Position numbers and translations under genes: made by a program | The notes under the pieces: model-generated | Database searches by the model: none | What the model saw: the letters and a program-made list of their open reading frames with translations, nothing else | What the model was told of the DNA's origin: nothing | Part shown: in pieces, positions 1-64,000 of the stretch | Layout: each line of letters begins with the position of its first letter | Position numbering within the stretch: the stretch's first letter is position 1 | Assembly: GCF_900446255.1 (NCBI RefSeq) | Contig: NZ_UIGI01000001.1 | Location: 1,018,763 to 1,082,762, forward strand | Source of the DNA: Buttiauxella agrestis | GTDB lineage: Bacteria; Pseudomonadota; Gammaproteobacteria; Enterobacterales; Enterobacteriaceae | Direction of reading: 5' to 3' | Length of the DNA stretch: 64,000 nucleotides

Positions 1-491
1 TAGGCGGGCGCGCAGGCCTTGAGAGCATCGACGATGAATTCTATGACCGCATCATGGACTTGAACGCGCGCTCGGCATTAATGATGACCAAATATGCGAT
101 TCCCCACCTGCGCGAATCGGCAAAAATCAGCGGTGAAACCGCCTCGGTCATCAGCACCGGTTCGATTGCAGGGCGCGAAGGCGGCGGCATTGGTGCAGGA
201 ATTTACGCAGCGTCAAAAGCCTGGTTGCACGATATTCATCGCAACTGGGTGAAAGAGTTCACCAAAGATCATATCCGCTTCAATATTGTCTCGCCGGGCA
301 CCATTGATACCGCGTTCCATGAGGATAAACCGCAGGAGTTGCGTGACAAGATTGCCGGGTCGATTGCGATGGGGCGCTTTGGGCGCAGTGAAGAGGTGGC
401 TCCGAGCTTCCTGTTCTTTGCATCTCATAAAATGAGCGGCTACATTACCGGCCAGATTTTAGATGTAAATGGCGGCCAGATGGCCCCTTAA
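1..491 (+). CDS. SDR-family oxidoreductase, 5' truncated by the window edge
   Basis: Reading frame open from base 3 to the TAA at 489-491, giving about 162 residues of the C-terminal part of a short-chain dehydrogenase/reductase. The catalytic Ser region (VISTGSIAG), the Tyr-x3-Lys pair (IYAASKA) and the C-terminal NGGQ segment are visible; the N-terminal glycine-rich NAD(P) motif lies outside the window. The family reduces keto/aldehyde groups with NAD(P)H in the cytoplasm. Next to a FadR-type regulator and a PL17-type lyase, the likely job is reduction of the unsaturated uronate (DEH) released from oligo-alginate. That role is inferred from context only. Confidence 0.85.
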   Translation, partial: GGRAGLESIDDEFYDRIMDLNARSALMMTKYAIPHLRESAKISGETASVISTGSIAGREGGGIGAGIYAASKAWLHDIHRNWVKEFTKDHIRFNIVSPGTIDTAFHEDKPQELRDKIAGSIAMGRFGRSEEVAPSFLFFASHKMSGYITGQILDVNGGQMAP

Positions 492-603
492 AGGTATCCG
501 CCATACTTCGGGTTGTAGCGGTACTGGCTGCAACTCGAATTATTTTGGCTACACGGTTTAGTGATACACTCATTTCCTTCCCTTTTTCAGGTATGACAAA
601 AGC

Positions 604-1299
604 ATGCAATTCACAACCATTGCTACTACGCAACGCGGTCTGGATGGACTTATTGCCAGCGACATCGCCCGCAAGATTCTTTCCGGGCAACTTTTGCCGG
701 GGGATATTTTGCCCAGCGAAGTGGAGCTTTGCGAGCAGCTCGGTGTGAGCCGCACGGCATTGCGTGAGGCGCTCAAACTAGTGTCATCGAAAGGGATGCT
801 TGAGTCTCGCCCGAAAGTGGGAACTCGTGTTCGTCCGCGTAATAACTGGAACATCCTGGATGTTCAGTTGCTCGAATGGATGAACGGCATGGAAGGCACG
901 CTGGAGATGTATCACCAGTTTCTCGAGTTCCGCCGCGTTATTGAGCCGCATGCGACACGCCTTGCCGCTTTGAATGCCACCAGCGAGCAGCGTATTGAGC
1001 TTTCTCGAGTACATGAAGAAATGTGCGCCGTGGCGAAGGACTTCGATCCCGATCGTTGGGTCGATGTGGACACGCGCTTCCACCGTGCGATTTTCCTGGC
1101 GTCCGGAAACTGCTTTTATGCCCCGTTTGGTAATGTGCTAACCACCGTGTTTAAGTGGTTTATTAGCCATTCGTCAAAAGAGGGCGGCATGTGTCTGGAA
1201 GACCATCACCGCATCTATCGCGCGATTATGATTGGCGACGGTGACGCCGCCTTTGAAGCCTCTTTAGCGTTGATGATGGCAAGTAAACATCGCTTATAA
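604..1299 (+). CDS. FadR-subfamily GntR transcriptional regulator (FCD domain)
   Basis: 231 residues. An N-terminal winged helix-turn-helix (about residues 12-80, with PSEVELCEQLGVSRTALREAL) is followed by an all-helical FCD ligand domain whose acidic/His metal-ligand pattern (D..H in DVDTRFHRAIF, later EDHHRIYRAI) is visible. Such proteins usually repress sugar-acid catabolic genes until the sugar acid binds. The gene follows the SDR gene by 112 bp on the same strand and overlaps the end of the convergent lyase gene by 6 bp. The 13-bp palindromes at 3423 and 3511 are the obvious candidate operators. No strong ribosome-binding site precedes ATG 604, so the start is moderately certain. Confidence 0.88.
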   Translation: MQFTTIATTQRGLDGLIASDIARKILSGQLLPGDILPSEVELCEQLGVSRTALREALKLVSSKGMLESRPKVGTRVRPRNNWNILDVQLLEWMNGMEGTLEMYHQFLEFRRVIEPHATRLAALNATSEQRIELSRVHEEMCAVAKDFDPDRWVDVDTRFHRAIFLASGNCFYAPFGNVLTTVFKWFISHSSKEGGMCLEDHHRIYRAIMIGDGDAAFEASLALMMASKHRL

Positions 1300-3402
1300 A
1301 GGCTGCACCGAGAACTGCCCACATCCTGGGCGGTTATCAACGCAGATTTCCAGCGCTTCACCTTCCACAAAATAAACCGCCACTTTAGTCTGGGCGGCAA
1401 TCTCGTGCTCCAGCACTTCAATACGTTTTACCTGCCCGCGCGCATTGCGCGAGGTTTCGCTGGCTTCATCAAAATAGCCGTGGCTTTCAATGGCGGTGGC
1501 AAATAGCATGTTGTCGCCATGAGTACGCCACAACCACGCTGGTTCAACACGTAAATTAAACTGCGGATCGCCAGCACCGGTCTGAGCAATAATCAGCTCG
1601 CCGCCCTGGGGTAACGCGCCCGTTGCGCTGTAAAAAGACTCGCCATCAAGCCAGGTCAGTTGCCCATTTTCACCTGCCGGAATCACTCCGCGAGCGCAAT
1701 CCCATAAATGCTGATAGCCGTGTTGCTCGCCTAATGGCTGCCATTTTGTAGCGTAATTCAGTGGCATAGAGGTGTTGATCAGCTGCCCGCGCCCGTGCAG
1801 GCAATAATCATACTGATGGTTATCGCTGCTGCTTAGACTGAATAGGTCGAGCACCAATGGTTTTTCGCACTGCGGCACATTGAGTAATAACACCGTGCGC
1901 TGCTGACTGACGCCGGGCCAGCCGTCGTCATAGCGCGCACTCATCCCCTGGCCATGCGGGTTATCGGTATTAAAGAAGTGCGTTTCGCCATGGTGCAAGG
2001 CGGCCTGGTTTTTATCGAAATTATGCTGGCAGCCTTCATCAACCACCACCGTGTTGTGGGCCACGGTTTGTTTGCAGTAGCTGTTGTTTTCGGGAATGTA
2101 GCGCCCGCCAAATTTCGGTTCGATATTGACCCAGCGACCGAAACCGTAATCACGTAAAAACTCGCGACCTCGATTAAACAGGCTCAGGTGCAAGCCGTCG
2201 AAATGGCCGTGGTTTAACGCCGAATGCATTCCGGCAATATTGCCGTGACCGCCCCAGTACAGCTGCGCCATATTGTCATCTTGCTGATTATCTCGCACAC
2301 GCAACACGCCGATGGCTCCACGCTCACCGTGCTTGCCATCACGAACTAACTGGCTTGGCCAGGGTGACGGCTGGGCTGGCGAGTTTTCCAGGTGCTCGCA
2401 AAGCGATAAAGCCCCAAGCCCCGGCCAAACGCAGGATTGCCAACGGGCCAACTCAGCCAGACGGGCATCCTCCCCATAATGCTGCCAGCACAAGCTGACG
2501 GCGATAACGGCTCCTTCATCGCGCAAGTCCATGGCTTTTGAGGCGTCATTTAAAGCCGGTAGCGTACCGTCGGGGAAGGCCAGCGCAAACAAGGTGTAGC
2601 AAGCGCGCTGAATAATACGCTGGTTATATTCCCAGATATTCAGTTCCGGCTGGCGACGAGAGATGGCTTCGGCGAGCAGGAGGAGAGGGCGCAGAGCAAA
2701 GCGCTGGTAATAAAGTCCTTCTATATAGTAACCGTCGCATGAAAAGAGTTGGTTAAGCTGCGCGAAGAAACCCCCAGTTTCGCTATCTCGCGCCAGGCCA
2801 TACAGCGAATCCAGCACCCATTCGTCATCACCTAGCACATACCCGCAAATCGCGACGGCCGCGACCGACCACATCCCATGGTTATGCACAATATCGAAGG
2901 TTGCAGCATGAGTATGTGTGGCGTCGTGCGCCATCAAACGTAGCAAATTGCTTTCAATATGTTGGATTTGCTCTGGGGTCGATTCAGTTTTTACACAGTG
3001 CCAGGCTTCAGCGGCATACAGCAAAAACATATGTTCGTTAAGTGTCTGGTGGAATAAACGCCCCGGCGGATTGGTGTCGTGGCTGATGGCATCACCCAAC
3101 TGCGGGTAGCGATCGGCATAGACGCAGAGAATCTGAATCACCCGTTCTTTGTAACGCGCATCCTGAGTAATGAGCCACAAACGCCCCGCCAGATTCATCA
3201 TCTGGTAATTCAGTTTGTGCTGAGTGTGTTCCGGCCCGCCACCTTCCCCATGCCCGGGAACCGACAGCGGCGCATTCAGCCATTGTTCAACTTGCTGTTG
3301 CTGGAGACGCAGGGTTTCACCCAGCAGAGTATTACGCGTCAAATGGGCGCGTAGCGCTGCGGCATCGTCGTTATCAATAAATAGCGGGGACCAGGTGGAC
3401 AT
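1294..3402 (-). CDS. Oligoalginate lyase-like protein (PL17 / heparinase II-III fold)
   Basis: 702 residues. An N-terminal helical toroid (about 60-330) precedes a C-terminal heparinase II/III-like beta-sandwich domain (about 360-620). Residues match the known PL17 active-site layout: Asn174-His175 in VHNHGMW, a Tyr near 231-232 in EGLYYQRFA, and His400 in the HGHFDGLHLS segment. PL17 enzymes split short alginate oligomers exolytically into unsaturated uronate monomers. There is no signal peptide, so it should act in the cytoplasm on imported oligomers. An AGAGAAGG ribosome-binding site lies just upstream of ATG 3402. It ends in a 6-bp convergent overlap with the FCD regulator. The substrate could be another uronate polymer. 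Confidence 0.82.
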   Translation of the reverse strand: MSTWSPLFIDNDDAAALRAHLTRNTLLGETLRLQQQQVEQWLNAPLSVPGHGEGGGPEHTQHKLNYQMMNLAGRLWLITQDARYKERVIQILCVYADRYPQLGDAISHDTNPPGRLFHQTLNEHMFLLYAAEAWHCVKTESTPEQIQHIESNLLRLMAHDATHTHAATFDIVHNHGMWSVAAVAICGYVLGDDEWVLDSLYGLARDSETGGFFAQLNQLFSCDGYYIEGLYYQRFALRPLLLLAEAISRRQPELNIWEYNQRIIQRACYTLFALAFPDGTLPALNDASKAMDLRDEGAVIAVSLCWQHYGEDARLAELARWQSCVWPGLGALSLCEHLENSPAQPSPWPSQLVRDGKHGERGAIGVLRVRDNQQDDNMAQLYWGGHGNIAGMHSALNHGHFDGLHLSLFNRGREFLRDYGFGRWVNIEPKFGGRYIPENNSYCKQTVAHNTVVVDEGCQHNFDKNQAALHHGETHFFNTDNPHGQGMSARYDDGWPGVSQQRTVLLLNVPQCEKPLVLDLFSLSSSDNHQYDYCLHGRGQLINTSMPLNYATKWQPLGEQHGYQHLWDCARGVIPAGENGQLTWLDGESFYSATGALPQGGELIIAQTGAGDPQFNLRVEPAWLWRTHGDNMLFATAIESHGYFDEASETSRNARGQVKRIEVLEHEIAAQTKVAVYFVEGEALEICVDNRPGCGQFSVQPL

Positions 3403-3422
3403 AGCCTTCTCTCTGACACTTA

Positions 3423-3435
3423 TTAGTATGACTAT
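3423..3435. promoter_or_regulatory. Candidate GntR/FadR-type operator, site 1
   Basis: TTAGT-ATG-ACTAT is a 5-3-5 near-palindrome with one mismatch, 20 bp upstream of the lyase ATG. It matches the exact palindrome at 3511-3523, 88 bp away centre to centre. The 5-3-5 form suits winged-helix GntR regulators; assignment to the adjacent FCD regulator is inferred. Confidence 0.5.
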
Positions 3436-3510
3436 TTAAGTTTCGGATACCGGGTTATGTCCAGAATGAAAGGCGAAATGAGTCGGGCGGGTCACAAAAT
3501 TGTGTTTTTA

Positions 3511-3523
3511 TTAGTCATACTAA
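3511..3523. promoter_or_regulatory. Candidate GntR/FadR-type operator, site 2
   Basis: TTAGT-CAT-ACTAA is a perfect 5-3-5 palindrome in the interval between the lyase gene and iap. It pairs with the near-identical site at 3423. A weaker relative (TTAGT-GAT-ACACT) sits at 558-570, in front of the regulator gene itself, as expected for autoregulation. Confidence 0.55.
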
Positions 3524-3525
3524 AT

Positions 3526-3553
3526 GGCCGGGGTTCGTGGCTCCGGCCCTTTT
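3526..3553. terminator. GC-rich hairpin downstream of iap
   Basis: GGCCGG pairs with CCGGCC at 3543-3548 around a short loop, followed on the plus strand by CTTTT. It lies just past the iap stop codon, but the T-run is on the opposite strand from iap, so function as an iap terminator is uncertain. Confidence 0.4.
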
Positions 3554-3565
3554 AAATTTGCAGGG

Positions 3566-4606
3566 TTATTGCTTCGCTTTCGCCAACTCTTTTACCAGCG
3601 GCAACAGCACGCGTACCACATCATGACTGCGTTTTTCGATACGATGCGGGAGCCATTTATCCAGGTACTGTTGGTTATCAATCAGGGCGTTATGCCAACT
3701 GGTTCCATCCGGGAAGGCTTTGCTCTTCGGGCGTTGCTGATAACCATCTTTTTTGCCCAGCGACCAGTTCGTTGCTTCAACATAAAGCACCGGAATTCCA
3801 GCCTCGTCAAAGACGTTGGTATCGCTGCAACAGCCGGTGCCTTTTGGATAAGCAGCATTCAGCCCCGGATTCGTAGTGGCCTGAACGCCAAACTTATGTG
3901 CCAGTTTTAACGCCCGATCGCGCGTTAATTTGCTGACCGCAGTCGGCGTTGATTTCCCGCTATTGAAGTAGAGTTTGTCGCCGACAATTAAGTTATCGAG
4001 ATTGATCACCAGCAGCGTGTTTTTCTTCTCACGGGCCGTCATGCGTTTGAGTATATCTTCCGCGCCCAGCGTGCCAATTTCTTCACCGCTGGTGGCGATA
4101 AAACGAATGCCATAACGGGTTGGGATCTCTTTCATGCGGGCAGCAAGTTCGAGCATCACACCTAAACCAGACGCGTTGTCATCCACACCTTGAAGTGTTA
4201 ATCCGCCAAGATTGTTATTCACATCGTTATCGCTGAGCGGAGAATAGGTATCGAGATGCGCCATAATGATGATTTGCTGCGGATCAACACCCTCGCGGGC
4301 AGCAATGACCGAACTGGCGCTCACGTTATGCCAACTCTGATGACCGTCTTTGGTGGTGTAAAGATAGCGGGTATTAAAGCGGCGAATATCGCTTTGGTAG
4401 CCAAGCTGGCTAAATTGCTGCTTGAGGTAATCCGCCGCTAACATTTCCGAAGGACTGCCCGTCATGCGCCCTGGGAATACCGTCGCAATGTGGCGTGTTT
4501 GTTGACTGGCCATTTCGCCAATTGGCGAGTGACTTGCTAATGCTGGCAAAGTACAGCAAATGCTTAGCGCCAGGCTGGTCAGCGAGTGGCGCAATGCGGA
4601 AAACAT
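3566..4606 (-). CDS. iap: Periplasmic M28 aminopeptidase (alkaline phosphatase isozyme conversion protein)
   Basis: 346 residues, about the family's usual length. A cleavable signal peptide (cut near LPALA, residue 24) exports it to the periplasm. The M28 zinc-peptidase core shows metal ligands His117 and Asp119 (MAHLDTY), Asp143 (GVDDNASG) and the Glu175-Glu176 catalytic/ligand pair (SGEEIG). In E. coli Iap removes the N-terminal Arg of alkaline phosphatase subunits. Divergent from cysD across 268 bp. In E. coli K-12 and relatives CRISPR arrays and cas genes border iap; none is present here. Confidence 0.93.
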   Translation of the reverse strand: MFSALRHSLTSLALSICCTLPALASHSPIGEMASQQTRHIATVFPGRMTGSPSEMLAADYLKQQFSQLGYQSDIRRFNTRYLYTTKDGHQSWHNVSASSVIAAREGVDPQQIIIMAHLDTYSPLSDNDVNNNLGGLTLQGVDDNASGLGVMLELAARMKEIPTRYGIRFIATSGEEIGTLGAEDILKRMTAREKKNTLLVINLDNLIVGDKLYFNSGKSTPTAVSKLTRDRALKLAHKFGVQATTNPGLNAAYPKGTGCCSDTNVFDEAGIPVLYVEATNWSLGKKDGYQQRPKSKAFPDGTSWHNALIDNQQYLDKWLPHRIEKRSHDVVRVLLPLVKELAKAKQ

Positions 4607-4874
4607 AGTGGGTCCCTTTCAAAGAGAAAAATTTTTGCCCGCGTAGTATGAAACTGTGATGGGCGTTACACAATTTCAATTGCTCTGAAAGCCGCATTAT
4701 CTCGTGGGTAAAGCACATTTTGTGATTTGCATTTCCACGGCGTTATTCCTTTGTGGAACTACTCATTCCAATTCGTAATTTCATAACAAATAAACCTCAG
4801 CCGTATAGTCCCCTAATGAATTTTTAAACGGTGGGCCATGACCCTCCGTACTAAACCTCGGTTAAGGGAAGGTT

Positions 4875-5783
4875 ATGGACCAGAAACGACTTACTCACTT
4901 ACGGCAACTGGAGGCGGAAAGCATCCATATCATCCGTGAGGTCGCCGCCGAATTTGCTAATCCGGTGATGATGTATTCCATCGGCAAAGACTCCTCGGTG
5001 ATGTTGCATTTGGCCCGTAAAGCCTTCTACCCAGGCACGCTTCCATTCCCGCTGCTGCATGTTGATACCGGCTGGAAATTCCGCGAGATGTACGATTTCC
5101 GTGACCGCACCGCGAAGAACTACGGTTTTGAGCTGCTGGTGCATAAAAATCCGGAAGGCGTGGCGATGGGGATTAACCCGTTCGTGCACGGTAGCGCTAA
5201 ACATACCGACATCATGAAAACCGAAGGGCTGAAACAGGCGCTGAGTAAGTACGGGTTTGATGCCGCCTTTGGCGGCGCGCGTCGTGATGAAGAGAAATCT
5301 CGTGCGAAAGAACGTATCTATTCTTTCCGTGACCGTTTCCACCGCTGGGATCCTAAAAACCAGCGTCCTGAACTATGGCACAACTACAACGGCCAGATTA
5401 ACAAAGGCGAGAGCATTCGCGTGTTCCCACTTTCTAACTGGACCGAGCTGGATATCTGGCAGTACATCTTCCTGGAAAATATCGAAATCGTTCCGCTGTA
5501 TCTGGCCGCACCGCGCCCTGTGCTTGAGCGTGATGGCATGCTGTTGATGGTGGATGATGACCGCATCGATTTACAACCTGGCGAAGTGATTGAGCAGAAA
5601 ATGGTGCGCTTCCGTACCCTGGGCTGCTGGCCGCTGACCGGTGCCGTTGAGTCCGAAGCGCAGACGCTGCCGGAAATCATCGAAGAGATGCTGGTTTCGA
5701 CCACCAGTGAACGTCAAGGGCGGGCAATTGACCGCGACCAGGCAGGCTCCATGGAGCTTAAAAAACGCCAGGGTTATTTCTAA
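4875..5783 (+). CDS. cysD: Sulfate adenylyltransferase subunit 2
   Basis: 302 residues, same length as E. coli CysD. The ATP-pyrophosphatase P-loop ([12 protein letters not shown], about 36-47) and the [16 protein letters not shown] segment typical of the CysD/PAPS-reductase family are present. With CysN it makes adenosine 5'-phosphosulfate from ATP and sulfate in the cytoplasm, the first activation step of assimilation. ATG 4875 is preceded by GGGAAGG. First gene of a tight cysDNC operon, 11 bp from cysN. CysB control is expected from the family, but no CysB site was delimited in the 4607-4874 interval. Confidence 0.97.
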
Positions 5784-5794
5784 GGAGCCGCCAG

Positions 5795-7222
5795 ATGAAC
5801 ACCACTATTGCACAACAAATTGCGGATGAAGGCGGCGTTGAAGCCTATCTGCACGCGCAACAACATAAAAGCCTGCTGCGTTTCCTGACCTGCGGCAGCG
5901 TCGATGACGGCAAAAGTACCCTGATTGGCCGCCTGCTGCATGACACTCGCCAGATTTATGAAGATCAACTTTCTTCCCTGCATACCGACAGCAAACGTCA
6001 CGGTACGCAGGGTGAAAAACTGGATCTGGCCTTGTTGGTGGATGGTCTGCAAGCCGAGCGCGAGCAGGGCATTACTATCGACGTGGCATACCGTTATTTC
6101 TCGACGGAAAAACGTAAGTTTATTATTGCCGATACGCCGGGGCATGAGCAGTACACCCGTAATATGGCGACCGGAGCATCCACCTGTGAGCTGGCGATCC
6201 TGTTGATCGATGCACGCAAAAGCGTGCTGGATCAAACGCGTCGCCACAGTTTTATCTCCACGCTGCTGGGGATCAAACATCTGGTGGTCGCGGTGAACAA
6301 AATGGATCTGGTGGATTACAGCGAAGAAAGATTTGAGCAGATCAAACAGGATTATCTGACTTTTGCTGAACAGCTTCCGGCGGATCTGGATATTCGTTTT
6401 GTACCGCTTTCGGCCCTCGAAGGCGACAACGTGGCGACCCAAAGTGCCAGCATGCCGTGGTATACCGGTCCTACTCTGCTTGAGCTGCTCGAAACGGTAG
6501 AAGTGAAACGTATCGTGGAGCAACAGCCAATGCGTTTCCCGGTTCAGTATGTGAACCGCCCGAATCTCGATTTCCGTGGTTATGCCGGGACGCTGGCTTC
6601 AGGCATTGTTAACGTCGGGCAGCGGGTAAAAGTTCTGCCATCGGGCGTTGAGTCAACCATTGCGCGAATCGTCACTTTTGATGGAGATTTGCAACAAGCC
6701 GCTGCGGGCGAAGCGATTACGCTGGTGCTGAAAGATGAAATCGACATCAGCCGCGGGGATTTGCTGGTGGATGCTGCCGACGCACAGCCTGCAGTACAGA
6801 CAGCGAAAGTCGATGTGGTGTGGATGGCGGAGCAACCGCTGGTGCCGGGCCAAAGCTATGACATCAAAGTGGCCGGGAAGAAAACCCGCGCTCGCGTGGA
6901 TAACATTCATTATCAGGTTGAAATTAACAGCCTGACCCAGCGCGTGGTGGATACCCTGCCGCTCAACGGTATCGGTCTGGTGGATTTGACCTTTGACGAA
7001 CCGTTGGTACTGGATAAATACCAGGAAAACCCGGTGACTGGCGGGCTGATTTTCATCGACCGATTGACCAACGTGACGGTGGGTGCCGGAATGGTGCGTG
7101 AGCCGCAAGAAGAGGTGTATCAGGAACCTTCTGCGTTTAGCGCGTTTGAGCTGGAACTGAATGCGCTGGTTCGTCGTCATTTCCCACACTGGGGCGCACG
7201 TGATTTGCTGGGAGGCAAATAA
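5795..7222 (+). CDS. cysN: Sulfate adenylyltransferase GTPase subunit 1
   Basis: 475 residues. A translational GTPase of the EF-Tu class: G1 GSVDDGKST (about 34-42), G3 DTPGHEQY, G4 NKMD, followed by two beta-barrel domains. GTP hydrolysis drives sulfate adenylylation by CysD. Its stop codon overlaps the cysC start (TAATG), implying translational coupling. The absence of a C-terminal kinase domain shows it is the separate CysN form rather than the CysNC fusion. Confidence 0.97.
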
Positions 7223-7827
7223 TGGCTGAGCACGACGAAAACGTCGTCTGGCATGCGCATCCGGTAACGGTTGAGCAGCGTGAGAAACTTCATCAGCACC
7301 GGGGCGCGGTGCTGTGGTTTACCGGGCTTTCCGGCTCGGGTAAATCGACCATTGCAGGTGCGCTGGAAGAGGCGTTACACAAACTTGGCGTCAGCACTTA
7401 TTTGCTGGATGGCGATAATGTGCGCCACGGTCTGTGCAGCGATCTGGGCTTTAGTGATGCAGATCGTAAAGAAAACATCCGCCGCGTGGGTGAAGTTGCC
7501 AGGCTAATGGCCGATGCGGGGCTGGTGGTGCTGACCGCGTTTATTTCACCTCATCGAGCAGAACGCCAGATGGTGCGCGAGCTTGTCGGGGAAGGGCGGT
7601 TTATTGAAGTGTTTGTTGATACACCACTTTCTATTTGCGAAGCGCGTGACCCGAAAGGTTTGTACAAAAAAGCCCGTGCTGATGAGTTGCGTAATTTTAC
7701 TGGAATTGACTCGGTTTACGAGGCTCCAGAGAACCCGGAAATACACTTAGGCGGCGAACAATTAGTAACAAATTTGATTGCGCAATTATTAGACCTGTTG
7801 CGGCGTGACGTTATTATCAAAACCTAA
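7222..7827 (+). CDS. cysC: Adenylyl-sulfate kinase
   Basis: 201 residues. The P-loop GLSGSGKST lies at about 35-43, followed by the [10 protein letters not shown] substrate motif and the APS-kinase lid region. It phosphorylates APS to PAPS. The start overlaps the cysN stop by one base; third gene of the operon. Length and motifs match E. coli CysC. Confidence 0.97.
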
Positions 7828-7878
7828 GACATTGCCAGGATTGTTTCGTACCTGGCTTGCAGGGTTTATGGATTCGTT

Positions 7879-8202
7879 ATGCGCAATAGTACCAATATCG
7901 CTATTACATCGGCTGAAGCAAGCCCTGGCACCGAAGAGACGACCTGGTCATTGGCCGGGGCGTTTATCGGTTTTTTGTCGTGGCTATTGGCGCTGGGCAT
8001 TCCGTTCCTGGTTTACGGCCCTAACACCCTGTTTTTCTTCCTCTATACTTGGCCATTCTTCCTTGCGCTCCTCCCTGTTGCGGTGGTGGTAGGGATTGCC
8101 TTGTACTCTTTGTTGCGCGGACGCGTGGTATATAGCTGCGCGGCGACGGTGCTGGCCGTGGCACTCATGTTCGGCATTCTATTCTTGTGGCTGATGGGTT
8201 AG
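7879..8202 (+). CDS. ygbE: Small inner-membrane protein YgbE (DUF3561)
   Basis: 107 residues with a polar N-terminus (about 1-24) and three hydrophobic segments (about 25-45, 50-73 and 84-105), consistent with an inner-membrane protein. It lies between cysC and ftsB exactly as ygbE does in E. coli. Molecular function is unknown. Only 51 bp separate it from cysC, so cotranscription is likely. Confidence 0.9.
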   Translation: MRNSTNIAITSAEASPGTEETTWSLAGAFIGFLSWLLALGIPFLVYGPNTLFFFLYTWPFFLALLPVAVVVGIALYSLLRGRVVYSCAATVLAVALMFGILFLWLMG

Positions 8203-8385
8203 CCGTAAATATTTACCAAACCGTAACAGACTATTTATGACCGCAAGTTCGCTAACTCGCCTCCAAACGCGCATGTTGCCGCTATCTGTGATAAATTCTG
8301 CCGCAAATACGAGGGGCCATTTTGGGCCCAGAGCGAAGCTCGATAAAATTTTGTGCGATGATTGTGCCGTTTTTCAGGGGGCAGG

Positions 8386-8700
8386 ATGGGTAAACTAACG
8401 TTGCTGTTACTGGCTTTGTTGGTCTGGTTGCAGTATTCGCTGTGGTTTGGAAAAAACGGCGTACATGATTACACGCGTGTGAACGACGATGTTACCGCTC
8501 AGCAGGCGACGAACGCCAAGCTCAAGGCGCGTAACGATCAGCTGTTCGCTGAAATTGACGATCTTAATGGCGGCCAGGAAGCCATTGAAGAGCGTGCGCG
8601 TAACGAACTCAGCATGACCAAACCGGGTGAAACTTTCTACCGCCTGGTACCCGATAGCTCTAAGCGCTTAGGCAACACTGCCGGGCAGAACAATCGATAA
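8386..8700 (+). CDS. ftsB: Cell division protein FtsB
   Basis: 104 residues from ATG 8386, chosen over an upstream in-frame ATG (8362) because a purine-rich GGGGCAGG ribosome-binding site precedes it and because [12 protein letters not shown] is the normal FtsB start. One membrane segment (about 4-21) is followed by a periplasmic coiled coil (about 30-70). FtsB joins FtsL and FtsQ in the divisome and helps switch on septal peptidoglycan synthesis. It heads the ftsB-ispD-ispF-truD series. Confidence 0.95.
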
Positions 8701-8720
8701 TCAAGCGTAAGTGAATCTAC

Positions 8721-9431
8721 ATGGCAGACTCCTCCCCGGACGTAATTGCCGTGGTGCCGGCAGCAGGTATCGGCAGCCGCATGCAAACGGAATGTCCTAA
8801 GCAATATTTAAAAATCGGCAATAAAACTATTCTTGAACACGCGGTGGCAAGCCTGATGGCCCATCCACGCGTGGCTCATGTCATTATCGCCATTAGCCCA
8901 ACCGACAACTGGTTTGCCTCTTTGCCTCTTGCTTCACACCCAGATGTGACGGTCATTGAGGGCGGAGCGCAACGTGCTGATTCCGTGCTTGCCGGGCTAA
9001 ACGTGGTGCAGGGCGCACAATGGGTGCTGGTACATGATGCGGCGCGCCCATGCTTGCATCAGGATGATTTAGCGCGTTTATTAGCGATAACGGAAACCAG
9101 CAAAATTGGCGGTATTCTGGCTGCACCCGTGCGCGACACCATGAAACGCGGCGAGCCGGGTAAAAACCTGATAGCCCATACCGTCGATCGCGAAGACCTC
9201 TGGCATGCTTTAACGCCACAACTGTTCCCGCTGGAATTGCTGCGAACCTGCTTGCAGCGCGCACTCGATGAACATGCCTCGATTACAGATGAAGCCTCAG
9301 CGCTTGAGTATTGTGGCTTCCATCCCGAATTAATTAGCGCCCGCGCCGATAATATAAAAGTGACTCGTCCTGAAGACCTGGCGTTGGCGGAGTTTTACCT
9401 CACGCGGTTAACCCAAACGGAGACTGAATAA
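8721..9431 (+). CDS. ispD: 2-C-methyl-D-erythritol 4-phosphate cytidylyltransferase
   Basis: 236 residues. The nucleotidyltransferase signature [17 protein letters not shown] lies near the N-terminus, followed by VHDAARPC and a Thr/Asp-rich substrate segment. It couples CTP to MEP in the non-mevalonate isoprenoid pathway. The stop overlaps the ispF start by one base (TAATG), so the two pathway enzymes are translated together. Confidence 0.97.
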
Positions 9432-9910
9432 TGCGTATTGGACATGGTTTTGATGTACACGCCTTTGGTGGAGAAGGCCCGATTATCATTGGTGGCGTAC
9501 GTGTACCGTTCGAAAAGGGGCTGCTCGCTCACTCTGATGGTGATGTCGCGCTGCACGCATTAACAGATGCTTTGTTGGGGGCGGCGGCTTTAGGGGATAT
9601 CGGTAAATTATTCCCGGATACTGACCCGGCGTTTAAAGGCGCTGATAGCCGCGAGTTGCTGCGTGAAGCGTGGCGTCGCATTCAGGCTAAAGGTTTCACC
9701 CTGGGTAACGTCGATGTGACCATCATTGCGCAGGCGCCAAAAATGGCACCACATATCCCCCAGATGCGCGTGTTTATTGCCGAAGATCTCGGTTGCCATA
9801 TGGATGATGTGAACGTGAAAGCCACCACCACCGAAAAGCTGGGCTTTACCGGTCGTGGCGAAGGTATTGCGTGTGAAGCGGTCGCTCTGCTGCATAAGGC
9901 GCGTAAATAA
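9431..9910 (+). CDS. ispF: 2-C-methyl-D-erythritol 2,4-cyclodiphosphate synthase
   Basis: 159 residues. Zinc ligands are visible in GHGFDVHAF (Asp8, His10) and in the [11 protein letters not shown] segment (His42). It cyclises CDP-ME 2-phosphate to MEcPP. One-base overlaps join it to ispD upstream and to truD downstream. Confidence 0.97.
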
Positions 9911-10956
9911 TGGATATGCAGAATCTGACCTGGCTGCACGGCAAGCCACAAGGCACCGGGTTAATCAAAGCCAGTCCAGAGGACTTCGTGGTTATCGAAG
10001 ACCTGGGTTTTGGGCCGGATGGCGACGGCGAGCAACTACTGTTACGCATCCTGAAAAATGGCTGTAACACACGCTTTGTTGCTGATGCGCTGGCGAAATA
10101 TCTGAAGGTTCCCGCCCGTGAAGTGAGCTTTGCCGGGCAGAAAGACAAGCATGCAGTAACCGAGCAATGGTTCTGCGTACGTCTGCCGGGTAAAGAAATG
10201 CCGGTTATGAGCGGGTTTGAGCTTGAAGGCTGCAAGGTGCTGGAATTTGCCCGCCATCGCCGTAAACTGCGCCTCGGTGCTTTGAAAGGTAACAACTTCA
10301 CGCTGGTGCTGCGCGACGTGAGTGACCGCGCGGAGCTTGAACAGCGCCTGAATAAGATTCTGCACCAGGGCGTGCCGAACTACTTTGGCAGCCAGCGTTT
10401 TGGTATTGCAGGTAATAACCTGCATCAGGCCCTGCGTTGGGCGCAAAGCAATGCGCCAATCCGTGACCGCAATAAACGCAGCTTTTATCTTTCAGCAGCT
10501 CGCAGCGCCATGTTTAACCAGATTGTTAGCGAAAGGCTGAAAAAACCGGACTTCAACCAGGTTATCGATGGCGACGCTTTGCAACTCGCCGGGCGTGGGA
10601 GCTGGTTTGTCGCAACGCCTGAAGAGATGCCAGAGCTGCAAAGCCGTGTTGATGCGGGTGAATTGCTGATTACCGCGCCACTGCCAGGTGACGGAGCCTG
10701 GGGTTCGCAAAACGCAGCACTTGCTTTTGAGCAAGAGTGTGTGGCACAGGAAACTGATTTACAGTCACTGTTGGTACGTGAGCGTGTAGAAGCGGCGCGT
10801 CGCGCCATGTTGGTCATGCCGAAAGAGTTAAGCTGGGACTGGTGGGATGATATCACCGTTGAGCTGAAATTCTGGCTGCCAGCCGGGAGTTTCGCGACAA
10901 GCGTAGTGCGTGAACTAATGAACGCGCCGGGCGGTTATGCTGATATTGCCGAATAG
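9910..10956 (+). CDS. truD: tRNA pseudouridine(13) synthase
   Basis: 348 residues, close to the E. coli length. The TruD catalytic motif GQKDKHA (Asp near residue 80) and the NYFGSQRFG segment are present; the family converts U13 of tRNA-Glu to pseudouridine. ATG 9910 overlaps the ispF stop. Unlike E. coli, where truD and surE run together, 113 bp separate its stop from surE. Confidence 0.96.
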
Positions 10957-11069
10957 TAATCCTGGACAGTTCTTTGTTGTGAATGTTACAAAAACAGCAA
11001 CAATTTCATGACGGCTGCACTAAAATCAGCTAACTGGGATAAAACAATAAGAAGCTTTGTAAATTCACT

Positions 11070-11831
11070 ATGAGAATACTTTTGAGTAACGATGACGGGG
11101 TCAACGCGCCGGGCATTCAAGTTCTGGCTGCCCGACTAAGGGAATTTGCTCAAGTGCAGGTTGTTGCCCCTGACCGTAATCGCAGTGGGGCTTCAAACTC
11201 ACTGACGCTCGAATCTTCATTACGAACTTTCACGCTGGCAAACGGTGATATTTCTGTGCAAATGGGCACGCCGACTGACTGTGTCTATCTCGGCGTGAAT
11301 GCTTTGATGCGTCCCGCACCTGAAGTGGTGGTTTCCGGTATTAACGCGGGGCCAAACCTGGGCGATGACGTTATCTATTCCGGCACCGTTGCGGCGGCGA
11401 TGGAAGGGCGACATTTGGGCATTCCGGCGCTGGCTGTTTCGCTTAATGGCCATGAGCACTATGAAACGGCCGCTGCCGTGACATGCACAATTTTGCGTGC
11501 GCTAATGCGTGAGCCGCTGCGTACCGGGCGCATTTTAAATATTAATGTGCCGGACTTGCCGCTTGATCAAATCAAGGGCATTCGTGTGACTCGCTGTGGC
11601 AGCCGTCACCCTTCAGATAAAGTCATTCCGCAAGAAGATCCTCGTGGAAATACGCTGTATTGGATTGGGCCTCCGGGCGATAAATTCGATGCAGGCCCGG
11701 ATACCGATTTTGCCGCTGTTGATGAAGGCTATGTTTCGGTAACGCCATTGCATGTTGACCTGACTGCCCATAGCGCTCGCGAGGTCGTCAGCCACTGGTT
11801 GAACAAATCAGGAGTGGATGAGCAATGGTAA
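11070..11831 (+). CDS. surE: 5'/3'-nucleotidase, stationary-phase survival protein SurE
   Basis: 253 residues, identical in length to E. coli SurE. The N-terminal LLSNDDG metal-binding motif and the [21 protein letters not shown] loop are conserved. It dephosphorylates nucleoside monophosphates and short polyphosphate. Its end overlaps pcm by 7 bp, the first coupling in the surE-pcm-nlpD-rpoS block. Confidence 0.97.
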
Positions 11832-12451
11832 GCAAACGCGTACAAGCCCTTCTCGCACAGCTGCGTAATCAAGGCATAACGGATGAAAAAGTTCTGAATG
11901 CGATTGCGTCGGTGCCGCGAGAAAAATTTGTCGATGAAGCGTTTGAACACAAAGCCTGGGAAAATACGGCATTACCGATTGGTTCAGGCCAAACCATCTC
12001 ACAACCCTACATGGTTGCAAGAATGACCGAGTTGCTGGAGTTAACTCCTGAGTCGCGTGTGCTGGAAATCGGCACTGGTTCCGGGTATCAAACGGCTATT
12101 CTGGCGCATCTGGTGCATCATGTTTGTTCAGTTGAACGCATCAAAGGCCTGCAATGGCACGCAAGGCGACGTTTAAAGCAGCTCGATCTGCACAATATCT
12201 CGACCCGTCATGGTGATGGCTGGCAGGGCTGGCATGCGCGAAGCCCATTTGACGCTATTATTGTTACGGCTGCACCGCCAGAGATCCCTGCTGAGTTATT
12301 GTCTCAGCTGGACGAAGGTGGTGTTTTAGTTCTCCCGGTTGGCGAAGACAGACAGTATCTGAAGCGCGTTCGCCGACTTGGTGGGGAATTTGTCATTGAT
12401 ACGGTAGAAGCCGTTCGTTTTGTACCCTTAGTGAAGGGTGAACTGGCATAA
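11825..12451 (+). CDS. pcm: Protein-L-isoaspartate O-methyltransferase
   Basis: 208 residues. The SAM-binding motif [12 protein letters not shown] and the substrate motif [15 protein letters not shown] are clear. It methylates isoaspartyl residues to start repair of aged proteins, mainly in stationary phase. It overlaps surE and precedes nlpD by about 130 bp. Confidence 0.97.
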
Positions 12452-12583
12452 CCCGGAAATATCTTGCTTTTTTTCTAAGGTTTTTGGCGTAACGTTACGC
12501 GCAGCGAGATTTTGATAACTGGCCGTAAGCGCCGGTTCTGCCGTATTTTCATACATAAGCATATGATTGTTTTTGGGGGATTA

Positions 12584-13720
12584 ATGAGCGCGGGAAGCCC
12601 AACTTTTACTTTACGCCGTATTGCAGCGTTATCGCTGGTGAGCCTGTGGCTAGCTGGATGTACCAGCAATAACAGCCAGGCGCCTATCAGTTCTGTAGGC
12701 GGCAACAGCAATGCCAGCAGCAGTTCTTCCGGTGGCATGCTGGTAACCCAGCCACCGAAAATGTCCACCCAAAGCCAGACTCCACAAATTCAGCCGGTGC
12801 AGCAGCAACCGACGATCCAGCCGATGCAAACGCAGCCGCAGCCGGTGGTTTCAACGCCAGTGCAAACTCAAAACGGCCACATCGTTTATAACCGCAAATA
12901 TGGCGATATCCCTAAAGGTAGCTATACCGGCGGCAGCACTTATACCGTTAAACGTGGCGACACGCTTTTCTACATCGCGTGGATTACCGGGAACGATTTC
13001 CGTGATTTAGCCCAGCGCAACAGTATACCGGCACCGTATGGCCTGAACGTGGGTCAAACGCTACAAATCGGGAACGCTTCGGGTACGCCAATCACCGGTG
13101 GCAATGCCGTGACTACGGCAGATGCCAGCGCACAAGGCGTTGCGCCTACGCCTGTGCAAAATAGCACCACAGTGGTTGCTTCTAAACCTGTAATTACGTA
13201 TTCTGAGGATTCAGGTGAACAGAGTGCTAACAAAATGTTGCCGAATAATAAAGGGACTGCGACAACTGTCACAGCACCGGTTACGGCACCTGTGGTTAGC
13301 TCTACGACTACTGTACCAACTGCCAGCAGCACGTCCGATAGCGCGCCAATTTCGACCTGGCGTTGGCCGACTGAAGGCAAGGTTATTGAGAACTTCTCTG
13401 CTACCGAAGGTGGCAATAAAGGGATCGATATCGCAGGCAGCAAAGGCCAGGCTGTTGTTGCTACCGCCTCCGGGCGTGTGGTTTATGCCGGTAACGCGCT
13501 GCGTGGTTACGGTAATCTAATCATCATTAAACATAACGATGATTACCTGAGTGCCTACGCCCATAACGATACAATGCTGGTCCGGGAACAACAAGAAATC
13601 ACGGCGGGGCAGAAGATAGCTACCATGGGTAGCACCGGAACCAGTTCAACACGTTTACATTTTGAAATTCGTTACAAGGGGAAATCCGTCAACCCGCTGC
13701 GTTACTTGCCGCAGCGATAA
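12584..13720 (+). CDS. nlpD: Murein hydrolase activator lipoprotein NlpD
   Basis: 378 residues from ATG 12584, preceded by GGGGGA; a longer in-frame extension from 12512 lacks family support. A lipobox (LWLAGC) anchors it as a lipoprotein. A Gln/Pro/Thr-rich linker, a LysM domain ([14 protein letters not shown] onward) and a C-terminal LytM/M23-like domain follow. In E. coli NlpD activates the amidase AmiC at the septum; its LytM domain is catalytically degenerate. In E. coli the main rpoS promoter lies inside nlpD, so this coding region probably also carries rpoS control elements. Confidence 0.95.
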
Positions 13721-13799
13721 GCCGGCGAAGTACTTAACTGCAGATCTGTATTTATGCACATAAGTATTTTGCCCAGGGATCACGGGTAGGAGCCACCTT
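13721..13799 (+). promoter_or_regulatory. rpoS proximal 5' untranslated region and ribosome-binding site
   Basis: The stretch before ATG 13800, including the GGGATCACGGGTAGGAG segment, agrees with the E. coli rpoS leader as I recall it. There, an upstream self-complementary arm masks the ribosome-binding site until sRNAs (DsrA, RprA, ArcZ) pair with it. TAGGAG is the ribosome-binding site. The distal arm inside nlpD was not mapped. Confidence 0.65.
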
Positions 13800-14792
13800 A
13801 TGAGTCAGAATACGCTGAAAGTTAACGAGTTAAATGAAGACGCGGAATATGATGAGAATGGAGTTGAGGTCTTTGACGAAAAAGTCCTCGTAGAAGAGGA
13901 ACCCAGTGATAACGACATTGCCGAAGAGGAGTTGTTGTCACAGGGGGCCACTCAGCGTGTGCTTGACGCGACTCAGCTTTATCTTGGGGAGATTGGTTAT
14001 TCCCCATTATTGACAGCCGAAGAAGAGGTGTATTTTGCCCGCCGCGCTCTGCGTGGTGATATCGCTTCCCGCCGTCGCATGATTGAAAGTAACTTGCGTC
14101 TGGTGGTTAAGATTGCCCGTCGTTATAGCAATCGCGGTCTGGCTCTGCTGGACTTGATTGAAGAGGGTAATCTGGGGCTGATTCGTGCCGTTGAGAAATT
14201 TGACCCAGAACGTGGGTTCCGTTTTTCAACGTATGCAACATGGTGGATTCGTCAGACCATCGAACGGGCAATCATGAACCAAACCCGTACGATTCGTTTG
14301 CCGATTCATATCGTGAAAGAGCTGAACGTTTATCTGCGTACTGCTCGCGAACTCTCTCACAAGCTTGACCATGAGCCGAGTGCGGAAGAGATTGCCGAGC
14401 AACTGGATAAACCGGTTGATGATGTTAGCCGTATGCTGCGTCTCAACGAGCGCATTACTTCAGTCGACACCCCGTTGGGTGGCGATTCTGAAAAAGCGCT
14501 GCTGGATATTCTGGCTGACGAAAAAGACAACGGCCCGGAAGACACCACACAAGACGACGATATGAAACAAAGTATCGTTAAGTGGTTGTTTGAACTGAAC
14601 GCCAAACAGCGTGAAGTGCTGGCTCGTCGTTTTGGACTGCTAGGCTATGAAGCTGCAACACTGGAAGATGTGGGCCGTGAAATCGGCCTGACTCGTGAAC
14701 GTGTTCGTCAGATTCAGGTTGAAGGTCTGCGTCGTCTGCGTGAAATTTTGCAGACGCAAGGTCTGAATATCGAAGCATTGTTCCGCGAGTAA
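13800..14792 (+). CDS. rpoS: RNA polymerase sigma factor RpoS (sigma-38)
   Basis: 330 residues, the standard length. An acidic N-terminus is followed by region 1.2/2 ([21 protein letters not shown]; the -10 recognition segment [14 protein letters not shown]), region 3 and a region 4 helix-turn-helix ([20 protein letters not shown]). It directs the general stress and stationary-phase regulon. Intact, so no rpoS-attenuating lesion is seen. A strong terminator follows directly. Confidence 0.98.
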
Positions 14793-14825
14793 ATGTTCCG
14801 CGAATAATCGACTGTTCAAATAAAG

Positions 14826-14854
14826 AAGCGGTGACCCAGGTCACCGCTTTTTTT
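14826..14854 (+). terminator. rpoS rho-independent terminator
   Basis: An 11-bp perfect stem (AAGCGGTGACC / GGTCACCGCTT) with a 2-base tip, running into a T-rich tract, about 35 bp beyond the rpoS stop. Confidence 0.9.
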
Positions 14855-14863
14855 ATGTTTTTT

Positions 14864-14893
14864 GTAGGCCGGGTAAGCGCAGCGCCATCCGGC
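14864..14893. repeat. REP-type palindrome unit
   Basis: GTAGGCCGGGTAAGCG...CCATCCGGC matches the enterobacterial REP/PU consensus. It lies between the convergent rpoS and mutS genes, a typical REP position. Related units occur at 31724 and 41956. Confidence 0.8.
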
Positions 14894-14898
14894 GTTTT

Positions 14899-17460
14899 CT
14901 ACACCAGACTCTTCAAGCGATAAATCCACTCCAGCGCCTTACGCGGTGACAGCGAGTCCGGATCTAATGCTTCCAGCGCCTCAACCGCAGGCGAGGTTTC
15001 CTCTGCGACAGACAACAGCGACATCTGTGTTCCATCGACCTGTGTCGCGGCGGTGTTGTTAGAAAGCGTTTCCAGCTCGCGCAGTTTTTGACGCGCACGT
15101 TTGATCACTTCTTTTGGCACACCTGCCAGCGCGGCAACGGCCAGGCCATAACTTTTGCTCGCTGCACCGTCTTGCACGCTGTGCATAAACGCAATGGTGT
15201 CGCCATGTTCAATCGCATCAAGGTGAACGTTCGCTACACCTTCCATTTTTTCAGGCAGCGTTGTCAGCTCAAAATAGTGCGTGGCGAACAGCGTCATGGC
15301 TTTGATGCGATTAGCCAGGCTTTCTGCGCACGCCCAGGCGAGCGACAAGCCATCATACGTGGACGTTCCACGGCCAATTTCATCCATCAGCACCAGACTA
15401 TGTTCGGTGGCGTTATGCAGAATATTGGCGGTTTCGGTCATTTCCACCATAAAGGTCGAACGCCCGGATGCCAGGTCATCTGCGGCACCGACACGGGTGA
15501 AGATACGGTCGATTGGGCCAATTTCCGCCTGCTGTGCGGGAACAAAACTGCCGATGTAAGCCAGCAACACAATCAGCGCAGACTGGCGCATATAGGTACT
15601 TTTACCGCCCATGTTCGGGCCAGTAATAATCAGCATACGGCGTTGCGGAGCAAGGCTCAGCGGATTAGCGATAAACGGTTCGCTCAGCACTTGTTCAACT
15701 ACCGGATGGCGGCCCCCGACGACTTTAATACCAGGCTTATCGCTTAATTGCGGACAGGTGTAGTTCAGGCTGTAGGCACGTTCAGCAAGGTTCACCAGCA
15801 CATCGAGTTCCGCGAGAGCGGTCGCACTTTGTTGCAACGCTTCAAGATGAGGCAACAACGCGTCGAACAGTTGATCGTAGAGTTGTTTTTCGAGCGCTAA
15901 TGCTTTCCCTTTGGAAGTCAGAACTTTGTCTTCGTACTCTTTCAGTTCAGGAATGATATAGCGTTCGGCATTTTTCAGCGTCTGGCGGCGCACGTAGTGA
16001 ATCGGCGCGTGGTGACTCTGGCTGCGGCTAATCTGAATGTAATAACCGTGCACGCCGTTGAAACCGACCTTCAACGTATCCAGACCGAGTTTTTCACGCT
16101 CGCGGATTTCCAGTTTATCGAGATAATCTGTCGCGCCATCCGCCAGCGCACGCCACTCGTCTAACTCTTCGTGATAACCCGGCGCAATCACGCCGCCATC
16201 GCGCACCAGCACAGGAGGCGACTCCACCACCGCGCGCTCGAGCAATTCACGCAATTCGGTGAATTCGCCCATGTTTTCACGCAGCGTTTGTACATAATCA
16301 GTCGGGACGTCGGCCAGTAACTGACGCAGTTCCGGTAACTGTTGGAATGCGTGGCGCATACGCGCTAAATCACGCGGACGCGCGGTGCGTAACGCCAGGC
16401 GCGCCAGAATACGTTCGAGATCGCCGACCTGACGCAATACCGGCTGAATTTCAGCGCTACGGTCTTGCAGAGCGGCGATGGTCTGCTGGCGTTTTTGCAG
16501 CACATCAACATTACGAATCGGCATATGCAGCCAGCGTTTCAGCATACGGCTGCCCATCGGCGTGACGGTGCAATCCAGCACTGAGGCGAGCGTGTTTTCA
16601 AAGCCGCCAGACAGGTTCTGGGTAATCTCCAGATTACGGCGCGTGGCGGCATCCATAATAATGCTGTCTTGCTGGCGATCCATGGTCACTGAACGGATGT
16701 GCGGCAGTGAAGTACGCTGCGTGTCTTTGACGTATTGCAACAGGCAACCAGCAGCACATAACGCGTGATGGGCATTTTCGACGCCAAAACCGGTGAGGTC
16801 GCGGGTGCCGAATTGCATATTCATCTGCTGACGGGCTGTAGAGATTTCAAATTCCCACAGCGGGCGGCGACGTAAACCGCGGCGGCCTTCAATCAAACGC
16901 GTTTCGGCAAAATCCTCTGCGTACAGCAGTTCAGCAGGATTGGTTCGCTGAAGTTCGGCGGCCATGGTTTCGATATCTTCTGGCTCGGACAGGCGAAAAC
17001 GCCCGGAGCTGATATCGAGCGTGGCATACCCGAAGCCTTTGCCGTCTTGCCAGATGGCGGCTAGCAGGTTGTCCTGGCGCTCTTGCAGCAGGGCTTCATC
17101 GCTGATAGTGCCTGGCGTAACGATGCGCACGACTTTGCGCTCGACAGGCCCTTTGCTGGTGGCCGGATCGCCAATCTGTTCGCAAATGGCGGCAGATTCA
17201 CCCAGATTCACAAGCTTAGCTAAATAGTTTTCGATGGCGTGATGTGGCACGCCAGCCATAGGAATCGGTTCCCCGGCGGATGCGCCGCGTTTGGTCAGGG
17301 AAATATCAAGCAGTTGAGACGCACGTTTTGCATCGTCATAAAACAACTCGTAAAAGTCACCCATGCGATAGAACAACAAGATGTCGCGATGTTCTGCTTT
17401 GAGGCGCAGGTACTGCTGCATCATTGGGGTATGGGCGTCGAAGTTTTCCGTTGTACTCAT
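14899..17460 (-). CDS. mutS: DNA mismatch repair protein MutS
   Basis: 853 residues, full length. The mismatch-reading Phe-x-Glu motif sits in [10 protein letters not shown] near residue 36, the Walker A box is GPNMGGKST, and the [12 protein letters not shown] Walker B/signature and C-terminal dimerisation region are intact. It recognises base mismatches and recruits MutL. Convergent with rpoS; divergent from mltB across 250 bp, where E. coli carries tens of kb of other genes. Confidence 0.98.
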
Positions 17461-17710
17461 AATGTTTTTCTTTTTAATCCATTGAATTAAAAGTTAATTG
17501 CGATTTTTTATTATTGTTAGGGGTCACATTATCGCATGAAGCTGATTCACCGTGAAAAGCTTCGCTATTACACCATAGAACCACTCGATGACATATCGCC
17601 AAACCGCAGGAAAACTTCGCGTCGGCTCGCAGAGTCTGTTACTCCCGCTGTGATTTTGATTTACCATAAGGAATACACATTCGTCGTTAGTCATATGGAT
17701 ATCTCAACAC

Positions 17711-18784
17711 ATGCGTTACTCCGTCGCGTTACTTCCGCTTATTGTTTTGCTGGCCGCATGTAGCAGCAAACCGAAAACTGAAACTCCGCAGCAGCAAGCC
17801 GGCACGCCTTCGGGTGGTTTCCTGTTGCAGCCGCAGCATGATGTCTTTATGCAGACGGGGGATTTTGCCAATAATCCTGAAGCCGAGAAGTTCATCAATA
17901 AAATGGTGAGCGAGCATGGCTTTGACCGCCAGCAATTGCATGAAGTGCTTTCTCAGGCGAAAAGATTAGATTACGTGCTGCGTTTGATGGATCAACAAGC
18001 GCCAACCACCGCGCCGCCTCCGGGTCCAAATGGCGCATGGTTACGTTATCGCGCTAAGTTCATTACGCCAGATAACGTGCAAAATGGCGTCGCGTTCTGG
18101 AATCAATATGATGACGCGCTGAAACGTGCTTTCCAGGTTTACGGCGTGCCACCGGAAATTATCGTCGGAATTATCGGTGTGGAAACCCGCTGGGGCCGCG
18201 TGATGGGTAAAACGCGCATCATTGATGCACTGGCGACGTTGTCATTTGCTTATCCGCGTCGTGCGCAATACTTCTCGGGCGAACTGGAAACCTTCCTGCT
18301 GATGGCACGTAATGAAGGCGATGATCCGCTGGCATTGAAAGGTTCGTTTGCCGGGGCGATGGGCTACGGTCAGTTTATGCCATCCTCCTTTAAAGAATAC
18401 GCGGTTGATTTCAACGGCGACGGCCATGTGAATTTATGGGATCCGGAAGACGCCATCGGCAGCGTCGCGAATTACTTTAAAGGTCACGGTTGGGTGAAGG
18501 GCGATTTAGTTGCGGTTCCGGCCAACGGCCAGGTCCCTGGGCTGGCGAACGGTTTCAAAACCAAATATTCGGTTTCTGCGTTGCAGCAGTCCGGACTTAC
18601 CCCACAAAGTTCCCTGGGGAATCATCAGGAAGCCAGTTTGTTGCGCCTGGATATGGGTGACAGATACCAGTACTGGTACGGCATGCCGAACTTCTACACC
18701 ATCACGCGCTACAACCACAGCACGCATTATGCGATGGCGGTCTGGCAGCTCGGTCAGGCAGTAGCGCTGGCTCGCGTTCAGTAA
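17711..18784 (+). CDS. mltB: Membrane-bound lytic murein transglycosylase B
   Basis: 357 residues. A lipoprotein signal with lipobox LLAAC is followed by an SLT-B domain; the catalytic Glu lies in IGVETRWGR and the family's GAMGYGQFMPSSF segment follows. It cleaves peptidoglycan glycan strands, forming 1,6-anhydroMurNAc ends at the outer-membrane inner face. A terminator lies 6 bp beyond the stop. Confidence 0.96.
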   Translation: MRYSVALLPLIVLLAACSSKPKTETPQQQAGTPSGGFLLQPQHDVFMQTGDFANNPEAEKFINKMVSEHGFDRQQLHEVLSQAKRLDYVLRLMDQQAPTTAPPPGPNGAWLRYRAKFITPDNVQNGVAFWNQYDDALKRAFQVYGVPPEIIVGIIGVETRWGRVMGKTRIIDALATLSFAYPRRAQYFSGELETFLLMARNEGDDPLALKGSFAGAMGYGQFMPSSFKEYAVDFNGDGHVNLWDPEDAIGSVANYFKGHGWVKGDLVAVPANGQVPGLANGFKTKYSVSALQQSGLTPQSSLGNHQEASLLRLDMGDRYQYWYGMPNFYTITRYNHSTHYAMAVWQLGQAVALARVQ

Positions 18785-18790
18785 GCTTTT

Positions 18791-18817
18791 CCCCGCCTTA
18801 TTCTGAGGCGGGGTTTT
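18791..18817 (+). terminator. mltB terminator
   Basis: CCCCGCCT (18791-18798) pairs with AGGCGGGG (18806-18813), followed by TTTT. Immediately downstream of the mltB stop. Confidence 0.85.
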
Positions 18818-18842
18818 CCCCTCGTTTATATCGTGTAGGTTT

Positions 18843-18863
18843 TTCCTGATCGTCGATCAGGAA
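18843..18863. promoter_or_regulatory. 21-bp perfect palindrome upstream of the metal-transport operon
   Basis: Arms TTCCTGATCG and CGATCAGGAA flank one central T. It lies between the mltB terminator and the Zur-like box. It has no T-tract, so it resembles an operator more than a terminator. The binding protein is unknown. Confidence 0.5.
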
Positions 18864-18888
18864 TTTACATCGCATTCAATTTGATTTA

Positions 18889-18903
18889 TGTTATGTTATA
18901 ACA
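18889..18903. promoter_or_regulatory. Zur-type zinc operator
   Basis: TGTTATGTTATAACA agrees with the enterobacterial Zur core TGTTATANTATAACA at 13 of 14 fixed positions. It overlaps a plausible -10 (TATAAC). This predicts repression in zinc sufficiency and marks the downstream ABC system as a zinc importer rather than a manganese one. Confidence 0.7.
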
Positions 18904-18930
18904 AATCAAGATTGAATGGTTTATCCCGCA

Positions 18931-19044
18931 ATGCTTCCTTCACGGACACTCTTTACCATGGCTGCTCCGGTACGATTTTGTGCCGTCTTAATTTTGCTTG
19001 CTGGTTTATGGCTGGCAATTTTATGGGCGATAGCACTGCCATGA
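18931..19044 (+). CDS. Small single-pass membrane peptide, first gene of the Zur-box operon
   Basis: 37 codons (ATG 18931) or 28 codons from the internal ATG 18958. A short basic N-terminus (AAPVRF) leads into a hydrophobic helix rich in Leu, Ala, Ile and Trp, ending ALP. Its TGA overlaps the ATG of the ABC ATPase as ATGA, the same junction used at the next two gene boundaries, which argues that it is translated. An in-frame ATG at 18916 is too close to the Zur box to be likely. No family is recognised. It may be a small transporter subunit or a coupling leader peptide. Confidence 0.55.
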   Translation: MLPSRTLFTMAAPVRFCAVLILLAGLWLAILWAIALP

Positions 19045-19736
19045 TCTCGCTAAATCAATTAGTGCTGGGCTACCAGGGACAGGGCGTAACAGCGCCATTA
19101 ACCGGCCATATTACGCAAGGCAGCATGACTGCCATCATCGGTGCGAACGGCACTGGGAAATCGACCTTACTCAAAACGCTGCTGAAGCTTCAGCCACCGG
19201 TCTCCGGGCAATTATTATTTACGGATGGATGCGCCCCCCGCATTGCGTGGTTGCCGCAGCTCGCCGAGATGGAACGGCAGTTCCCTACCACCGTTTACGA
19301 TGTGGTTTGCATGGGGGCATGGCCTGCGCGTGGTCTGTTTTCTGCGTTGAATCGCAAAAATCGTCTGCAAGTAACCGATGCTATTGAGCGTGTTGGTTTA
19401 GGCGCTTACAGCAAAAAACCTATCGAAATGCTGTCCGGCGGTCAGTTTCAAAGAATGTTATTCGCGCGGCTGTTGGTGCAAAACGCGCCGCTGGTATTGC
19501 TGGATGAACCCTTTACCGGCGTTGATTCACAGACCAGTGATTTTTTGATGACGTTAATCTGCCAGATGCACCAGGCAGGGCAAACGGTAATGGCGGTATT
19601 GCACGATAACGAACGTGTCAGCAGGCATTTCCCGCAAGTTTTACTGCTTGAGCAAGAAAATTTCCATTGGGGGGATGCTGCTCAAGTGTTGCCTCGTTAC
19701 TCGCAAACAGGCACACCTCTGGCGTTATCCGCATGA
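19041..19736 (+). CDS. Metal (zinc-type) ABC transporter ATP-binding protein
   Basis: 231 residues from ATG 19041. Walker A GANGTGKST, Q-loop (WLPQLAEMERQFP), signature LSGGQFQR, Walker B VLLDEPF and the H-loop His (AVLHDNE) are all present, so an active ATPase of the ZnuC/SitB class. The frame is open further upstream, but ATG 19041 is chosen because it forms an ATGA overlap with the small peptide gene. The last codons overlap the permease start (ATGA at 19733). Confidence 0.88.
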   Translation: MISLNQLVLGYQGQGVTAPLTGHITQGSMTAIIGANGTGKSTLLKTLLKLQPPVSGQLLFTDGCAPRIAWLPQLAEMERQFPTTVYDVVCMGAWPARGLFSALNRKNRLQVTDAIERVGLGAYSKKPIEMLSGGQFQRMLFARLLVQNAPLVLLDEPFTGVDSQTSDFLMTLICQMHQAGQTVMAVLHDNERVSRHFPQVLLLEQENFHWGDAAQVLPRYSQTGTPLALSA

Positions 19737-20617
19737 TTTATCACTTTTTAATCGAACCATTTATCGACTACGGCTTTATGCGCCGGGCGCTGGTGGCGTG
19801 CCTGGCGTTATCTATTAGTACCGCGCCGTTGGGGATTTTCCTCTTACTACGACGCATGAGCCTGGTGGGCGATGCGCTGTCGCACGCGATTCTACCCGGT
19901 GTTGCCGTGGGGTATTTATTGGCAGGTATGTCGTTGATCGCCATGGGTATTGGTGGTTTTGTGGCGGGCGTGCTGGTGGCGTTAATCTCAGGCCTGGTGA
20001 GTTCACGAACCAATCTAAAAGAAGATGCCAGTTTTGCCGGGTTCTATCTCGGCTCGCTGGCGCTGGGCGTCACGCTGATATCGCTACGGGGTTCCAGTGT
20101 CGATTTACTGCATCTATTGTTCGGTTCCATTCTGGCGGTGGATAGTCAGGCCACTCTCTTTGTTGGCGTGATTGCGAGCGTGACGTTGCTTATTCTGGCC
20201 GGGTTGTATCGAGGGCTGGTGATGGAAACCTTTGACCGCAGCTTTTTGCAGGTTAATAACCGCTTTGCTCCCCATCTTATACACGGTGTTTTTCTCGCGT
20301 TGCTGGTGCTTAATCTGGTCGCGGGATTTCAAATTCTCGGCACGCTGATGTCTGTCGGATTGATGATGCTGCCCGCTGTTTCTGCGCGTTGCTGGGCGAA
20401 AACGTTACCAGGCGCGATGCTGATTGCCGTGATTTGCGGCCTGTTATCTGCCTGGCTTGGGCTGGCGTGGTCTTTTGCTGCAGCACTTCCCGCAGGCCCG
20501 GCTATCGTATTAACGGCGAGCATAGGCTTCTTTATCTCAATACTTTTTGGTTCGCGTAGCGGACTGGTTCGGAGCCTTGGTAGAGGCTGGATAACAACAA
20601 GCAAGGGGATTAAATGA
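19733..20617 (+). CDS. Metal ABC transporter permease (ZnuB/SitC class, ABC-3 family)
   Basis: 294 residues from ATG 19733, which overlaps the ATPase stop. Multiple hydrophobic helices, the family's GDALSHAILPGVAVGYL cytoplasmic coupling loop near residue 50, and GTLMSVGLMMLPAVSA in the C-terminal half identify it as the inner-membrane pore of a Zn/Mn uptake system. Its TGA overlaps the next ATG (20614). Confidence 0.9.
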   Translation: MIYHFLIEPFIDYGFMRRALVACLALSISTAPLGIFLLLRRMSLVGDALSHAILPGVAVGYLLAGMSLIAMGIGGFVAGVLVALISGLVSSRTNLKEDASFAGFYLGSLALGVTLISLRGSSVDLLHLLFGSILAVDSQATLFVGVIASVTLLILAGLYRGLVMETFDRSFLQVNNRFAPHLIHGVFLALLVLNLVAGFQILGTLMSVGLMMLPAVSARCWAKTLPGAMLIAVICGLLSAWLGLAWSFAAALPAGPAIVLTASIGFFISILFGSRSGLVRSLGRGWITTSKGIK

Positions 20618-21492
20618 AACGTTTTGGGATGATGATTGCATTGGTGCTGGCTTGCTCCAGCCAGGCGACACTCGCTAAAAACCTCAATGTGGTTGCCAGT
20701 TTTACGGTGCTGGCTGATATGGCAAAACAGGTTGGCGGTGAGCATGTGACGGTGAAAAGTCTGGTGGGGCCAGATGGTGATCCCCATAGCTTTGAACCTT
20801 CACCACAAGACAGCGTCGCGTTAAGCAAAGCTGACGTGGTTATTGTGAGCGGGCTGGGTATGGAAGGGTGGATGGACCGCCTGGTGAGTGCGTCAGGATA
20901 TAAAGGCAAAGTGATTGTCGCTTCCGAAGGCGTTTCCACTCGTAAAATGGAGGAGGAGGGTAAGCAAGTTACCGACCCGCACGCCTGGAACAGTGCCGAA
21001 AACGGAGCTATCTACGCACAAAATATTACTAAAGCGCTGATGGCTGCCGACCCTGAAGATGCGGCAACAATTAGCGAGAGCGGCACCGAGTATGTCACCC
21101 GCTTGAAGCTGCTGGATAGTTGGGCGAAAACGTGTTTTGAGTCTATTCCAAAATCACACCGCAAAGTGCTCACCAGCCACGATGCATTCGGGTATTTTGG
21201 CCAGGAGTATGGCGTCACTTTCCTGGCGCCAGTGGGTTTTTCAACAGAAGCTGAAGCGAGCGCCAGCGATGTTGCGACACTCATTAAGCAGCTTAAAAAC
21301 CAGCACATCAAAACTTACTTTATTGAGAATCAGACCGACCCTCGCCTGGTAAAACAAATTGCTGCGGCCAGTGGCGCGCAGCCGGGTGGCGAGCTTTATC
21401 CTGAAGCACTTTCACCCGCAGGCGGCCCAGCCAGCACCTATGAAATGGCGTTTAAACACAATGTGGACGCCATCGCTAACAGCATGAAGTGA
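20614..21492 (+). CDS. Periplasmic metal-binding protein (ZnuA/SitA class)
   Basis: 292 residues. Signal peptide (about 1-21), then the cluster A-I fold with metal-ligand candidates in GDPHSFEPSPQD, TDPHAW, SHDAFGYFG and ENQTDPR. It lacks the long His-rich loop of classical ZnuA, so metal choice rests on the Zur box. It would deliver metal to the permease. Last gene of the ATGA-linked operon. Canonical znuACB is expected elsewhere on the chromosome, so this is probably a second system. Confidence 0.88.
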   Translation: MKRFGMMIALVLACSSQATLAKNLNVVASFTVLADMAKQVGGEHVTVKSLVGPDGDPHSFEPSPQDSVALSKADVVIVSGLGMEGWMDRLVSASGYKGKVIVASEGVSTRKMEEEGKQVTDPHAWNSAENGAIYAQNITKALMAADPEDAATISESGTEYVTRLKLLDSWAKTCFESIPKSHRKVLTSHDAFGYFGQEYGVTFLAPVGFSTEAEASASDVATLIKQLKNQHIKTYFIENQTDPRLVKQIAAASGAQPGGELYPEALSPAGGPASTYEMAFKHNVDAIANSMK

Positions 21493-21622
21493 TTTAATCG
21501 GCCAGCAATCGCTGGCCGTTCTGTTTTTTCTGGAACCGCCTCGTATTATCTAATGTAATCCTCTGAAAGCGTCGTTAAGTGCTATCGTGTAAGCCTGCGA
21601 TATGTCTACAATCGGAGCCAAC

Positions 21623-22132
21623 ATGACAGAGAAAACATTGCGTCAATTAAGTCACCAGGTCGGTGAAGCACTGGGTCAGCTCGGTGCCACTCTTACCACT
21701 GCTGAATCTTGTACTGGTGGCTGGATTGCGAAAGTGATTACTGATGTTTCGGGCAGTTCCGCCTGGTTTGAACGCGGCTTTGTTACCTACAGTAATGAAG
21801 CAAAACATCAGATGATTGGTGTTGACAGCGGCACCCTGGAAACTCACGGCGCAGTGAGTGAAGCCGTAGTGCGCGAAATGGCGCAAGGGGCGTTATACGC
21901 GGCCGCAGCTGACTTCGCGGTTGCCGTCAGCGGAATTGCCGGGCCAAATGGCGGCAGTGCTGAAAAACCAGTCGGTACGGTGTGGTTTGGTTTTGCTTCA
22001 AAGAAAGATGGAACGGTTGCACACCATCAATGTTTTGATGGCGACCGTGACTCAGTTCGCCGCCAGGCCACGGAATACGCACTGCAAACTCTGTGGGAAG
22101 AATTTCTCAAAAATAAGCTTGATACTGTATGA
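21623..22132 (+). CDS. pncC: Nicotinamide-nucleotide amidohydrolase PncC
   Basis: 169 residues from ATG 21623, chosen over ATG 21602 because CGGAG precedes it and MTEKTLRQLS aligns with the E. coli start. The CinA C-terminal domain motifs TTAESCTGGW and SGIAGPNGG are clear. It deamidates NMN to nicotinate mononucleotide in pyridine-nucleotide recycling. Its stop codon lies inside the recA operator. Confidence 0.93.
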   Translation: MTEKTLRQLSHQVGEALGQLGATLTTAESCTGGWIAKVITDVSGSSAWFERGFVTYSNEAKHQMIGVDSGTLETHGAVSEAVVREMAQGALYAAAADFAVAVSGIAGPNGGSAEKPVGTVWFGFASKKDGTVAHHQCFDGDRDSVRRQATEYALQTLWEEFLKNKLDTV

Positions 22133-22146
22133 CCATACAGTATAAT
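22119..22146 (+). promoter_or_regulatory. recA promoter with LexA (SOS) box
   Basis: TTGATA, a 16-bp spacer and TATAAT. The spacer is itself the LexA box CTGTATGACCATACAG (22125-22140), a near-perfect palindrome. LexA therefore blocks both promoter elements, as in E. coli recA. The box covers the pncC stop codon at 22130. Confidence 0.97.
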
Positions 22147-22170
22147 TGGCACAACAAAACAGCATAGTAA

Positions 22171-23280
<1,110 letters not shown>

Positions 23281-23287
23281 ATCCCAT

Positions 23288-23314
23288 AAGGGCTGCTACG
23301 GCAGCCCTTGTTTG
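23288..23314 (+). terminator. recA terminator
   Basis: AAGGGCTGC and GCAGCCCTT arms around TACG, followed by GTTTGTTT, between recA and recX. In E. coli partial read-through here supplies RecX. Confidence 0.85.
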
Positions 23315-23355
23315 TTTCTGCGTAACAACATTTTCTTTTAAACAGGTTATCCGCT

Positions 23356-23856
23356 ATGCCTGCTGAATCTACTTCCCGCCGCAGCCCATATTCCCGATTA
23401 TTAGACAAAGCCACTCGCATTTTGGCGATGCGCGATCACAGCGAACAAGAACTTCGTCGCAAACTGACGGCCCAGCCGACTTTTCCCGGAAAACCAAAAA
23501 CAGACGAAGATCCTTTTACGCCAGAAGATATCGAAAAGGTAATTGCCTGGTGTTATGAACATCGCTGGCTGGATGACGAACTTTTCGCAACACGCTTTAT
23601 CGCCAGTCGTGGCCGCAAAGGTTATGGCCCGCAGCGTATTCGCCAGGAATTACAAAGCAAAGGTATTTCGCGAGAGACGGGGGAAGCCGCTATGCTGAAT
23701 TGCGAAATAGACTGGCAGGTGATGGCACAAGAAATTGCTGAGCGAAAATTTGGTGAGCCGCTTCCAACAGAATGGAAAGAACGAGCCAGGGTGCAGCGCT
23801 TTCTTCTATACCGCGGATTCTTCATGGAAGATATCCAGGGCGTTTATTCACGGTAA
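23356..23856 (+). CDS. recX: Regulatory protein RecX
   Basis: 166 residues, same length as E. coli RecX. Three-helix repeats typical of the family ([41 protein letters not shown]) are visible. It binds RecA filaments and limits their extension. 75 bp downstream of recA, behind the terminator. Confidence 0.95.
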
Positions 23857-23983
23857 ATATCTAAATTTTGCCGATTAGGGCCACGCGGGATTTTACTTCC
23901 CCGATAAGAAAACTTATCTTATTCCCACTTTTTCCAGGCAAACAGGTCAAGACCAAAGCACCAAAATTGGCTATGACCGGTTT

Positions 23984-24000
23984 GCTAACTCCTCGTTAGC
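23984..24000. other. Short hairpin before alaS
   Basis: GCTAAC-TCCTC-GTTAGC lies 17 bp upstream of the alaS ATG. In E. coli AlaRS represses its own gene by binding a palindrome near the promoter; whether this element has that role is unknown. Confidence 0.4.
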
Positions 24001-24017
24001 TTGATTTCAGGATAATT

Positions 24018-26645
<2,628 letters not shown>

Positions 26646-26667
26646 GTAAAAAAATAAAGTGCAGACA

Positions 26668-26697
26668 GACGCCATAGCTCATTCAGGTTATGGCGTC
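26668..26697 (+). terminator. Hairpin after alaS
   Basis: GACGCCATA and TATGGCGTC arms, 22 bp beyond the alaS stop. The following sequence is only weakly T-rich, so termination may be partial. Confidence 0.55.
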
Positions 26698-26894
26698 TTA
26701 CTAATTTGCACACACTCAATAATGATAAAGTCAGGTTAAAGTCCCGTATATCGGCTAGACTTAGTCATAACAGAATGTAGTGTCGTGGCCGTTCACACTT
26801 TATGTGTTTGTCACTACTTACTTTTTGGCGTATATGATGGAGAATGCCGGGATACAGAGAGACCCGACTCTTTTAATCTTTCAAGGAGCAAAGA

Positions 26895-27080
26895 ATGCTG
26901 ATTCTAACTCGTCGAGTTGGTGAGACCCTCATGATTGGGGATGAGGTGACCGTGACAGTACTTGGGGTAAAAGGTAACCAGGTTCGTATTGGTGTTAACG
27001 CCCCTAAGGAAGTTTCTGTTCACCGTGAAGAGATCTACCAACGTATCCAGGCTGAAAAATCGCAACAAACGAGTTACTAA
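26895..27080 (+). CDS. csrA: Carbon storage regulator CsrA
   Basis: 61 residues. The [16 protein letters not shown] start and the RNA-contact segment VSVHREEIY match E. coli CsrA. A homodimeric RNA-binding protein that blocks translation at GGA motifs and controls glycogen, motility and biofilm. AAGGAGC ribosome-binding site. Confidence 0.98.
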
Positions 27081-27087
27081 AGTTACT

Positions 27088-27122
27088 GCGTCTCGCTAAC
27101 CACTAGCGAGACGCTTCGTTTT
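27088..27122 (+). terminator. csrA terminator
   Basis: An 11-bp perfect stem (GCGTCTCGCTA / TAGCGAGACGC) with loop ACCAC, then TTCGTTTT. Confidence 0.92.
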
Positions 27123-27316
27123 ACAGGCTTATTTTCTTCGCATTACCTCGCAATACCTCCCATGTTTCCTGTCATCATCATAAATTCTCACTTGCCCTAA
27201 TCGCTTTCTTTTCGCCATTACCCCTATCTTGCTTGTTGATAAAACACTCTTTTTGCCGTGAATTCGCCCGAATTGTGTGTGAAGTGTGCAATTAAAAATT
27301 AGTTGGGAAAAATTGT

Positions 27317-27344
27317 TTGACTTATAAGTGCGGGAAAGTAATAT
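27317..27344 (+). promoter_or_regulatory. Promoter of the tRNA-Ser/tRNA-Arg operon
   Basis: TTGACT, a 16-bp spacer, TAATAT and a GC-rich discriminator (GTGCGCC). This is the pattern of stringently controlled stable-RNA promoters. It lies 62 bp before the first tRNA. Confidence 0.75.
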
Positions 27345-27406
27345 GTGCGCCACGCAGTGCCGATGAGCAGAAACAAGTTCAACGGTACACCTCGAAAGAG
27401 GCGTGT

Positions 27407-27499
27407 GGTGAGGTGGCCGAGAGGCTGAAGGCGCTCCCCTGCTAAGGGAGTATGCGGTCAAAAGCTGCATCCGGGGTTCGAATCCCCGCCTCACCGCCA
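27407..27499 (+). tRNA. serV: tRNA-Ser (GCT)
   Basis: 93 nt with a long variable arm and encoded CCA. The anticodon GCT (27441-27443) sits between the CTCCC and GGGAG anticodon-stem arms; the T-loop GGTTCGAATCC is present. It reads AGC/AGU codons. Confidence 0.98.
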
Positions 27500-27503
27500 T
27501 TTT

Positions 27504-27580
27504 GCACCCATAGCTCAGCTGGATAGAGTACTCGGCTACGAACCGAGCGGTCGGAAGTTCGAATCTTCCTGGGTGCACCA
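27504..27580 (+). tRNA. tRNA-Arg (ACG), copy 1
   Basis: 77 nt with acceptor pairing GCACCCA/TGGGTGC, anticodon ACG (read as ICG after deamination), T-loop TTCGAAT and encoded CCA. Matches the argV/Y/Z/Q group. Confidence 0.98.
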
Positions 27581-27713
27581 TTCTTCCTCCTACCACGTAG
27601 CACTGGTAGTGTTCCAAAGAAAGGTAATTTCTTAGCGAGCAGCAGGGAGAAAAACGTTGCTCACGCAACGGCCCGTCAGGGCAAGCACCGCGAGTAACGC
27701 TCCGGATGCACCA
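27581..27713 (+). ncRNA. RtT-like spacer RNA with tRNA-tail remnant, copy 1
   Basis: The spacer contains AACGTTGCTCACGCAACGGC and ends in CTCCGGATGCACCA, a duplicate of an argV-type tRNA 3' end. The same module recurs after the last tRNA-Arg (28133-28266). It resembles the RtT RNA family released during processing of arginine/tyrosine tRNA operons. Family assignment is from memory. Confidence 0.5.
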
Positions 27714-27776
27714 TCTTGTTGATGTTGTTTAGAACAACAAACAGCATTAAGTCAGCAGTAAAAGAAGTAATCCTGT

Positions 27777-27853
27777 GCACCCATAGCTCAGCTGGATAGA
27801 GTACTCGGCTACGAACCGAGCGGTCGGAAGTTCGAATCTTCCTGGGTGCACCA
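27777..27853 (+). tRNA. tRNA-Arg (ACG), copy 2
   Basis: 77 nt, appears identical to copy 1. Start of a tandem ~139-bp tRNA-plus-spacer repeat. Confidence 0.98.
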
Positions 27854-27915
27854 TCTTCTTCGATGTTACGGCAAGTTCAGTGACATTGATTCAGAAGTCA
27901 AAGCAGTAACCCGAT

Positions 27916-27992
27916 GCACCCATAGCTCAGCTGGATAGAGTACTCGGCTACGAACCGAGCGGTCGGAAGTTCGAATCTTCCTGGGTGCACCA
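27916..27992 (+). tRNA. tRNA-Arg (ACG), copy 3
   Basis: 77 nt, appears identical to the other copies. The spacers after copies 2 and 3 (62 and 63 nt) are near-identical, showing recent tandem duplication. Confidence 0.98.
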
Positions 27993-28055
27993 TTCTTTTT
28001 CGATGTTACGGCAAGTTCAGTGGCATTGATTCAGAAGTCAAAGCAGTAACCTGAT

Positions 28056-28132
28056 GCACCCATAGCTCAGCTGGATAGAGTACTCGGCTACGAACCGAGC
28101 GGTCGGAAGTTCGAATCTTCCTGGGTGCACCA
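28056..28132 (+). tRNA. tRNA-Arg (ACG), copy 4
   Basis: 77 nt, appears identical to the other copies; last tRNA of the operon. Confidence 0.98.
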
Positions 28133-28266
28133 TATTCCCCCCAAATACCAGCAATGGTAGCGCTTCAGAGAAATTCAATTTCTCAGCAAGCACAAGGGAA
28201 GATAACGTTGCTTCAGCAACGGCCCGAAGGGCGAGCCTTCGGCGAGTAATCCTCCTGGGTGCACCA
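28133..28266 (+). ncRNA. RtT-like spacer RNA with tRNA-tail remnant, copy 2
   Basis: Contains AACGTTGCTTCAGCAACGGC and a CCCGAAGGGC hairpin, and ends in CTCCTGGGTGCACCA. That end plus the next bases ATATTCCCCCCAA repeats the 3' end and flank of tRNA copy 4. Homologous to 27581-27713. Confidence 0.5.
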
Positions 28267-28429
28267 TATTCCCCCCAAGTTTTACCTCCTGAGTTTCAAA
28301 AACAAAATCCCCAGTAACACCACACAAAACCATTAGTTACCTTCTGAACTATCTCAATTACAAATAAGCGACAATATTATTGGTTTACGCTAAAGTAACG
28401 CCTCAATATTGTGTGATGTGAGGGATGAG

Positions 28430-28996
28430 ATGTACGAACGTTACGACGGTCTGATTTTCGATATGGACGGAACCATCCTCGATACCGAGCCAACACATCG
28501 TAAGGCGTGGCGTGAAACGCTAGCGGGTTATGGTATGCAGTTCGACGAACAGGCAATGGTTGCGTTGAATGGCTCCCCAACCTGGCGTATTGCGCAGGCG
28601 ATTATCGAACTCAATCGTGCAGATCTTGATCCCCACCGTCTTGCGCAGGAAAAAACGCAGGCCGTAAGAGCTATGCTTCTTGATACGGTACGCCCACTTC
28701 CCCTCATTGATGTCGTTAAATCCTGGCATGGTCGTCGGCCAATGGCCGTGGGAACAGGCAGCGAAAGCGATATTGCCGAGGCGCTGCTAAACCACTTAGG
28801 TTTACGTCAGTATTTCTCCGCAGTTGTCGCGGCCGATCATGTTAAAAATCACAAACCCGCTCCTGATACTTTTTTGCTATGCGCTGAATTAATGGGCGTT
28901 GCGCCGCAAAAATGTGTGGTGTTTGAAGATGCCGATTTCGGCCTCGATGCTGCGCGAGCGGCTGGAATGGATGGTGTGGACGTCCGTTTGCTGTGA
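28430..28996 (+). CDS. yqaB: HAD-family fructose-1-phosphate/6-phosphogluconate phosphatase YqaB
   Basis: 188 residues from ATG 28430, the family start MYERYDGLIFDMDGT. HAD motif I DMDGTILD, motif II (GTGSES), the motif III Lys in HVKNHKP and motif IV VFEDADFG are present. Cytoplasmic sugar-phosphate phosphatase. The TGA overlaps the GTG start of yqaA. Confidence 0.95.
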   Translation: MYERYDGLIFDMDGTILDTEPTHRKAWRETLAGYGMQFDEQAMVALNGSPTWRIAQAIIELNRADLDPHRLAQEKTQAVRAMLLDTVRPLPLIDVVKSWHGRRPMAVGTGSESDIAEALLNHLGLRQYFSAVVAADHVKNHKPAPDTFLLCAELMGVAPQKCVVFEDADFGLDAARAAGMDGVDVRLL

Positions 28997-29421
28997 GTGA
29001 GGCGCTTTCGCTTTTTTCGTTATTTACCAGCAGTTTTCTTAGCGCTACTTTATTGCCAGGAAGTTCAGAGGCGGTGCTGATTGCGCTATTAGTTTCAGGC
29101 TCAGGGCCGACCTGGTTACTCATCGTGATAGCAACAATGGGTAATAGCCTTGGAGGCCTGACTAACGTTATTCTGGGGCGGTTTTTCCCGTTACGGGAAA
29201 CGTCGCGCTGGCACGGAAAGGCAAGTGCGTGGCTGGAGCGTTTTGGCCCGGTAACATTATTACTCAGTTGGATGCCTGTAGTCGGCGATCTGCTGTGCCT
29301 GTTAGCTGGCTTATTAAGAATGAGCTGGGGACCGGTAATCTTTTTTTTATGCCTTGGTAAAGCGCTTCGTTATATCGTTGTAGCGGCTGCAACGGTTCAA
29401 GGCATGGCGTGGTGGCACTAA
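28993..29421 (+). CDS. yqaA: Inner-membrane protein YqaA (DedA/SNARE-associated family)
   Basis: 142 residues starting at GTG 28993, overlapping the yqaB stop by 4 bp. Hydrophobic segments and the GNSLGGLTNVILGR plus ATLLPGSSE features fit the YqaA branch of the DedA-like family. Transport function is unproven. Precedes gshA by 79 bp. Confidence 0.92.
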   Translation: MSEALSLFSLFTSSFLSATLLPGSSEAVLIALLVSGSGPTWLLIVIATMGNSLGGLTNVILGRFFPLRETSRWHGKASAWLERFGPVTLLLSWMPVVGDLLCLLAGLLRMSWGPVIFFLCLGKALRYIVVAAATVQGMAWWH

Positions 29422-29426
29422 TTGAG

Positions 29427-29445
29427 TGGAATGATAATTATCACC
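29427..29445. promoter_or_regulatory. Fur-like sequence before gshA
   Basis: AATGATAATTATCA (29430-29443) agrees with much of the Fur consensus GATAATGATAATCATTATC. The right half is weaker, and no iron control of gshA is assumed. Confidence 0.3.
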
Positions 29446-29500
29446 CCCACCTAAAACAATTATGCTTAATAAAAATGAATTCGACAGGCGGGAGGTCAAT

Positions 29501-31057
29501 TTGATCCCGAACGTATCACAGGCGCTGGCCTGGCTGGAAAAGCATCCTCAGGCAGTAAAAGGTATTCATCGTGGTCTTGAGCGTGAAACGCTACGAGTCA
29601 CCCCAGATGGCCAGTTGGCAACAACCGGACACCCGGAAAGCCTTGGTTCAGCGCTGACACACAAATGGATAACCACCGATTTCGCCGAAGCACTGCTGGA
29701 GTTTATCACTCCAGTTGATGGCGACATCGACCATATGCTGACGTTTATGCGCGATCTCCATCGCCATACGGCCCGTGAACTGGGTGACGAGCGCATGTGG
29801 CCGTTGAGCATGCCGTGTTACATCAACGATGGTCAGAACATTGAGCTTGCGCAGTATGGCTCATCCAACAACGGTCGTTTAAAAACGTTATATCGTGAAG
29901 GTTTGAAAAACCGTTACGGTGCGTTGATGCAGACCATCTCTGGCGTTCACTACAACTTCTCGTTGCCGCTGGAGTTCTGGCAGGCACGTCTGGGCGTAGA
30001 AGATGCGCAGAGCGGTAAAGAAGCGATTTCTGCCGGATACTTCCGCCTGATTCGTAACTACTACCGTTTTGGTTGGGTCATTCCTTATTTATTCGGTGCA
30101 TCGCCTGCAATCTGTTCATCCTTCCTGCAAGGGAAGGAAAGCGCATTGCCGTTTGAAAAAACCGAATGCGGCATGAATTACTTACCGTATGCGACTTCAT
30201 TGCGCCTGAGCGATTTGGGTTACACCAATAAATCCCAGAGCAATCTTGGCATCACGTTTAACGATTTGGAGACTTATGTCGCCGGATTGAAACGTGCCAT
30301 TAAGACGCCATCGGAAGAATACGAGCAGATGGGGTTAGAGAAGGACGGCAAGCGTCTTCAAATCAACACCAACGTGCTGCAAATTGAAAATGAACTCTAT
30401 GCACCGATTCGCCCGAAACGCGTCACAGGGCCGGGTGAGTCGCCTTCTGATGCGCTGATGCGTGGCGGGATTGAATATATCGAAGTGCGTTCCCTCGATA
30501 TCAACCCATTCTCGCCAATTGGCGTTGACGAGCAGCAGGTTCGTTTCCTTGATCTGTTTATGATTTGGTGTGTGTTGGCTGACGCACCTGAAATGAGCAG
30601 CGACGAATTGTTATGTACCCGCAAAAACTGGAATCGTGTGATTCTTGAAGGCCGCAAACCGGGCCTGACGCTGGGTATGGGTTGTGAAACTGCGCAACAT
30701 CCGCTGCCAAAAGTGGGTAAAGATCTGTTTGCAGATTTACGCCGCGTTGCCGAAACGCTCGATGGCATTGCCGGAAATACAGAATATCAGGATGTGTGCG
30801 ACCAACTGGTTGCTTGTTTTGACGATCCAGAATTAACGTACTCAGCACGTATTCTGCGGTCTATGATTGATAATGGTATTGGTGGTACAGGGCTTGCGTT
30901 AGCAGAGCAGTACCGTCAGGTTCTGGTACAAGAGCCGCTGGAGATTTTGACTGAAGAAGTATTACAGAAAGAGTGTGATGCTTCATGGCAGCGCCAGCGC
31001 GATATCGAGGCCAGTGATACTGAGCCGTTTGATGTCTGGCTTGAAAGTCACTCTTGA
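29501..31057 (+). CDS. gshA: Glutamate-cysteine ligase
   Basis: 518 residues from TTG 29501, the same length and rare start codon as E. coli gshA. GGGAGG lies directly upstream; an in-frame ATG at 29462 would add 13 unrelated residues. Catalyses the first, rate-setting step of glutathione synthesis. Family segments [23 protein letters not shown] and [10 protein letters not shown] are conserved. Confidence 0.96.
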
Positions 31058-31065
31058 TACAAAAG

Positions 31066-31139
31066 AAAAAGGCCACAATGAGTGTGGCCAAAATATTCAT
31101 CTCTGAATCAGGGATGATGATAACAAATGCGCGTCTTTC
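31066..31139 (-). ncRNA. micA: MicA small RNA
   Basis: Read on the minus strand from 31139: GAAAGACGCGC, then the unstructured ATTTGTTATCATCATCCCTG target-pairing region, then a GGCCACA/TGTGGCC hairpin and a T-run. This matches E. coli MicA, which represses ompA and other porin mRNAs through Hfq in the envelope-stress response. Located between gshA and luxS as in E. coli. The terminator hairpin also serves gshA on the plus strand. Confidence 0.95.
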
Positions 31140-31144
31140 ATATA

Positions 31145-31174
31145 CTCAGAGTAGCGTAGGAAAGAATGGTTCAT
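31145..31174 (-). promoter_or_regulatory. Sigma-E type promoter of micA
   Basis: On the minus strand TGAACC and TCTGA are spaced 17 bp apart and the -10 lies about 6 bp before the MicA 5' end, fitting the sigma-E pattern GGAACTT/TCTGA. Confidence 0.65.
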
Positions 31175-31212
31175 TTTATTTTTAAAAAAAATCACTTATC
31201 GGAGGTTGTCAG

Positions 31213-31728
31213 ATGCCGTTGTTGGATAGCTTCACCGTTGACCATACCCGCATGGGCGCACCAGCAGTGCGTGTGGCCAAAACGATGCATACGCCTCATG
31301 GCGATACTATCACTGTATTTGATCTGCGCTTTTGTATCCCGAACAAGGAAGTGATGCCAGAAAAAGGGATTCATACTCTTGAGCACCTTTTTGCTGGATT
31401 TATGCGTGACCACCTGAACGGGAATGGCGTAGAGATTATAGATATTTCACCAATGGGCTGCCGTACAGGCTTCTACATGAGCCTGATTGGTGTGCCTGAA
31501 GAGACTCGCGTTGCTGATGCATGGAAAGCGGCAATGGAAGATGTACTGAAGGTGAAAGAGCAAAACCAGATCCCTGAGCTGAACGTTTACCAGTGTGGTA
31601 CTTACCACATGCACTCGCTGCAAGAGGCGCAGGATATCGCGCGTCATATCCTTGAGCATGGCGTGAGCGTAAACAGCAACGAAGAGCTGGCTCTGCCGAA
31701 AGAGACACTCAAAGAGCTGCACCTGTAG
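31213..31728 (+). CDS. luxS: S-ribosylhomocysteine lyase (AI-2 synthase)
   Basis: 171 residues, standard length. Metal ligands in [15 protein letters not shown] (His54, His58), the Cys in [11 protein letters not shown] and the later metal Cys in VYQCGTYH are visible. It splits S-ribosylhomocysteine to homocysteine and DPD, the AI-2 precursor. A good ribosome-binding site (ATCGGAGG) precedes ATG 31213. Confidence 0.98.
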
Positions 31729-31755
31729 GTCGGATAAGCAACGCGTCATCTGACA
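31724..31755. repeat. REP-like unit at the luxS 3' end
   Basis: TGTAGGTCGGATAAGC...CATCTGACA resembles the REP palindrome. Its first bases include the luxS TAG stop codon. Confidence 0.6.
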
Positions 31756-31771
31756 ATAATGAGTAAATGCA

Positions 31772-31795
31772 AAAAGGGGCCAATCGGCCCCTTTT
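31772..31795. terminator. Bidirectional terminator between luxS and emrB
   Basis: AAAAGGGGCC-AATC-GGCCCCTTTT: a GC stem with an A-tract on one side and a T-tract on the other, between convergent luxS and emrB. Confidence 0.9.
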
Positions 31796-31818
31796 GTATT
31801 TCTGACATTCTGTCTGAC

Positions 31819-33357
31819 TTAGTGCGCTCCACCGCCGCCGCCACCGGCACCAAACGGTGGTTTGGCAAACCACACCAACCCCAACAGCAGAATAAAGACT
31901 CCCGCTGAGAACCAGAAAATCTCATTGGCCGAAATAATCAGCCCCTGGTTGGTAATCTGCTGCGCAATATAGCCAGAGGCTTGTTGCGGCGACATACCGA
32001 GATTTTCGAGCTGCGAATACATCTGCTGCGCATTCGGGTTAAATGGCGTGACCGACTCCGTTAACTGCGCGTGGTGCAACGCTTCGCGGTTAGTCCAAAG
32101 CGTCGTGGTTATCGACGTACCAATCGAACCGGCAAGGGTTCGGGTAAAGTTCGACAAACTTGATGCTGCCGCCATGCGCTCAGGCGGTAAACCGGAAAGG
32201 GTAATCGTCGTCAAGGGCATAAAGAAACAGGCCACAGCGAAGCCCTGAATGAATTGCGGCCAGGCTGACCCGCCAAAATCCATTCCCGGTTCAAAGGTAT
32301 AAGCACGCCAGTAGAAACAGACGGCGTACATAATAAAGCTGAACGTCACCAGCCGCCGCATATCGAGCTTGTGAGCAAAGCGCCCGATAATCGGCGATAG
32401 CAGAACCGGAATGATCCCGACCGGTGCCGACGCCAGACCCGCCCAGGTTGCCGTGTAGCCATATACCTCCTGCAATAGCTGCGGCAGCAAAACAATTGCG
32501 CCGAAGTAGAGCATATAGGCGAGACTGATACACAGACACCCGATGGTAAAGTTTCGCGATTTAAACAGCGACAAATCAACGATCGGATTGTCGTCCGTCA
32601 GCTCCCAGACAATCAAGAAGCTTATCGCCACCACCGCGACGACAGTCAGAACCACCACTTCGGTTGAGTTAAACCAATCCAGCTCTTTACCACGGTCGAG
32701 CATGATTTGCAGGCTACCAATGCCCACAACCAACAGCGCAAGGCCGATGGCATCAATGCGACGATGCTCGGTTTTAGTTTCGCGCCCACGAAGCGTTTGC
32801 AGCGTCAGCAGAACCACCACCGCACCGATCGGCACGTTGATAAAGAAGATCCAACCCCAGTGGTAGTTATCACTGATATAACCACCGAGAATTGGCCCAC
32901 AAATTGGCGCTACGATAACCGTCATCGACCACAGCGCCAGAGCGATACTTCGCTTAGCAGGCGGATAGTTGTTCAGCAGCAGACTTTGTGAGAGCGGAAT
33001 CAACGGCCCGGCAACAATCCCCTGGATAACGCGGAAGAAAATCAGCATCTCCAGGCTTTTGGACACGCCGCATGCCCATGATGCCAACACGAACAGAATC
33101 GTTGACCACATGAACAGCTTCACTTCACCAAGGCGCTTGGCGAGCCACCCGGTTATTGGAATGGAGATGGCGTTCGCTACCCCAAACGAGGTAATAACCC
33201 AGGTTCCCTGGCTCAATGATGAGCCAAGGTTCCCGGCGATAGTCGGAATTGCCACGTTGGCGATGGTAGAGTCCAGCACCTGCATAAAGGTCGCCAATGA
33301 CAAGGCGATGGTCATAATGACCAGTGGAGCACCTTCCAGCGGTTTCTGCTGTTTCAT
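31819..33357 (-). CDS. emrB: Multidrug efflux MFS transporter subunit EmrB
   Basis: 512 residues, 14-helix DHA2-type MFS protein. The N-terminal LDSTIANVAIP and the GWRW-like loop replaced by YHWGWIFFINVP are family hallmarks. The C-terminus carries a Gly-rich tail. With EmrA and TolC it forms a tripartite pump for uncouplers and hydrophobic drugs. Only 15 bp downstream of emrA. Confidence 0.96.
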   Translation of the reverse strand: MKQQKPLEGAPLVIMTIALSLATFMQVLDSTIANVAIPTIAGNLGSSLSQGTWVITSFGVANAISIPITGWLAKRLGEVKLFMWSTILFVLASWACGVSKSLEMLIFFRVIQGIVAGPLIPLSQSLLLNNYPPAKRSIALALWSMTVIVAPICGPILGGYISDNYHWGWIFFINVPIGAVVVLLTLQTLRGRETKTEHRRIDAIGLALLVVGIGSLQIMLDRGKELDWFNSTEVVVLTVVAVVAISFLIVWELTDDNPIVDLSLFKSRNFTIGCLCISLAYMLYFGAIVLLPQLLQEVYGYTATWAGLASAPVGIIPVLLSPIIGRFAHKLDMRRLVTFSFIMYAVCFYWRAYTFEPGMDFGGSAWPQFIQGFAVACFFMPLTTITLSGLPPERMAAASSLSNFTRTLAGSIGTSITTTLWTNREALHHAQLTESVTPFNPNAQQMYSQLENLGMSPQQASGYIAQQITNQGLIISANEIFWFSAGVFILLLGLVWFAKPPFGAGGGGGGAH

Positions 33358-33372
33358 ACAAGCTCCGCTTTG

Positions 33373-34545
33373 TTAACCCGCATTGGCCTGGATGATGTTA
33401 TTGATAAGCTCGTTGGCAGGCGCAAGATTCAGCTCGCGCGCATTGCTTTCATACACCGGAGAGTGACGAGTTGTGTTTGCCAGCATACTGCCTTCGCGAT
33501 TACTGGTATCCACAGTCACCAGCGTCGACAAACCGATACGCAGCGGATGTTGCTCAAGCTGCCTGGCATCCAGTTCAATACGCACAGGCAAACGCTGAAC
33601 GACTTTGATCCAGTTACCCGTCGCATTTTGTGCCGGGAGCAAAGAGAACGCGCTGCCGGTGCCCATATCCAGGCCGACAACTTTACCGGTGTACTCAACT
33701 TTATCGCCGTAAATATCACTGACGACAGTCGCCGGTTGGCCGATACGCATATGCGCAAGTTGGGTCTCTTTGAAGTTTGCATCCACCCACAAACCGCTCG
33801 CAGGCACGATGGCCATCAACGGAGTCGTTGGGCTAATTTGCGCGCCAACTTGCACGACACGGCGTGAAACATAGCCGGTCATTGGGCTGACGATTTTGGT
33901 ACGTTGCAGCGCCATCCAGGCATTACGCAACTCGGCTGCGGCCTGCTTAACGCTTGGCTGCTCTTCGAGTTTTGTGCCCAGGATCATCGCCTGATTGGCA
34001 TTATATTGCTGAACGGCAACATCCAGTTGCGCTTGAGCCGATGCGACGGCATCACGGGCGTGTTGCAATTCCTCACGACCAATCAGGTTGGCATTCCCCA
34101 ACGGTACGCGGCGATTCAGGTCGCTTTGAGCTTGTGCAAGAGAAGTCTTTTGCAGCTCAATATTGGCCTGATATTGCTTGCTGTTAATCATTAACTGACG
34201 TGTCTGACGAACACTTGAAGCCAACACGGTTTGTGCTTGCTCAAAGGCTTGCTCTGCATCAGCCTGGTCCAGCGTCACCAGCACATCGCCTTGTTTAACG
34301 AAGTCGGTATTATCAGCCCAAACCTTGGTTACGCTTCCGGAAACCTGGGACATTATCTGTACCTGATTACCGGCCACATACGCATCATCCGTATTTTCGT
34401 AGTGACGTAATACTAAAAACCAGTAAATCCCATATGCCACAGCAATAATGACAAACAGCAGGGTCAACAGGAGTAAGGCACCTTTACGTTTGCCTTTCTT
34501 GTTACCCGGCTGCTGCGGGGTTTGAGTCTCCGCATGTGCGCTCAT
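33373..34545 (-). CDS. emrA: Multidrug efflux periplasmic adaptor EmrA
   Basis: 390 residues from ATG 34545 (MSAHAETQTP, as in E. coli); a start four codons earlier is less likely. One N-terminal membrane helix (about 26-46), a biotinyl-lipoyl hairpin with a long coiled coil (about 90-205) and a beta-barrel domain follow. Bridges EmrB to TolC. Confidence 0.96.
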   Translation of the reverse strand: MSAHAETQTPQQPGNKKGKRKGALLLLTLLFVIIAVAYGIYWFLVLRHYENTDDAYVAGNQVQIMSQVSGSVTKVWADNTDFVKQGDVLVTLDQADAEQAFEQAQTVLASSVRQTRQLMINSKQYQANIELQKTSLAQAQSDLNRRVPLGNANLIGREELQHARDAVASAQAQLDVAVQQYNANQAMILGTKLEEQPSVKQAAAELRNAWMALQRTKIVSPMTGYVSRRVVQVGAQISPTTPLMAIVPASGLWVDANFKETQLAHMRIGQPATVVSDIYGDKVEYTGKVVGLDMGTGSAFSLLPAQNATGNWIKVVQRLPVRIELDARQLEQHPLRIGLSTLVTVDTSNREGSMLANTTRHSPVYESNARELNLAPANELINNIIQANAG

Positions 34546-34601
34546 GCTTATCTCCACACTTTTTTATTATAGTGATCGGCTGAGCCGACCTGTTAGACCC
34601 A

Positions 34602-34631
34602 ACAGGCCAGCAAGGTGAGTTGCTGGCCTGT
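34602..34631. other. Perfect 12-bp hairpin between mprA and emrA
   Basis: ACAGGCCAGCAA and TTGCTGGCCTGT arms around GGTGAG. No T-tract follows on the minus strand, so it may stabilise or be processed in the mprA-emrAB transcript rather than terminate it. Confidence 0.6.
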
Positions 34632-34679
34632 CGGTATTCATCTTTTTTGGGGCACTACGATTTCACGCGATGACGGCAC

Positions 34680-35210
34680 TTAGCGCACGGCTTCAAGTAC
34701 GGTCTGGTTCTCATCCATTTCATCCAGGCGGGTCAGCAGTTTGCGGGTAATATTTTCCAACTGCTCTTTCTCTGTACCGCTCAGTGAAGACCACAGCTCA
34801 TGCAAGCAGCGGTGTTGCGGCGGTAACACCTGACGTAAGAATTCGTGACCTTTTTCGGTCAAATGCAGATGCAGGCAGCGGCGATCGTTATCGCTTTCAC
34901 GGCGTTCAATCCAGCCACGCTTTTCCAGTTCATCAGCAATACGGGTCGCGTTGGTACGGGAAGAACCCAGAGCACAGCTCAATTCTGAAGGCTGAATGCT
35001 ATGGCTTTCCTGCGACTCAAGAGTGATCAACGCCATAAATAGCGTCTCGTTAATCCCTTGAGCTTTCAGCATTTTATTGCGGTTTTCCAAAAGCTTGCCC
35101 TGCATATGCATGCACAGGCGGGTCAGAAGAACTTCCTGGTATGGGAATTCCTCGTAGCGTTTGGCGCGAAATTTTAGCATTTGTTCAATGGGCGTAAACG
35201 AACTATCCAT
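34680..35210 (-). CDS. mprA: MarR-family repressor MprA (EmrR)
   Basis: 176 residues. The MarR winged helix-turn-helix spans about 55-140 ([31 protein letters not shown]). It represses its own operon emrRAB and releases DNA when uncouplers or salicylate-like ligands bind. First gene of the minus-strand operon. Confidence 0.96.
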
Positions 35211-35294
35211 TTTGGCATAACCTCATTAGTTGCGGTCGATATAATAACGATGGTGACAAATAAAGTAAATGTATTGTTTATACGTTTTTCATCG

Positions 35295-35636
35295 TCAGAC
35301 GGTGATCACCATCATGAGTTTCCAGGTTAATCCATAACCCAGAGCACTTAATAACGTCGGGATAATAATGCTGCGAGTTTTGTAAAAGCTCAGCCCGAGA
35401 ATGATAAATCCCATTAACGTCGGGACCAGACGCTGCGCGTCATGCATGATTTCAGGCACGCTGGAAACCACCAGCAAAGCGCAAATTGACGCAATGCCAA
35501 TGCTATCGAGCAGAACACCTGTCGCCCCACGTTTTGCCGGGCGTGTCGAATTTGCCCGGATGCGCAGAGGCAAATAGCGAAACATATAGTTGGCAAAGCC
35601 GACCAGCAGACCCAGCAAAAGCACTTGTGTACTCAT
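35295..35636 (-). CDS. ygaH: Branched-chain amino-acid exporter small subunit YgaH (AzlD type)
   Basis: 113 residues from ATG 35636 ([17 protein letters not shown]); the frame is open further upstream inside ygaZ but that part is not family sequence. Four hydrophobic segments. With YgaZ it exports L-valine and methionine. Start overlaps the ygaZ end by 4 bp. Confidence 0.94.
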
Positions 35637-36373
35637 TCTGGTTCTCCCTGATAAAACGCCTGCACTAATGCCGCCAGGCATCCACACGCAATGCCCGCAA
35701 AAATCGCCGCAGGAATAGAAATCAGCGTGACGCCCAGTAATGCGCCCGCAAGCGAAGCGGTCACCGTCCATGACTGCTTACGCTGGAACGATGCCAGTAA
35801 GAAGCTCATAAAAAGGGCGGGTAACATAAAGGTTAACGCCGCTTCCACAGCAGGGAAGTTATCCAGCAAACCATTCCCGGACCATGAACCTAGCGCGGTG
35901 CCCAGTATCCACGAAAACCAGGAGCTGAATGCGATGCCGATCATCCAGTTTTCGCTCCAGCGGCGGTTATCGCGCACCAGTTTCGCAGTGGCTGCGGCAA
36001 AAACTTCGTCGGTCAGGCCAAAAGCCCAAATCGCGGTTTTAGGTTTGCTCAACTGACGGGGAATTCGTTGGCGCAGGGAAGGGCCGTATAAGACGTGGCG
36101 CACATCCATTGCCATTACTGTTAATGCGGCCACCCACAAAGAACTGCCAGCAGCCAATAATGCGGTAATCACAAACTGGCTGGCACCAGCATAAATAATG
36201 CAGGAGAAAAACAGGCTTTCAAATGGCGTGAATCCCAGCTTGGTCGCATTCAATCCAAATGCGAATGCTACCGGAATATAGCTGATGACAATCGGTAAAC
36301 TGTCTTTCAGCCCTTCAACCCAGGTAGCATCGTTTTGTTTGTTATTTAGTGGAACTGTTGCAGGACTATCCAT
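35633..36373 (-). CDS. ygaZ: Branched-chain amino-acid exporter large subunit YgaZ (AzlC type)
   Basis: 246 residues with the AzlC-family segments [17 protein letters not shown] and [16 protein letters not shown] and several membrane helices. Partner of YgaH. Usual position upstream of mprA. Confidence 0.95.
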
Positions 36374-36497
36374 ATTAACTATTTATCTATTTCTGACGTT
36401 AATGTCACTCGAATGAACAAACAGGGATAACCTTAACAGACTGGTACGACCCTTAATACCCCAAATTATCCGCAGGGTTTGTAAAGGATTAGTGGCA

Positions 36498-37673
36498 TCA
36501 CGGCTGACGGTGATAACCGCGCCACCACACTACCAAATTTAGTAGGGCAATGATGGCACCCGCCGCGCACACGCCATTCCATCCAGCATGTTGATAGGCG
36601 CTGGCAGAAATAATCGAACCTGCGGCCCCGCCAATAAAGTAGCTGGTCATATAACCGGCGGTCAGGCGATTTCGCGCGTCCGGCATCATGCGGTAGATAA
36701 CGGTTTGGTTGGTGATGTGCACGCCCTGCACCGTTAAGTCCAGAACCAGAATGCCAATGATAAGTGCGATGATTGAATACTGCCCCATCGCGATAGCAAT
36801 CCACGACAGCAACAACAGCACAAGCCCGATGGTCGTCGTAAGATGTGCTTTGCCTTTATCGGCAAAACCGCCCGCCGGACGCGCACCCAAAGCACCCGCC
36901 GCACCAGCCAGGCCAAACAGGCCAATCATCCCGTCCGAGAAGTTAAACGGCGGTGATGCCAGCAGAAATGCCATTGATGTCCAGAGAATGCTGAAGTTCG
37001 CAAACGTCAGGCAGCCCAACAATGCACGGGTACGCAATAGCGGGTTTTTGATAAACAGGCCGAATACCGAAGAGAGCAATTGCGGGTAATTCAGGTGCGT
37101 TTCAGACTTCACTTTCGGCAGTCCGCGCCACAGCGCTATAGCCATAAAGATCATGAGTACACTCGCCACCCAGTACACCGTCCGCCAGCCACCGAGACTT
37201 GCCAGTAATCCGGCAACAGTACGTGCCAGTAAGATGCCGAGCAACAGCCCGCTCATAATCGTGCCGACGACCTTGCCGCGCTTTTCTGGCTCGGCAAGCG
37301 TAGCCGCCAGGGGCACGAGAATTTGCGCCACCACCGAGAACAACCCGGTCAGTGCAGTGCCGAGGATCATCACCCACAGCGTTTGGCTTAGTGCCGTGAT
37401 GACCATACCGCCAGCCGCCAGCAACGTCATAAACACAATCAGCCCGCGGCGCTCAAACATATCACCCAGCGGCACCAGCAGCAGTAAACCTGCGGCATAG
37501 CCAAGCTGTGCGGCGGTCACAATAAATCCGGCCTGATTGATGGAGAGCGAAAACGCATTCGCGATAGTGTCGAGCAGGGGTTGTGCGTAGTAGTTGCTTG
37601 CAACGGCCAGACCCGTGGCGATAGACATCAGGACGATGAGCGCTGGGCTAAGTCCCTGGGAGGTTTTATTCAT
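36498..37673 (-). CDS. MFS transporter, intact counterpart of E. coli YgaY
   Basis: 391 residues from ATG 37673 (MNKTSQGLSPAL); the open frame upstream to 37874 is repeat-derived and rejected. Twelve predicted membrane segments and the MFS loop DMFERRGLIV near residue 75. It lies between ygaZ and proX where E. coli K-12 has the ygaY pseudogene. The substrate is unknown; the family contains drug and sugar exporters. Confidence 0.88.
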   Translation of the reverse strand: MNKTSQGLSPALIVLMSIATGLAVASNYYAQPLLDTIANAFSLSINQAGFIVTAAQLGYAAGLLLLVPLGDMFERRGLIVFMTLLAAGGMVITALSQTLWVMILGTALTGLFSVVAQILVPLAATLAEPEKRGKVVGTIMSGLLLGILLARTVAGLLASLGGWRTVYWVASVLMIFMAIALWRGLPKVKSETHLNYPQLLSSVFGLFIKNPLLRTRALLGCLTFANFSILWTSMAFLLASPPFNFSDGMIGLFGLAGAAGALGARPAGGFADKGKAHLTTTIGLVLLLLSWIAIAMGQYSIIALIIGILVLDLTVQGVHITNQTVIYRMMPDARNRLTAGYMTSYFIGGAAGSIISASAYQHAGWNGVCAAGAIIALLNLVVWWRGYHRQP

Positions 37674-37817
37674 TCTTATTCTTCGGTTGGAAATGACAGG
37701 ACGGGAATAATAGCGAAAATTAATGGGATTAGGGGACGGATTGTGCGGTTTGATTTGATTGGAATGACTTGCCACTTTCCTTATCGCGCAGGGAGATCTG
37801 TGAGTATCGCTGAATTT

Positions 37818-38357
37818 CCGTTCACCCGCGCGTGCAGTTATCTCTTTAATTCCAGAAAACGGTGAACGTATCAAGGAGATAACGCCATCTCCTTGATAAT
37901 CCTGGCGTCCGGCAAGTCAATCGCCGCTGCGCGGTAAACACCGTTTTTCACCCAACATTCGCGGTCGTTCGCGACTCGCTCCCGGCGATCGCTCACTCAC
38001 GTGGTTCCAGACCACGTGACCCCGACTGATGAGTAAAAACCGGCGCGATTGAGGCCGGGATCAAGGTCAAAACCGGTTTGGCTTTTGACTTTAGCTTTTG
38101 AAGTTGACCTTTGAGTCCGGCATAAATCGCTTCCATTTTGACAGTAACGAGCGGGTCTCGTCGTCAGGAACGGCGAGAGGTTGTGAGCGCAGGGAGCGCG
38201 TCGCAACCGACCCAGGGAGTGAAAAGAAAAATGGAGGTTTACCGCGAAGCGGCGATTTAAACGCCGGGAGTCAGGGTTCTTAGGGTGACGACGGTGGTCA
38301 CCCTAAGTCGTTCACCGTTTCGGTGATAACAGGGATCACTGAACGTTTAGTGAACGG
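37818..38357. repeat. Structured ~540-bp non-coding repeat, copy 1
   Basis: Bounded by CCGTTCAC and GTGAACGG. Contains a 12-bp-arm hairpin (TATCAAGGAGAT / ATCTCCTTGATA, 37869-37898), a 9-bp-arm hairpin at 37997-38019 and an 11-bp-arm hairpin (CTTAGGGTGAC / GTCACCCTAAG, 38279-38307). An inverted relative occupies 45994-46528. Short frames inside it are not convincing genes. It fills the interval between the MFS gene and proX; the rest of 37674-38381 shows nothing else. Confidence 0.8.
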
Positions 38358-38381
38358 AACCTTCTCTGCTTCGGCAAAGAC

Positions 38382-39374
38382 TTACTTAACTGCCAGTGCC
38401 TCATTCACCCAGCCATCGAACTCGGCCTGGTGAGCTTTAATCCAGCCATCAACGTGACCCTGAATATCAGCTTCTGAAGCATGACCGCTGTGCATCATCG
38501 CATTCTGAGCATTAATATCCGCCAGCGGTAATTTCATCAGGCTGAACAATTTCGCGGCCTGCGGGTTTTTCGCAGCCCAGGCTTTGTTCGCCACAATGTG
38601 CATGGTATTCACCGGGAAACCGTAGTTCGCGCCATTCGGCAGTTTGGTATCAATGTCTTTTTGCTCACCCGGCAAAGAAGAGAACGGTACTTGCAACCAC
38701 ACCACATCTTTCCCCGGCTTGAGCACATCGCTTACCCAATATGGCGTCCAGGTGTAATACAGCACCGGCTTGCCTTCTTTGAAGCGCGCAATCGTGTCAG
38801 CCATCATGGCGGAATAGTTACCGTGATTCACCGTGACGGTATCAGCCAGTTTATACGCTTCGTTCTGGTGATTAATGACCGCTTCACAACCCCAACCCGG
38901 TGTGCAGCCCATCATGTCGGCTTTGCCGTCGCCGTTGCTGTCGAACAGTTTGGCGATTTTGGGATCTTTTAGCTGCTCAACATTGGTAATGTGATACTGG
39001 TCAGCGGTTTTTTTATCAATCAAATAACCCTGTGCAGCGCCGGTAACATACACACCTTCACGATAGAATTTCTTATCGCCACCCGCCGCGGCATACATAT
39101 CGTCATGCAAAGGCTGCCAGTTCACTGCGGTAAATGTAGCATCGCCAGAGGCAATTGAGGTGTAACCGACGTTGTAATCGACTTCACTTGGCTTATTGAC
39201 GGTGTAACCCATTTTTTCCAGCGCCCGGCTGACCAGTTCAGTCTGGAACGTTTCTTCAGAAATGGTGCTTTGAATGGGCTGAACGGTAATGCCTTTACCC
39301 GGCAAATCAGCAGCAAAAGTGGTGGTAGTAACGAGTGTGGCAAGAGCTGTAGCTAATAGAGTTGTGTGTCGCAT
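38382..39374 (-). CDS. proX: Glycine betaine/proline-binding periplasmic protein ProX
   Basis: 330 residues from ATG 39374 ([14 protein letters not shown]) with a signal peptide cut after FAA. Residues for the betaine-binding Trp box ([24 protein letters not shown]) are seen. Captures osmoprotectants for ProVW. Separated from proW by 59 bp that contain a GC hairpin. Confidence 0.96.
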
Positions 39375-39408
39375 CGTCGTTATTCCTGATTGTGGTGATG
39401 GGGCGAGG

Positions 39409-39426
39409 GGCGGCACGAATGCCGCC
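39409..39426. other. GC hairpin in the proW-proX interval
   Basis: GGCGGC-ACGAAT-GCCGCC. No T-tract. Could protect or punctuate the proVWX mRNA between its second and third genes. Confidence 0.4.
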
Positions 39427-39433
39427 GCCAGGC

Positions 39434-40516
39434 TTATTTAATGAAGGGACGGGTCACTAAACCAATTGGACCTGAGTTGTACCAACGGCGGTTGCCACGG
39501 CTGCGTGAATCGCGGCCAATGGACTGAGTTAAGCGGTCGAGAATAATGGCAAGTATGACAATACCGACGCCGCCGACGGTCGCAAGACCCATATCGAGAC
39601 GGCCAATCCCGCGCAGTACCATCTGACCCAGACCGCCAACGGCAATCATCGAGGCGATAACGACCATTGAAAGTGCGAGCATCAGCGTCTGGTTCACACC
39701 GGCCATAATGGTTGGCATTGCCAGCGGAAGCTGAACCTTGAACAGCATCTGGCGCGGGCTTGCGCCAAACGAGCGTGAAGCTTCAATCAAATCTTCCGGC
39801 ACCTGCTTAATGCCCAGGATCGTCAGACGCACGATTGGCGGCAGGGCAAAGATAATCGTGACCACCACGCCCGGCACATTACCGATACCGAACAACATCA
39901 CAATCGGCACCAGATAAACAAACGCCGGAGTGGTTTGCATCGCATCAAGCAATGGACGAATGATCTTCGCGGCACGTTCGCTGCGGGCAAGCCAAATCCC
40001 AAGCGGCAGGCCGATTATCATGCAGAACAGCAGGGCGGTGAGCACCAGCGCCAGCGTCACCATGGCTTGCGACCAGGCACCAATCGCGCCAATCGCCACC
40101 AGCGAAACCAGTGTTGCGATACCCATCCCGAGGCTCGACATCTGCCACGCAATCAGCGCGAACAAAATGATGGCGACGGGGGCCGGCATGCCCAGCAAGA
40201 AGTGCTGGAAACCGCTCAGGATGTAATCCACCGGGACGCGGATCCCCTGGAACACCGGGCGGAAATGCATAACGACCCAATCGATGCCGCTTGTCACCCA
40301 GCTATCGAGCGGAATAAGCGTCTTATGAAAGGGATCGAGAATATTAAAATGCTCGGCTTGCGGAGCAGGCGCTGAATTCAGCCAGTCTGCGCTGCTGCTT
40401 GCTGCGGGTGTTGAAGCGGCCTGGCTTCCCCACGCATCGGCAGTTGAAGCCGCTTGTTGTGTTGTTGCGTCGGCAGCCGCTGCGCTGCCGGTATCCCACG
40501 GATTTGATGCACTCAT
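39434..40516 (-). CDS. proW: Glycine betaine/proline ABC transporter permease ProW
   Basis: 360 residues. An unusually Ala/Ser/Thr/Gln-rich N-terminal tail of about 50 residues precedes the membrane helices. The ABC permease EAA-like loop is seen in [22 protein letters not shown]. Overlaps proV by 4 bp. Confidence 0.96.
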
Positions 40517-41712
40517 TGACTTACCCCTTCACGATCTAACGCCTGTAGCAGCACCCCTTTTGAGATGATGCCCACGTACTGACTCTCTTCCCCAATAACC
40601 GGAACCGCGCACGGAGCCTGGCCGACATGGGTAAGTAAGTCACTCAGTGACGTTTCTGCGGAAACGGCCGCAGGAGATTCGAGGTAAGCTCCATCCAGAC
40701 CTTCACCCTTAGCGAGTGCGGCTTTCAGAGAATCGGTTGAGACAATGCCGAGGAATTTTTGCCCGCGCTCGATGACATAACCATATTCACGGTCTTCATC
40801 CTGGAGCAGTTTAAGTGCAGAACGAGGACCAAAACCTGCGGTTTTACGCAACAGCCCTGCCGGGCTACGACGGGCAATATCTTTGGCACTAAATACCTGG
40901 CTAATATCCACACCACGGAAGAAGGTGCGCACATAATCGTTCGCCGGGTTATTCAGAATTTCATCCGGTGTCCCGACCTGCACCACTTCGCCGCCCTGCA
41001 TAATGGCAATTCGGTCGCCAATACGCATCGCTTCATCCAGATCGTGAGAAATAAATACAATGGTACGCTGATGTTTCGCCTGCAATTTAATTAACTCGTC
41101 CTGCATTTCAGTACGAATTAAAGGATCAAGTGCGGAGAAGGCTTCATCCATCAATAATATATCCGGATTAATAGCCAAAGCACGGGCCAAACCCACACGT
41201 TGACGCATACCACCAGAAAGCTCATCAGGGTAAGCATGGGAATAATTTTCAAGCCCCACCTGACGTAACGCATCAAGCGCTTTTTCCTGACGTTCTTTAA
41301 CCGGGATGCCAGCTAATTCCATGCCGAATGCGGCGTTATTTAACACCGTCATATGGGGCATCAGAGCAAATGACTGGAATACCATAGAGATTTTATTTTT
41401 GCGGACTTCACGAAGTTCTGCGTCGGATATTTTAGCAATATCAACGCCGTCAATGAGTACCTGCCCACGGGTTGGTTCAATCAGGCGATTGAGAAGGCGA
41501 ACCATGGTGGATTTACCGGAACCCGATAACCCCATGATGACAAAAATCTCGCCTTCTTCAATGGCCAGACTGGCGTCTTTTACGCCAAGCGACAGCCCTG
41601 TTTTCTCCAATAATTCAGACTTTGAAATACCTTTCTCTATATATTTGAATGCACGCTGTGGATGCTCGCCAAATACCTTATATAAATTCTTTACTTCAAG
41701 TTTAATTGCCAT
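40513..41712 (-). CDS. proV: Glycine betaine/proline ABC transporter ATP-binding protein ProV
   Basis: 399 residues. Walker [10 protein letters not shown], signature LSGGMRQR, Walker [13 protein letters not shown], then C-terminal tandem CBS domains (about 285-395) that sense ionic strength. Powers osmoprotectant uptake. Heads the minus-strand proVWX operon, osmotically induced in relatives. Confidence 0.97.
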
Positions 41713-42054
41713 GCAATAAAGTTATTCCTGTATTTATATATTTATACACAATTCCTGATGGAAATATTCACTGCATATACCCTAACATACTCAGAATCTG
41801 AGACAACCCTCGATTTCCGATATATCCAATATCCATGTGGCTTGAGTGGGCAGAATTTCCCATGAGTAAAGGGCTGAGGGCAAATCAGAGAAAGATGATA
41901 TTTTTTGTAAGCGGATGGGGAATTCGGTTGAATGAGAGGCGATCATCAATAATATGTAGGGTGGATAAGCGACAGCGTCATCCACCAATTTTTACATTTA
42001 TTAATGTCGGATGACGCGATGCTTATCCGACCTACATTAAGGTTATATGCTTAT
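41713..42054. other. proV upstream region and BIME, no gene
   Basis: 342 bp between proV and nrdF. The proV-proximal half is AT-rich, as expected for an osmoregulated, H-NS-sensitive promoter, but no -10/-35 was fixed. The nrdF-proximal part holds the REP pair at 41956-42035. Confidence 0.5.
41956..42035. repeat. BIME: two REP units in inverted orientation
   Basis: GTAGGGTGGATAAGCG...CATCCACC (41956-41986) faces GTCGGATGACG...ATCCGACCTAC (42006-42035) around an AT-rich spacer. It lies between the nrdF stop and the proV promoter. Confidence 0.85.
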
Positions 42055-43026
<972 letters not shown>

Positions 43027-45174
43027 TTATAAAGCGCAGGACACGCAGCCCTGGACCTCTGTTCCTTCCAGCGCCATCTGGCGTAAGCGAATGTAATACA
43101 GTGTTTTAATGCCTTTTTTCCAGGCGTAAATCTGCGCCTTATTAATATCGCGGGTGGTGGCGGTATCACGGAAAAACAGCGTCAGCGACAAGCCCTGGTC
43201 GACATGGCGCGTGGCCTCGGCGTAGGTATCGATGATTTTTTCCGGGCCGATGTCATACGCATCCTGATAAAACTCCAGATTGTCATTGGTCATAAACGGG
43301 GCGGGGTAGTAAACACGCCCGGTTTTGCCTTCTTTGCGGATCTCAATACGCGAGACAATCGGGTGAATGCTCGAGGTCGCGTGGTTGATATAAGAGATAG
43401 AACCGGTCGGCGGAATGGCTTGCAAATTCTGGTTATACAGCCCGAACTCCATCACATCATCACGCAACTGCTGCCACTGCTCGCGGGTGGGAATGGCGAC
43501 TCCGGCCCTGGCAAATAAAGCGCGCACTTTCTCGGTTTTTGGCTGCCAGTTTTCTTGCAGATATTGGTGGAAATATTCACCACTGGCATAACGCGATTGC
43601 TCGAAGCCTGCGAAGCGCTGTTTACGTTCGCGAGCCAGCAAATTCGAGGCGCGGACGGCGTGCCATGTGACGGTGTAGAAATAGAAGTTAGTGAAATCCA
43701 GCCCTTCCGTCGAGCCATAAGCAATGCCTTCCCGGGCCAGATAACCATGCAAATTCATCTGCCCAAGGCCGATGGCGTGGGACGCGGCATTTCCGGCTTC
43801 AATCGACGGCACCGAGCGAATGTGGCTCATATCAGAAACCGCCGTCAGGCCGCGAATCGCGGTTTCGATGGTCCTGGCAAAATCAGGCGAGTCCATGGTG
43901 TGAGCGATATTCAGCGAGCCGAGGTTACAGGAAATATCCTTCCCAACTTGCGCATAATCGAGATTTTCGTCGTACGTCGATGCGCTATTAACCTGGAGAA
44001 TTTCCGAGCATAAATTGCTCATGTTGATGCGGCCAGCAATCGGGTTTGCACGGTTTACCGTATCTTCAAACATGATGTACGGATAGCCAGATTCAAACTG
44101 AATTTCCGCCAGGCGCTGAAAGAATTCGCGGGCATTAATAAAGGTTTTGCGGATGCGCTCATCCGCCAGCATTTCTTCATAGCATTCGCTAATCGAAATA
44201 TCGCTATAGGGCTTGCCGTAAATCCGCTCGACATCGTAAGGCGAAAACAGCGCCATCGGCTGATTATCTTTAGCCAACTGGAAAGTGATATCTGGGATCA
44301 CAACACCTAGCGAAAGCGATTTAATCCGGATTTTTTCGTCAGCGTTTTCGCGCTTGGTATCGAGGAAACGCAAAATATCCGGGTGATGGGCGTGGAGATA
44401 AACCGCCCCCGCGCCCTGGCGAGCACCCAGTTGATTAGCATAAGAAAATGCATCTTCTAGCATTTTCATCACCGGGATCACGCCGGATGACTGGTTTTCG
44501 ATGCGTTTAATCGGCGCGCCCACTTCGCGTAAATTTGAGAGTAAAAACGCTACGCCTCCACCGCGTTTTGAAAGCTGCAACGCAGAATTTACCGCACGCC
44601 CAATGGACTCCATATTGTCTTCAATACGCAGCAAGAAACAGGAAACCAGCTCACCACGCTGCATCTTTCCGCAGTTAAGAAATGTCGGTGTCGCAGGCTG
44701 AAAGCGTCCGCTGAGCATTTCATCCATTAATTGCACAGCCAGCTTTTCGTCACCCTGAGCCAGCGTTAACGCCACCATACACACACGGTCGGGGAAGTGT
44801 TCCAGATACTCTTTGCCATCGTAAGATTTCAGCGTGTAGCTGGTGTAATACTTCCACGCGCCGAGGAAAGTCTGGAACCGGAACCCACTGTGGTGTGCTT
44901 TCTCAAACAGGCCGACCACAAAACTTCTCGGGTAGCGTTGCAGTACCGCATTGTCGTAATAGCCCTCAGCCACCAGACACTCCAGGCGCGCCTGCGGATT
45001 GGCAAACTGGCGCGAGCGGGGCAGCACATATTGCTGATGGAATTGCTCCACCGCCAGGTGGTCTTTCTCGAACTGAATGCGCCCCTGGGAATCATAAAGA
45101 TTCAGCATGGCGTTGAGCGCGTGATAATCCGCGCTTTCGTTCGCCGTCAGGCGGATAGCTTCTGTCGTTGCCAA
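43027..45174 (-). CDS. nrdE: Class Ib ribonucleotide reductase, alpha subunit NrdE
   Basis: 715 residues. Catalytic segments NLCSEILQ and [11 protein letters not shown], and the C-terminal redox CVSCAL, are present. Reduces NDPs to dNDPs with electrons from NrdH. The start overlaps nrdI by 28 bp, giving tight coupling. Confidence 0.97.
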
Positions 45175-45557
45175 AATTCGTTGACTCCCTTACGCACGTT
45201 TTCAATGTCCTGGTCGGTGCCGAGTAACTCAAAACGATAGAGATACGGCACCTGGCATTTTTGGGCTATCACATCGCCCGCCCGGCAAAACCCTTCGCCG
45301 AAGTTTCGATTACCGCTGGCGATGACGCCGCGCAGTAATGCCCGATTGTTGGGGTTATTTAAAAATCGGATCACCTGCGCGGGTACGGCCCCGGCAATTC
45401 CGCCACCGCCATAACTCGGCACAATCAGGATGTAAGGCTCCGTCACTTCCAACCGTTGTTTGAAATCCAACGGAATGCGCAACGCGGGCAATCCCAGGCG
45501 TTCGATAAAACGCAGAGTATTTTCCGAGGTGCTGGAGAAGTAGACGAGATGACTCAT
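45147..45557 (-). CDS. nrdI: Flavodoxin-like NrdI
   Basis: 136 residues. [12 protein letters not shown] near the N-terminus forms the FMN phosphate loop; [12 protein letters not shown] and [11 protein letters not shown] follow. Supplies superoxide-type oxidant to build the Mn2-tyrosyl cofactor of NrdF. Overlaps nrdH by 4 bp. Confidence 0.97.
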
Positions 45558-45790
45558 GCTGTGGCTCGGGTTTGCAGGCGGTTAATCATATCCGGGCGAA
45601 ATCCGCTCCAGCTTTCCTGCTCGGTGATCACAACCGGCAACTGGCGATAACCCAAAGCACGCAAATCGTCGGCCGCCTCCGGGTTTACGTCGAGATTAAT
45701 CATCTCAAACGTGAACCCACGGCTTTCGATAGCACGCCTGGTAGCATGGCACTGAACACAGTCATTTCGAGTGTATATGGTAATGCGCAT
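45554..45790 (-). CDS. nrdH: Glutaredoxin-like electron donor NrdH
   Basis: 78 residues; the redox motif CVQC lies at about 11-14, and the thioredoxin-reductase contact region WSGFRPDMI is near the end. Reduces NrdE. First gene of the operon. Confidence 0.97.
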
Positions 45791-45822
45791 GATTCTTATT
45801 CTCTCTGTGGTTGAGAATATGA

Positions 45823-45869
45823 ATACTAGATGTGGGCGAGAAAATTATCAACCATACAAGATATAGTAT
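45823..45869. promoter_or_regulatory. Tandem NrdR boxes before nrdH
   Basis: ATACAAGATATAGTAT (45854-45869) matches the NrdR consensus ACACWATATATWGTGT at 13 of 16 positions. A weaker copy starts at 45823, exactly 31 bp away, the three-turn spacing typical of NrdR sites. Predicts repression when dATP is ample. Confidence 0.65.
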
Positions 45870-45954
45870 TTTTAGATAAGGGAGGAATTGGCTCTCACCA
45901 CAGCTTTCTCCCCCTGAGAGGGAGAAAACCGAGCGCGTATCCCTCCCCAGGGAG

Positions 45955-46595
45955 CTGTCTCTTAGTCACATCTCTGTGAGTCGCGGGACAGTTCCGTTCA
46001 CCCGGTGTTCAGTGTTTTATATAGCCACTGAACCGGTGAACGACTTAGGGTGGCCACCGTCGCCACCCTAAGAACCCGGACTCCCGGCAAATCAATCGCC
46101 GCAAGCGGTAAACCTCCATTTTGCCTCCGTGTCCAGGTCGGTTGCGATTCGCTCCGGGCGATCGCGCCCTCCAGCCGTTCCCGACGGCTGGACCCGGCCA
46201 CCTGGAGTCAAAATGGAGGCGATTGAAGCCGGAACCAGAGGTCAACGTCAAAACCGAAAGATCACACCGAGCCGGTTTTGACCTTGTTCCCGGTATAAAT
46301 TGCCCCAGTGTTCCCCATAAGTCAGGGTTGAGCTGCCGGGAGCAGCGAAAGAGAGCGATCGTCGGGAACGAATCGCGAACGACCCTGATGTTGGGGATAA
46401 GCTGGGGTTTACCGCGCAGCGGCAATTTAATGGCCGGGCGCCTGGATTATCAAGGAGAGGGCGTTCTCTCCTTGATACGTTCACCGTTTTCGGGAAATAA
46501 AGAGATAACTGAACACACGGGTGAACGGAAAATCAGCGAGGCTTAAAGATCTCACCCTGACAAAATTACCAGGGCGAGTTGTGACTAAGAGACAG
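45955..46595. mobile_element. MITE-like element with Tn5-type ends, carrying repeat copy 2
   Basis: Left end CTGTCTCTTAGTCACATCT agrees with the Tn5 mosaic end at 17 of 19 bases. The right end carries the inverse, with TGTGACTAAGAGACAG just before 46596. No transposase gene is inside. The 9-bp flanks agree at only 6 positions, so no clean target duplication is seen. The core 45994-46528 is the inverted relative of 37818-38357. Confidence 0.5.
45994..46528. repeat. Structured ~540-bp non-coding repeat, copy 2 (inverted)
   Basis: CCGTTCAC and GTGAACGG ends. The order of internal hairpins is reversed relative to copy 1: CTTAGGGTGGC / GCCACCCTAAG at 46044-46072 on the left and TATCAAGGAGAG / CTCTCCTTGATA at 46448-46477 on the right. 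Stem changes against copy 1 are compensatory. A further hairpin CCAGCCGT-TCCCG-ACGGCTGG lies near 46172. No convincing coding frame. Confidence 0.8.
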
Positions 46596-46629
46596 CCCCG
46601 AGGGAGAAGGCCGGGGTGAGGGCGATAAA

Positions 46630-47058
46630 CTACATACGCATACCGATCGCTAAACGGTTAAACGCATTCATCAGGCTCGCCGTAAACGTCAAATCACTGA
46701 TCTCTTGTGCCGTAAAGAATTGCAGCAGCGGCTGATACACCGCATCTTCCGCCCCTTCGGTAATCAGCGTCACCGCTTCGGCCCAGGCCAGCGCTGCACG
46801 CTCTTTGTCGCTGAAGTGATTACTCACCTTCCAGCCTGCAAGGGCATCCAGTTTGGTCTGCTCCACGCCATCTTTGCGCAAGGCTTTAGAATGCATTTCC
46901 AGGCAATAGGCGCAGCCGTTAATTTGCGAGACGCGCAGGAAAACCAGTTCAATCAGAGTTGAGCCGAGCGAGCTGGATTCCAGACCTTTCAGTGCCTGAA
47001 GCATTGGCTTAAACACGGCAGGAGAAAGGTCGTAGTAAGGTTGGCGTAATTCAATCAT
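46630..47058 (-). CDS. AhpD-like / carboxymuconolactone decarboxylase-family protein
   Basis: 142 residues from ATG 47058 with GAGGAATA upstream. The peroxidase signature CAYCLEMHSKALR (Cys-x2-Cys-x3-His) gives an AhpD-type redox site. Likely an alkylhydroperoxidase, role unproven. Divergent from a MocR regulator across 90 bp, which probably controls it. Confidence 0.88.
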   Translation of the reverse strand: MIELRQPYYDLSPAVFKPMLQALKGLESSSLGSTLIELVFLRVSQINGCAYCLEMHSKALRKDGVEQTKLDALAGWKVSNHFSDKERAALAWAEAVTLITEGAEDAVYQPLLQFFTAQEISDLTFTASLMNAFNRLAIGMRM

Positions 47059-47148
47059 GGTTTTATTCCTCGTGTTGGTATGCCGATAATTTAGCACTAT
47101 GATGGACTACTAAAGAGAGCCATAAATTAACTAATAAAGCAGGCCATA

Positions 47149-48522
47149 ATGGCAAAGTCGATCGAACCGATAGTAAGCGCTCACCACGCAATCCCGCGTT
47201 ACCAGCAAATAGCACGGCAACTAAAACAAGCCATTAGTGATGGGGAACTCGCCGCCGGTAGCCGCCTGCCTTCCAGCCGGACAATGGCGCTTGAACTTGG
47301 TGTCGCGCGGGCAACCGTCGAAAATGCTTATGGTGAATTAGTCGCGCAAGGTTGGCTGGAAAGACGTGGCCAGGCGGGAACATTCGTTAGCCCGTCCGCC
47401 ACCAGTGGAGCCAATAATCTCGCGACGCCAGCCAGCCAACCACAAGGCGCACCGCGCCCATTCCAGATGGGATTACCGGCTCTGGACGCTTTTCCTCGCG
47501 CACTCTGGTCGCGCGTTATGGGGCGACGACTGCGCCTGCAAACGCGTTTCGATTTGCTCTTGCCGGAAGCGAATGGCGAATCGACATTGCGCCAGGCGAT
47601 TGCAGATTACCTGCGTTTTTCGCGCAGTATCGACTGCCAGCCAGAACAGGTTTTCATCACGTCAGGATTTCAGGCCGCCATGCGTCTGGTGGCCCATACG
47701 CTGGCAAAACCCGGAGATGGCATCTGGCTGGAAGATCCCGGCTACCGCTATGTGCGCCCGGTTTTTGCTGAAGCGGGAATGTCGTTGCATCCGGTTCCGG
47801 TCGATAGCGAAGGGATGCACATTGACTACGGCATTAACCATTTCCCGGATGCTCGTTTTGCATTGCTGACGCCCGCGCATCAAAGCCCATTGGGGGTTGC
47901 GCTGTCGCTTAATCGCCGTCACCAGTTGCTCGACTGGGCAGCGGAAAATCAAAGTTGGGTGATAGAAGACGATTATGACAGTGAGTTTCGCTACCACGGC
48001 AAACCGCTGCCACCGATAAAAAGTCTGGATGGGCCGCAGCGCGTTATTTATGCAGGAACATTCAGCAAATCGCTCTTTCCCGCGCTACGCGTTGCCTGGC
48101 TGGTGGTGCCGCAGCAACAGGTCGAGGCATTCTCGCAACACACGCATTTCTTGCCCTGCACCGCGCCGTTACTTGTTCAGCAGACCATTGCCGATTTCCT
48201 TCGCGAAGGCCACTTCTGGCGGCATCTGAAAAAGATGCGGTCGTGCTACAGCGAGCGGCGGTTATGGCTCGAACACGCACTGCAACAGCAGGGGTTTGAT
48301 GTCGTTCCCCAGGCGGGAGGTATTCAGATGGTGATGCGTGTAAACGGTGATGACCGTGCGTTAGTTGCAAAAGCGAGGGCATCGGGGCTTGCGGTGCAGG
48401 CGTTAAGTGACTGGCGCATAGTTTCAAACGGGGAAGGGGGAATATTGATGAGTTTTACTAATCTGACATCGCAGGCCATGGCGCTGAAAGCCGCAAAACA
48501 GTTACGTGACGCGATAGCGTGA
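47149..48522 (+). CDS. MocR-type regulator (GntR winged helix fused to aminotransferase fold)
   Basis: 457 residues. The N-terminal GntR helix-turn-helix (about 12-80, SRTMALELGVARATVENAY) is fused to a fold-type I aminotransferase domain with the PLP-lysine motif YAGTFSKSLFPALR. Such proteins use PLP as a sensor. Direct GCCATAA repeats at 47119 and 47143 may be its operator. Target likely the divergent AhpD-like gene. Confidence 0.92.
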   Translation: MAKSIEPIVSAHHAIPRYQQIARQLKQAISDGELAAGSRLPSSRTMALELGVARATVENAYGELVAQGWLERRGQAGTFVSPSATSGANNLATPASQPQGAPRPFQMGLPALDAFPRALWSRVMGRRLRLQTRFDLLLPEANGESTLRQAIADYLRFSRSIDCQPEQVFITSGFQAAMRLVAHTLAKPGDGIWLEDPGYRYVRPVFAEAGMSLHPVPVDSEGMHIDYGINHFPDARFALLTPAHQSPLGVALSLNRRHQLLDWAAENQSWVIEDDYDSEFRYHGKPLPPIKSLDGPQRVIYAGTFSKSLFPALRVAWLVVPQQQVEAFSQHTHFLPCTAPLLVQQTIADFLREGHFWRHLKKMRSCYSERRLWLEHALQQQGFDVVPQAGGIQMVMRVNGDDRALVAKARASGLAVQALSDWRIVSNGEGGILMSFTNLTSQAMALKAAKQLRDAIA

Positions 48523-48532
48523 CCCCAGAAAC

Positions 48533-48561
48533 TAAAAACCCCGGGCTGATATCACCCGGGG
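48533..48561 (-). terminator. ygaM terminator
   Basis: CCCCGGG and CCCGGGG arms (48539-48545 with 48555-48561). On the minus strand the hairpin is followed by GGTTTTTAG. Convergent with the MocR gene. Confidence 0.75.
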
Positions 48562-48627
48562 TCAGACGCATATTTATTATCACTACACTTTATGAAAGCC
48601 GAAGTGACTCTGTAACAGTCAAACTGA

Positions 48628-48954
48628 CTATCGACGCGACGCTAACAGAGCGCCGATGAAAATACCGACAGCGGCGCTAATACCCACGCTCTGCCACGGT
48701 TTATCGCGGACATAGGTGTCGGCGCAACCGACCGCGTCGCAGGCGGCCTGTTTGACTCGAGTGCGACCCTGAAGGCGAGCGCGCGTCTCTTTCAATAGAG
48801 ACTCCGCTTTTTTGCGGGCGGCTTCCCCTTCCTCTTTAACATCGCTACCGAATGATTTAAGAACCTCTTCCAGCGTATCGGCCAGTTGGTTCACGTCATG
48901 GTTGATATCGTCAACACCTTCATCTACATCATTTCGATTTACTCGGTTAAACAT
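48628..48954 (-). CDS. ygaM: YgaM, ElaB/YqjD-family (DUF883) protein
   Basis: 108 residues. A helical, charged N-terminal part (about 1-75) is followed by one C-terminal membrane anchor (WQSVGISAAVGIFIGALLASRR). Relatives bind ribosomes at the inner membrane in stationary phase. Same order ygaM-ygaC-alaE as E. coli. Confidence 0.93.
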   Translation of the reverse strand: MFNRVNRNDVDEGVDDINHDVNQLADTLEEVLKSFGSDVKEEGEAARKKAESLLKETRARLQGRTRVKQAACDAVGCADTYVRDKPWQSVGISAAVGIFIGALLASRR

Positions 48955-49113
48955 TGTTTTCTCCTTTTTGCGATGTACTTTTCAGTGTAGACCATAATTT
49001 TTAGTAATGACTGAGTTCACGCTCTTACCTGGTCTTTATGGACTAATCTGAAAGCGTTGCTAATGCTGGTTATTGTAAGGTTGCGCTGCAATAGAAGATG
49101 ACGAGGAAAAATT

Positions 49114-49455
49114 ATGTATTTACGACCTGATGAGGTGGCCCGCGTTCTTGAAAAAGCCGGTTTTACCATGGATATCGTGACACCAAAAACCTACGGCTAT
49201 CGCCGTGGCGAAAACTACGTTTACGTCAATCGCGAAGCGCGCATGGGGCGCACCGCTCTGATTATTCACCCAACATTAAAAGAACGAAGCCAGACCCTTG
49301 CAGATCCTGCGACCGACGTGAAAACCTGCGACCATTACCAGCAATTTCCGCTCTATCTGGCGGGTGAAACGCACCAACATTACGGCATTCCACATGGTTT
49401 TAGCTCACGCATTGCGCTGGAGCGTTATCTTTCAGGCTTGTTTGGCGAGCACTAA
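49114..49455 (+). CDS. ygaC: Conserved protein YgaC (DUF2002)
   Basis: 113 residues. The [17 protein letters not shown] start, [19 protein letters not shown] and the C-terminus GLFGEH match E. coli YgaC. Cytoplasmic, function unknown; Fur-repressed in E. coli. Confidence 0.94.
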
Positions 49456-49461
49456 TTGGAA

Positions 49462-49486
49462 GAGGCGTTGTGGTGAGCCACGCCTC
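49462..49486. terminator. Hairpin between convergent ygaC and alaE
   Basis: GAGGC...GCCTC with an inner GTGG-TGAG-CCAC stem, 7 bp past ygaC. No clear T-run, so terminator activity is uncertain. Confidence 0.4.
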
Positions 49487-49500
49487 CATACTGCTAAATA

Positions 49501-49956
49501 TCAAACTCCCGCTTTTGCATTCCGATAACCACTGATGCGGAATAAGCGGCGGCAATAATCGAGAAAATAGCCGTAAGCCGCGCCCATCAGCATTGAAACC
49601 ACAATATTCGAGCTGACCGCTGCGACGATTTGGTTCCAGTCCGCACCCACCGACCACAGAATGACGACATAAACGGGTGACTGAAACGTAATGTAAGCCA
49701 ACACATCGGCGAGATTCTTCGCCCAGCTTGCGTTGCTGTAGCGTTTGGTGAAACGCATAAATGCATCACGATAAAAGCCATACGGCCAGGCAATCAAAAT
49801 ATTGACCGGAATAGCGACCAGACGCGAAGAGAGTGACTGTTCAAAGCTCATGCCTGAGAGAAATATCTCAATCACCATGTTCACAACCGAGCAATACACT
49901 ACCATCGCGAAAGTATCAGCGACGGCATGGCGCAAGCGTGACTCAGGAGAAAACAT
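49501..49956 (-). CDS. alaE: L-alanine exporter AlaE
   Basis: 151 residues with four hydrophobic segments; the start [22 protein letters not shown] and the region [17 protein letters not shown] match E. coli AlaE. Exports excess L-alanine. In E. coli stpA lies next to it; here no stpA is present. Confidence 0.94.
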
Positions 49957-50288
49957 TATTCTGGCTCCGAACGGAAAGTAGCGATAAACACTGAATTAAC
50001 ATGTTAATTACAGTGTGAATGGTCAGGTTGTTGATCGTGAGTAGGTTATATCTCTGCAAGTAAACAGGCAATTAGCGATAAATTTTTATTTAATCGCATT
50101 TGGTCGATAAAATGCGCTAAATGAGACATAACAGGCAGTGTTTCCTGATTTTGTCGCTCCACTATTGTTTTTTTATTTTAAATCATAGGGTTAAAAATTC
50201 ATTTGTTGCCGATGTTTTTGGCTTTCTCTGGCCAGAAAAAACGTTATATAATTATTTATATAGCGATGTGGAAAACAGGAGCATTTAA
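49957..50288. other. Gene-free, AT-rich interval
   Basis: 332 bp between divergent alaE and the DUF2623 gene. Contains A/T-rich stretches suitable for promoters on both strands; no gene, repeat or RNA was recognised. The E. coli counterpart holds stpA. Confidence 0.5.
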
Positions 50289-50576
50289 GTGGAAAACCAT
50301 TTTGGTAAGGGATTGATGGCAGGGCTTAAAGCCCGTGAAGCTGGCAGTGTCACCATTGTGGCTCGCTTCTGCCCCGACTATAAGCGCGGGTTTGTGCTTG
50401 GATTCACCCATCGCATCTCAGAGCAGACCGGCGACCGCCAGCGTGCGGCATGGGAAGCGGGCGTTTTGACGCGCCGCTACAATCTCGATAAAGAGCTGGT
50501 GGCTGACTTTTTTAAAGAAGTGAATGCGGACACTGCGGTGAAATGCTTCTTCGCAGGATATGAAAGGGGTTACTGA
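50289..50576 (+). CDS. YghW-like small protein (DUF2623)
   Basis: 95 residues. The [15 protein letters not shown] start, [15 protein letters not shown] and [11 protein letters not shown] agree with E. coli YghW. Soluble, function unknown. In E. coli yghW lies elsewhere, so this is a paralogue or a relocated gene. A CAGGAG ribosome-binding site precedes GTG 50289. Confidence 0.85.
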
Positions 50577-50626
50577 TTTTTCGGCGTATTCAGGCGGAAA
50601 AAAGTACCCGCCTGAATAAATGGCCT

Positions 50627-50821
50627 CTAGCAAACACCGAAATCACCGTCTTCTTTATATAGCGCAACGTCTTCAGCTTTTAGTGTGACGGTTTCACCGG
50701 TCAAAATACTTCTGGGCGTGCAGAACAACATATCTCCCTGGACATCCAGAACTTCGTATTTCGGGCCGCCTTTTTTCGGTTGCACCAAATCGCCTGCTTT
50801 AAACACGCTTGTTTTAGACAT
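50627..50821 (-). CDS. DUF2158 (YodC-like) small protein
   Basis: 64 residues from ATG 50821 (MSKTSVFKAGDLVQPKKGGP), with a GAGGTTGGC ribosome-binding site. The short beta-rich KxGG...Y.V pattern is that of YodC/DUF2158. Function unknown. Confidence 0.8.
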   Translation of the reverse strand: MSKTSVFKAGDLVQPKKGGPKYEVLDVQGDMLFCTPRSILTGETVTLKAEDVALYKEDGDFGVC

Positions 50822-50878
50822 AGCCAACCTCGTTATGATGAACATCTATAAGGTTAACCATAGTCGAAAGCAGTCGAG

Positions 50879-51403
50879 TTAACGCTGATTCCAGGGCATT
50901 TTTTCCAGTAAGCGAGCCATACCGCAAAAGCCACTGATCCCTGCAAACAGCAAGCCCGCACCGACAAAACCGGACAGTAAAAAGAACCCCTGATGAATGC
51001 TAAAGCCGAGTACCACACCGGCCAGCACCAGTGACCCTGCGGCGATTTGCACCTGGCGCATTAACGGCAGGGGTTGTGATTTATCCGCATGTATTTCCTG
51101 CCCGTCTTTTTTCCAGGCATTAAGACCGCCCTCGAGCAGAAAGACTTTTGCCGGTGCTACGGCATCAACCAGCTTCTGCGCATTTTGCGCAGTTCGCGCA
51201 CCAGACTGGCAATGAAAAATCACGGTATCGAAGGGATCGAACGGGCCGAGGCGGTCGCCATTTTCAATAGCGGAAAGCGACAGTAAATGGGCCTGCGCAA
51301 TATTCTCGCGGGCATATTCATCACGTTCACGGATATCAATCAGCGCGGCACCTTGCGCGACCAGAATCCTGGCTTGTGCCGGGGAAATACTCTCAATAGT
51401 CAT
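50879..51403 (-). CDS. ygaP: Membrane-anchored rhodanese YgaP
   Basis: 174 residues from ATG 51403. N-terminal rhodanese domain with active-site Cys in [12 protein letters not shown], then a DUF2892-type two-helix membrane anchor (about 120-165). Moves sulfane sulfur at the inner membrane. The E. coli partner repressor gene ygaV is not next to it. Confidence 0.93.
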
Positions 51404-51511
51404 GCTGCTCCTTGCTGCCACTCAGTAACCTTACACGCGCAGATAATCCCCCGATTTTGACGTGGCAGCAAATAAACTAGCGAAAATTCTGATCGTATAG
51501 CGCTGGAATAT

Positions 51512-52657
51512 TCAAAGGAAACGGCACAGCAGGTCCGCTTTATCGGTCTGTTCCCAGCTAAAAATATCGCGTCCAAAATGGCCGTAGGCCGCGGTTTGCT
51601 GATATATCGGTTGCAGCAAATTCAACGAGCGAATTAACCCATGTGGGCGAAGATCGAAAAACTCGCGAATAAGCATAATGAGTTTTTCATTATCCAGTTT
51701 CCCGGTACCGAATGTTTCCACCATGATAGAAGTCGGCTCTGCAACACCAATGGCATAAGAAATCTGAATTTCACAGCGGTCAGCTAAGCCTGCGGCAACA
51801 ATATTTTTGGCGACGTAGCGGGCAACATACGCGGCTGAACGATCCACTTTTGAAGGATCTTTACCGGAAAATGCACCGCCGCCGTGGCGCGCCATACCAC
51901 CGTAAGTATCAACAATAATTTTGCGACCCGTCAGCCCGCAGTCACCCATTGGCCCACCAATGACAAATCGACCGGTTGGATTGATAAAATATTTGGTATT
52001 ACGCGTTAGCCACTCAGGCGGCAAAACAGGCTTGATGATCTCTTCCATCACGCCTTCACGCAGAATTTGCTGAGTGACGGCTTCACTGTGTTGCGTGGAA
52101 ATAACCACGGTATCAATACCGATTATTTTGCCGTTCTCATAAGCAAAGGTGACCTGGCTTTTCGCATCAGGGCGTAACCATGGCAATAAACCGTTTTTGC
52201 GCACTTGCGCCTGACGTGCCATTAAACGGTGAGCAAAGGTGATAGGTGCGGGCATTAACGCATCGGTTTCGTTGGACGCATATCCAAACATAAGTCCTTG
52301 ATCACCCGCGCCTTGATTCGCTTCATTGTCACGATCTACGCCACGATTAATATCAGGAGACTGTTTGCCAATCGCACTTAAAACCGCACACGTGTTGGCA
52401 TCAAAACCCATTTCTGAGCTGTTATAGCCGATGTCGTGAATCGTGCGACGCACAATCTCTTCTATATCCACCCACGTGTCGGTGGTAATTTCCCCACCAA
52501 CTAAAACCATGCCCGTTTTTACCAGCGTTTCACAGGCCACGCGTGCTTTGGGGTCTTGTTCAATAATCGCATCGAGAATGGCATCAGAAATTTGGTCGGC
52601 TATTTTGTCGGGATGCCCTTCAGAAACAGATTCTGAAGTGAATAATTGTTGTGACAT
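51512..52657 (-). CDS. S-adenosylmethionine synthase, probable second copy
   Basis: 381 residues. [27 protein letters not shown] and [19 protein letters not shown] are the MetK signatures, so the enzyme looks active. It ends in [11 protein letters not shown], slightly shorter and different from E. coli MetK. The housekeeping metK lies near speA/galP in enterics, so this is probably a paralogue. It follows a cfa gene by 53 bp in the same direction, suggesting local SAM supply for lipid methylation. AAGGATC ribosome-binding site. Confidence 0.92.
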
Positions 52658-52709
52658 ACGAAGATCCTTAAATTAATAACGTAGTGATTCAGTCGGGATA
52701 ATGAAAATT

Positions 52710-53858
52710 TCAGCGATAAACGTACATGCCGCCTTCGACGCCGCGGCTAAATAAGACTTGCCAGAGCTGAATATCACGCGCACGGAAAGCACCCGCGCAT
52801 GTCATCAGGTAATAATTGAACATGCGTTTAAACGACTCGGAATAATTATCCTGAATCTCTGGCCAGAAACTATTAAAACGCTGGTGCCACGCCATTAATG
52901 TCAGGTCGTAATCCGAGCCGATATTGTGCCAGTCTTCGACGACAAAATATGGCTCAGATGCGCTGGCGATTTGTTTTACCGAAGGCAGACATCCGTTAGG
53001 GAAAATATATTTGTTAATCCACGGATCGACATTGGTATTTGATTTATTTGCTCCGATGGTATGCAGTAGGAACATTCCGTCCGGTTTAAGGCAACGGTTC
53101 ACCACTTCAAAATAGGTATCGTAATTTTTTGGCCCGACATGCTCGAACATGCCGACGGAAACGATGCGGTCAAAATGACTGTCGAGGTCGCGATAATCCA
53201 TCAGCTTGATGGAGACATCCAGCCAGGTGCAACGGTCCTGCGCCATTTTCTGCTGTTCTTCCGAGATGGTCACGCCAGTCACATGGACGTTGTAATGTTC
53301 GGCGGCGTACTCCGCCAGACCGCCCCAACCGCAGCCAATATCCAGCAGTTTCATACCGGGTTGAAGCTGCAATTTTTCGCATAACATTTTTAATTTTGCT
53401 TCTTGAGCCTGGCGTAAGTTAGCGGCTTCTTTCCAGTAACCGCAGGAATACTGCATATACGGATCGAGCATTTTAGCGAACAGATCGTTGCCGATATCGT
53501 AATGCTCTTTGCCGACAATCCAGGCACGTTTACGTGTCTGTAAATTAAACAAACGCATCCCGGCGATGCGAGCTAAATCCCTGAAGTTTTTTGGTGCTTT
53601 CTCATCGAGTTTTGCACGAAGGATTTTCTCGAATAACACTTCCAGTGCAGCGCAGTCCCACCAACCTTCCATGTAGGATTCACCCAGGCCAATAGAACCT
53701 TCCTGCAAAACTCGTTTATAAAAGTCAGGATTGTTGACTTGAATATCCCAGCGGCGGCTGCCGTTAAAACGGACATCAGCCTGATTTACAAGATCTTCTG
53801 CAATCCGATACCAGTTGTCTTTGTGTACAACAGGTGCATTTTCAACTTCAACACTCAT
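52710..53858 (-). CDS. Cyclopropane-fatty-acyl-phospholipid synthase (Cfa-type)
   Basis: 382 residues, same length as E. coli Cfa. The SAM site LLDIGCGWGGLAEYAAEHY, the catalytic region MFEHVGPKNYDTYF and the bicarbonate-site segments are kept. Methylates membrane-lipid double bonds to cyclopropane rings. Position away from the usual cfa neighbourhood suggests a second copy. Directly downstream of a broken FUSC gene. Confidence 0.92.
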   Translation of the reverse strand: MSVEVENAPVVHKDNWYRIAEDLVNQADVRFNGSRRWDIQVNNPDFYKRVLQEGSIGLGESYMEGWWDCAALEVLFEKILRAKLDEKAPKNFRDLARIAGMRLFNLQTRKRAWIVGKEHYDIGNDLFAKMLDPYMQYSCGYWKEAANLRQAQEAKLKMLCEKLQLQPGMKLLDIGCGWGGLAEYAAEHYNVHVTGVTISEEQQKMAQDRCTWLDVSIKLMDYRDLDSHFDRIVSVGMFEHVGPKNYDTYFEVVNRCLKPDGMFLLHTIGANKSNTNVDPWINKYIFPNGCLPSVKQIASASEPYFVVEDWHNIGSDYDLTLMAWHQRFNSFWPEIQDNYSESFKRMFNYYLMTCAGAFRARDIQLWQVLFSRGVEGGMYVYR

Positions 53859-53891
53859 ATCTCATCCTCAGTAAAAGCCTAAGTCAGTTTT

Positions 53892-54609
53892 CTACTCGAC
53901 TATCAGAACTCGTTTATATTTCGTTAAAAGGGCGGCCAGGCGTTCCACGTTTTCCACAATTTCGGTGGCGACGCCATGGACATAAAGTTTGTCGCGGTAA
54001 ATACAAATATCCTTTTTCAGGCGCTCGATATGCAGACGCCGCGCCGGTTCATCTTCCGCCTTCAATATGAGCTGCGCGGCTTCACGCAGGCGCTCATGAA
54101 TCAGAGATAAATCTTCGTCCTGGGGTAATTCGCACTCAAGACTTCTGAGACGCGGAACCATGCCAGAATTGCCCCCATTTCCGGGCGCAGATAAATGGCG
54201 CTGACAATGGTTAGTGCGGTGATGCCTGCAAGCCCCAACGCGTAAGAGTTTTCGATGCGTATTACGGTGGCGGCATAACAGCAAACTCCAGTCCATACCG
54301 CGCCTATTATTAACATTGTGAGCGGAGACCAGATAAACACCCAGACGATAATCAGCGCGGATGAGCAGCCGATTATTGTTCCTGCAAAACGTAATAATCC
54401 ACGATGGCGCAGCGCTCCAGTTAAGGGTTCGCCGCCTGCAATAAACGCCGGAGCGGTGGTAATAATAATTGCAGTCACTACCGCCCAGCGCGGCATATCC
54501 AAATCAAATCCAATCCAAAACCAATAGCCAAAGAAAGCGCAATGGCAAAAGTCAGTTTGAAAGCGAAACGCAAATGATGTAGTGATATGCGATAAAAAGG
54601 ACGGCTCAT
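53892..54609 (-). pseudogene. Broken FUSC-family (aromatic-acid exporter-like) membrane protein
   Basis: The minus strand from ATG 54609 reads MSRPFYRISLHHLRFAFKLT in one frame, then MPRWAVVTAIIITTAPAFI (from near 54500) in a second frame, then, past about 54150, a charged helical C-terminal part (LIHERLREAAQLILKAE) in a third frame. At least two frameshifts, and the total is far shorter than the 650-700 residues of intact relatives. A remnant at the head of the cfa-metK gene group. Confidence 0.75.
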
Positions 54610-54863
54610 TAACGGGGGTCCCGGGTTGTTATTAATTCACAATTCATTGTTAAGAAAATACAGGTATTTCAATTTGTTCTTTTATTTTAAAAATAGCTAT
54701 CCCGCTCGATTTAAATATATCCGAGTGTTGATTGGGTTAATCGTTATTTAAATAGGGTCATTAATCTGCTGGGCTTATGAATTAATTATCGCAGCAAACA
54801 CGGTTTGTGTATCATGAAGGGATGCCAAGTTGTGTCGATCAAGCGTCAATTTAGGTGGGATAG

Positions 54864-55700
54864 ATGGTTAAAGCAAAAAAGATACTGCACTCGTTCCGCT
54901 ACGAAGGCGATGCTGAAGGGGCTAAACTCGCTCGTCCCGTTTTCTTCCGTTCGTTTATGCTAGCTGAGAATGTGCAATCCGAGCTTCATTCTCACCCTTT
55001 CATTCAGTTCCACTATGCGCGTGAAGGCTCCTTATACATTTCCGTGGAGAATAATTCGTACATCATTCCGGCCTGCTACGGTTTGTGGATACCGGCTTTT
55101 ATGCCTCATAGGGTGCAAACCGCCAGTGAAGTGATGCTGGAAAACCTGGATATTGACCCTGACTATTACGCGTCCACGGGATTTAAAGCCGAACTGAAGT
55201 TAGTGACAGTCTCTGATTTTGCCCGCAGCTTCATCCACCATGCTACGCATACTATCCCTGAATTTTATGATGCCGATGGCAAAGAAGGGCGGCTGGTTTC
55301 CACATTGATCGATGTGCTAAACGATCTCCCGGCCGCAGGCTTTGCCATGACCTGGCCTACGGCACCGGCACTGCTGGAAATGTGTCAGATAATCAGTGAA
55401 TCACCAGATTTACCGCATTTAATGGAAGACTGGGCTGAGAAAGTGGGTATGTCGCCACGCACCTTTTCACGACATTTCATCAAAGAAACGGGCATAACGT
55501 TTAGTAACTGGAAACAACGGCATCGTTTGCTGCATTCCATTATTTTATTACGCCAGTCGCGCAGCGTGACCGAAATTGCATTAATGCTGGGATATGGCAG
55601 TACATCAGCTTATACCTACGCATTCCGCCAGTTATTTGGTGTTTCACCTTCACGCTATGAAGCCGCACCTCCACCACCGGATGCGATTTTATATGATTAA
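54864..55700 (+). CDS. AraC-family transcriptional regulator
   Basis: 278 residues. N-terminal cupin-like sensor domain (HSHPFIQFHYAREG, about 42-100) and a C-terminal double helix-turn-helix (about 185-268; EKVGMSPRTFSRHF, then EIALMLGYGSTSAYTYAFRQLFGVSPSRY). Divergent from the FUSC-cfa-metK group across 254 bp, so it may control it. Ligand unknown. Confidence 0.92.
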   Translation: MVKAKKILHSFRYEGDAEGAKLARPVFFRSFMLAENVQSELHSHPFIQFHYAREGSLYISVENNSYIIPACYGLWIPAFMPHRVQTASEVMLENLDIDPDYYASTGFKAELKLVTVSDFARSFIHHATHTIPEFYDADGKEGRLVSTLIDVLNDLPAAGFAMTWPTAPALLEMCQIISESPDLPHLMEDWAEKVGMSPRTFSRHFIKETGITFSNWKQRHRLLHSIILLRQSRSVTEIALMLGYGSTSAYTYAFRQLFGVSPSRYEAAPPPPDAILYD

Positions 55701-55718
55701 AACTACGGATAATAAAAA

Positions 55719-55747
55719 ACCGGAAATCAGAGAACATTTCCGGTTTT
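55719..55747. terminator. Bidirectional terminator between araC-type gene and malic enzyme
   Basis: ACCGGAAAT and ATTTCCGGT arms, with an A-tract before and a T-tract after. Serves both convergent genes. Confidence 0.88.
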
Positions 55748-55763
55748 AGTTTTTTCTAATCTA

Positions 55764-57425
55764 TCAGAACGAAATACGTCTGTAATTCTGATATTCGGGT
55801 TTCCAGAACATATCCTCTAGCTTATCTTCTAATTCAGATTCCATCATTCTTGTTGCCACACCATCTTCTGCCCCGGCAAGTGCAACGGCAATGGCAATTT
55901 TCTTAGATATTTCATGGATATTGGTCAGTTCAGGTAACAGCGCGCCATGTGGGTCTTTGAGTAAAGGTGATGAGAGCGCAAGGACTTTACTGGCGGCCAG
56001 GAACATATTTTCGGTCACACGTTTAGCATTTGACAGCAAAACTCCCAATCCAAGGCCTGGGAAGATATAAGAGTTATTGCACTGGGAAATAATGTGACGA
56101 TGGCCTTTGTACATGACCGGCGCGAATGGGCTTCCCGTAGCAATGATTACATTACCTTCGGTCCACTCAATAATATCCTCAGGTAACGCTTCCACGCGGG
56201 ATGTTGGGTTCGATAGGGGGAAAATAATCGGCGTGGAAGCGCAAGAATGCATCGATTTAACCACTTCCTCCGTAAACAGACCAGGTACACCGGATACCCC
56301 AATTAATATCGATGGTTGAATGCAATTAATCAGCGCCGCGATATTTTTGCCATCAGGCGAAAACGGCAAGGTTTCTCTTGCATGAGCGAGTCGATACTGG
56401 AAATCAGTTAATGCAGGTGTATCTTTTAATACCAGGCCATCTTTGTCGACAAGGAATATATGGCTTCTGGCAACGTCCTCATCGACTCCATCAGCTTTAA
56501 GCGCAGAAACAATGAGTTCGGCAATACCGCAACCTGCGGATCCTGCTCCCACGAACATAATACGTTGATCAGAAAGTGATGTCTTATTATGCAGGCAAGC
56601 CGCGAGAATAGAGCCTAATGCGACGGCCGCTGTTCCCTGGATATCATCATTAAAACAACATAATTTATCCTGATATTCTTTGAGCAATGGTGTGGCGTGT
56701 TGCAGTGCAAAATCTTCAAACTGCAACAAAACGCCAGGCCAACGGCGTTCAATTGCAGAAACCACAATATCAATAAACTCAAAATATTCTGCTTCTGAAA
56801 CGCGCGAGTGGCGAGCACCCATATACAATGGATTGTTTAATAACTCTTTATTATTGGTGCCCACATCTAACATGATAGGGAGACACTGGTGTGGCGCGAT
56901 GCCGCCGCATGCGGTGTACAGAGACAATTTTCCGATAGGAATGCCCATCCCACCGATTCCCTGGTCACCCAGCCCAAGAATGCGCTCACCATCGGTCACG
57001 ACAATGATCTTAATATCATCACTCAGGACATTTCGCAGGATGCTTTCAATATTGTTGCGGTCCTCCCAGGCGATAAAGACGCCTCGGTTTTTACGCCATA
57101 TCTCTGAAAAGTGTTGGCAGGCATAGCCCACCGTCGGGGTATAAATTAACGGCAGCGAAGCCTCAATGTTAGATGTGATGTAATGATAAAAAAGAACCTC
57201 ATTTGTATCTTGCAGGTTACGCAAAAAAACATGTTTGTCTTCATCAGTAATGAAGTTATTTAGCTGGAAACGTATCCGATCGCTTTGCTCGCCTATAGTT
57301 TCTACAATGGTCGGGATAAGCCCATGTAAATTAAATTCATTACGTTCACTATCACTAAATGCGCTTCACTTATTAAAGGTCGTGTTACTTAGCAGGGATT
57401 GCCCGGAAAGATGGGTGTATCGCAT
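55764..57425 (-). pseudogene. NAD-malic enzyme (MaeA-like) gene with an internal TGA
   Basis: From ATG 57425 the frame reads MRYTHLSGQSLLSNTTFNK, then TGA at 57366-57368, then SAFSDSERNEFNL and on to the stop at 55764 without further damage. The TGA stands where MaeA proteins have Gly (GSAFS), so one G-to-T change explains it. Catalytic motifs after the stop are intact: IYTPTVG, DGERILGLGDQG, FNDDIQGTAA, GAGSAGCGIAE. Total 553 codons against 565 in E. coli MaeA. A shorter product could start at a non-ATG codon near 57224, but would lack conserved N-terminal helices. Confidence 0.8.
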
Positions 57426-58001
57426 TTTACTCTCACTTGGTTTAATGGCTGACTGGTGAACATTGCCGGGAGGTATATTCCTAATTATTTTTTGATGCAA
57501 GTGAGCTAAATGACTCCTCGAATAGCTTATTCAAATAGGTTATATGCTTTTCGCAATACTGAAATGGTTGAGAATAATAAAAACAAAAAACTAACAACTA
57601 TAATTCTCAAAGAATTTATCTGAAACAATGTGCTGCACAAAAGAAACAACATTAAGACAGGTGTATTATTTTAAGGCGAAGTGCAACAAAATATAACTGG
57701 AAGGTGAGCGTTTATTTAATCAACAGCAGTAGCACCTTTCATTATGTGGAGTATTAATTTGCACTGGTCAGCCTGCACGCATAGCTAATGCTTTACTGAC
57801 GACAACATTGTGCACTTTTTTGTCTATTGCGCTTTTAACGCTATGTCCATTTTTGTCTATTTCAGGGAATGTATTTAATATTTTAGTGGGCGTATGATTA
57901 ATATTCAGAATAAATCCCTAAGTTGATGCATTTTTATTTTATAAATGTATCCCGTGGTTACTTTAACGGCTATCTAACTGTATTGCGAGGATGTCATCAA
58001 T
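57426..58001. other. Long AT-rich interval with direct repeats
   Basis: 576 bp without a gene between the divergent malic enzyme and membrane-protein genes. Two direct copies of TTTTTGTCTATT lie about 34 bp apart (57816-57828 and 57850-57862). No RNA gene or insertion sequence recognised. Confidence 0.5.
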
Positions 58002-58493
58002 ATGTTTAAAAAAATCTCTTTTCACATTATCCCGATACAAATTTTTCTTGGTATCTTTTGGTTTAAAAACGGATTCATTGATAAGGTTTGCGGTATTTTC
58101 AATGGACTGATGTCGCCAGAAACGGCTTACCATGGGGATACCTGGGCAGGCTGGAAGGAGTATATCGTTGGTACCTGGGACAAGAGCCAGGTGGGTCATA
58201 TTGTATTAAGCCCGCTGTTTGATGCACTTTTCCCGGTCTTAATTATTCTTCAGTGCCTTCCTTTCATCTTCATTATTGTTTCTATTTTGAAACTGGAGTT
58301 TTTGACAGATGCCAAAGCCCGTCCATGGTTGATGAAGAGTGCTGTAGCTTCATTATTTGTTACCAGCGTGATGTTGTTTAGCCAGACACTGTCCGGCGCA
58401 AGCGATGGTGAATATCTCTGGCATCTTCTGGCTGCGGGAATGGTTCTGATCATGTATATCAAAAATATTAATACGATCACCGGCAAAGCATAA
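58002..58493 (+). CDS. Four-helix inner-membrane protein of unknown function
   Basis: 163 residues with hydrophobic segments at about 7-25, 70-95, 108-128 and 135-155, and a GFIDKVCGIFNGLMSP loop after the first. The pattern is loosely DoxX-like but no family is certain. Divergent from the malic-enzyme pseudogene. Ends before a bidirectional terminator. Confidence 0.75.
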   Translation: MFKKISFHIIPIQIFLGIFWFKNGFIDKVCGIFNGLMSPETAYHGDTWAGWKEYIVGTWDKSQVGHIVLSPLFDALFPVLIILQCLPFIFIIVSILKLEFLTDAKARPWLMKSAVASLFVTSVMLFSQTLSGASDGEYLWHLLAAGMVLIMYIKNINTITGKA

Positions 58494-58530
58494 GCACTGC
58501 GCTGTAAATTAAGCGCCTATCAGACACAAA

Positions 58531-58562
58531 AAAGCCCGCCTGATTTACACCTGGCGGGCTTT
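58531..58562. terminator. Bidirectional terminator
   Basis: AAAGCCCGCC and GGCGGGCTTT arms between convergent genes ending at 58493 and 58571. Confidence 0.88.
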
Positions 58563-58570
58563 CAATTTCA

Positions 58571-59431
58571 TTATTCGTATTGCTGATCGCGCTCTTTGGC
58601 TGCTCGCTGACGGTCGTAATATTCATCTTCTGCTGTGATGATCTCATCCATCAGAGAATCCATATCCACGTCATGCTGTTCTTCAACGAAGAGACCGGTT
58701 AACACGGTTTCTGGCGTGAGCTTTCCATCTTCATACAACGCCCAAATTTCTTTCGCATATCGCGTTTTCAATAATTGCGGGGCGAACTGGCCATAGTATT
58801 CGGTGATGTTATTCACATCGCGTTCAAACATGGACTCGGCGTGGTTATTGGCGGCGGCGTCAACGGCTTGTGGCAAGTCGATAATGACCGGGCCGTGGGC
58901 ATCGAGCAGCACGTTAAATTCCGATAAATCACCATGCACCAAACCTGCGCACAACATGCGTACGATATTGCCGATCATGGTGTTGAAATCCGCAATCGCG
59001 CTTTCTTCGTCGAGGGTGACGTCGCTCAGACGTGGTGCGACTGCGCCGTCAGCATCGGTGACCAACTCCATCAACAACACACCGTCGATACACAGGTAGG
59101 GCTGCGGCACGCGAACCCCCGCGTTTGCCAGACGGAACAACGCCTCGACCTCTGCCGTTTGCCAGGTTTCTTCCTGTTGCTTGCGCCCGAACTTCGAGCC
59201 TTTTTGCATAGCACGAGCATTACGGCTATTCCGGACTTTACGCCCTTCCTGGTATTGCACCGCCTGCTTAAAGCTACGTTGCGTCGCTTCTTTGTACACT
59301 TTGGCGCATTGGATTTTGTCACCGCATAAAACAGTGTAAACGTCAGCTTCTTTACCGCTTTTCAGGCGCTGAAGAACATCGTCTATCAGCCCGTCATCAA
59401 CCAGCGGTTGGATTCTATTTGGGATTTTCAT
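58571..59431 (-). CDS. RIO-type serine/threonine kinase
   Basis: 286 residues. ATP-lysine candidate Lys44 (CAKVYK), catalytic loop LVHGDLSEFN (Asp168, Asn173) and metal-binding VIIDLPQ (Asp185) match RIO1 kinases; the N-terminal SGKEADVY is the RIO nucleotide loop. In archaea and eukaryotes RIO kinases act in small-subunit maturation; the role of the enterobacterial form is not established. Acidic C-terminus. Gene stands alone. Confidence 0.9.
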   Translation of the reverse strand: MKIPNRIQPLVDDGLIDDVLQRLKSGKEADVYTVLCGDKIQCAKVYKEATQRSFKQAVQYQEGRKVRNSRNARAMQKGSKFGRKQQEETWQTAEVEALFRLANAGVRVPQPYLCIDGVLLMELVTDADGAVAPRLSDVTLDEESAIADFNTMIGNIVRMLCAGLVHGDLSEFNVLLDAHGPVIIDLPQAVDAAANNHAESMFERDVNNITEYYGQFAPQLLKTRYAKEIWALYEDGKLTPETVLTGLFVEEQHDVDMDSLMDEIITAEDEYYDRQRAAKERDQQYE

Positions 59432-59598
59432 GCCGCTTTATACCTTATTTCTGACGCTTTTCGTACCAATAGCACCGTTGAGGATACGAGAAAATGTGGG
59501 AGATTTTCAGGCCGCATCGGTAGGAATACCGTAACTATATGTATTTTATTGCTTGTCCGCAGGTGAGCATTTAATTGAACAGGTGCCATGAAATGAAC

Positions 59599-60243
59599 CT
59601 AGCCGATAATTGTGATCCCCAAGCGATCCATTATCTGTATTACCTGATAATTATCCAGCTTAACGCCTTGTAAATCGGTGCCTCGCACGTCCAGGTCACC
59701 CAGTTCTGAATTGGTCAAATCGCAATGGGTAAAATTGGCTGCGCGCCAGTCAAATGAAGAAAATTCACCGCCGGAGAGATCGGAACCGCTAAATGTCGCG
59801 CCGAGTATCTGAGCGCCATTCCAGCGGTTTTCCCATAGCTCGCACTTCTCAAGCACCACCTTTGAAAAGTTGGCGTAGCTCAAGTTGGTTTTGGTGATAT
59901 AGGCACTGCAAAACCAGCTGCGAGTTGTGATCATATTCATAAAACTTGCGCCGCGAAAGTCCGCGCCCTGCGCCCGACACTCGCGGATTTCAATACCCAG
60001 TGCGCTGGCGTTTCTGAAATCTGCCATTGATAAATCACAGCTTTTGAAGGCCGCATCTTTCAGGATTGCCCGGTTAAAATTGCCACCTTGCTGGCTTTCT
60101 CTGTCATAAAACTGGCAGCCAATAAACTCGGTACCGGTCAGGTCCGAGCCTGAAAAGTCACAATTAAAGAAAGTGCTGTTCTCAATTTTCGCACCGGTAA
60201 ACTGATTACGACCCACTTTTTCGCCATTCAAAGCCAGATTCAT
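59599..60243 (-). CDS. qnrB-like: QnrB-type pentapeptide-repeat protein
   Basis: 214 residues, exactly the QnrB length. Right-handed beta-helix of A/S-x-L/F repeats throughout, with the family segments IENSTFFNCDFSGSDL, FIGCQFYDRES and FCSAYITKTNLSYANFSKV. Qnr proteins mimic DNA and protect gyrase/topoisomerase IV from quinolones. Differences from QnrB1 recalled from memory are scattered, so this is a chromosomal relative rather than a recent plasmid copy. A LexA box lies 10 bp before ATG 60243. Confidence 0.93.
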   Translation of the reverse strand: MNLALNGEKVGRNQFTGAKIENSTFFNCDFSGSDLTGTEFIGCQFYDRESQQGGNFNRAILKDAAFKSCDLSMADFRNASALGIEIRECRAQGADFRGASFMNMITTRSWFCSAYITKTNLSYANFSKVVLEKCELWENRWNGAQILGATFSGSDLSGGEFSSFDWRAANFTHCDLTNSELGDLDVRGTDLQGVKLDNYQVIQIMDRLGITIIG

Positions 60244-60253
60244 TGCAATTAAC

Positions 60254-60269
60254 CTGTTTATTTATACAG
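60254..60269. promoter_or_regulatory. LexA box of the qnrB-like gene
   Basis: CTGTTTATTTATACAG fits CTGT-N8-ACAG. SOS induction of qnrB through such a box is established for the family. Confidence 0.88.
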
Positions 60270-60378
60270 TCAATGATTGATTGTAACTGAATTGAGAGAG
60301 GGGGAAAACGGTTTGAGGGACGTTTTTTGTATGGAGCGTTGCGCCACTCGCAATAGACTGGTGAATGGCGCCAATCGT

Positions 60379-60666
60379 TTATTTCGGATGACGTGCGCGC
60401 ATTAGCCTTGTGACAGGCGCGTGGGTCTGCGGATCAAAATAGCGGCTCGGCCAGATGGTTTCGGCGGGCACGCCAATCGCTTTGCTTATTAGCAGTTCCC
60501 CTTTTGCCCACGGGCGTGTCAGTGCGTTGGCGAGCGTCGATGAACTTAAACCCGCGGCGCGGGATTCGGCTGCCAGTGAGGTGCCTTTTTTACGCAGTGC
60601 GGCGATGATGTCGGCTGGGTGCCAGTCCTGAAAGGGCAGGAAAGTGGGGCTGTGTGAAAGTGTCAT
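60379..60666 (-). CDS. Ner-like DNA-binding regulator (SfsB/Nlp family)
   Basis: 95 residues. DWHPADIIAALRKKGTSLAAESRAAGL and LANALTRPW form the lambda-repressor-like helix-turn-helix of Ner/SfsB; IWPSRYFDP is the family tail. Mu Ner represses the early promoter; SfsB affects sugar genes. Its ATG directly abuts the stop of a small leader frame. Confidence 0.9.
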   Translation of the reverse strand: MTLSHSPTFLPFQDWHPADIIAALRKKGTSLAAESRAAGLSSSTLANALTRPWAKGELLISKAIGVPAETIWPSRYFDPQTHAPVTRLMRARHPK

Positions 60667-60873
60667 TTACATCTCCTTGTAGTGATAACGACTACCACCG
60701 GAGCTGCGAAACTCTTTTGGTGGTAGCTCAGACAAGGTTCGCAGTACCGGCCTACAAGGACACCGGCCAGCCCGAAGGCTGCCCTGCCTGAGCCACCATT
60801 GAAGTTGTGAGTACAGTTTTTGAACTGTGCATCCAACAGGTGTGCGGAGACATTCACACTCAATGTAGAACAT
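60667..60873 (-). CDS. Possible 68-residue leader peptide before the Ner-like gene
   Basis: ATG 60873 has a good ribosome-binding site (AAGGATC). The frame starts MFYIECECLRTPVG, ends RYHYKEM, and its TAA touches the ner ATG. Two other frames over the same DNA also carry phage Ash/Icd-like segments, so coding is uncertain. Confidence 0.3.
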   Translation of the reverse strand: MFYIECECLRTPVGCTVQKLYSQLQWWLRQGSLRAGRCPCRPVLRTLSELPPKEFRSSGGSRYHYKEM

Positions 60874-60960
60874 TAAGTGATCCTTGTAGGTTTGACCGGG
60901 CTGCGAAACCCGGCTGCGGATTTTGCCGCAGCGGTGGCGACTATATCGTAAATCAAAGAT
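60667..60960 (-). other. Phage-derived Ash/Icd-like leader with C4-RNA-like hairpins
   Basis: On the minus strand two hairpins, CTGCGG-CAAAAT-CCGCAG and CCGGG...CCCGG, precede the leader. Downstream a frame reading SMVAQAGQPSGWPVSL, then interrupted by stops, resembles Ash/Icd-type phage proteins. Such regions in P4/P1-like phages carry C4 antisense RNA control. Assignment is from recall of these families. Confidence 0.4.
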
Positions 60961-61144
60961 GTTAACCAACCCGCTAATAGACGGAATGCGAGTTGTTTTC
61001 CAAAGAATTTTTCTGCGTTGCAGGAATTGCAAGGGAGTCGCGCCAGTCGCAGGCTGCAAGCCGCAGACATATAACAAAAAGTTTAATTTTATTATATGGA
61101 TAGGTTCATATAATCCGTTAACAAATTCACAACAGGTTAACGCG

Positions 61145-61546
61145 ATGAAAATTTTAGCGGCTTCTATCCTCTCCTTGATCAGCTTCAGCGTACTTGCAGC
61201 ACCCGAAGGAACGCTTAGTGTTCATATTCTCAACCAACAGACTGGTTTACCTTCGCAAGGCGTAGTCGTCGAGTTGGACAAACAAGAGAGTTCTTCCTGG
61301 AAGCACCTTGCGACTTCGAAAACGGATACCGGCGGCAGAATCAAATCACTTTTCCCGGACGCTGGTGATATGGAACCTGGCATCTATAAAGTGACCTTTA
61401 AGGTGGGGGATTATTTCAAAGCAAATAATCAGGAAACATTCTTCCCGTCAGTTCCTGTGATTTTTAACGTCACAAAGACGAATCAAAAGCTCCATATCCC
61501 TTTGCTGTTGAGTCAATACGGTTACTCAACTTACCGGGGGAGTTAA
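61145..61546 (+). CDS. hiuH: Periplasmic 5-hydroxyisourate hydrolase (transthyretin-like)
   Basis: 133 residues from ATG 61145 with signal peptide (cut near VLAA). The active-site His in SVHILNQQTG (about 27), Arg and the C-terminal YRGS signature are present. Hydrolyses 5-hydroxyisourate from urate or related cysteine-regulated substrates in the periplasm. Upstream in-frame codons to 60923 are not part of the gene. Confidence 0.93.
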   Translation: MKILAASILSLISFSVLAAPEGTLSVHILNQQTGLPSQGVVVELDKQESSSWKHLATSKTDTGGRIKSLFPDAGDMEPGIYKVTFKVGDYFKANNQETFFPSVPVIFNVTKTNQKLHIPLLLSQYGYSTYRGS

Positions 61547-61580
61547 GATCAGTTATCGTTAATTGCCTGAGTTTATTGAT

Positions 61581-61609
61581 GGCCACTGGCATTTGCTGGT
61601 GGCTTTTTT
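61581..61609 (+). terminator. hiuH terminator
   Basis: GCCAC and GTGGC arms followed by a TTTTTT tract, 35 bp past the stop. Confidence 0.75.
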
Positions 61610-61931
61610 ATGGGAGGGAATCTATTCCGATCACAATCTTAACTAGAAATCTGTCATGGTTATAATTGAATGTCGTGATCCGATGCGCATTTTAAAGATA
61701 TTTACCCTGGAAAAAGCTCACTGCTGAGATTGTTCCTGCTTCGAGAAAATCAATAAATAAGATATTTCATTTGAAAATCTGTGATGCTTGTTCATTTAAT
61801 TATTAATAATGCTAAATTACATAACTTTACATTTAATGCGTAAAAAAATACAAAAAATATACTTTCCCTTACATTTTTTGTGTGTGATATTCAGATAGCA
61901 CTTTTTGCACAATTTAATTGAGAGGGATTTT
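61610..61931. other. AT-rich leader of the microcin cluster
   Basis: No gene. Base composition drops sharply relative to hiuH. A possible promoter is TTGAAA (61771-61776), 18-bp spacer, TTTAAT (61795-61800). A partial Fur-like A/T stretch is present but is not convincing. Confidence 0.4.
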
Positions 61932-62282
61932 ATGTCTGGAATCAGAGAATTAAGTTTTGATGAGATTGCATTAGTAAGCGGTGGTAGCGCGAATGGTCAG
62001 GATGCGGGTGAACGCAGCAACTACGGGAATAATAATGCCCGAACTAGCTACGGCGGTCAGGCTAACGGTTTTCAGCCTAACTATGCAGCAAGCGGACATG
62101 GCTTACTCGATGGTGTATCCCGTGACTGTTTAACTTCTATGGCTATTGGTACTGCAAATGTAGTTGCCGCAGGTGCAAGCCGTAGCATTACTGGTTTTGG
62201 CACCGCAGCTGCATCAGCACTAAATGATATTGGTAAAACCTGTAACGATAATAATTCACGCAGTGGGCCTCCGTTTCATTAA
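61932..62282 (+). CDS. Class II microcin precursor (double-glycine leader, MccPDI-like)
   Basis: 116 residues from ATG 61932 (GAGAGGGA upstream). The 18-residue leader MSGIRELSFDEIALVSGG ends in Gly-Gly and matches class II microcin leaders, closest to the microcin PDI leader as recalled. The predicted 98-residue mature part has a hydrophilic Asn/Gly/Ser-rich start (1-39), then a Cys at 48, a Gly/Ala/Ser-rich membrane-like core (about 51-80), a Cys at 86 and a polar tail ending GPPFH. A disulfide between the two Cys is likely. Followed by a small membrane protein, an HlyD adaptor and a C39-peptidase exporter, the full microcin layout. The mature part is not identical to any microcin I know. 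Confidence 0.85.
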   Translation: MSGIRELSFDEIALVSGGSANGQDAGERSNYGNNNARTSYGGQANGFQPNYAASGHGLLDGVSRDCLTSMAIGTANVVAAGASRSITGFGTAAASALNDIGKTCNDNNSRSGPPFH

Positions 62283-62311
62283 ATGTATTGAATGTTAAAA
62301 TGGGAAGTATA

Positions 62312-62545
62312 ATGAATATTAGCAATTGCATAAGATTTTCAGTGAAGGTTATTATAGGGTGCGTGCTTATATCATATTTATTTGAAATTACTGGATATAA
62401 CCATGTGAATAACTTCGTTAACAAACTAGCTTTGTCATTATTTGTTACTTATGGCTCAATTAAGCTAGCAAAAGAAATATATGATTGGTCACTTTCTCTT
62501 TTGAAATGGTTAACTAAATCGCCAGTTTCAAAACCTTTTAATTAA
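62312..62545 (+). CDS. Putative microcin immunity protein
   Basis: 77 residues from ATG 62312 with GGGAAG directly upstream; an 85-residue version from 62288 is less likely. Two hydrophobic helices (about 6-28 and 38-55), short basic ends. Lies 29 bp after the microcin gene on the same strand, AT-rich. Immunity role inferred from position and small membrane form; no sequence family recognised. Confidence 0.65.
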   Translation: MNISNCIRFSVKVIIGCVLISYLFEITGYNHVNNFVNKLALSLFVTYGSIKLAKEIYDWSLSLLKWLTKSPVSKPFN

Positions 62546-62678
62546 TTAAAAATAAATAGTTAGTGAGTTTGTCTCACTAACTATTTACAGTGGTTTCATG
62601 CCTAGCCTTCAAGATAATCACAAGAGTTAGTTATTTTGCAGTCATAGTTTTCCTTTAAAGAAAACAAGAAAATTATAA

Positions 62679-63938
62679 ATGAAAATGAGTCTGTTTCGAA
62701 AGGAAGCTGTAGACCATCAAAACGATGCAGGACATGGAGATATCATTATTCCGACATCGTTTGGTATATCGTTCAGCGCAACAGCAACGATCGGACTGAT
62801 AGCTTTAATTTTTACTTTCCTTTATTGGGGTCAGTATACCCGTAAAGCACACCTGTCCGGCATTGTAATGCCCTCAACCGGGCTGATAAAAATAACACCT
62901 CAATATCCCGGATACATCACGGACTTAACGGTTTCGGAAGGTCAGCACGTAGCTGCCAGCGCCCCTCTTTATCACATCAGTGGTGAACGCTATAACGGGC
63001 AAGGAGCTGGAACGCTGGCAGCCATGAGCCTGTCACTGAAAACACAGTATTCGATGCTGACTTCACAGCAGACACTCGAGCAGCGTGATAACAGTCAGCA
63101 ACAGCAGGCCACCCGGCAACGCATTTCCTCCCAGCAGCCACAGCTAAAAAGTGCAGAAGAACGTCTCACTCATGCTGAACATCAGGTGCAGTTATCCGCT
63201 TCCGTTATGAGTCGCTATCAGAAACTCGTCGCCACCCATTACGTTTCAGATATCGAGTATCAACAGAAACAAATCGAGGTCTCTGCAGCACAGGAAAACG
63301 TCGAAAACCAGCGTCAGCAGCTTCTACAGCTACACACCACGCTGGATACGGCCGAAGACGATCTGAAGCACCTCATCACACAGGGCGAAAGCCGGCAGGC
63401 AGAGCTCGACAGACAACTTCAGGGGATCCGACAACAACAGCTTGAGCTGGCGGGCCAGGCAAATTTCACACTGACCTCACCAGTATCCGGCACCGTGGCC
63501 GCCATACTCGTCAGACAGGGGCAGTCAGCCAAAGCGGCAGAGCCGGTCATGACTCTGATACCGGATAATGCCCGCCTGCAGATAGAACTCTATGCATCCA
63601 GCCAGCATGCCGGCTTTATCCAGCCGGGGCAGCGCGTGGCCCTCCGGTTTGCGGCTTTCCCTTACCAGAAGTTCGGTGTTCAGTATGGAACTATCCGCGA
63701 AATCAGCCGGACGACGCTGACCGCCTCCGATTTACTCTCCGTATCCCCGGTAACCTGGAAGGAAAACGAAGGCCACTATCGTGTGATTGTGGTGCCTGAA
63801 CATACGTTTATCCTGGCTTACGGGCGAAACGAACCGCTGAGACCCGGCATGACCCTTGAAGGGGATGTCAGCCTTGATACCCGCCACCTGTGGGAATGGC
63901 TGACCGAGCCACTCTGGAGCCTTAAAGGAAAACTGTAA
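62679..63938 (+). CDS. Microcin export periplasmic adaptor (HlyD/CvaA/MchE type)
   Basis: 419 residues. N-terminal membrane helix (about 33-52), lipoyl-type half (YPGYITDLTVSEGQHVAASAPL), long coiled coil (about 110-260), second lipoyl half (LTSPVSGTVAAILVRQGQSA) and a beta domain. It bridges the inner-membrane exporter to TolC. Higher GC than the microcin and immunity genes. The stop overlaps the next ATG (TAATG). A start at ATG 62685 is also possible. Confidence 0.92.
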   Translation: MKMSLFRKEAVDHQNDAGHGDIIIPTSFGISFSATATIGLIALIFTFLYWGQYTRKAHLSGIVMPSTGLIKITPQYPGYITDLTVSEGQHVAASAPLYHISGERYNGQGAGTLAAMSLSLKTQYSMLTSQQTLEQRDNSQQQQATRQRISSQQPQLKSAEERLTHAEHQVQLSASVMSRYQKLVATHYVSDIEYQQKQIEVSAAQENVENQRQQLLQLHTTLDTAEDDLKHLITQGESRQAELDRQLQGIRQQQLELAGQANFTLTSPVSGTVAAILVRQGQSAKAAEPVMTLIPDNARLQIELYASSQHAGFIQPGQRVALRFAAFPYQKFGVQYGTIREISRTTLTASDLLSVSPVTWKENEGHYRVIVVPEHTFILAYGRNEPLRPGMTLEGDVSLDTRHLWEWLTEPLWSLKGKL

Positions 63939-64000
63939 TGGATGTACTGAAATGGACGGGAAGAAAGCATCTTCCGGTGATCCGCCAGACGGAATCGGCC
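63938..64000 (+). CDS. Microcin exporter ABC/C39 peptidase, N-terminus only
   Basis: 21 codons reach the window edge: MDVLKWTGRKHLPVIRQTES plus one Ala. The QTESA segment is the start of the C39 peptidase active-site region (QTESAECGLACL in relatives); the catalytic Cys lies just outside. The complete protein should cleave after Gly-Gly and pump the microcin. Confidence 0.82.
   Translation, partial: MDVLKWTGRKHLPVIRQTESA

What the first reader, a model, noticed from the sequence alone, without database searches (positions are those of the whole stretch)
61932..64000. Class II microcin cluster with an unrecognised mature peptide
The sequence shows a double-glycine precursor, a small two-helix gene, an HlyD adaptor and the start of a C39 exporter in microcin order. 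The leader resembles microcin PDI, but the mature region (98 residues, two Cys 38 apart, Gly/Ala core, GPPFH tail) matches none I recall. A PDI-like contact-dependent inhibitor is inferred.
Basis: partly seen in the sequence, partly recalled or inferred. Interest (0 to 1): 0.92.

Follow-up and report, generated by a model that had tools for sequence, protein, structure and literature searches.

The report
Buttiauxella microcin operon, swapped toxin cassette
A Buttiauxella chromosome carries a small secreted antibacterial-peptide (microcin) operon whose leader and exporter are of a known E. coli type but whose toxin part, with its neighbouring likely immunity gene, belongs to a little-described family and looks swapped in as a cassette.

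Summary
Window 61932-64000 holds a class IIa microcin operon: a 116-aa premicrocin (18-aa double-glycine leader, 98-aa mature part, Cys66/Cys104), a 77-aa two-helix protein, an HlyD adaptor and only the first 21 codons of the exporter. The genus is Buttiauxella. A related species has the operon at the same site with a complete 724-aa C39 exporter; the nearest genome held lacks it there. The leader is 17/18 identical to that of microcin S, but the mature part resembles microcin S no more than shuffled sequence does. It belongs with peptides ending G[PAV]PF[HR] in Pluralibacter, Enterobacter and Klebsiella plasmids. Toxin body and small ORF are replaced as one block between two Buttiauxella species (codon 33 to the adaptor), and similarly between two E. 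coli plasmids. Across 14 chosen loci the toxin core co-varies with the small neighbouring ORF (Mantel r 0.82, p 0.0001), so that ORF is probably the immunity gene, although its own pairwise similarities are weak. PDI-like contact dependence is not supported for the mature part; leader, two-Cys layout and upstream region are PDI/S-like. New member of a known kind; activity, receptor and target are untested.

The parts
61615..61931 (+). Upstream region with the likely promoter; its last ~60 bases resemble those before microcin S
   Evidence: Start of the segment absent from G001; aligned with six relatives; blastn match to pSYM1-type plasmids begins at 61870. No OmpR site was tested; the promoter scan found no more sites than shuffles.
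61932..62282 (+). Premicrocin gene, 116 aa: leader 1-18, linker 19-65 with GG at 41-42, core 66-104 bounded by Cys, tail 105-116 (ends GPPFH)
62312..62545 (+). 77-aa two-helix protein, likely immunity protein
   Evidence: Position; hydropathy; weak similarity to ORFs beside same-tail toxins (BLASTP weak or nil); covariation of toxin core and small ORF over 14 loci
62679..63938 (+). HlyD-family periplasmic adaptor, 419 aa
   Evidence: Pfam; 95% identical to G005, 75% to B. gaviniae
63938..64000 (+). First 21 codons of the peptidase-containing ABC exporter; the rest lies beyond the window
   Evidence: Identical to the start of the 724-aa exporter of G005, which carries Peptidase_C39
62030..62673 (+). 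Exchanged cassette: toxin from codon 33 plus the small ORF and the gap up to the adaptor
   Evidence: No blastn match to G005 here, flanks 91.3% and 93.5% identical (alignment)

Best explanation
A chromosomal class IIa microcin operon of a Buttiauxella strain. Inferred from known class II systems: the exporter cuts the premicrocin after GG18, perhaps again after GG42, and adaptor, exporter and TolC secrete the 98-aa (or 74-aa) peptide. Inferred: Cys66 and Cys104 join and hold a Gly/Ala-rich hydrophobic hairpin that damages the inner membrane of related Enterobacteriaceae, after the short tail ending GPPFH has chosen an outer-membrane receptor that differs from that of microcins PDI and S. Inferred: the 77-aa two-helix protein protects the producer. 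Shown by comparison: toxin body and small ORF form a cassette replaced as a block between a conserved leader and a conserved exporter, and the operon is present or absent between hiuH and an ssrA-associated site.
For: Anatomy. Complete exporter with C39 domain in G005. Mature part related to L039, L041 and L007 with 0 of 500 shuffles as good. Cassette exchange in Buttiauxella and between two E. coli plasmids. Toxin core and small ORF co-vary over 14 loci, r 0.82, p 0.0001; leaders do not, r 0.15, p 0.10. PDI needs the Cys pair around its core and is cut twice (PMC5311971, passages). C-terminal part as uptake domain in class II microcins (PMC13174018 section; PMC13101503 passage).
Confidence: 0.8

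Rival explanations
1. A functional equivalent of microcin PDI: proximity-dependent, taken up through OmpF, under EnvZ/OmpR control.
For: Leader 17/18 like microcin S, which is 80% identical to PDI (PMC9746304 section); upstream region alignable with microcin S; two Cys around a Gly/Ala-rich core as in PDI.
Against: Mature part at shuffle level against microcin S; no CSR tail, no third and fourth Cys; no CPBP gene.
Confidence: 0.12
2. A decaying operon that no longer makes an active microcin.
For: Exporter incomplete in the window only because the window ends; interrupted toxin genes in E. soli and Yokenella and a remnant locus in Buttiauxella G012.
Against: All window frames are open and the adaptor is 95% identical to that of a complete operon.
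Confidence: 0.08
3. A double-glycine peptide with another role, such as a signal, rather than a toxin.
For: No activity was tested.
Against: Co-varying small membrane protein and block exchange of both fit toxin and immunity; microcin S, with the same leader and exporter type, kills (PMC3316575 passages).
Confidence: 0.05
4. A class IIb microcin that carries a siderophore at its C terminus.
For: Chromosomal place, which the review PMC10233263 lists as usual for class IIb (passage).
Against: No Gly/Ser-rich end; two cysteines; no modification gene seen among the ORFs of the window part or of the complete operon of G005.
Confidence: 0.02

Closest known systems
Microcin S (mcsS, mcsI, mcsA, mcsB; E. 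coli G3/10 plasmid pSYM1)
   Same: Leader 17 of 18 identical; HlyD adaptor and exporter type; upstream region; small two-helix ORF after the toxin
   Different: Mature part not similar above shuffles; two Cys against four; tail GPPFH against CSR; no CPBP gene (mcsI) here; chromosome against plasmid
Microcin PDI (mcpM, mcpI, mcpA, mcpD, mcpB)
   Same: Type of leader; Cys pair around a Gly/Ala-rich core (57/90 in PDI, 66/104 here); possible second cut (G35/A36 in PDI, GG41-42 here) (PMC5311971 passages)
   Different: PDI's own sequence was not fetched; comparison is through microcin S, 80% identical to it. Receptor OmpF, OmpR control and proximity dependence are untested here
Hypothetical microcins of K. 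pneumoniae plasmids (L007, WP_127469808.1) and of Pluralibacter (L039) and Enterobacter (L041)
   Same: Whole precursor alignable, 33-55% identity; end G[PAV]PF[HR]; two Cys around the core
   Different: L039 and L041 carry an extra CPBP gene; L007 lies on a conjugative plasmid. I found no text describing them, but could not read the supplements of the microcin surveys
Hybrid microcins of Pantoea and Erwinia (PMC13174018)
   Same: Modular exchange between parts of class II microcins (sections 16 and 18 read)
   Different: Their parts resemble H47 and PDI; their sequences are in figures and supplements that I could not read

Membership tests
Class IIa microcin | Precursor with double-glycine leader of 15-19 residues | tested here: met
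   18-aa leader ending GG
Class IIa microcin | Mature peptide of about 5-10 kDa | tested here: met
   98 aa, 9.8 kDa
Class IIa microcin | Adaptor (MFP) and peptidase-containing ABC exporter in the cluster | tested here: inconclusive
   Adaptor whole; exporter only 21 codons in the window, complete with C39 domain in G005
Class IIa microcin | Adjacent immunity protein with transmembrane helices | tested here: inconclusive
   77-aa ORF with two hydrophobic peaks; covariation over 14 loci; protection untested
Class IIa microcin | No Gly/Ser-rich C-terminal siderophore motif (class IIb) | tested here: met
   Ends NDNNSRSGPPFH
Class IIa microcin | Kills or inhibits other bacteria | not testable with these tools
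   Needs expression and inhibition assays
Microcin PDI/S subfamily | PDI/S-type leader | tested here: met
   17 of 18 identical to McsS
Microcin PDI/S subfamily | Mature part similar to microcin S | tested here: not met
Microcin PDI/S subfamily | Four cysteines and a Cys-rich end (CSR) | tested here: not met
   Two cysteines, end GPPFH
Microcin PDI/S subfamily | CPBP/CAAX protein gene (mcsI of microcin S) | tested here: not met
   No such ORF between premicrocin and adaptor
Microcin PDI/S subfamily | Second processing site | tested here: inconclusive
   GG at 41-42 in a motif shared with several relatives; cleavage not shown
Microcin PDI/S subfamily | OmpF as receptor, OmpR control, proximity dependence | not testable with these tools
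   Needs experiments

The most novel reading that the evidence does not exclude
Peptides ending G[PAV]PF[HR] are a separate class IIa microcin family with its own two-helix immunity family and an outer-membrane receptor other than OmpF or the siderophore receptors; they spread by exchange of toxin-immunity cassettes into a fixed leader/exporter chassis, and the overlooked small ORF, not the CPBP protein, is the general immunity partner even in microcin S operons.
Probability: 0.25. Interest if true: 0.6.

Novelty: new member of a known kind. Interest (0 to 1): 0.42.

Why it matters
The 2022 survey PMC9746304 counted only ten experimentally validated class II microcins (abstract); more have since shown activity (PMC13101503 passages; PMC13174018 abstract). 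A family with a distinct tail and a matching small membrane protein offers a receptor still to be found. Two Buttiauxella operons with the same site and exporter but two different cassettes are a natural experiment in how microcins change their toxin, and the covariation test points to a small ORF that annotation missed, for instance in the microcin S plasmid.

Tried and rejected
Family libraries: no meaningful family for the premicrocin or the small ORF in NCBIfam, Pfam or PHROGs (the small ORF has one weak Pfam line, Reticulon, E 0.024, below its cut-off). Microcin S and five relatives also gave no microcin family in NCBIfam (only weak lines below cut-off; one for L039 is a Gram-positive class IIb bacteriocin model at E 0.49 on the leader), so this is no evidence of novelty. 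PDB sequences: best E 0.5. IMG/VR: 134 pattern stretches, none confirmed. Plasmids: no match for the small ORF, none for the mature part of L039, so these searches do not by themselves link the Klebsiella peptides to the rest. A profile (A3) search of 394 genomes of the order gave 0; the same profile gave 9 of 10 in chosen genomes and records, three of them the very sources of rows of A3. P0001 in 394 genomes of the order gave 4 weak partial matches. AlphaFold2 with 8 sequences: pLDDT 48.1, pTM 0.19; not used for a fold search. Promoter and terminator scan: no more sites than shuffles. Direct repeats at the ends of the inserted segment: only short ones, none at both ends. Of the ten microcins verified by 2022, S and V were compared directly, PDI only through S. 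Papers: none in the library holds both Buttiauxella and microcin; five searches in all. Supplements of PMC9746304, PMC11494933 and PMC13174018 could not be read and may list relatives of this peptide.

Full report
What is there. Window 61932-64000 carries, on the + strand, a 116-aa premicrocin gene, a 77-aa two-helix protein gene, an HlyD-type adaptor gene and the first 21 codons of an exporter gene. The premicrocin has an 18-aa leader ending in GG, a 98-aa mature part of 9.8 kDa, cysteines at 66 and 104 and the end GPPFH. G+C is 46.7% in the premicrocin, 28.6% in the small ORF, 27.8% in the gap after it and 52.6% in the adaptor, against 50.4% for the window.

Which organism. The window's assembly is not held. 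The nearest genome, G001, is 96.8% identical over window 55544-61614. The window is therefore Buttiauxella, perhaps the species of G001 (inference from one 6-kb stretch).

Presence and absence at one site. Window and G001 are alike up to 61614, right after the hairpin behind hiuH (HIUase/transthyretin family), and then part. In G005 the same operon lies between hiuH and a ~110-bp stretch that in G001 and G008 follows hiuH within about 20 bp; the inserted segment in G005 is about 4.75 kb (L028 5768-10521) and holds the operon. In B. gaviniae that stretch runs into the 3' end of ssrA (tmRNA), a gene that I recall as an integration site for islands. In G005 a CbtA toxin, a CbeA antitoxin and a RadC gene follow. 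Of 12 genomes of the genus all match the adaptor at E 0.001, but only G005 (95%) and G008 (75%) closely; the other listed rows are at 32% identity or less. G008 keeps its operon elsewhere on the same contig.

Cassette exchange. Window and G005 are 91.3% identical over 61041-62029 and 93.5% over 62674-64000; between these, from codon 33 of the premicrocin to 5 bases before the adaptor, blastn finds nothing (alignment). G005 has there another toxin, ending GGTCSR, and another 74-aa small protein. E. coli plasmid loci L005 and L006 behave alike: 95.9% identity up to L005 position 4266 inside the toxin gene, 90.3% again from 5288, just before the adaptor at 5311, with one 55-bp piece at 78% in between. 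PMC10269471 (passages) reports a microcin S cluster of Klebsiella quasipneumoniae that differs around mcsI and parts of mcsS and mcsA, so the exchange as such is not new.

How common. P0001 matched 4 of 147 relatives at E 0.001, none over its full length, and 6 of 392 family genomes at E 0.01, three of them over the full length, one of those with a stop in frame. In the GTDB contigs 158 stretches matched a pattern, 10 encode a relative, 9 distinct loci, among them the genomes already found. In 72,556 plasmids 95 records matched, 20 over at least 80% of the query; of the 20 rows listed, 19 are Klebsiella at 32-34% identity. In 5,426 E. coli genomes 110 match the 3-kb stretch 61000-64000, none over 80% of it.

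How it probably works. Secretion and the cut after GG18 follow from the class. A second cut after GG42 is suggested by PDI, which is cut at G17/G18 and G35/A36 (PMC5311971 abstract and passages), and by the conserved YGGQANG in several relatives. PDI needs Cys57 and Cys90; the window's Cys66 and Cys104 have the same layout, though no sequence similarity was shown. The tail probably sets the receptor, as PMC13174018 (section 18) and PMC13101503 (passage) state for class II microcins. Membrane damage as the end effect is inferred from PDI and from the hydrophobic core (mean 1.02 at residues 65-83). None of these steps is shown for this peptide.

Verdict. It is a new member of a known kind, with an unusual tail, a likely immunity type of its own and a clear cassette exchange.

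Noticed in passing
window 59599-60243, - strand: Gene of the Qnr pentapeptide-repeat family in the chromosome (NCBIfam NF033086 334.8 bits, cut-off 240; below the QnrB and QnrE cut-offs), two genes away from the operon.
   Followed up: no
window 60716-60803, - strand: C4 antisense RNA (Rfam RF01695, 82.9 bits) beside hiuH; also found in L028, L060, L061 and L062, the four related loci scanned.
   Followed up: partly
L069 (pSYM1) 3451-3648: Unannotated 65-aa ORF between mcsS and mcsI of the microcin S operon; its kind co-varies with toxin cores across the loci.
   Followed up: partly
L040 6001-8334 (Enterobacter soli): Three toxin-like cassettes in a row before one exporter; the first toxin frame is interrupted by an in-frame stop, the second resembles the cassette of Buttiauxella G005.
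   Followed up: partly
L002 608-1782 (Buttiauxella G012): Remnant microcin locus: a truncated premicrocin frame with the linker and DAT repeats, small membrane ORFs and the end of an ABC exporter.
   Followed up: no
L043 6001-6381 (Pluralibacter UBA7423): Premicrocin with the window's linker (YGGQANGFQPNYAA) but a PDI-like Cys-rich tail, a natural hybrid; no exporter among the ORFs listed for the next 5 kb.
   Followed up: partly
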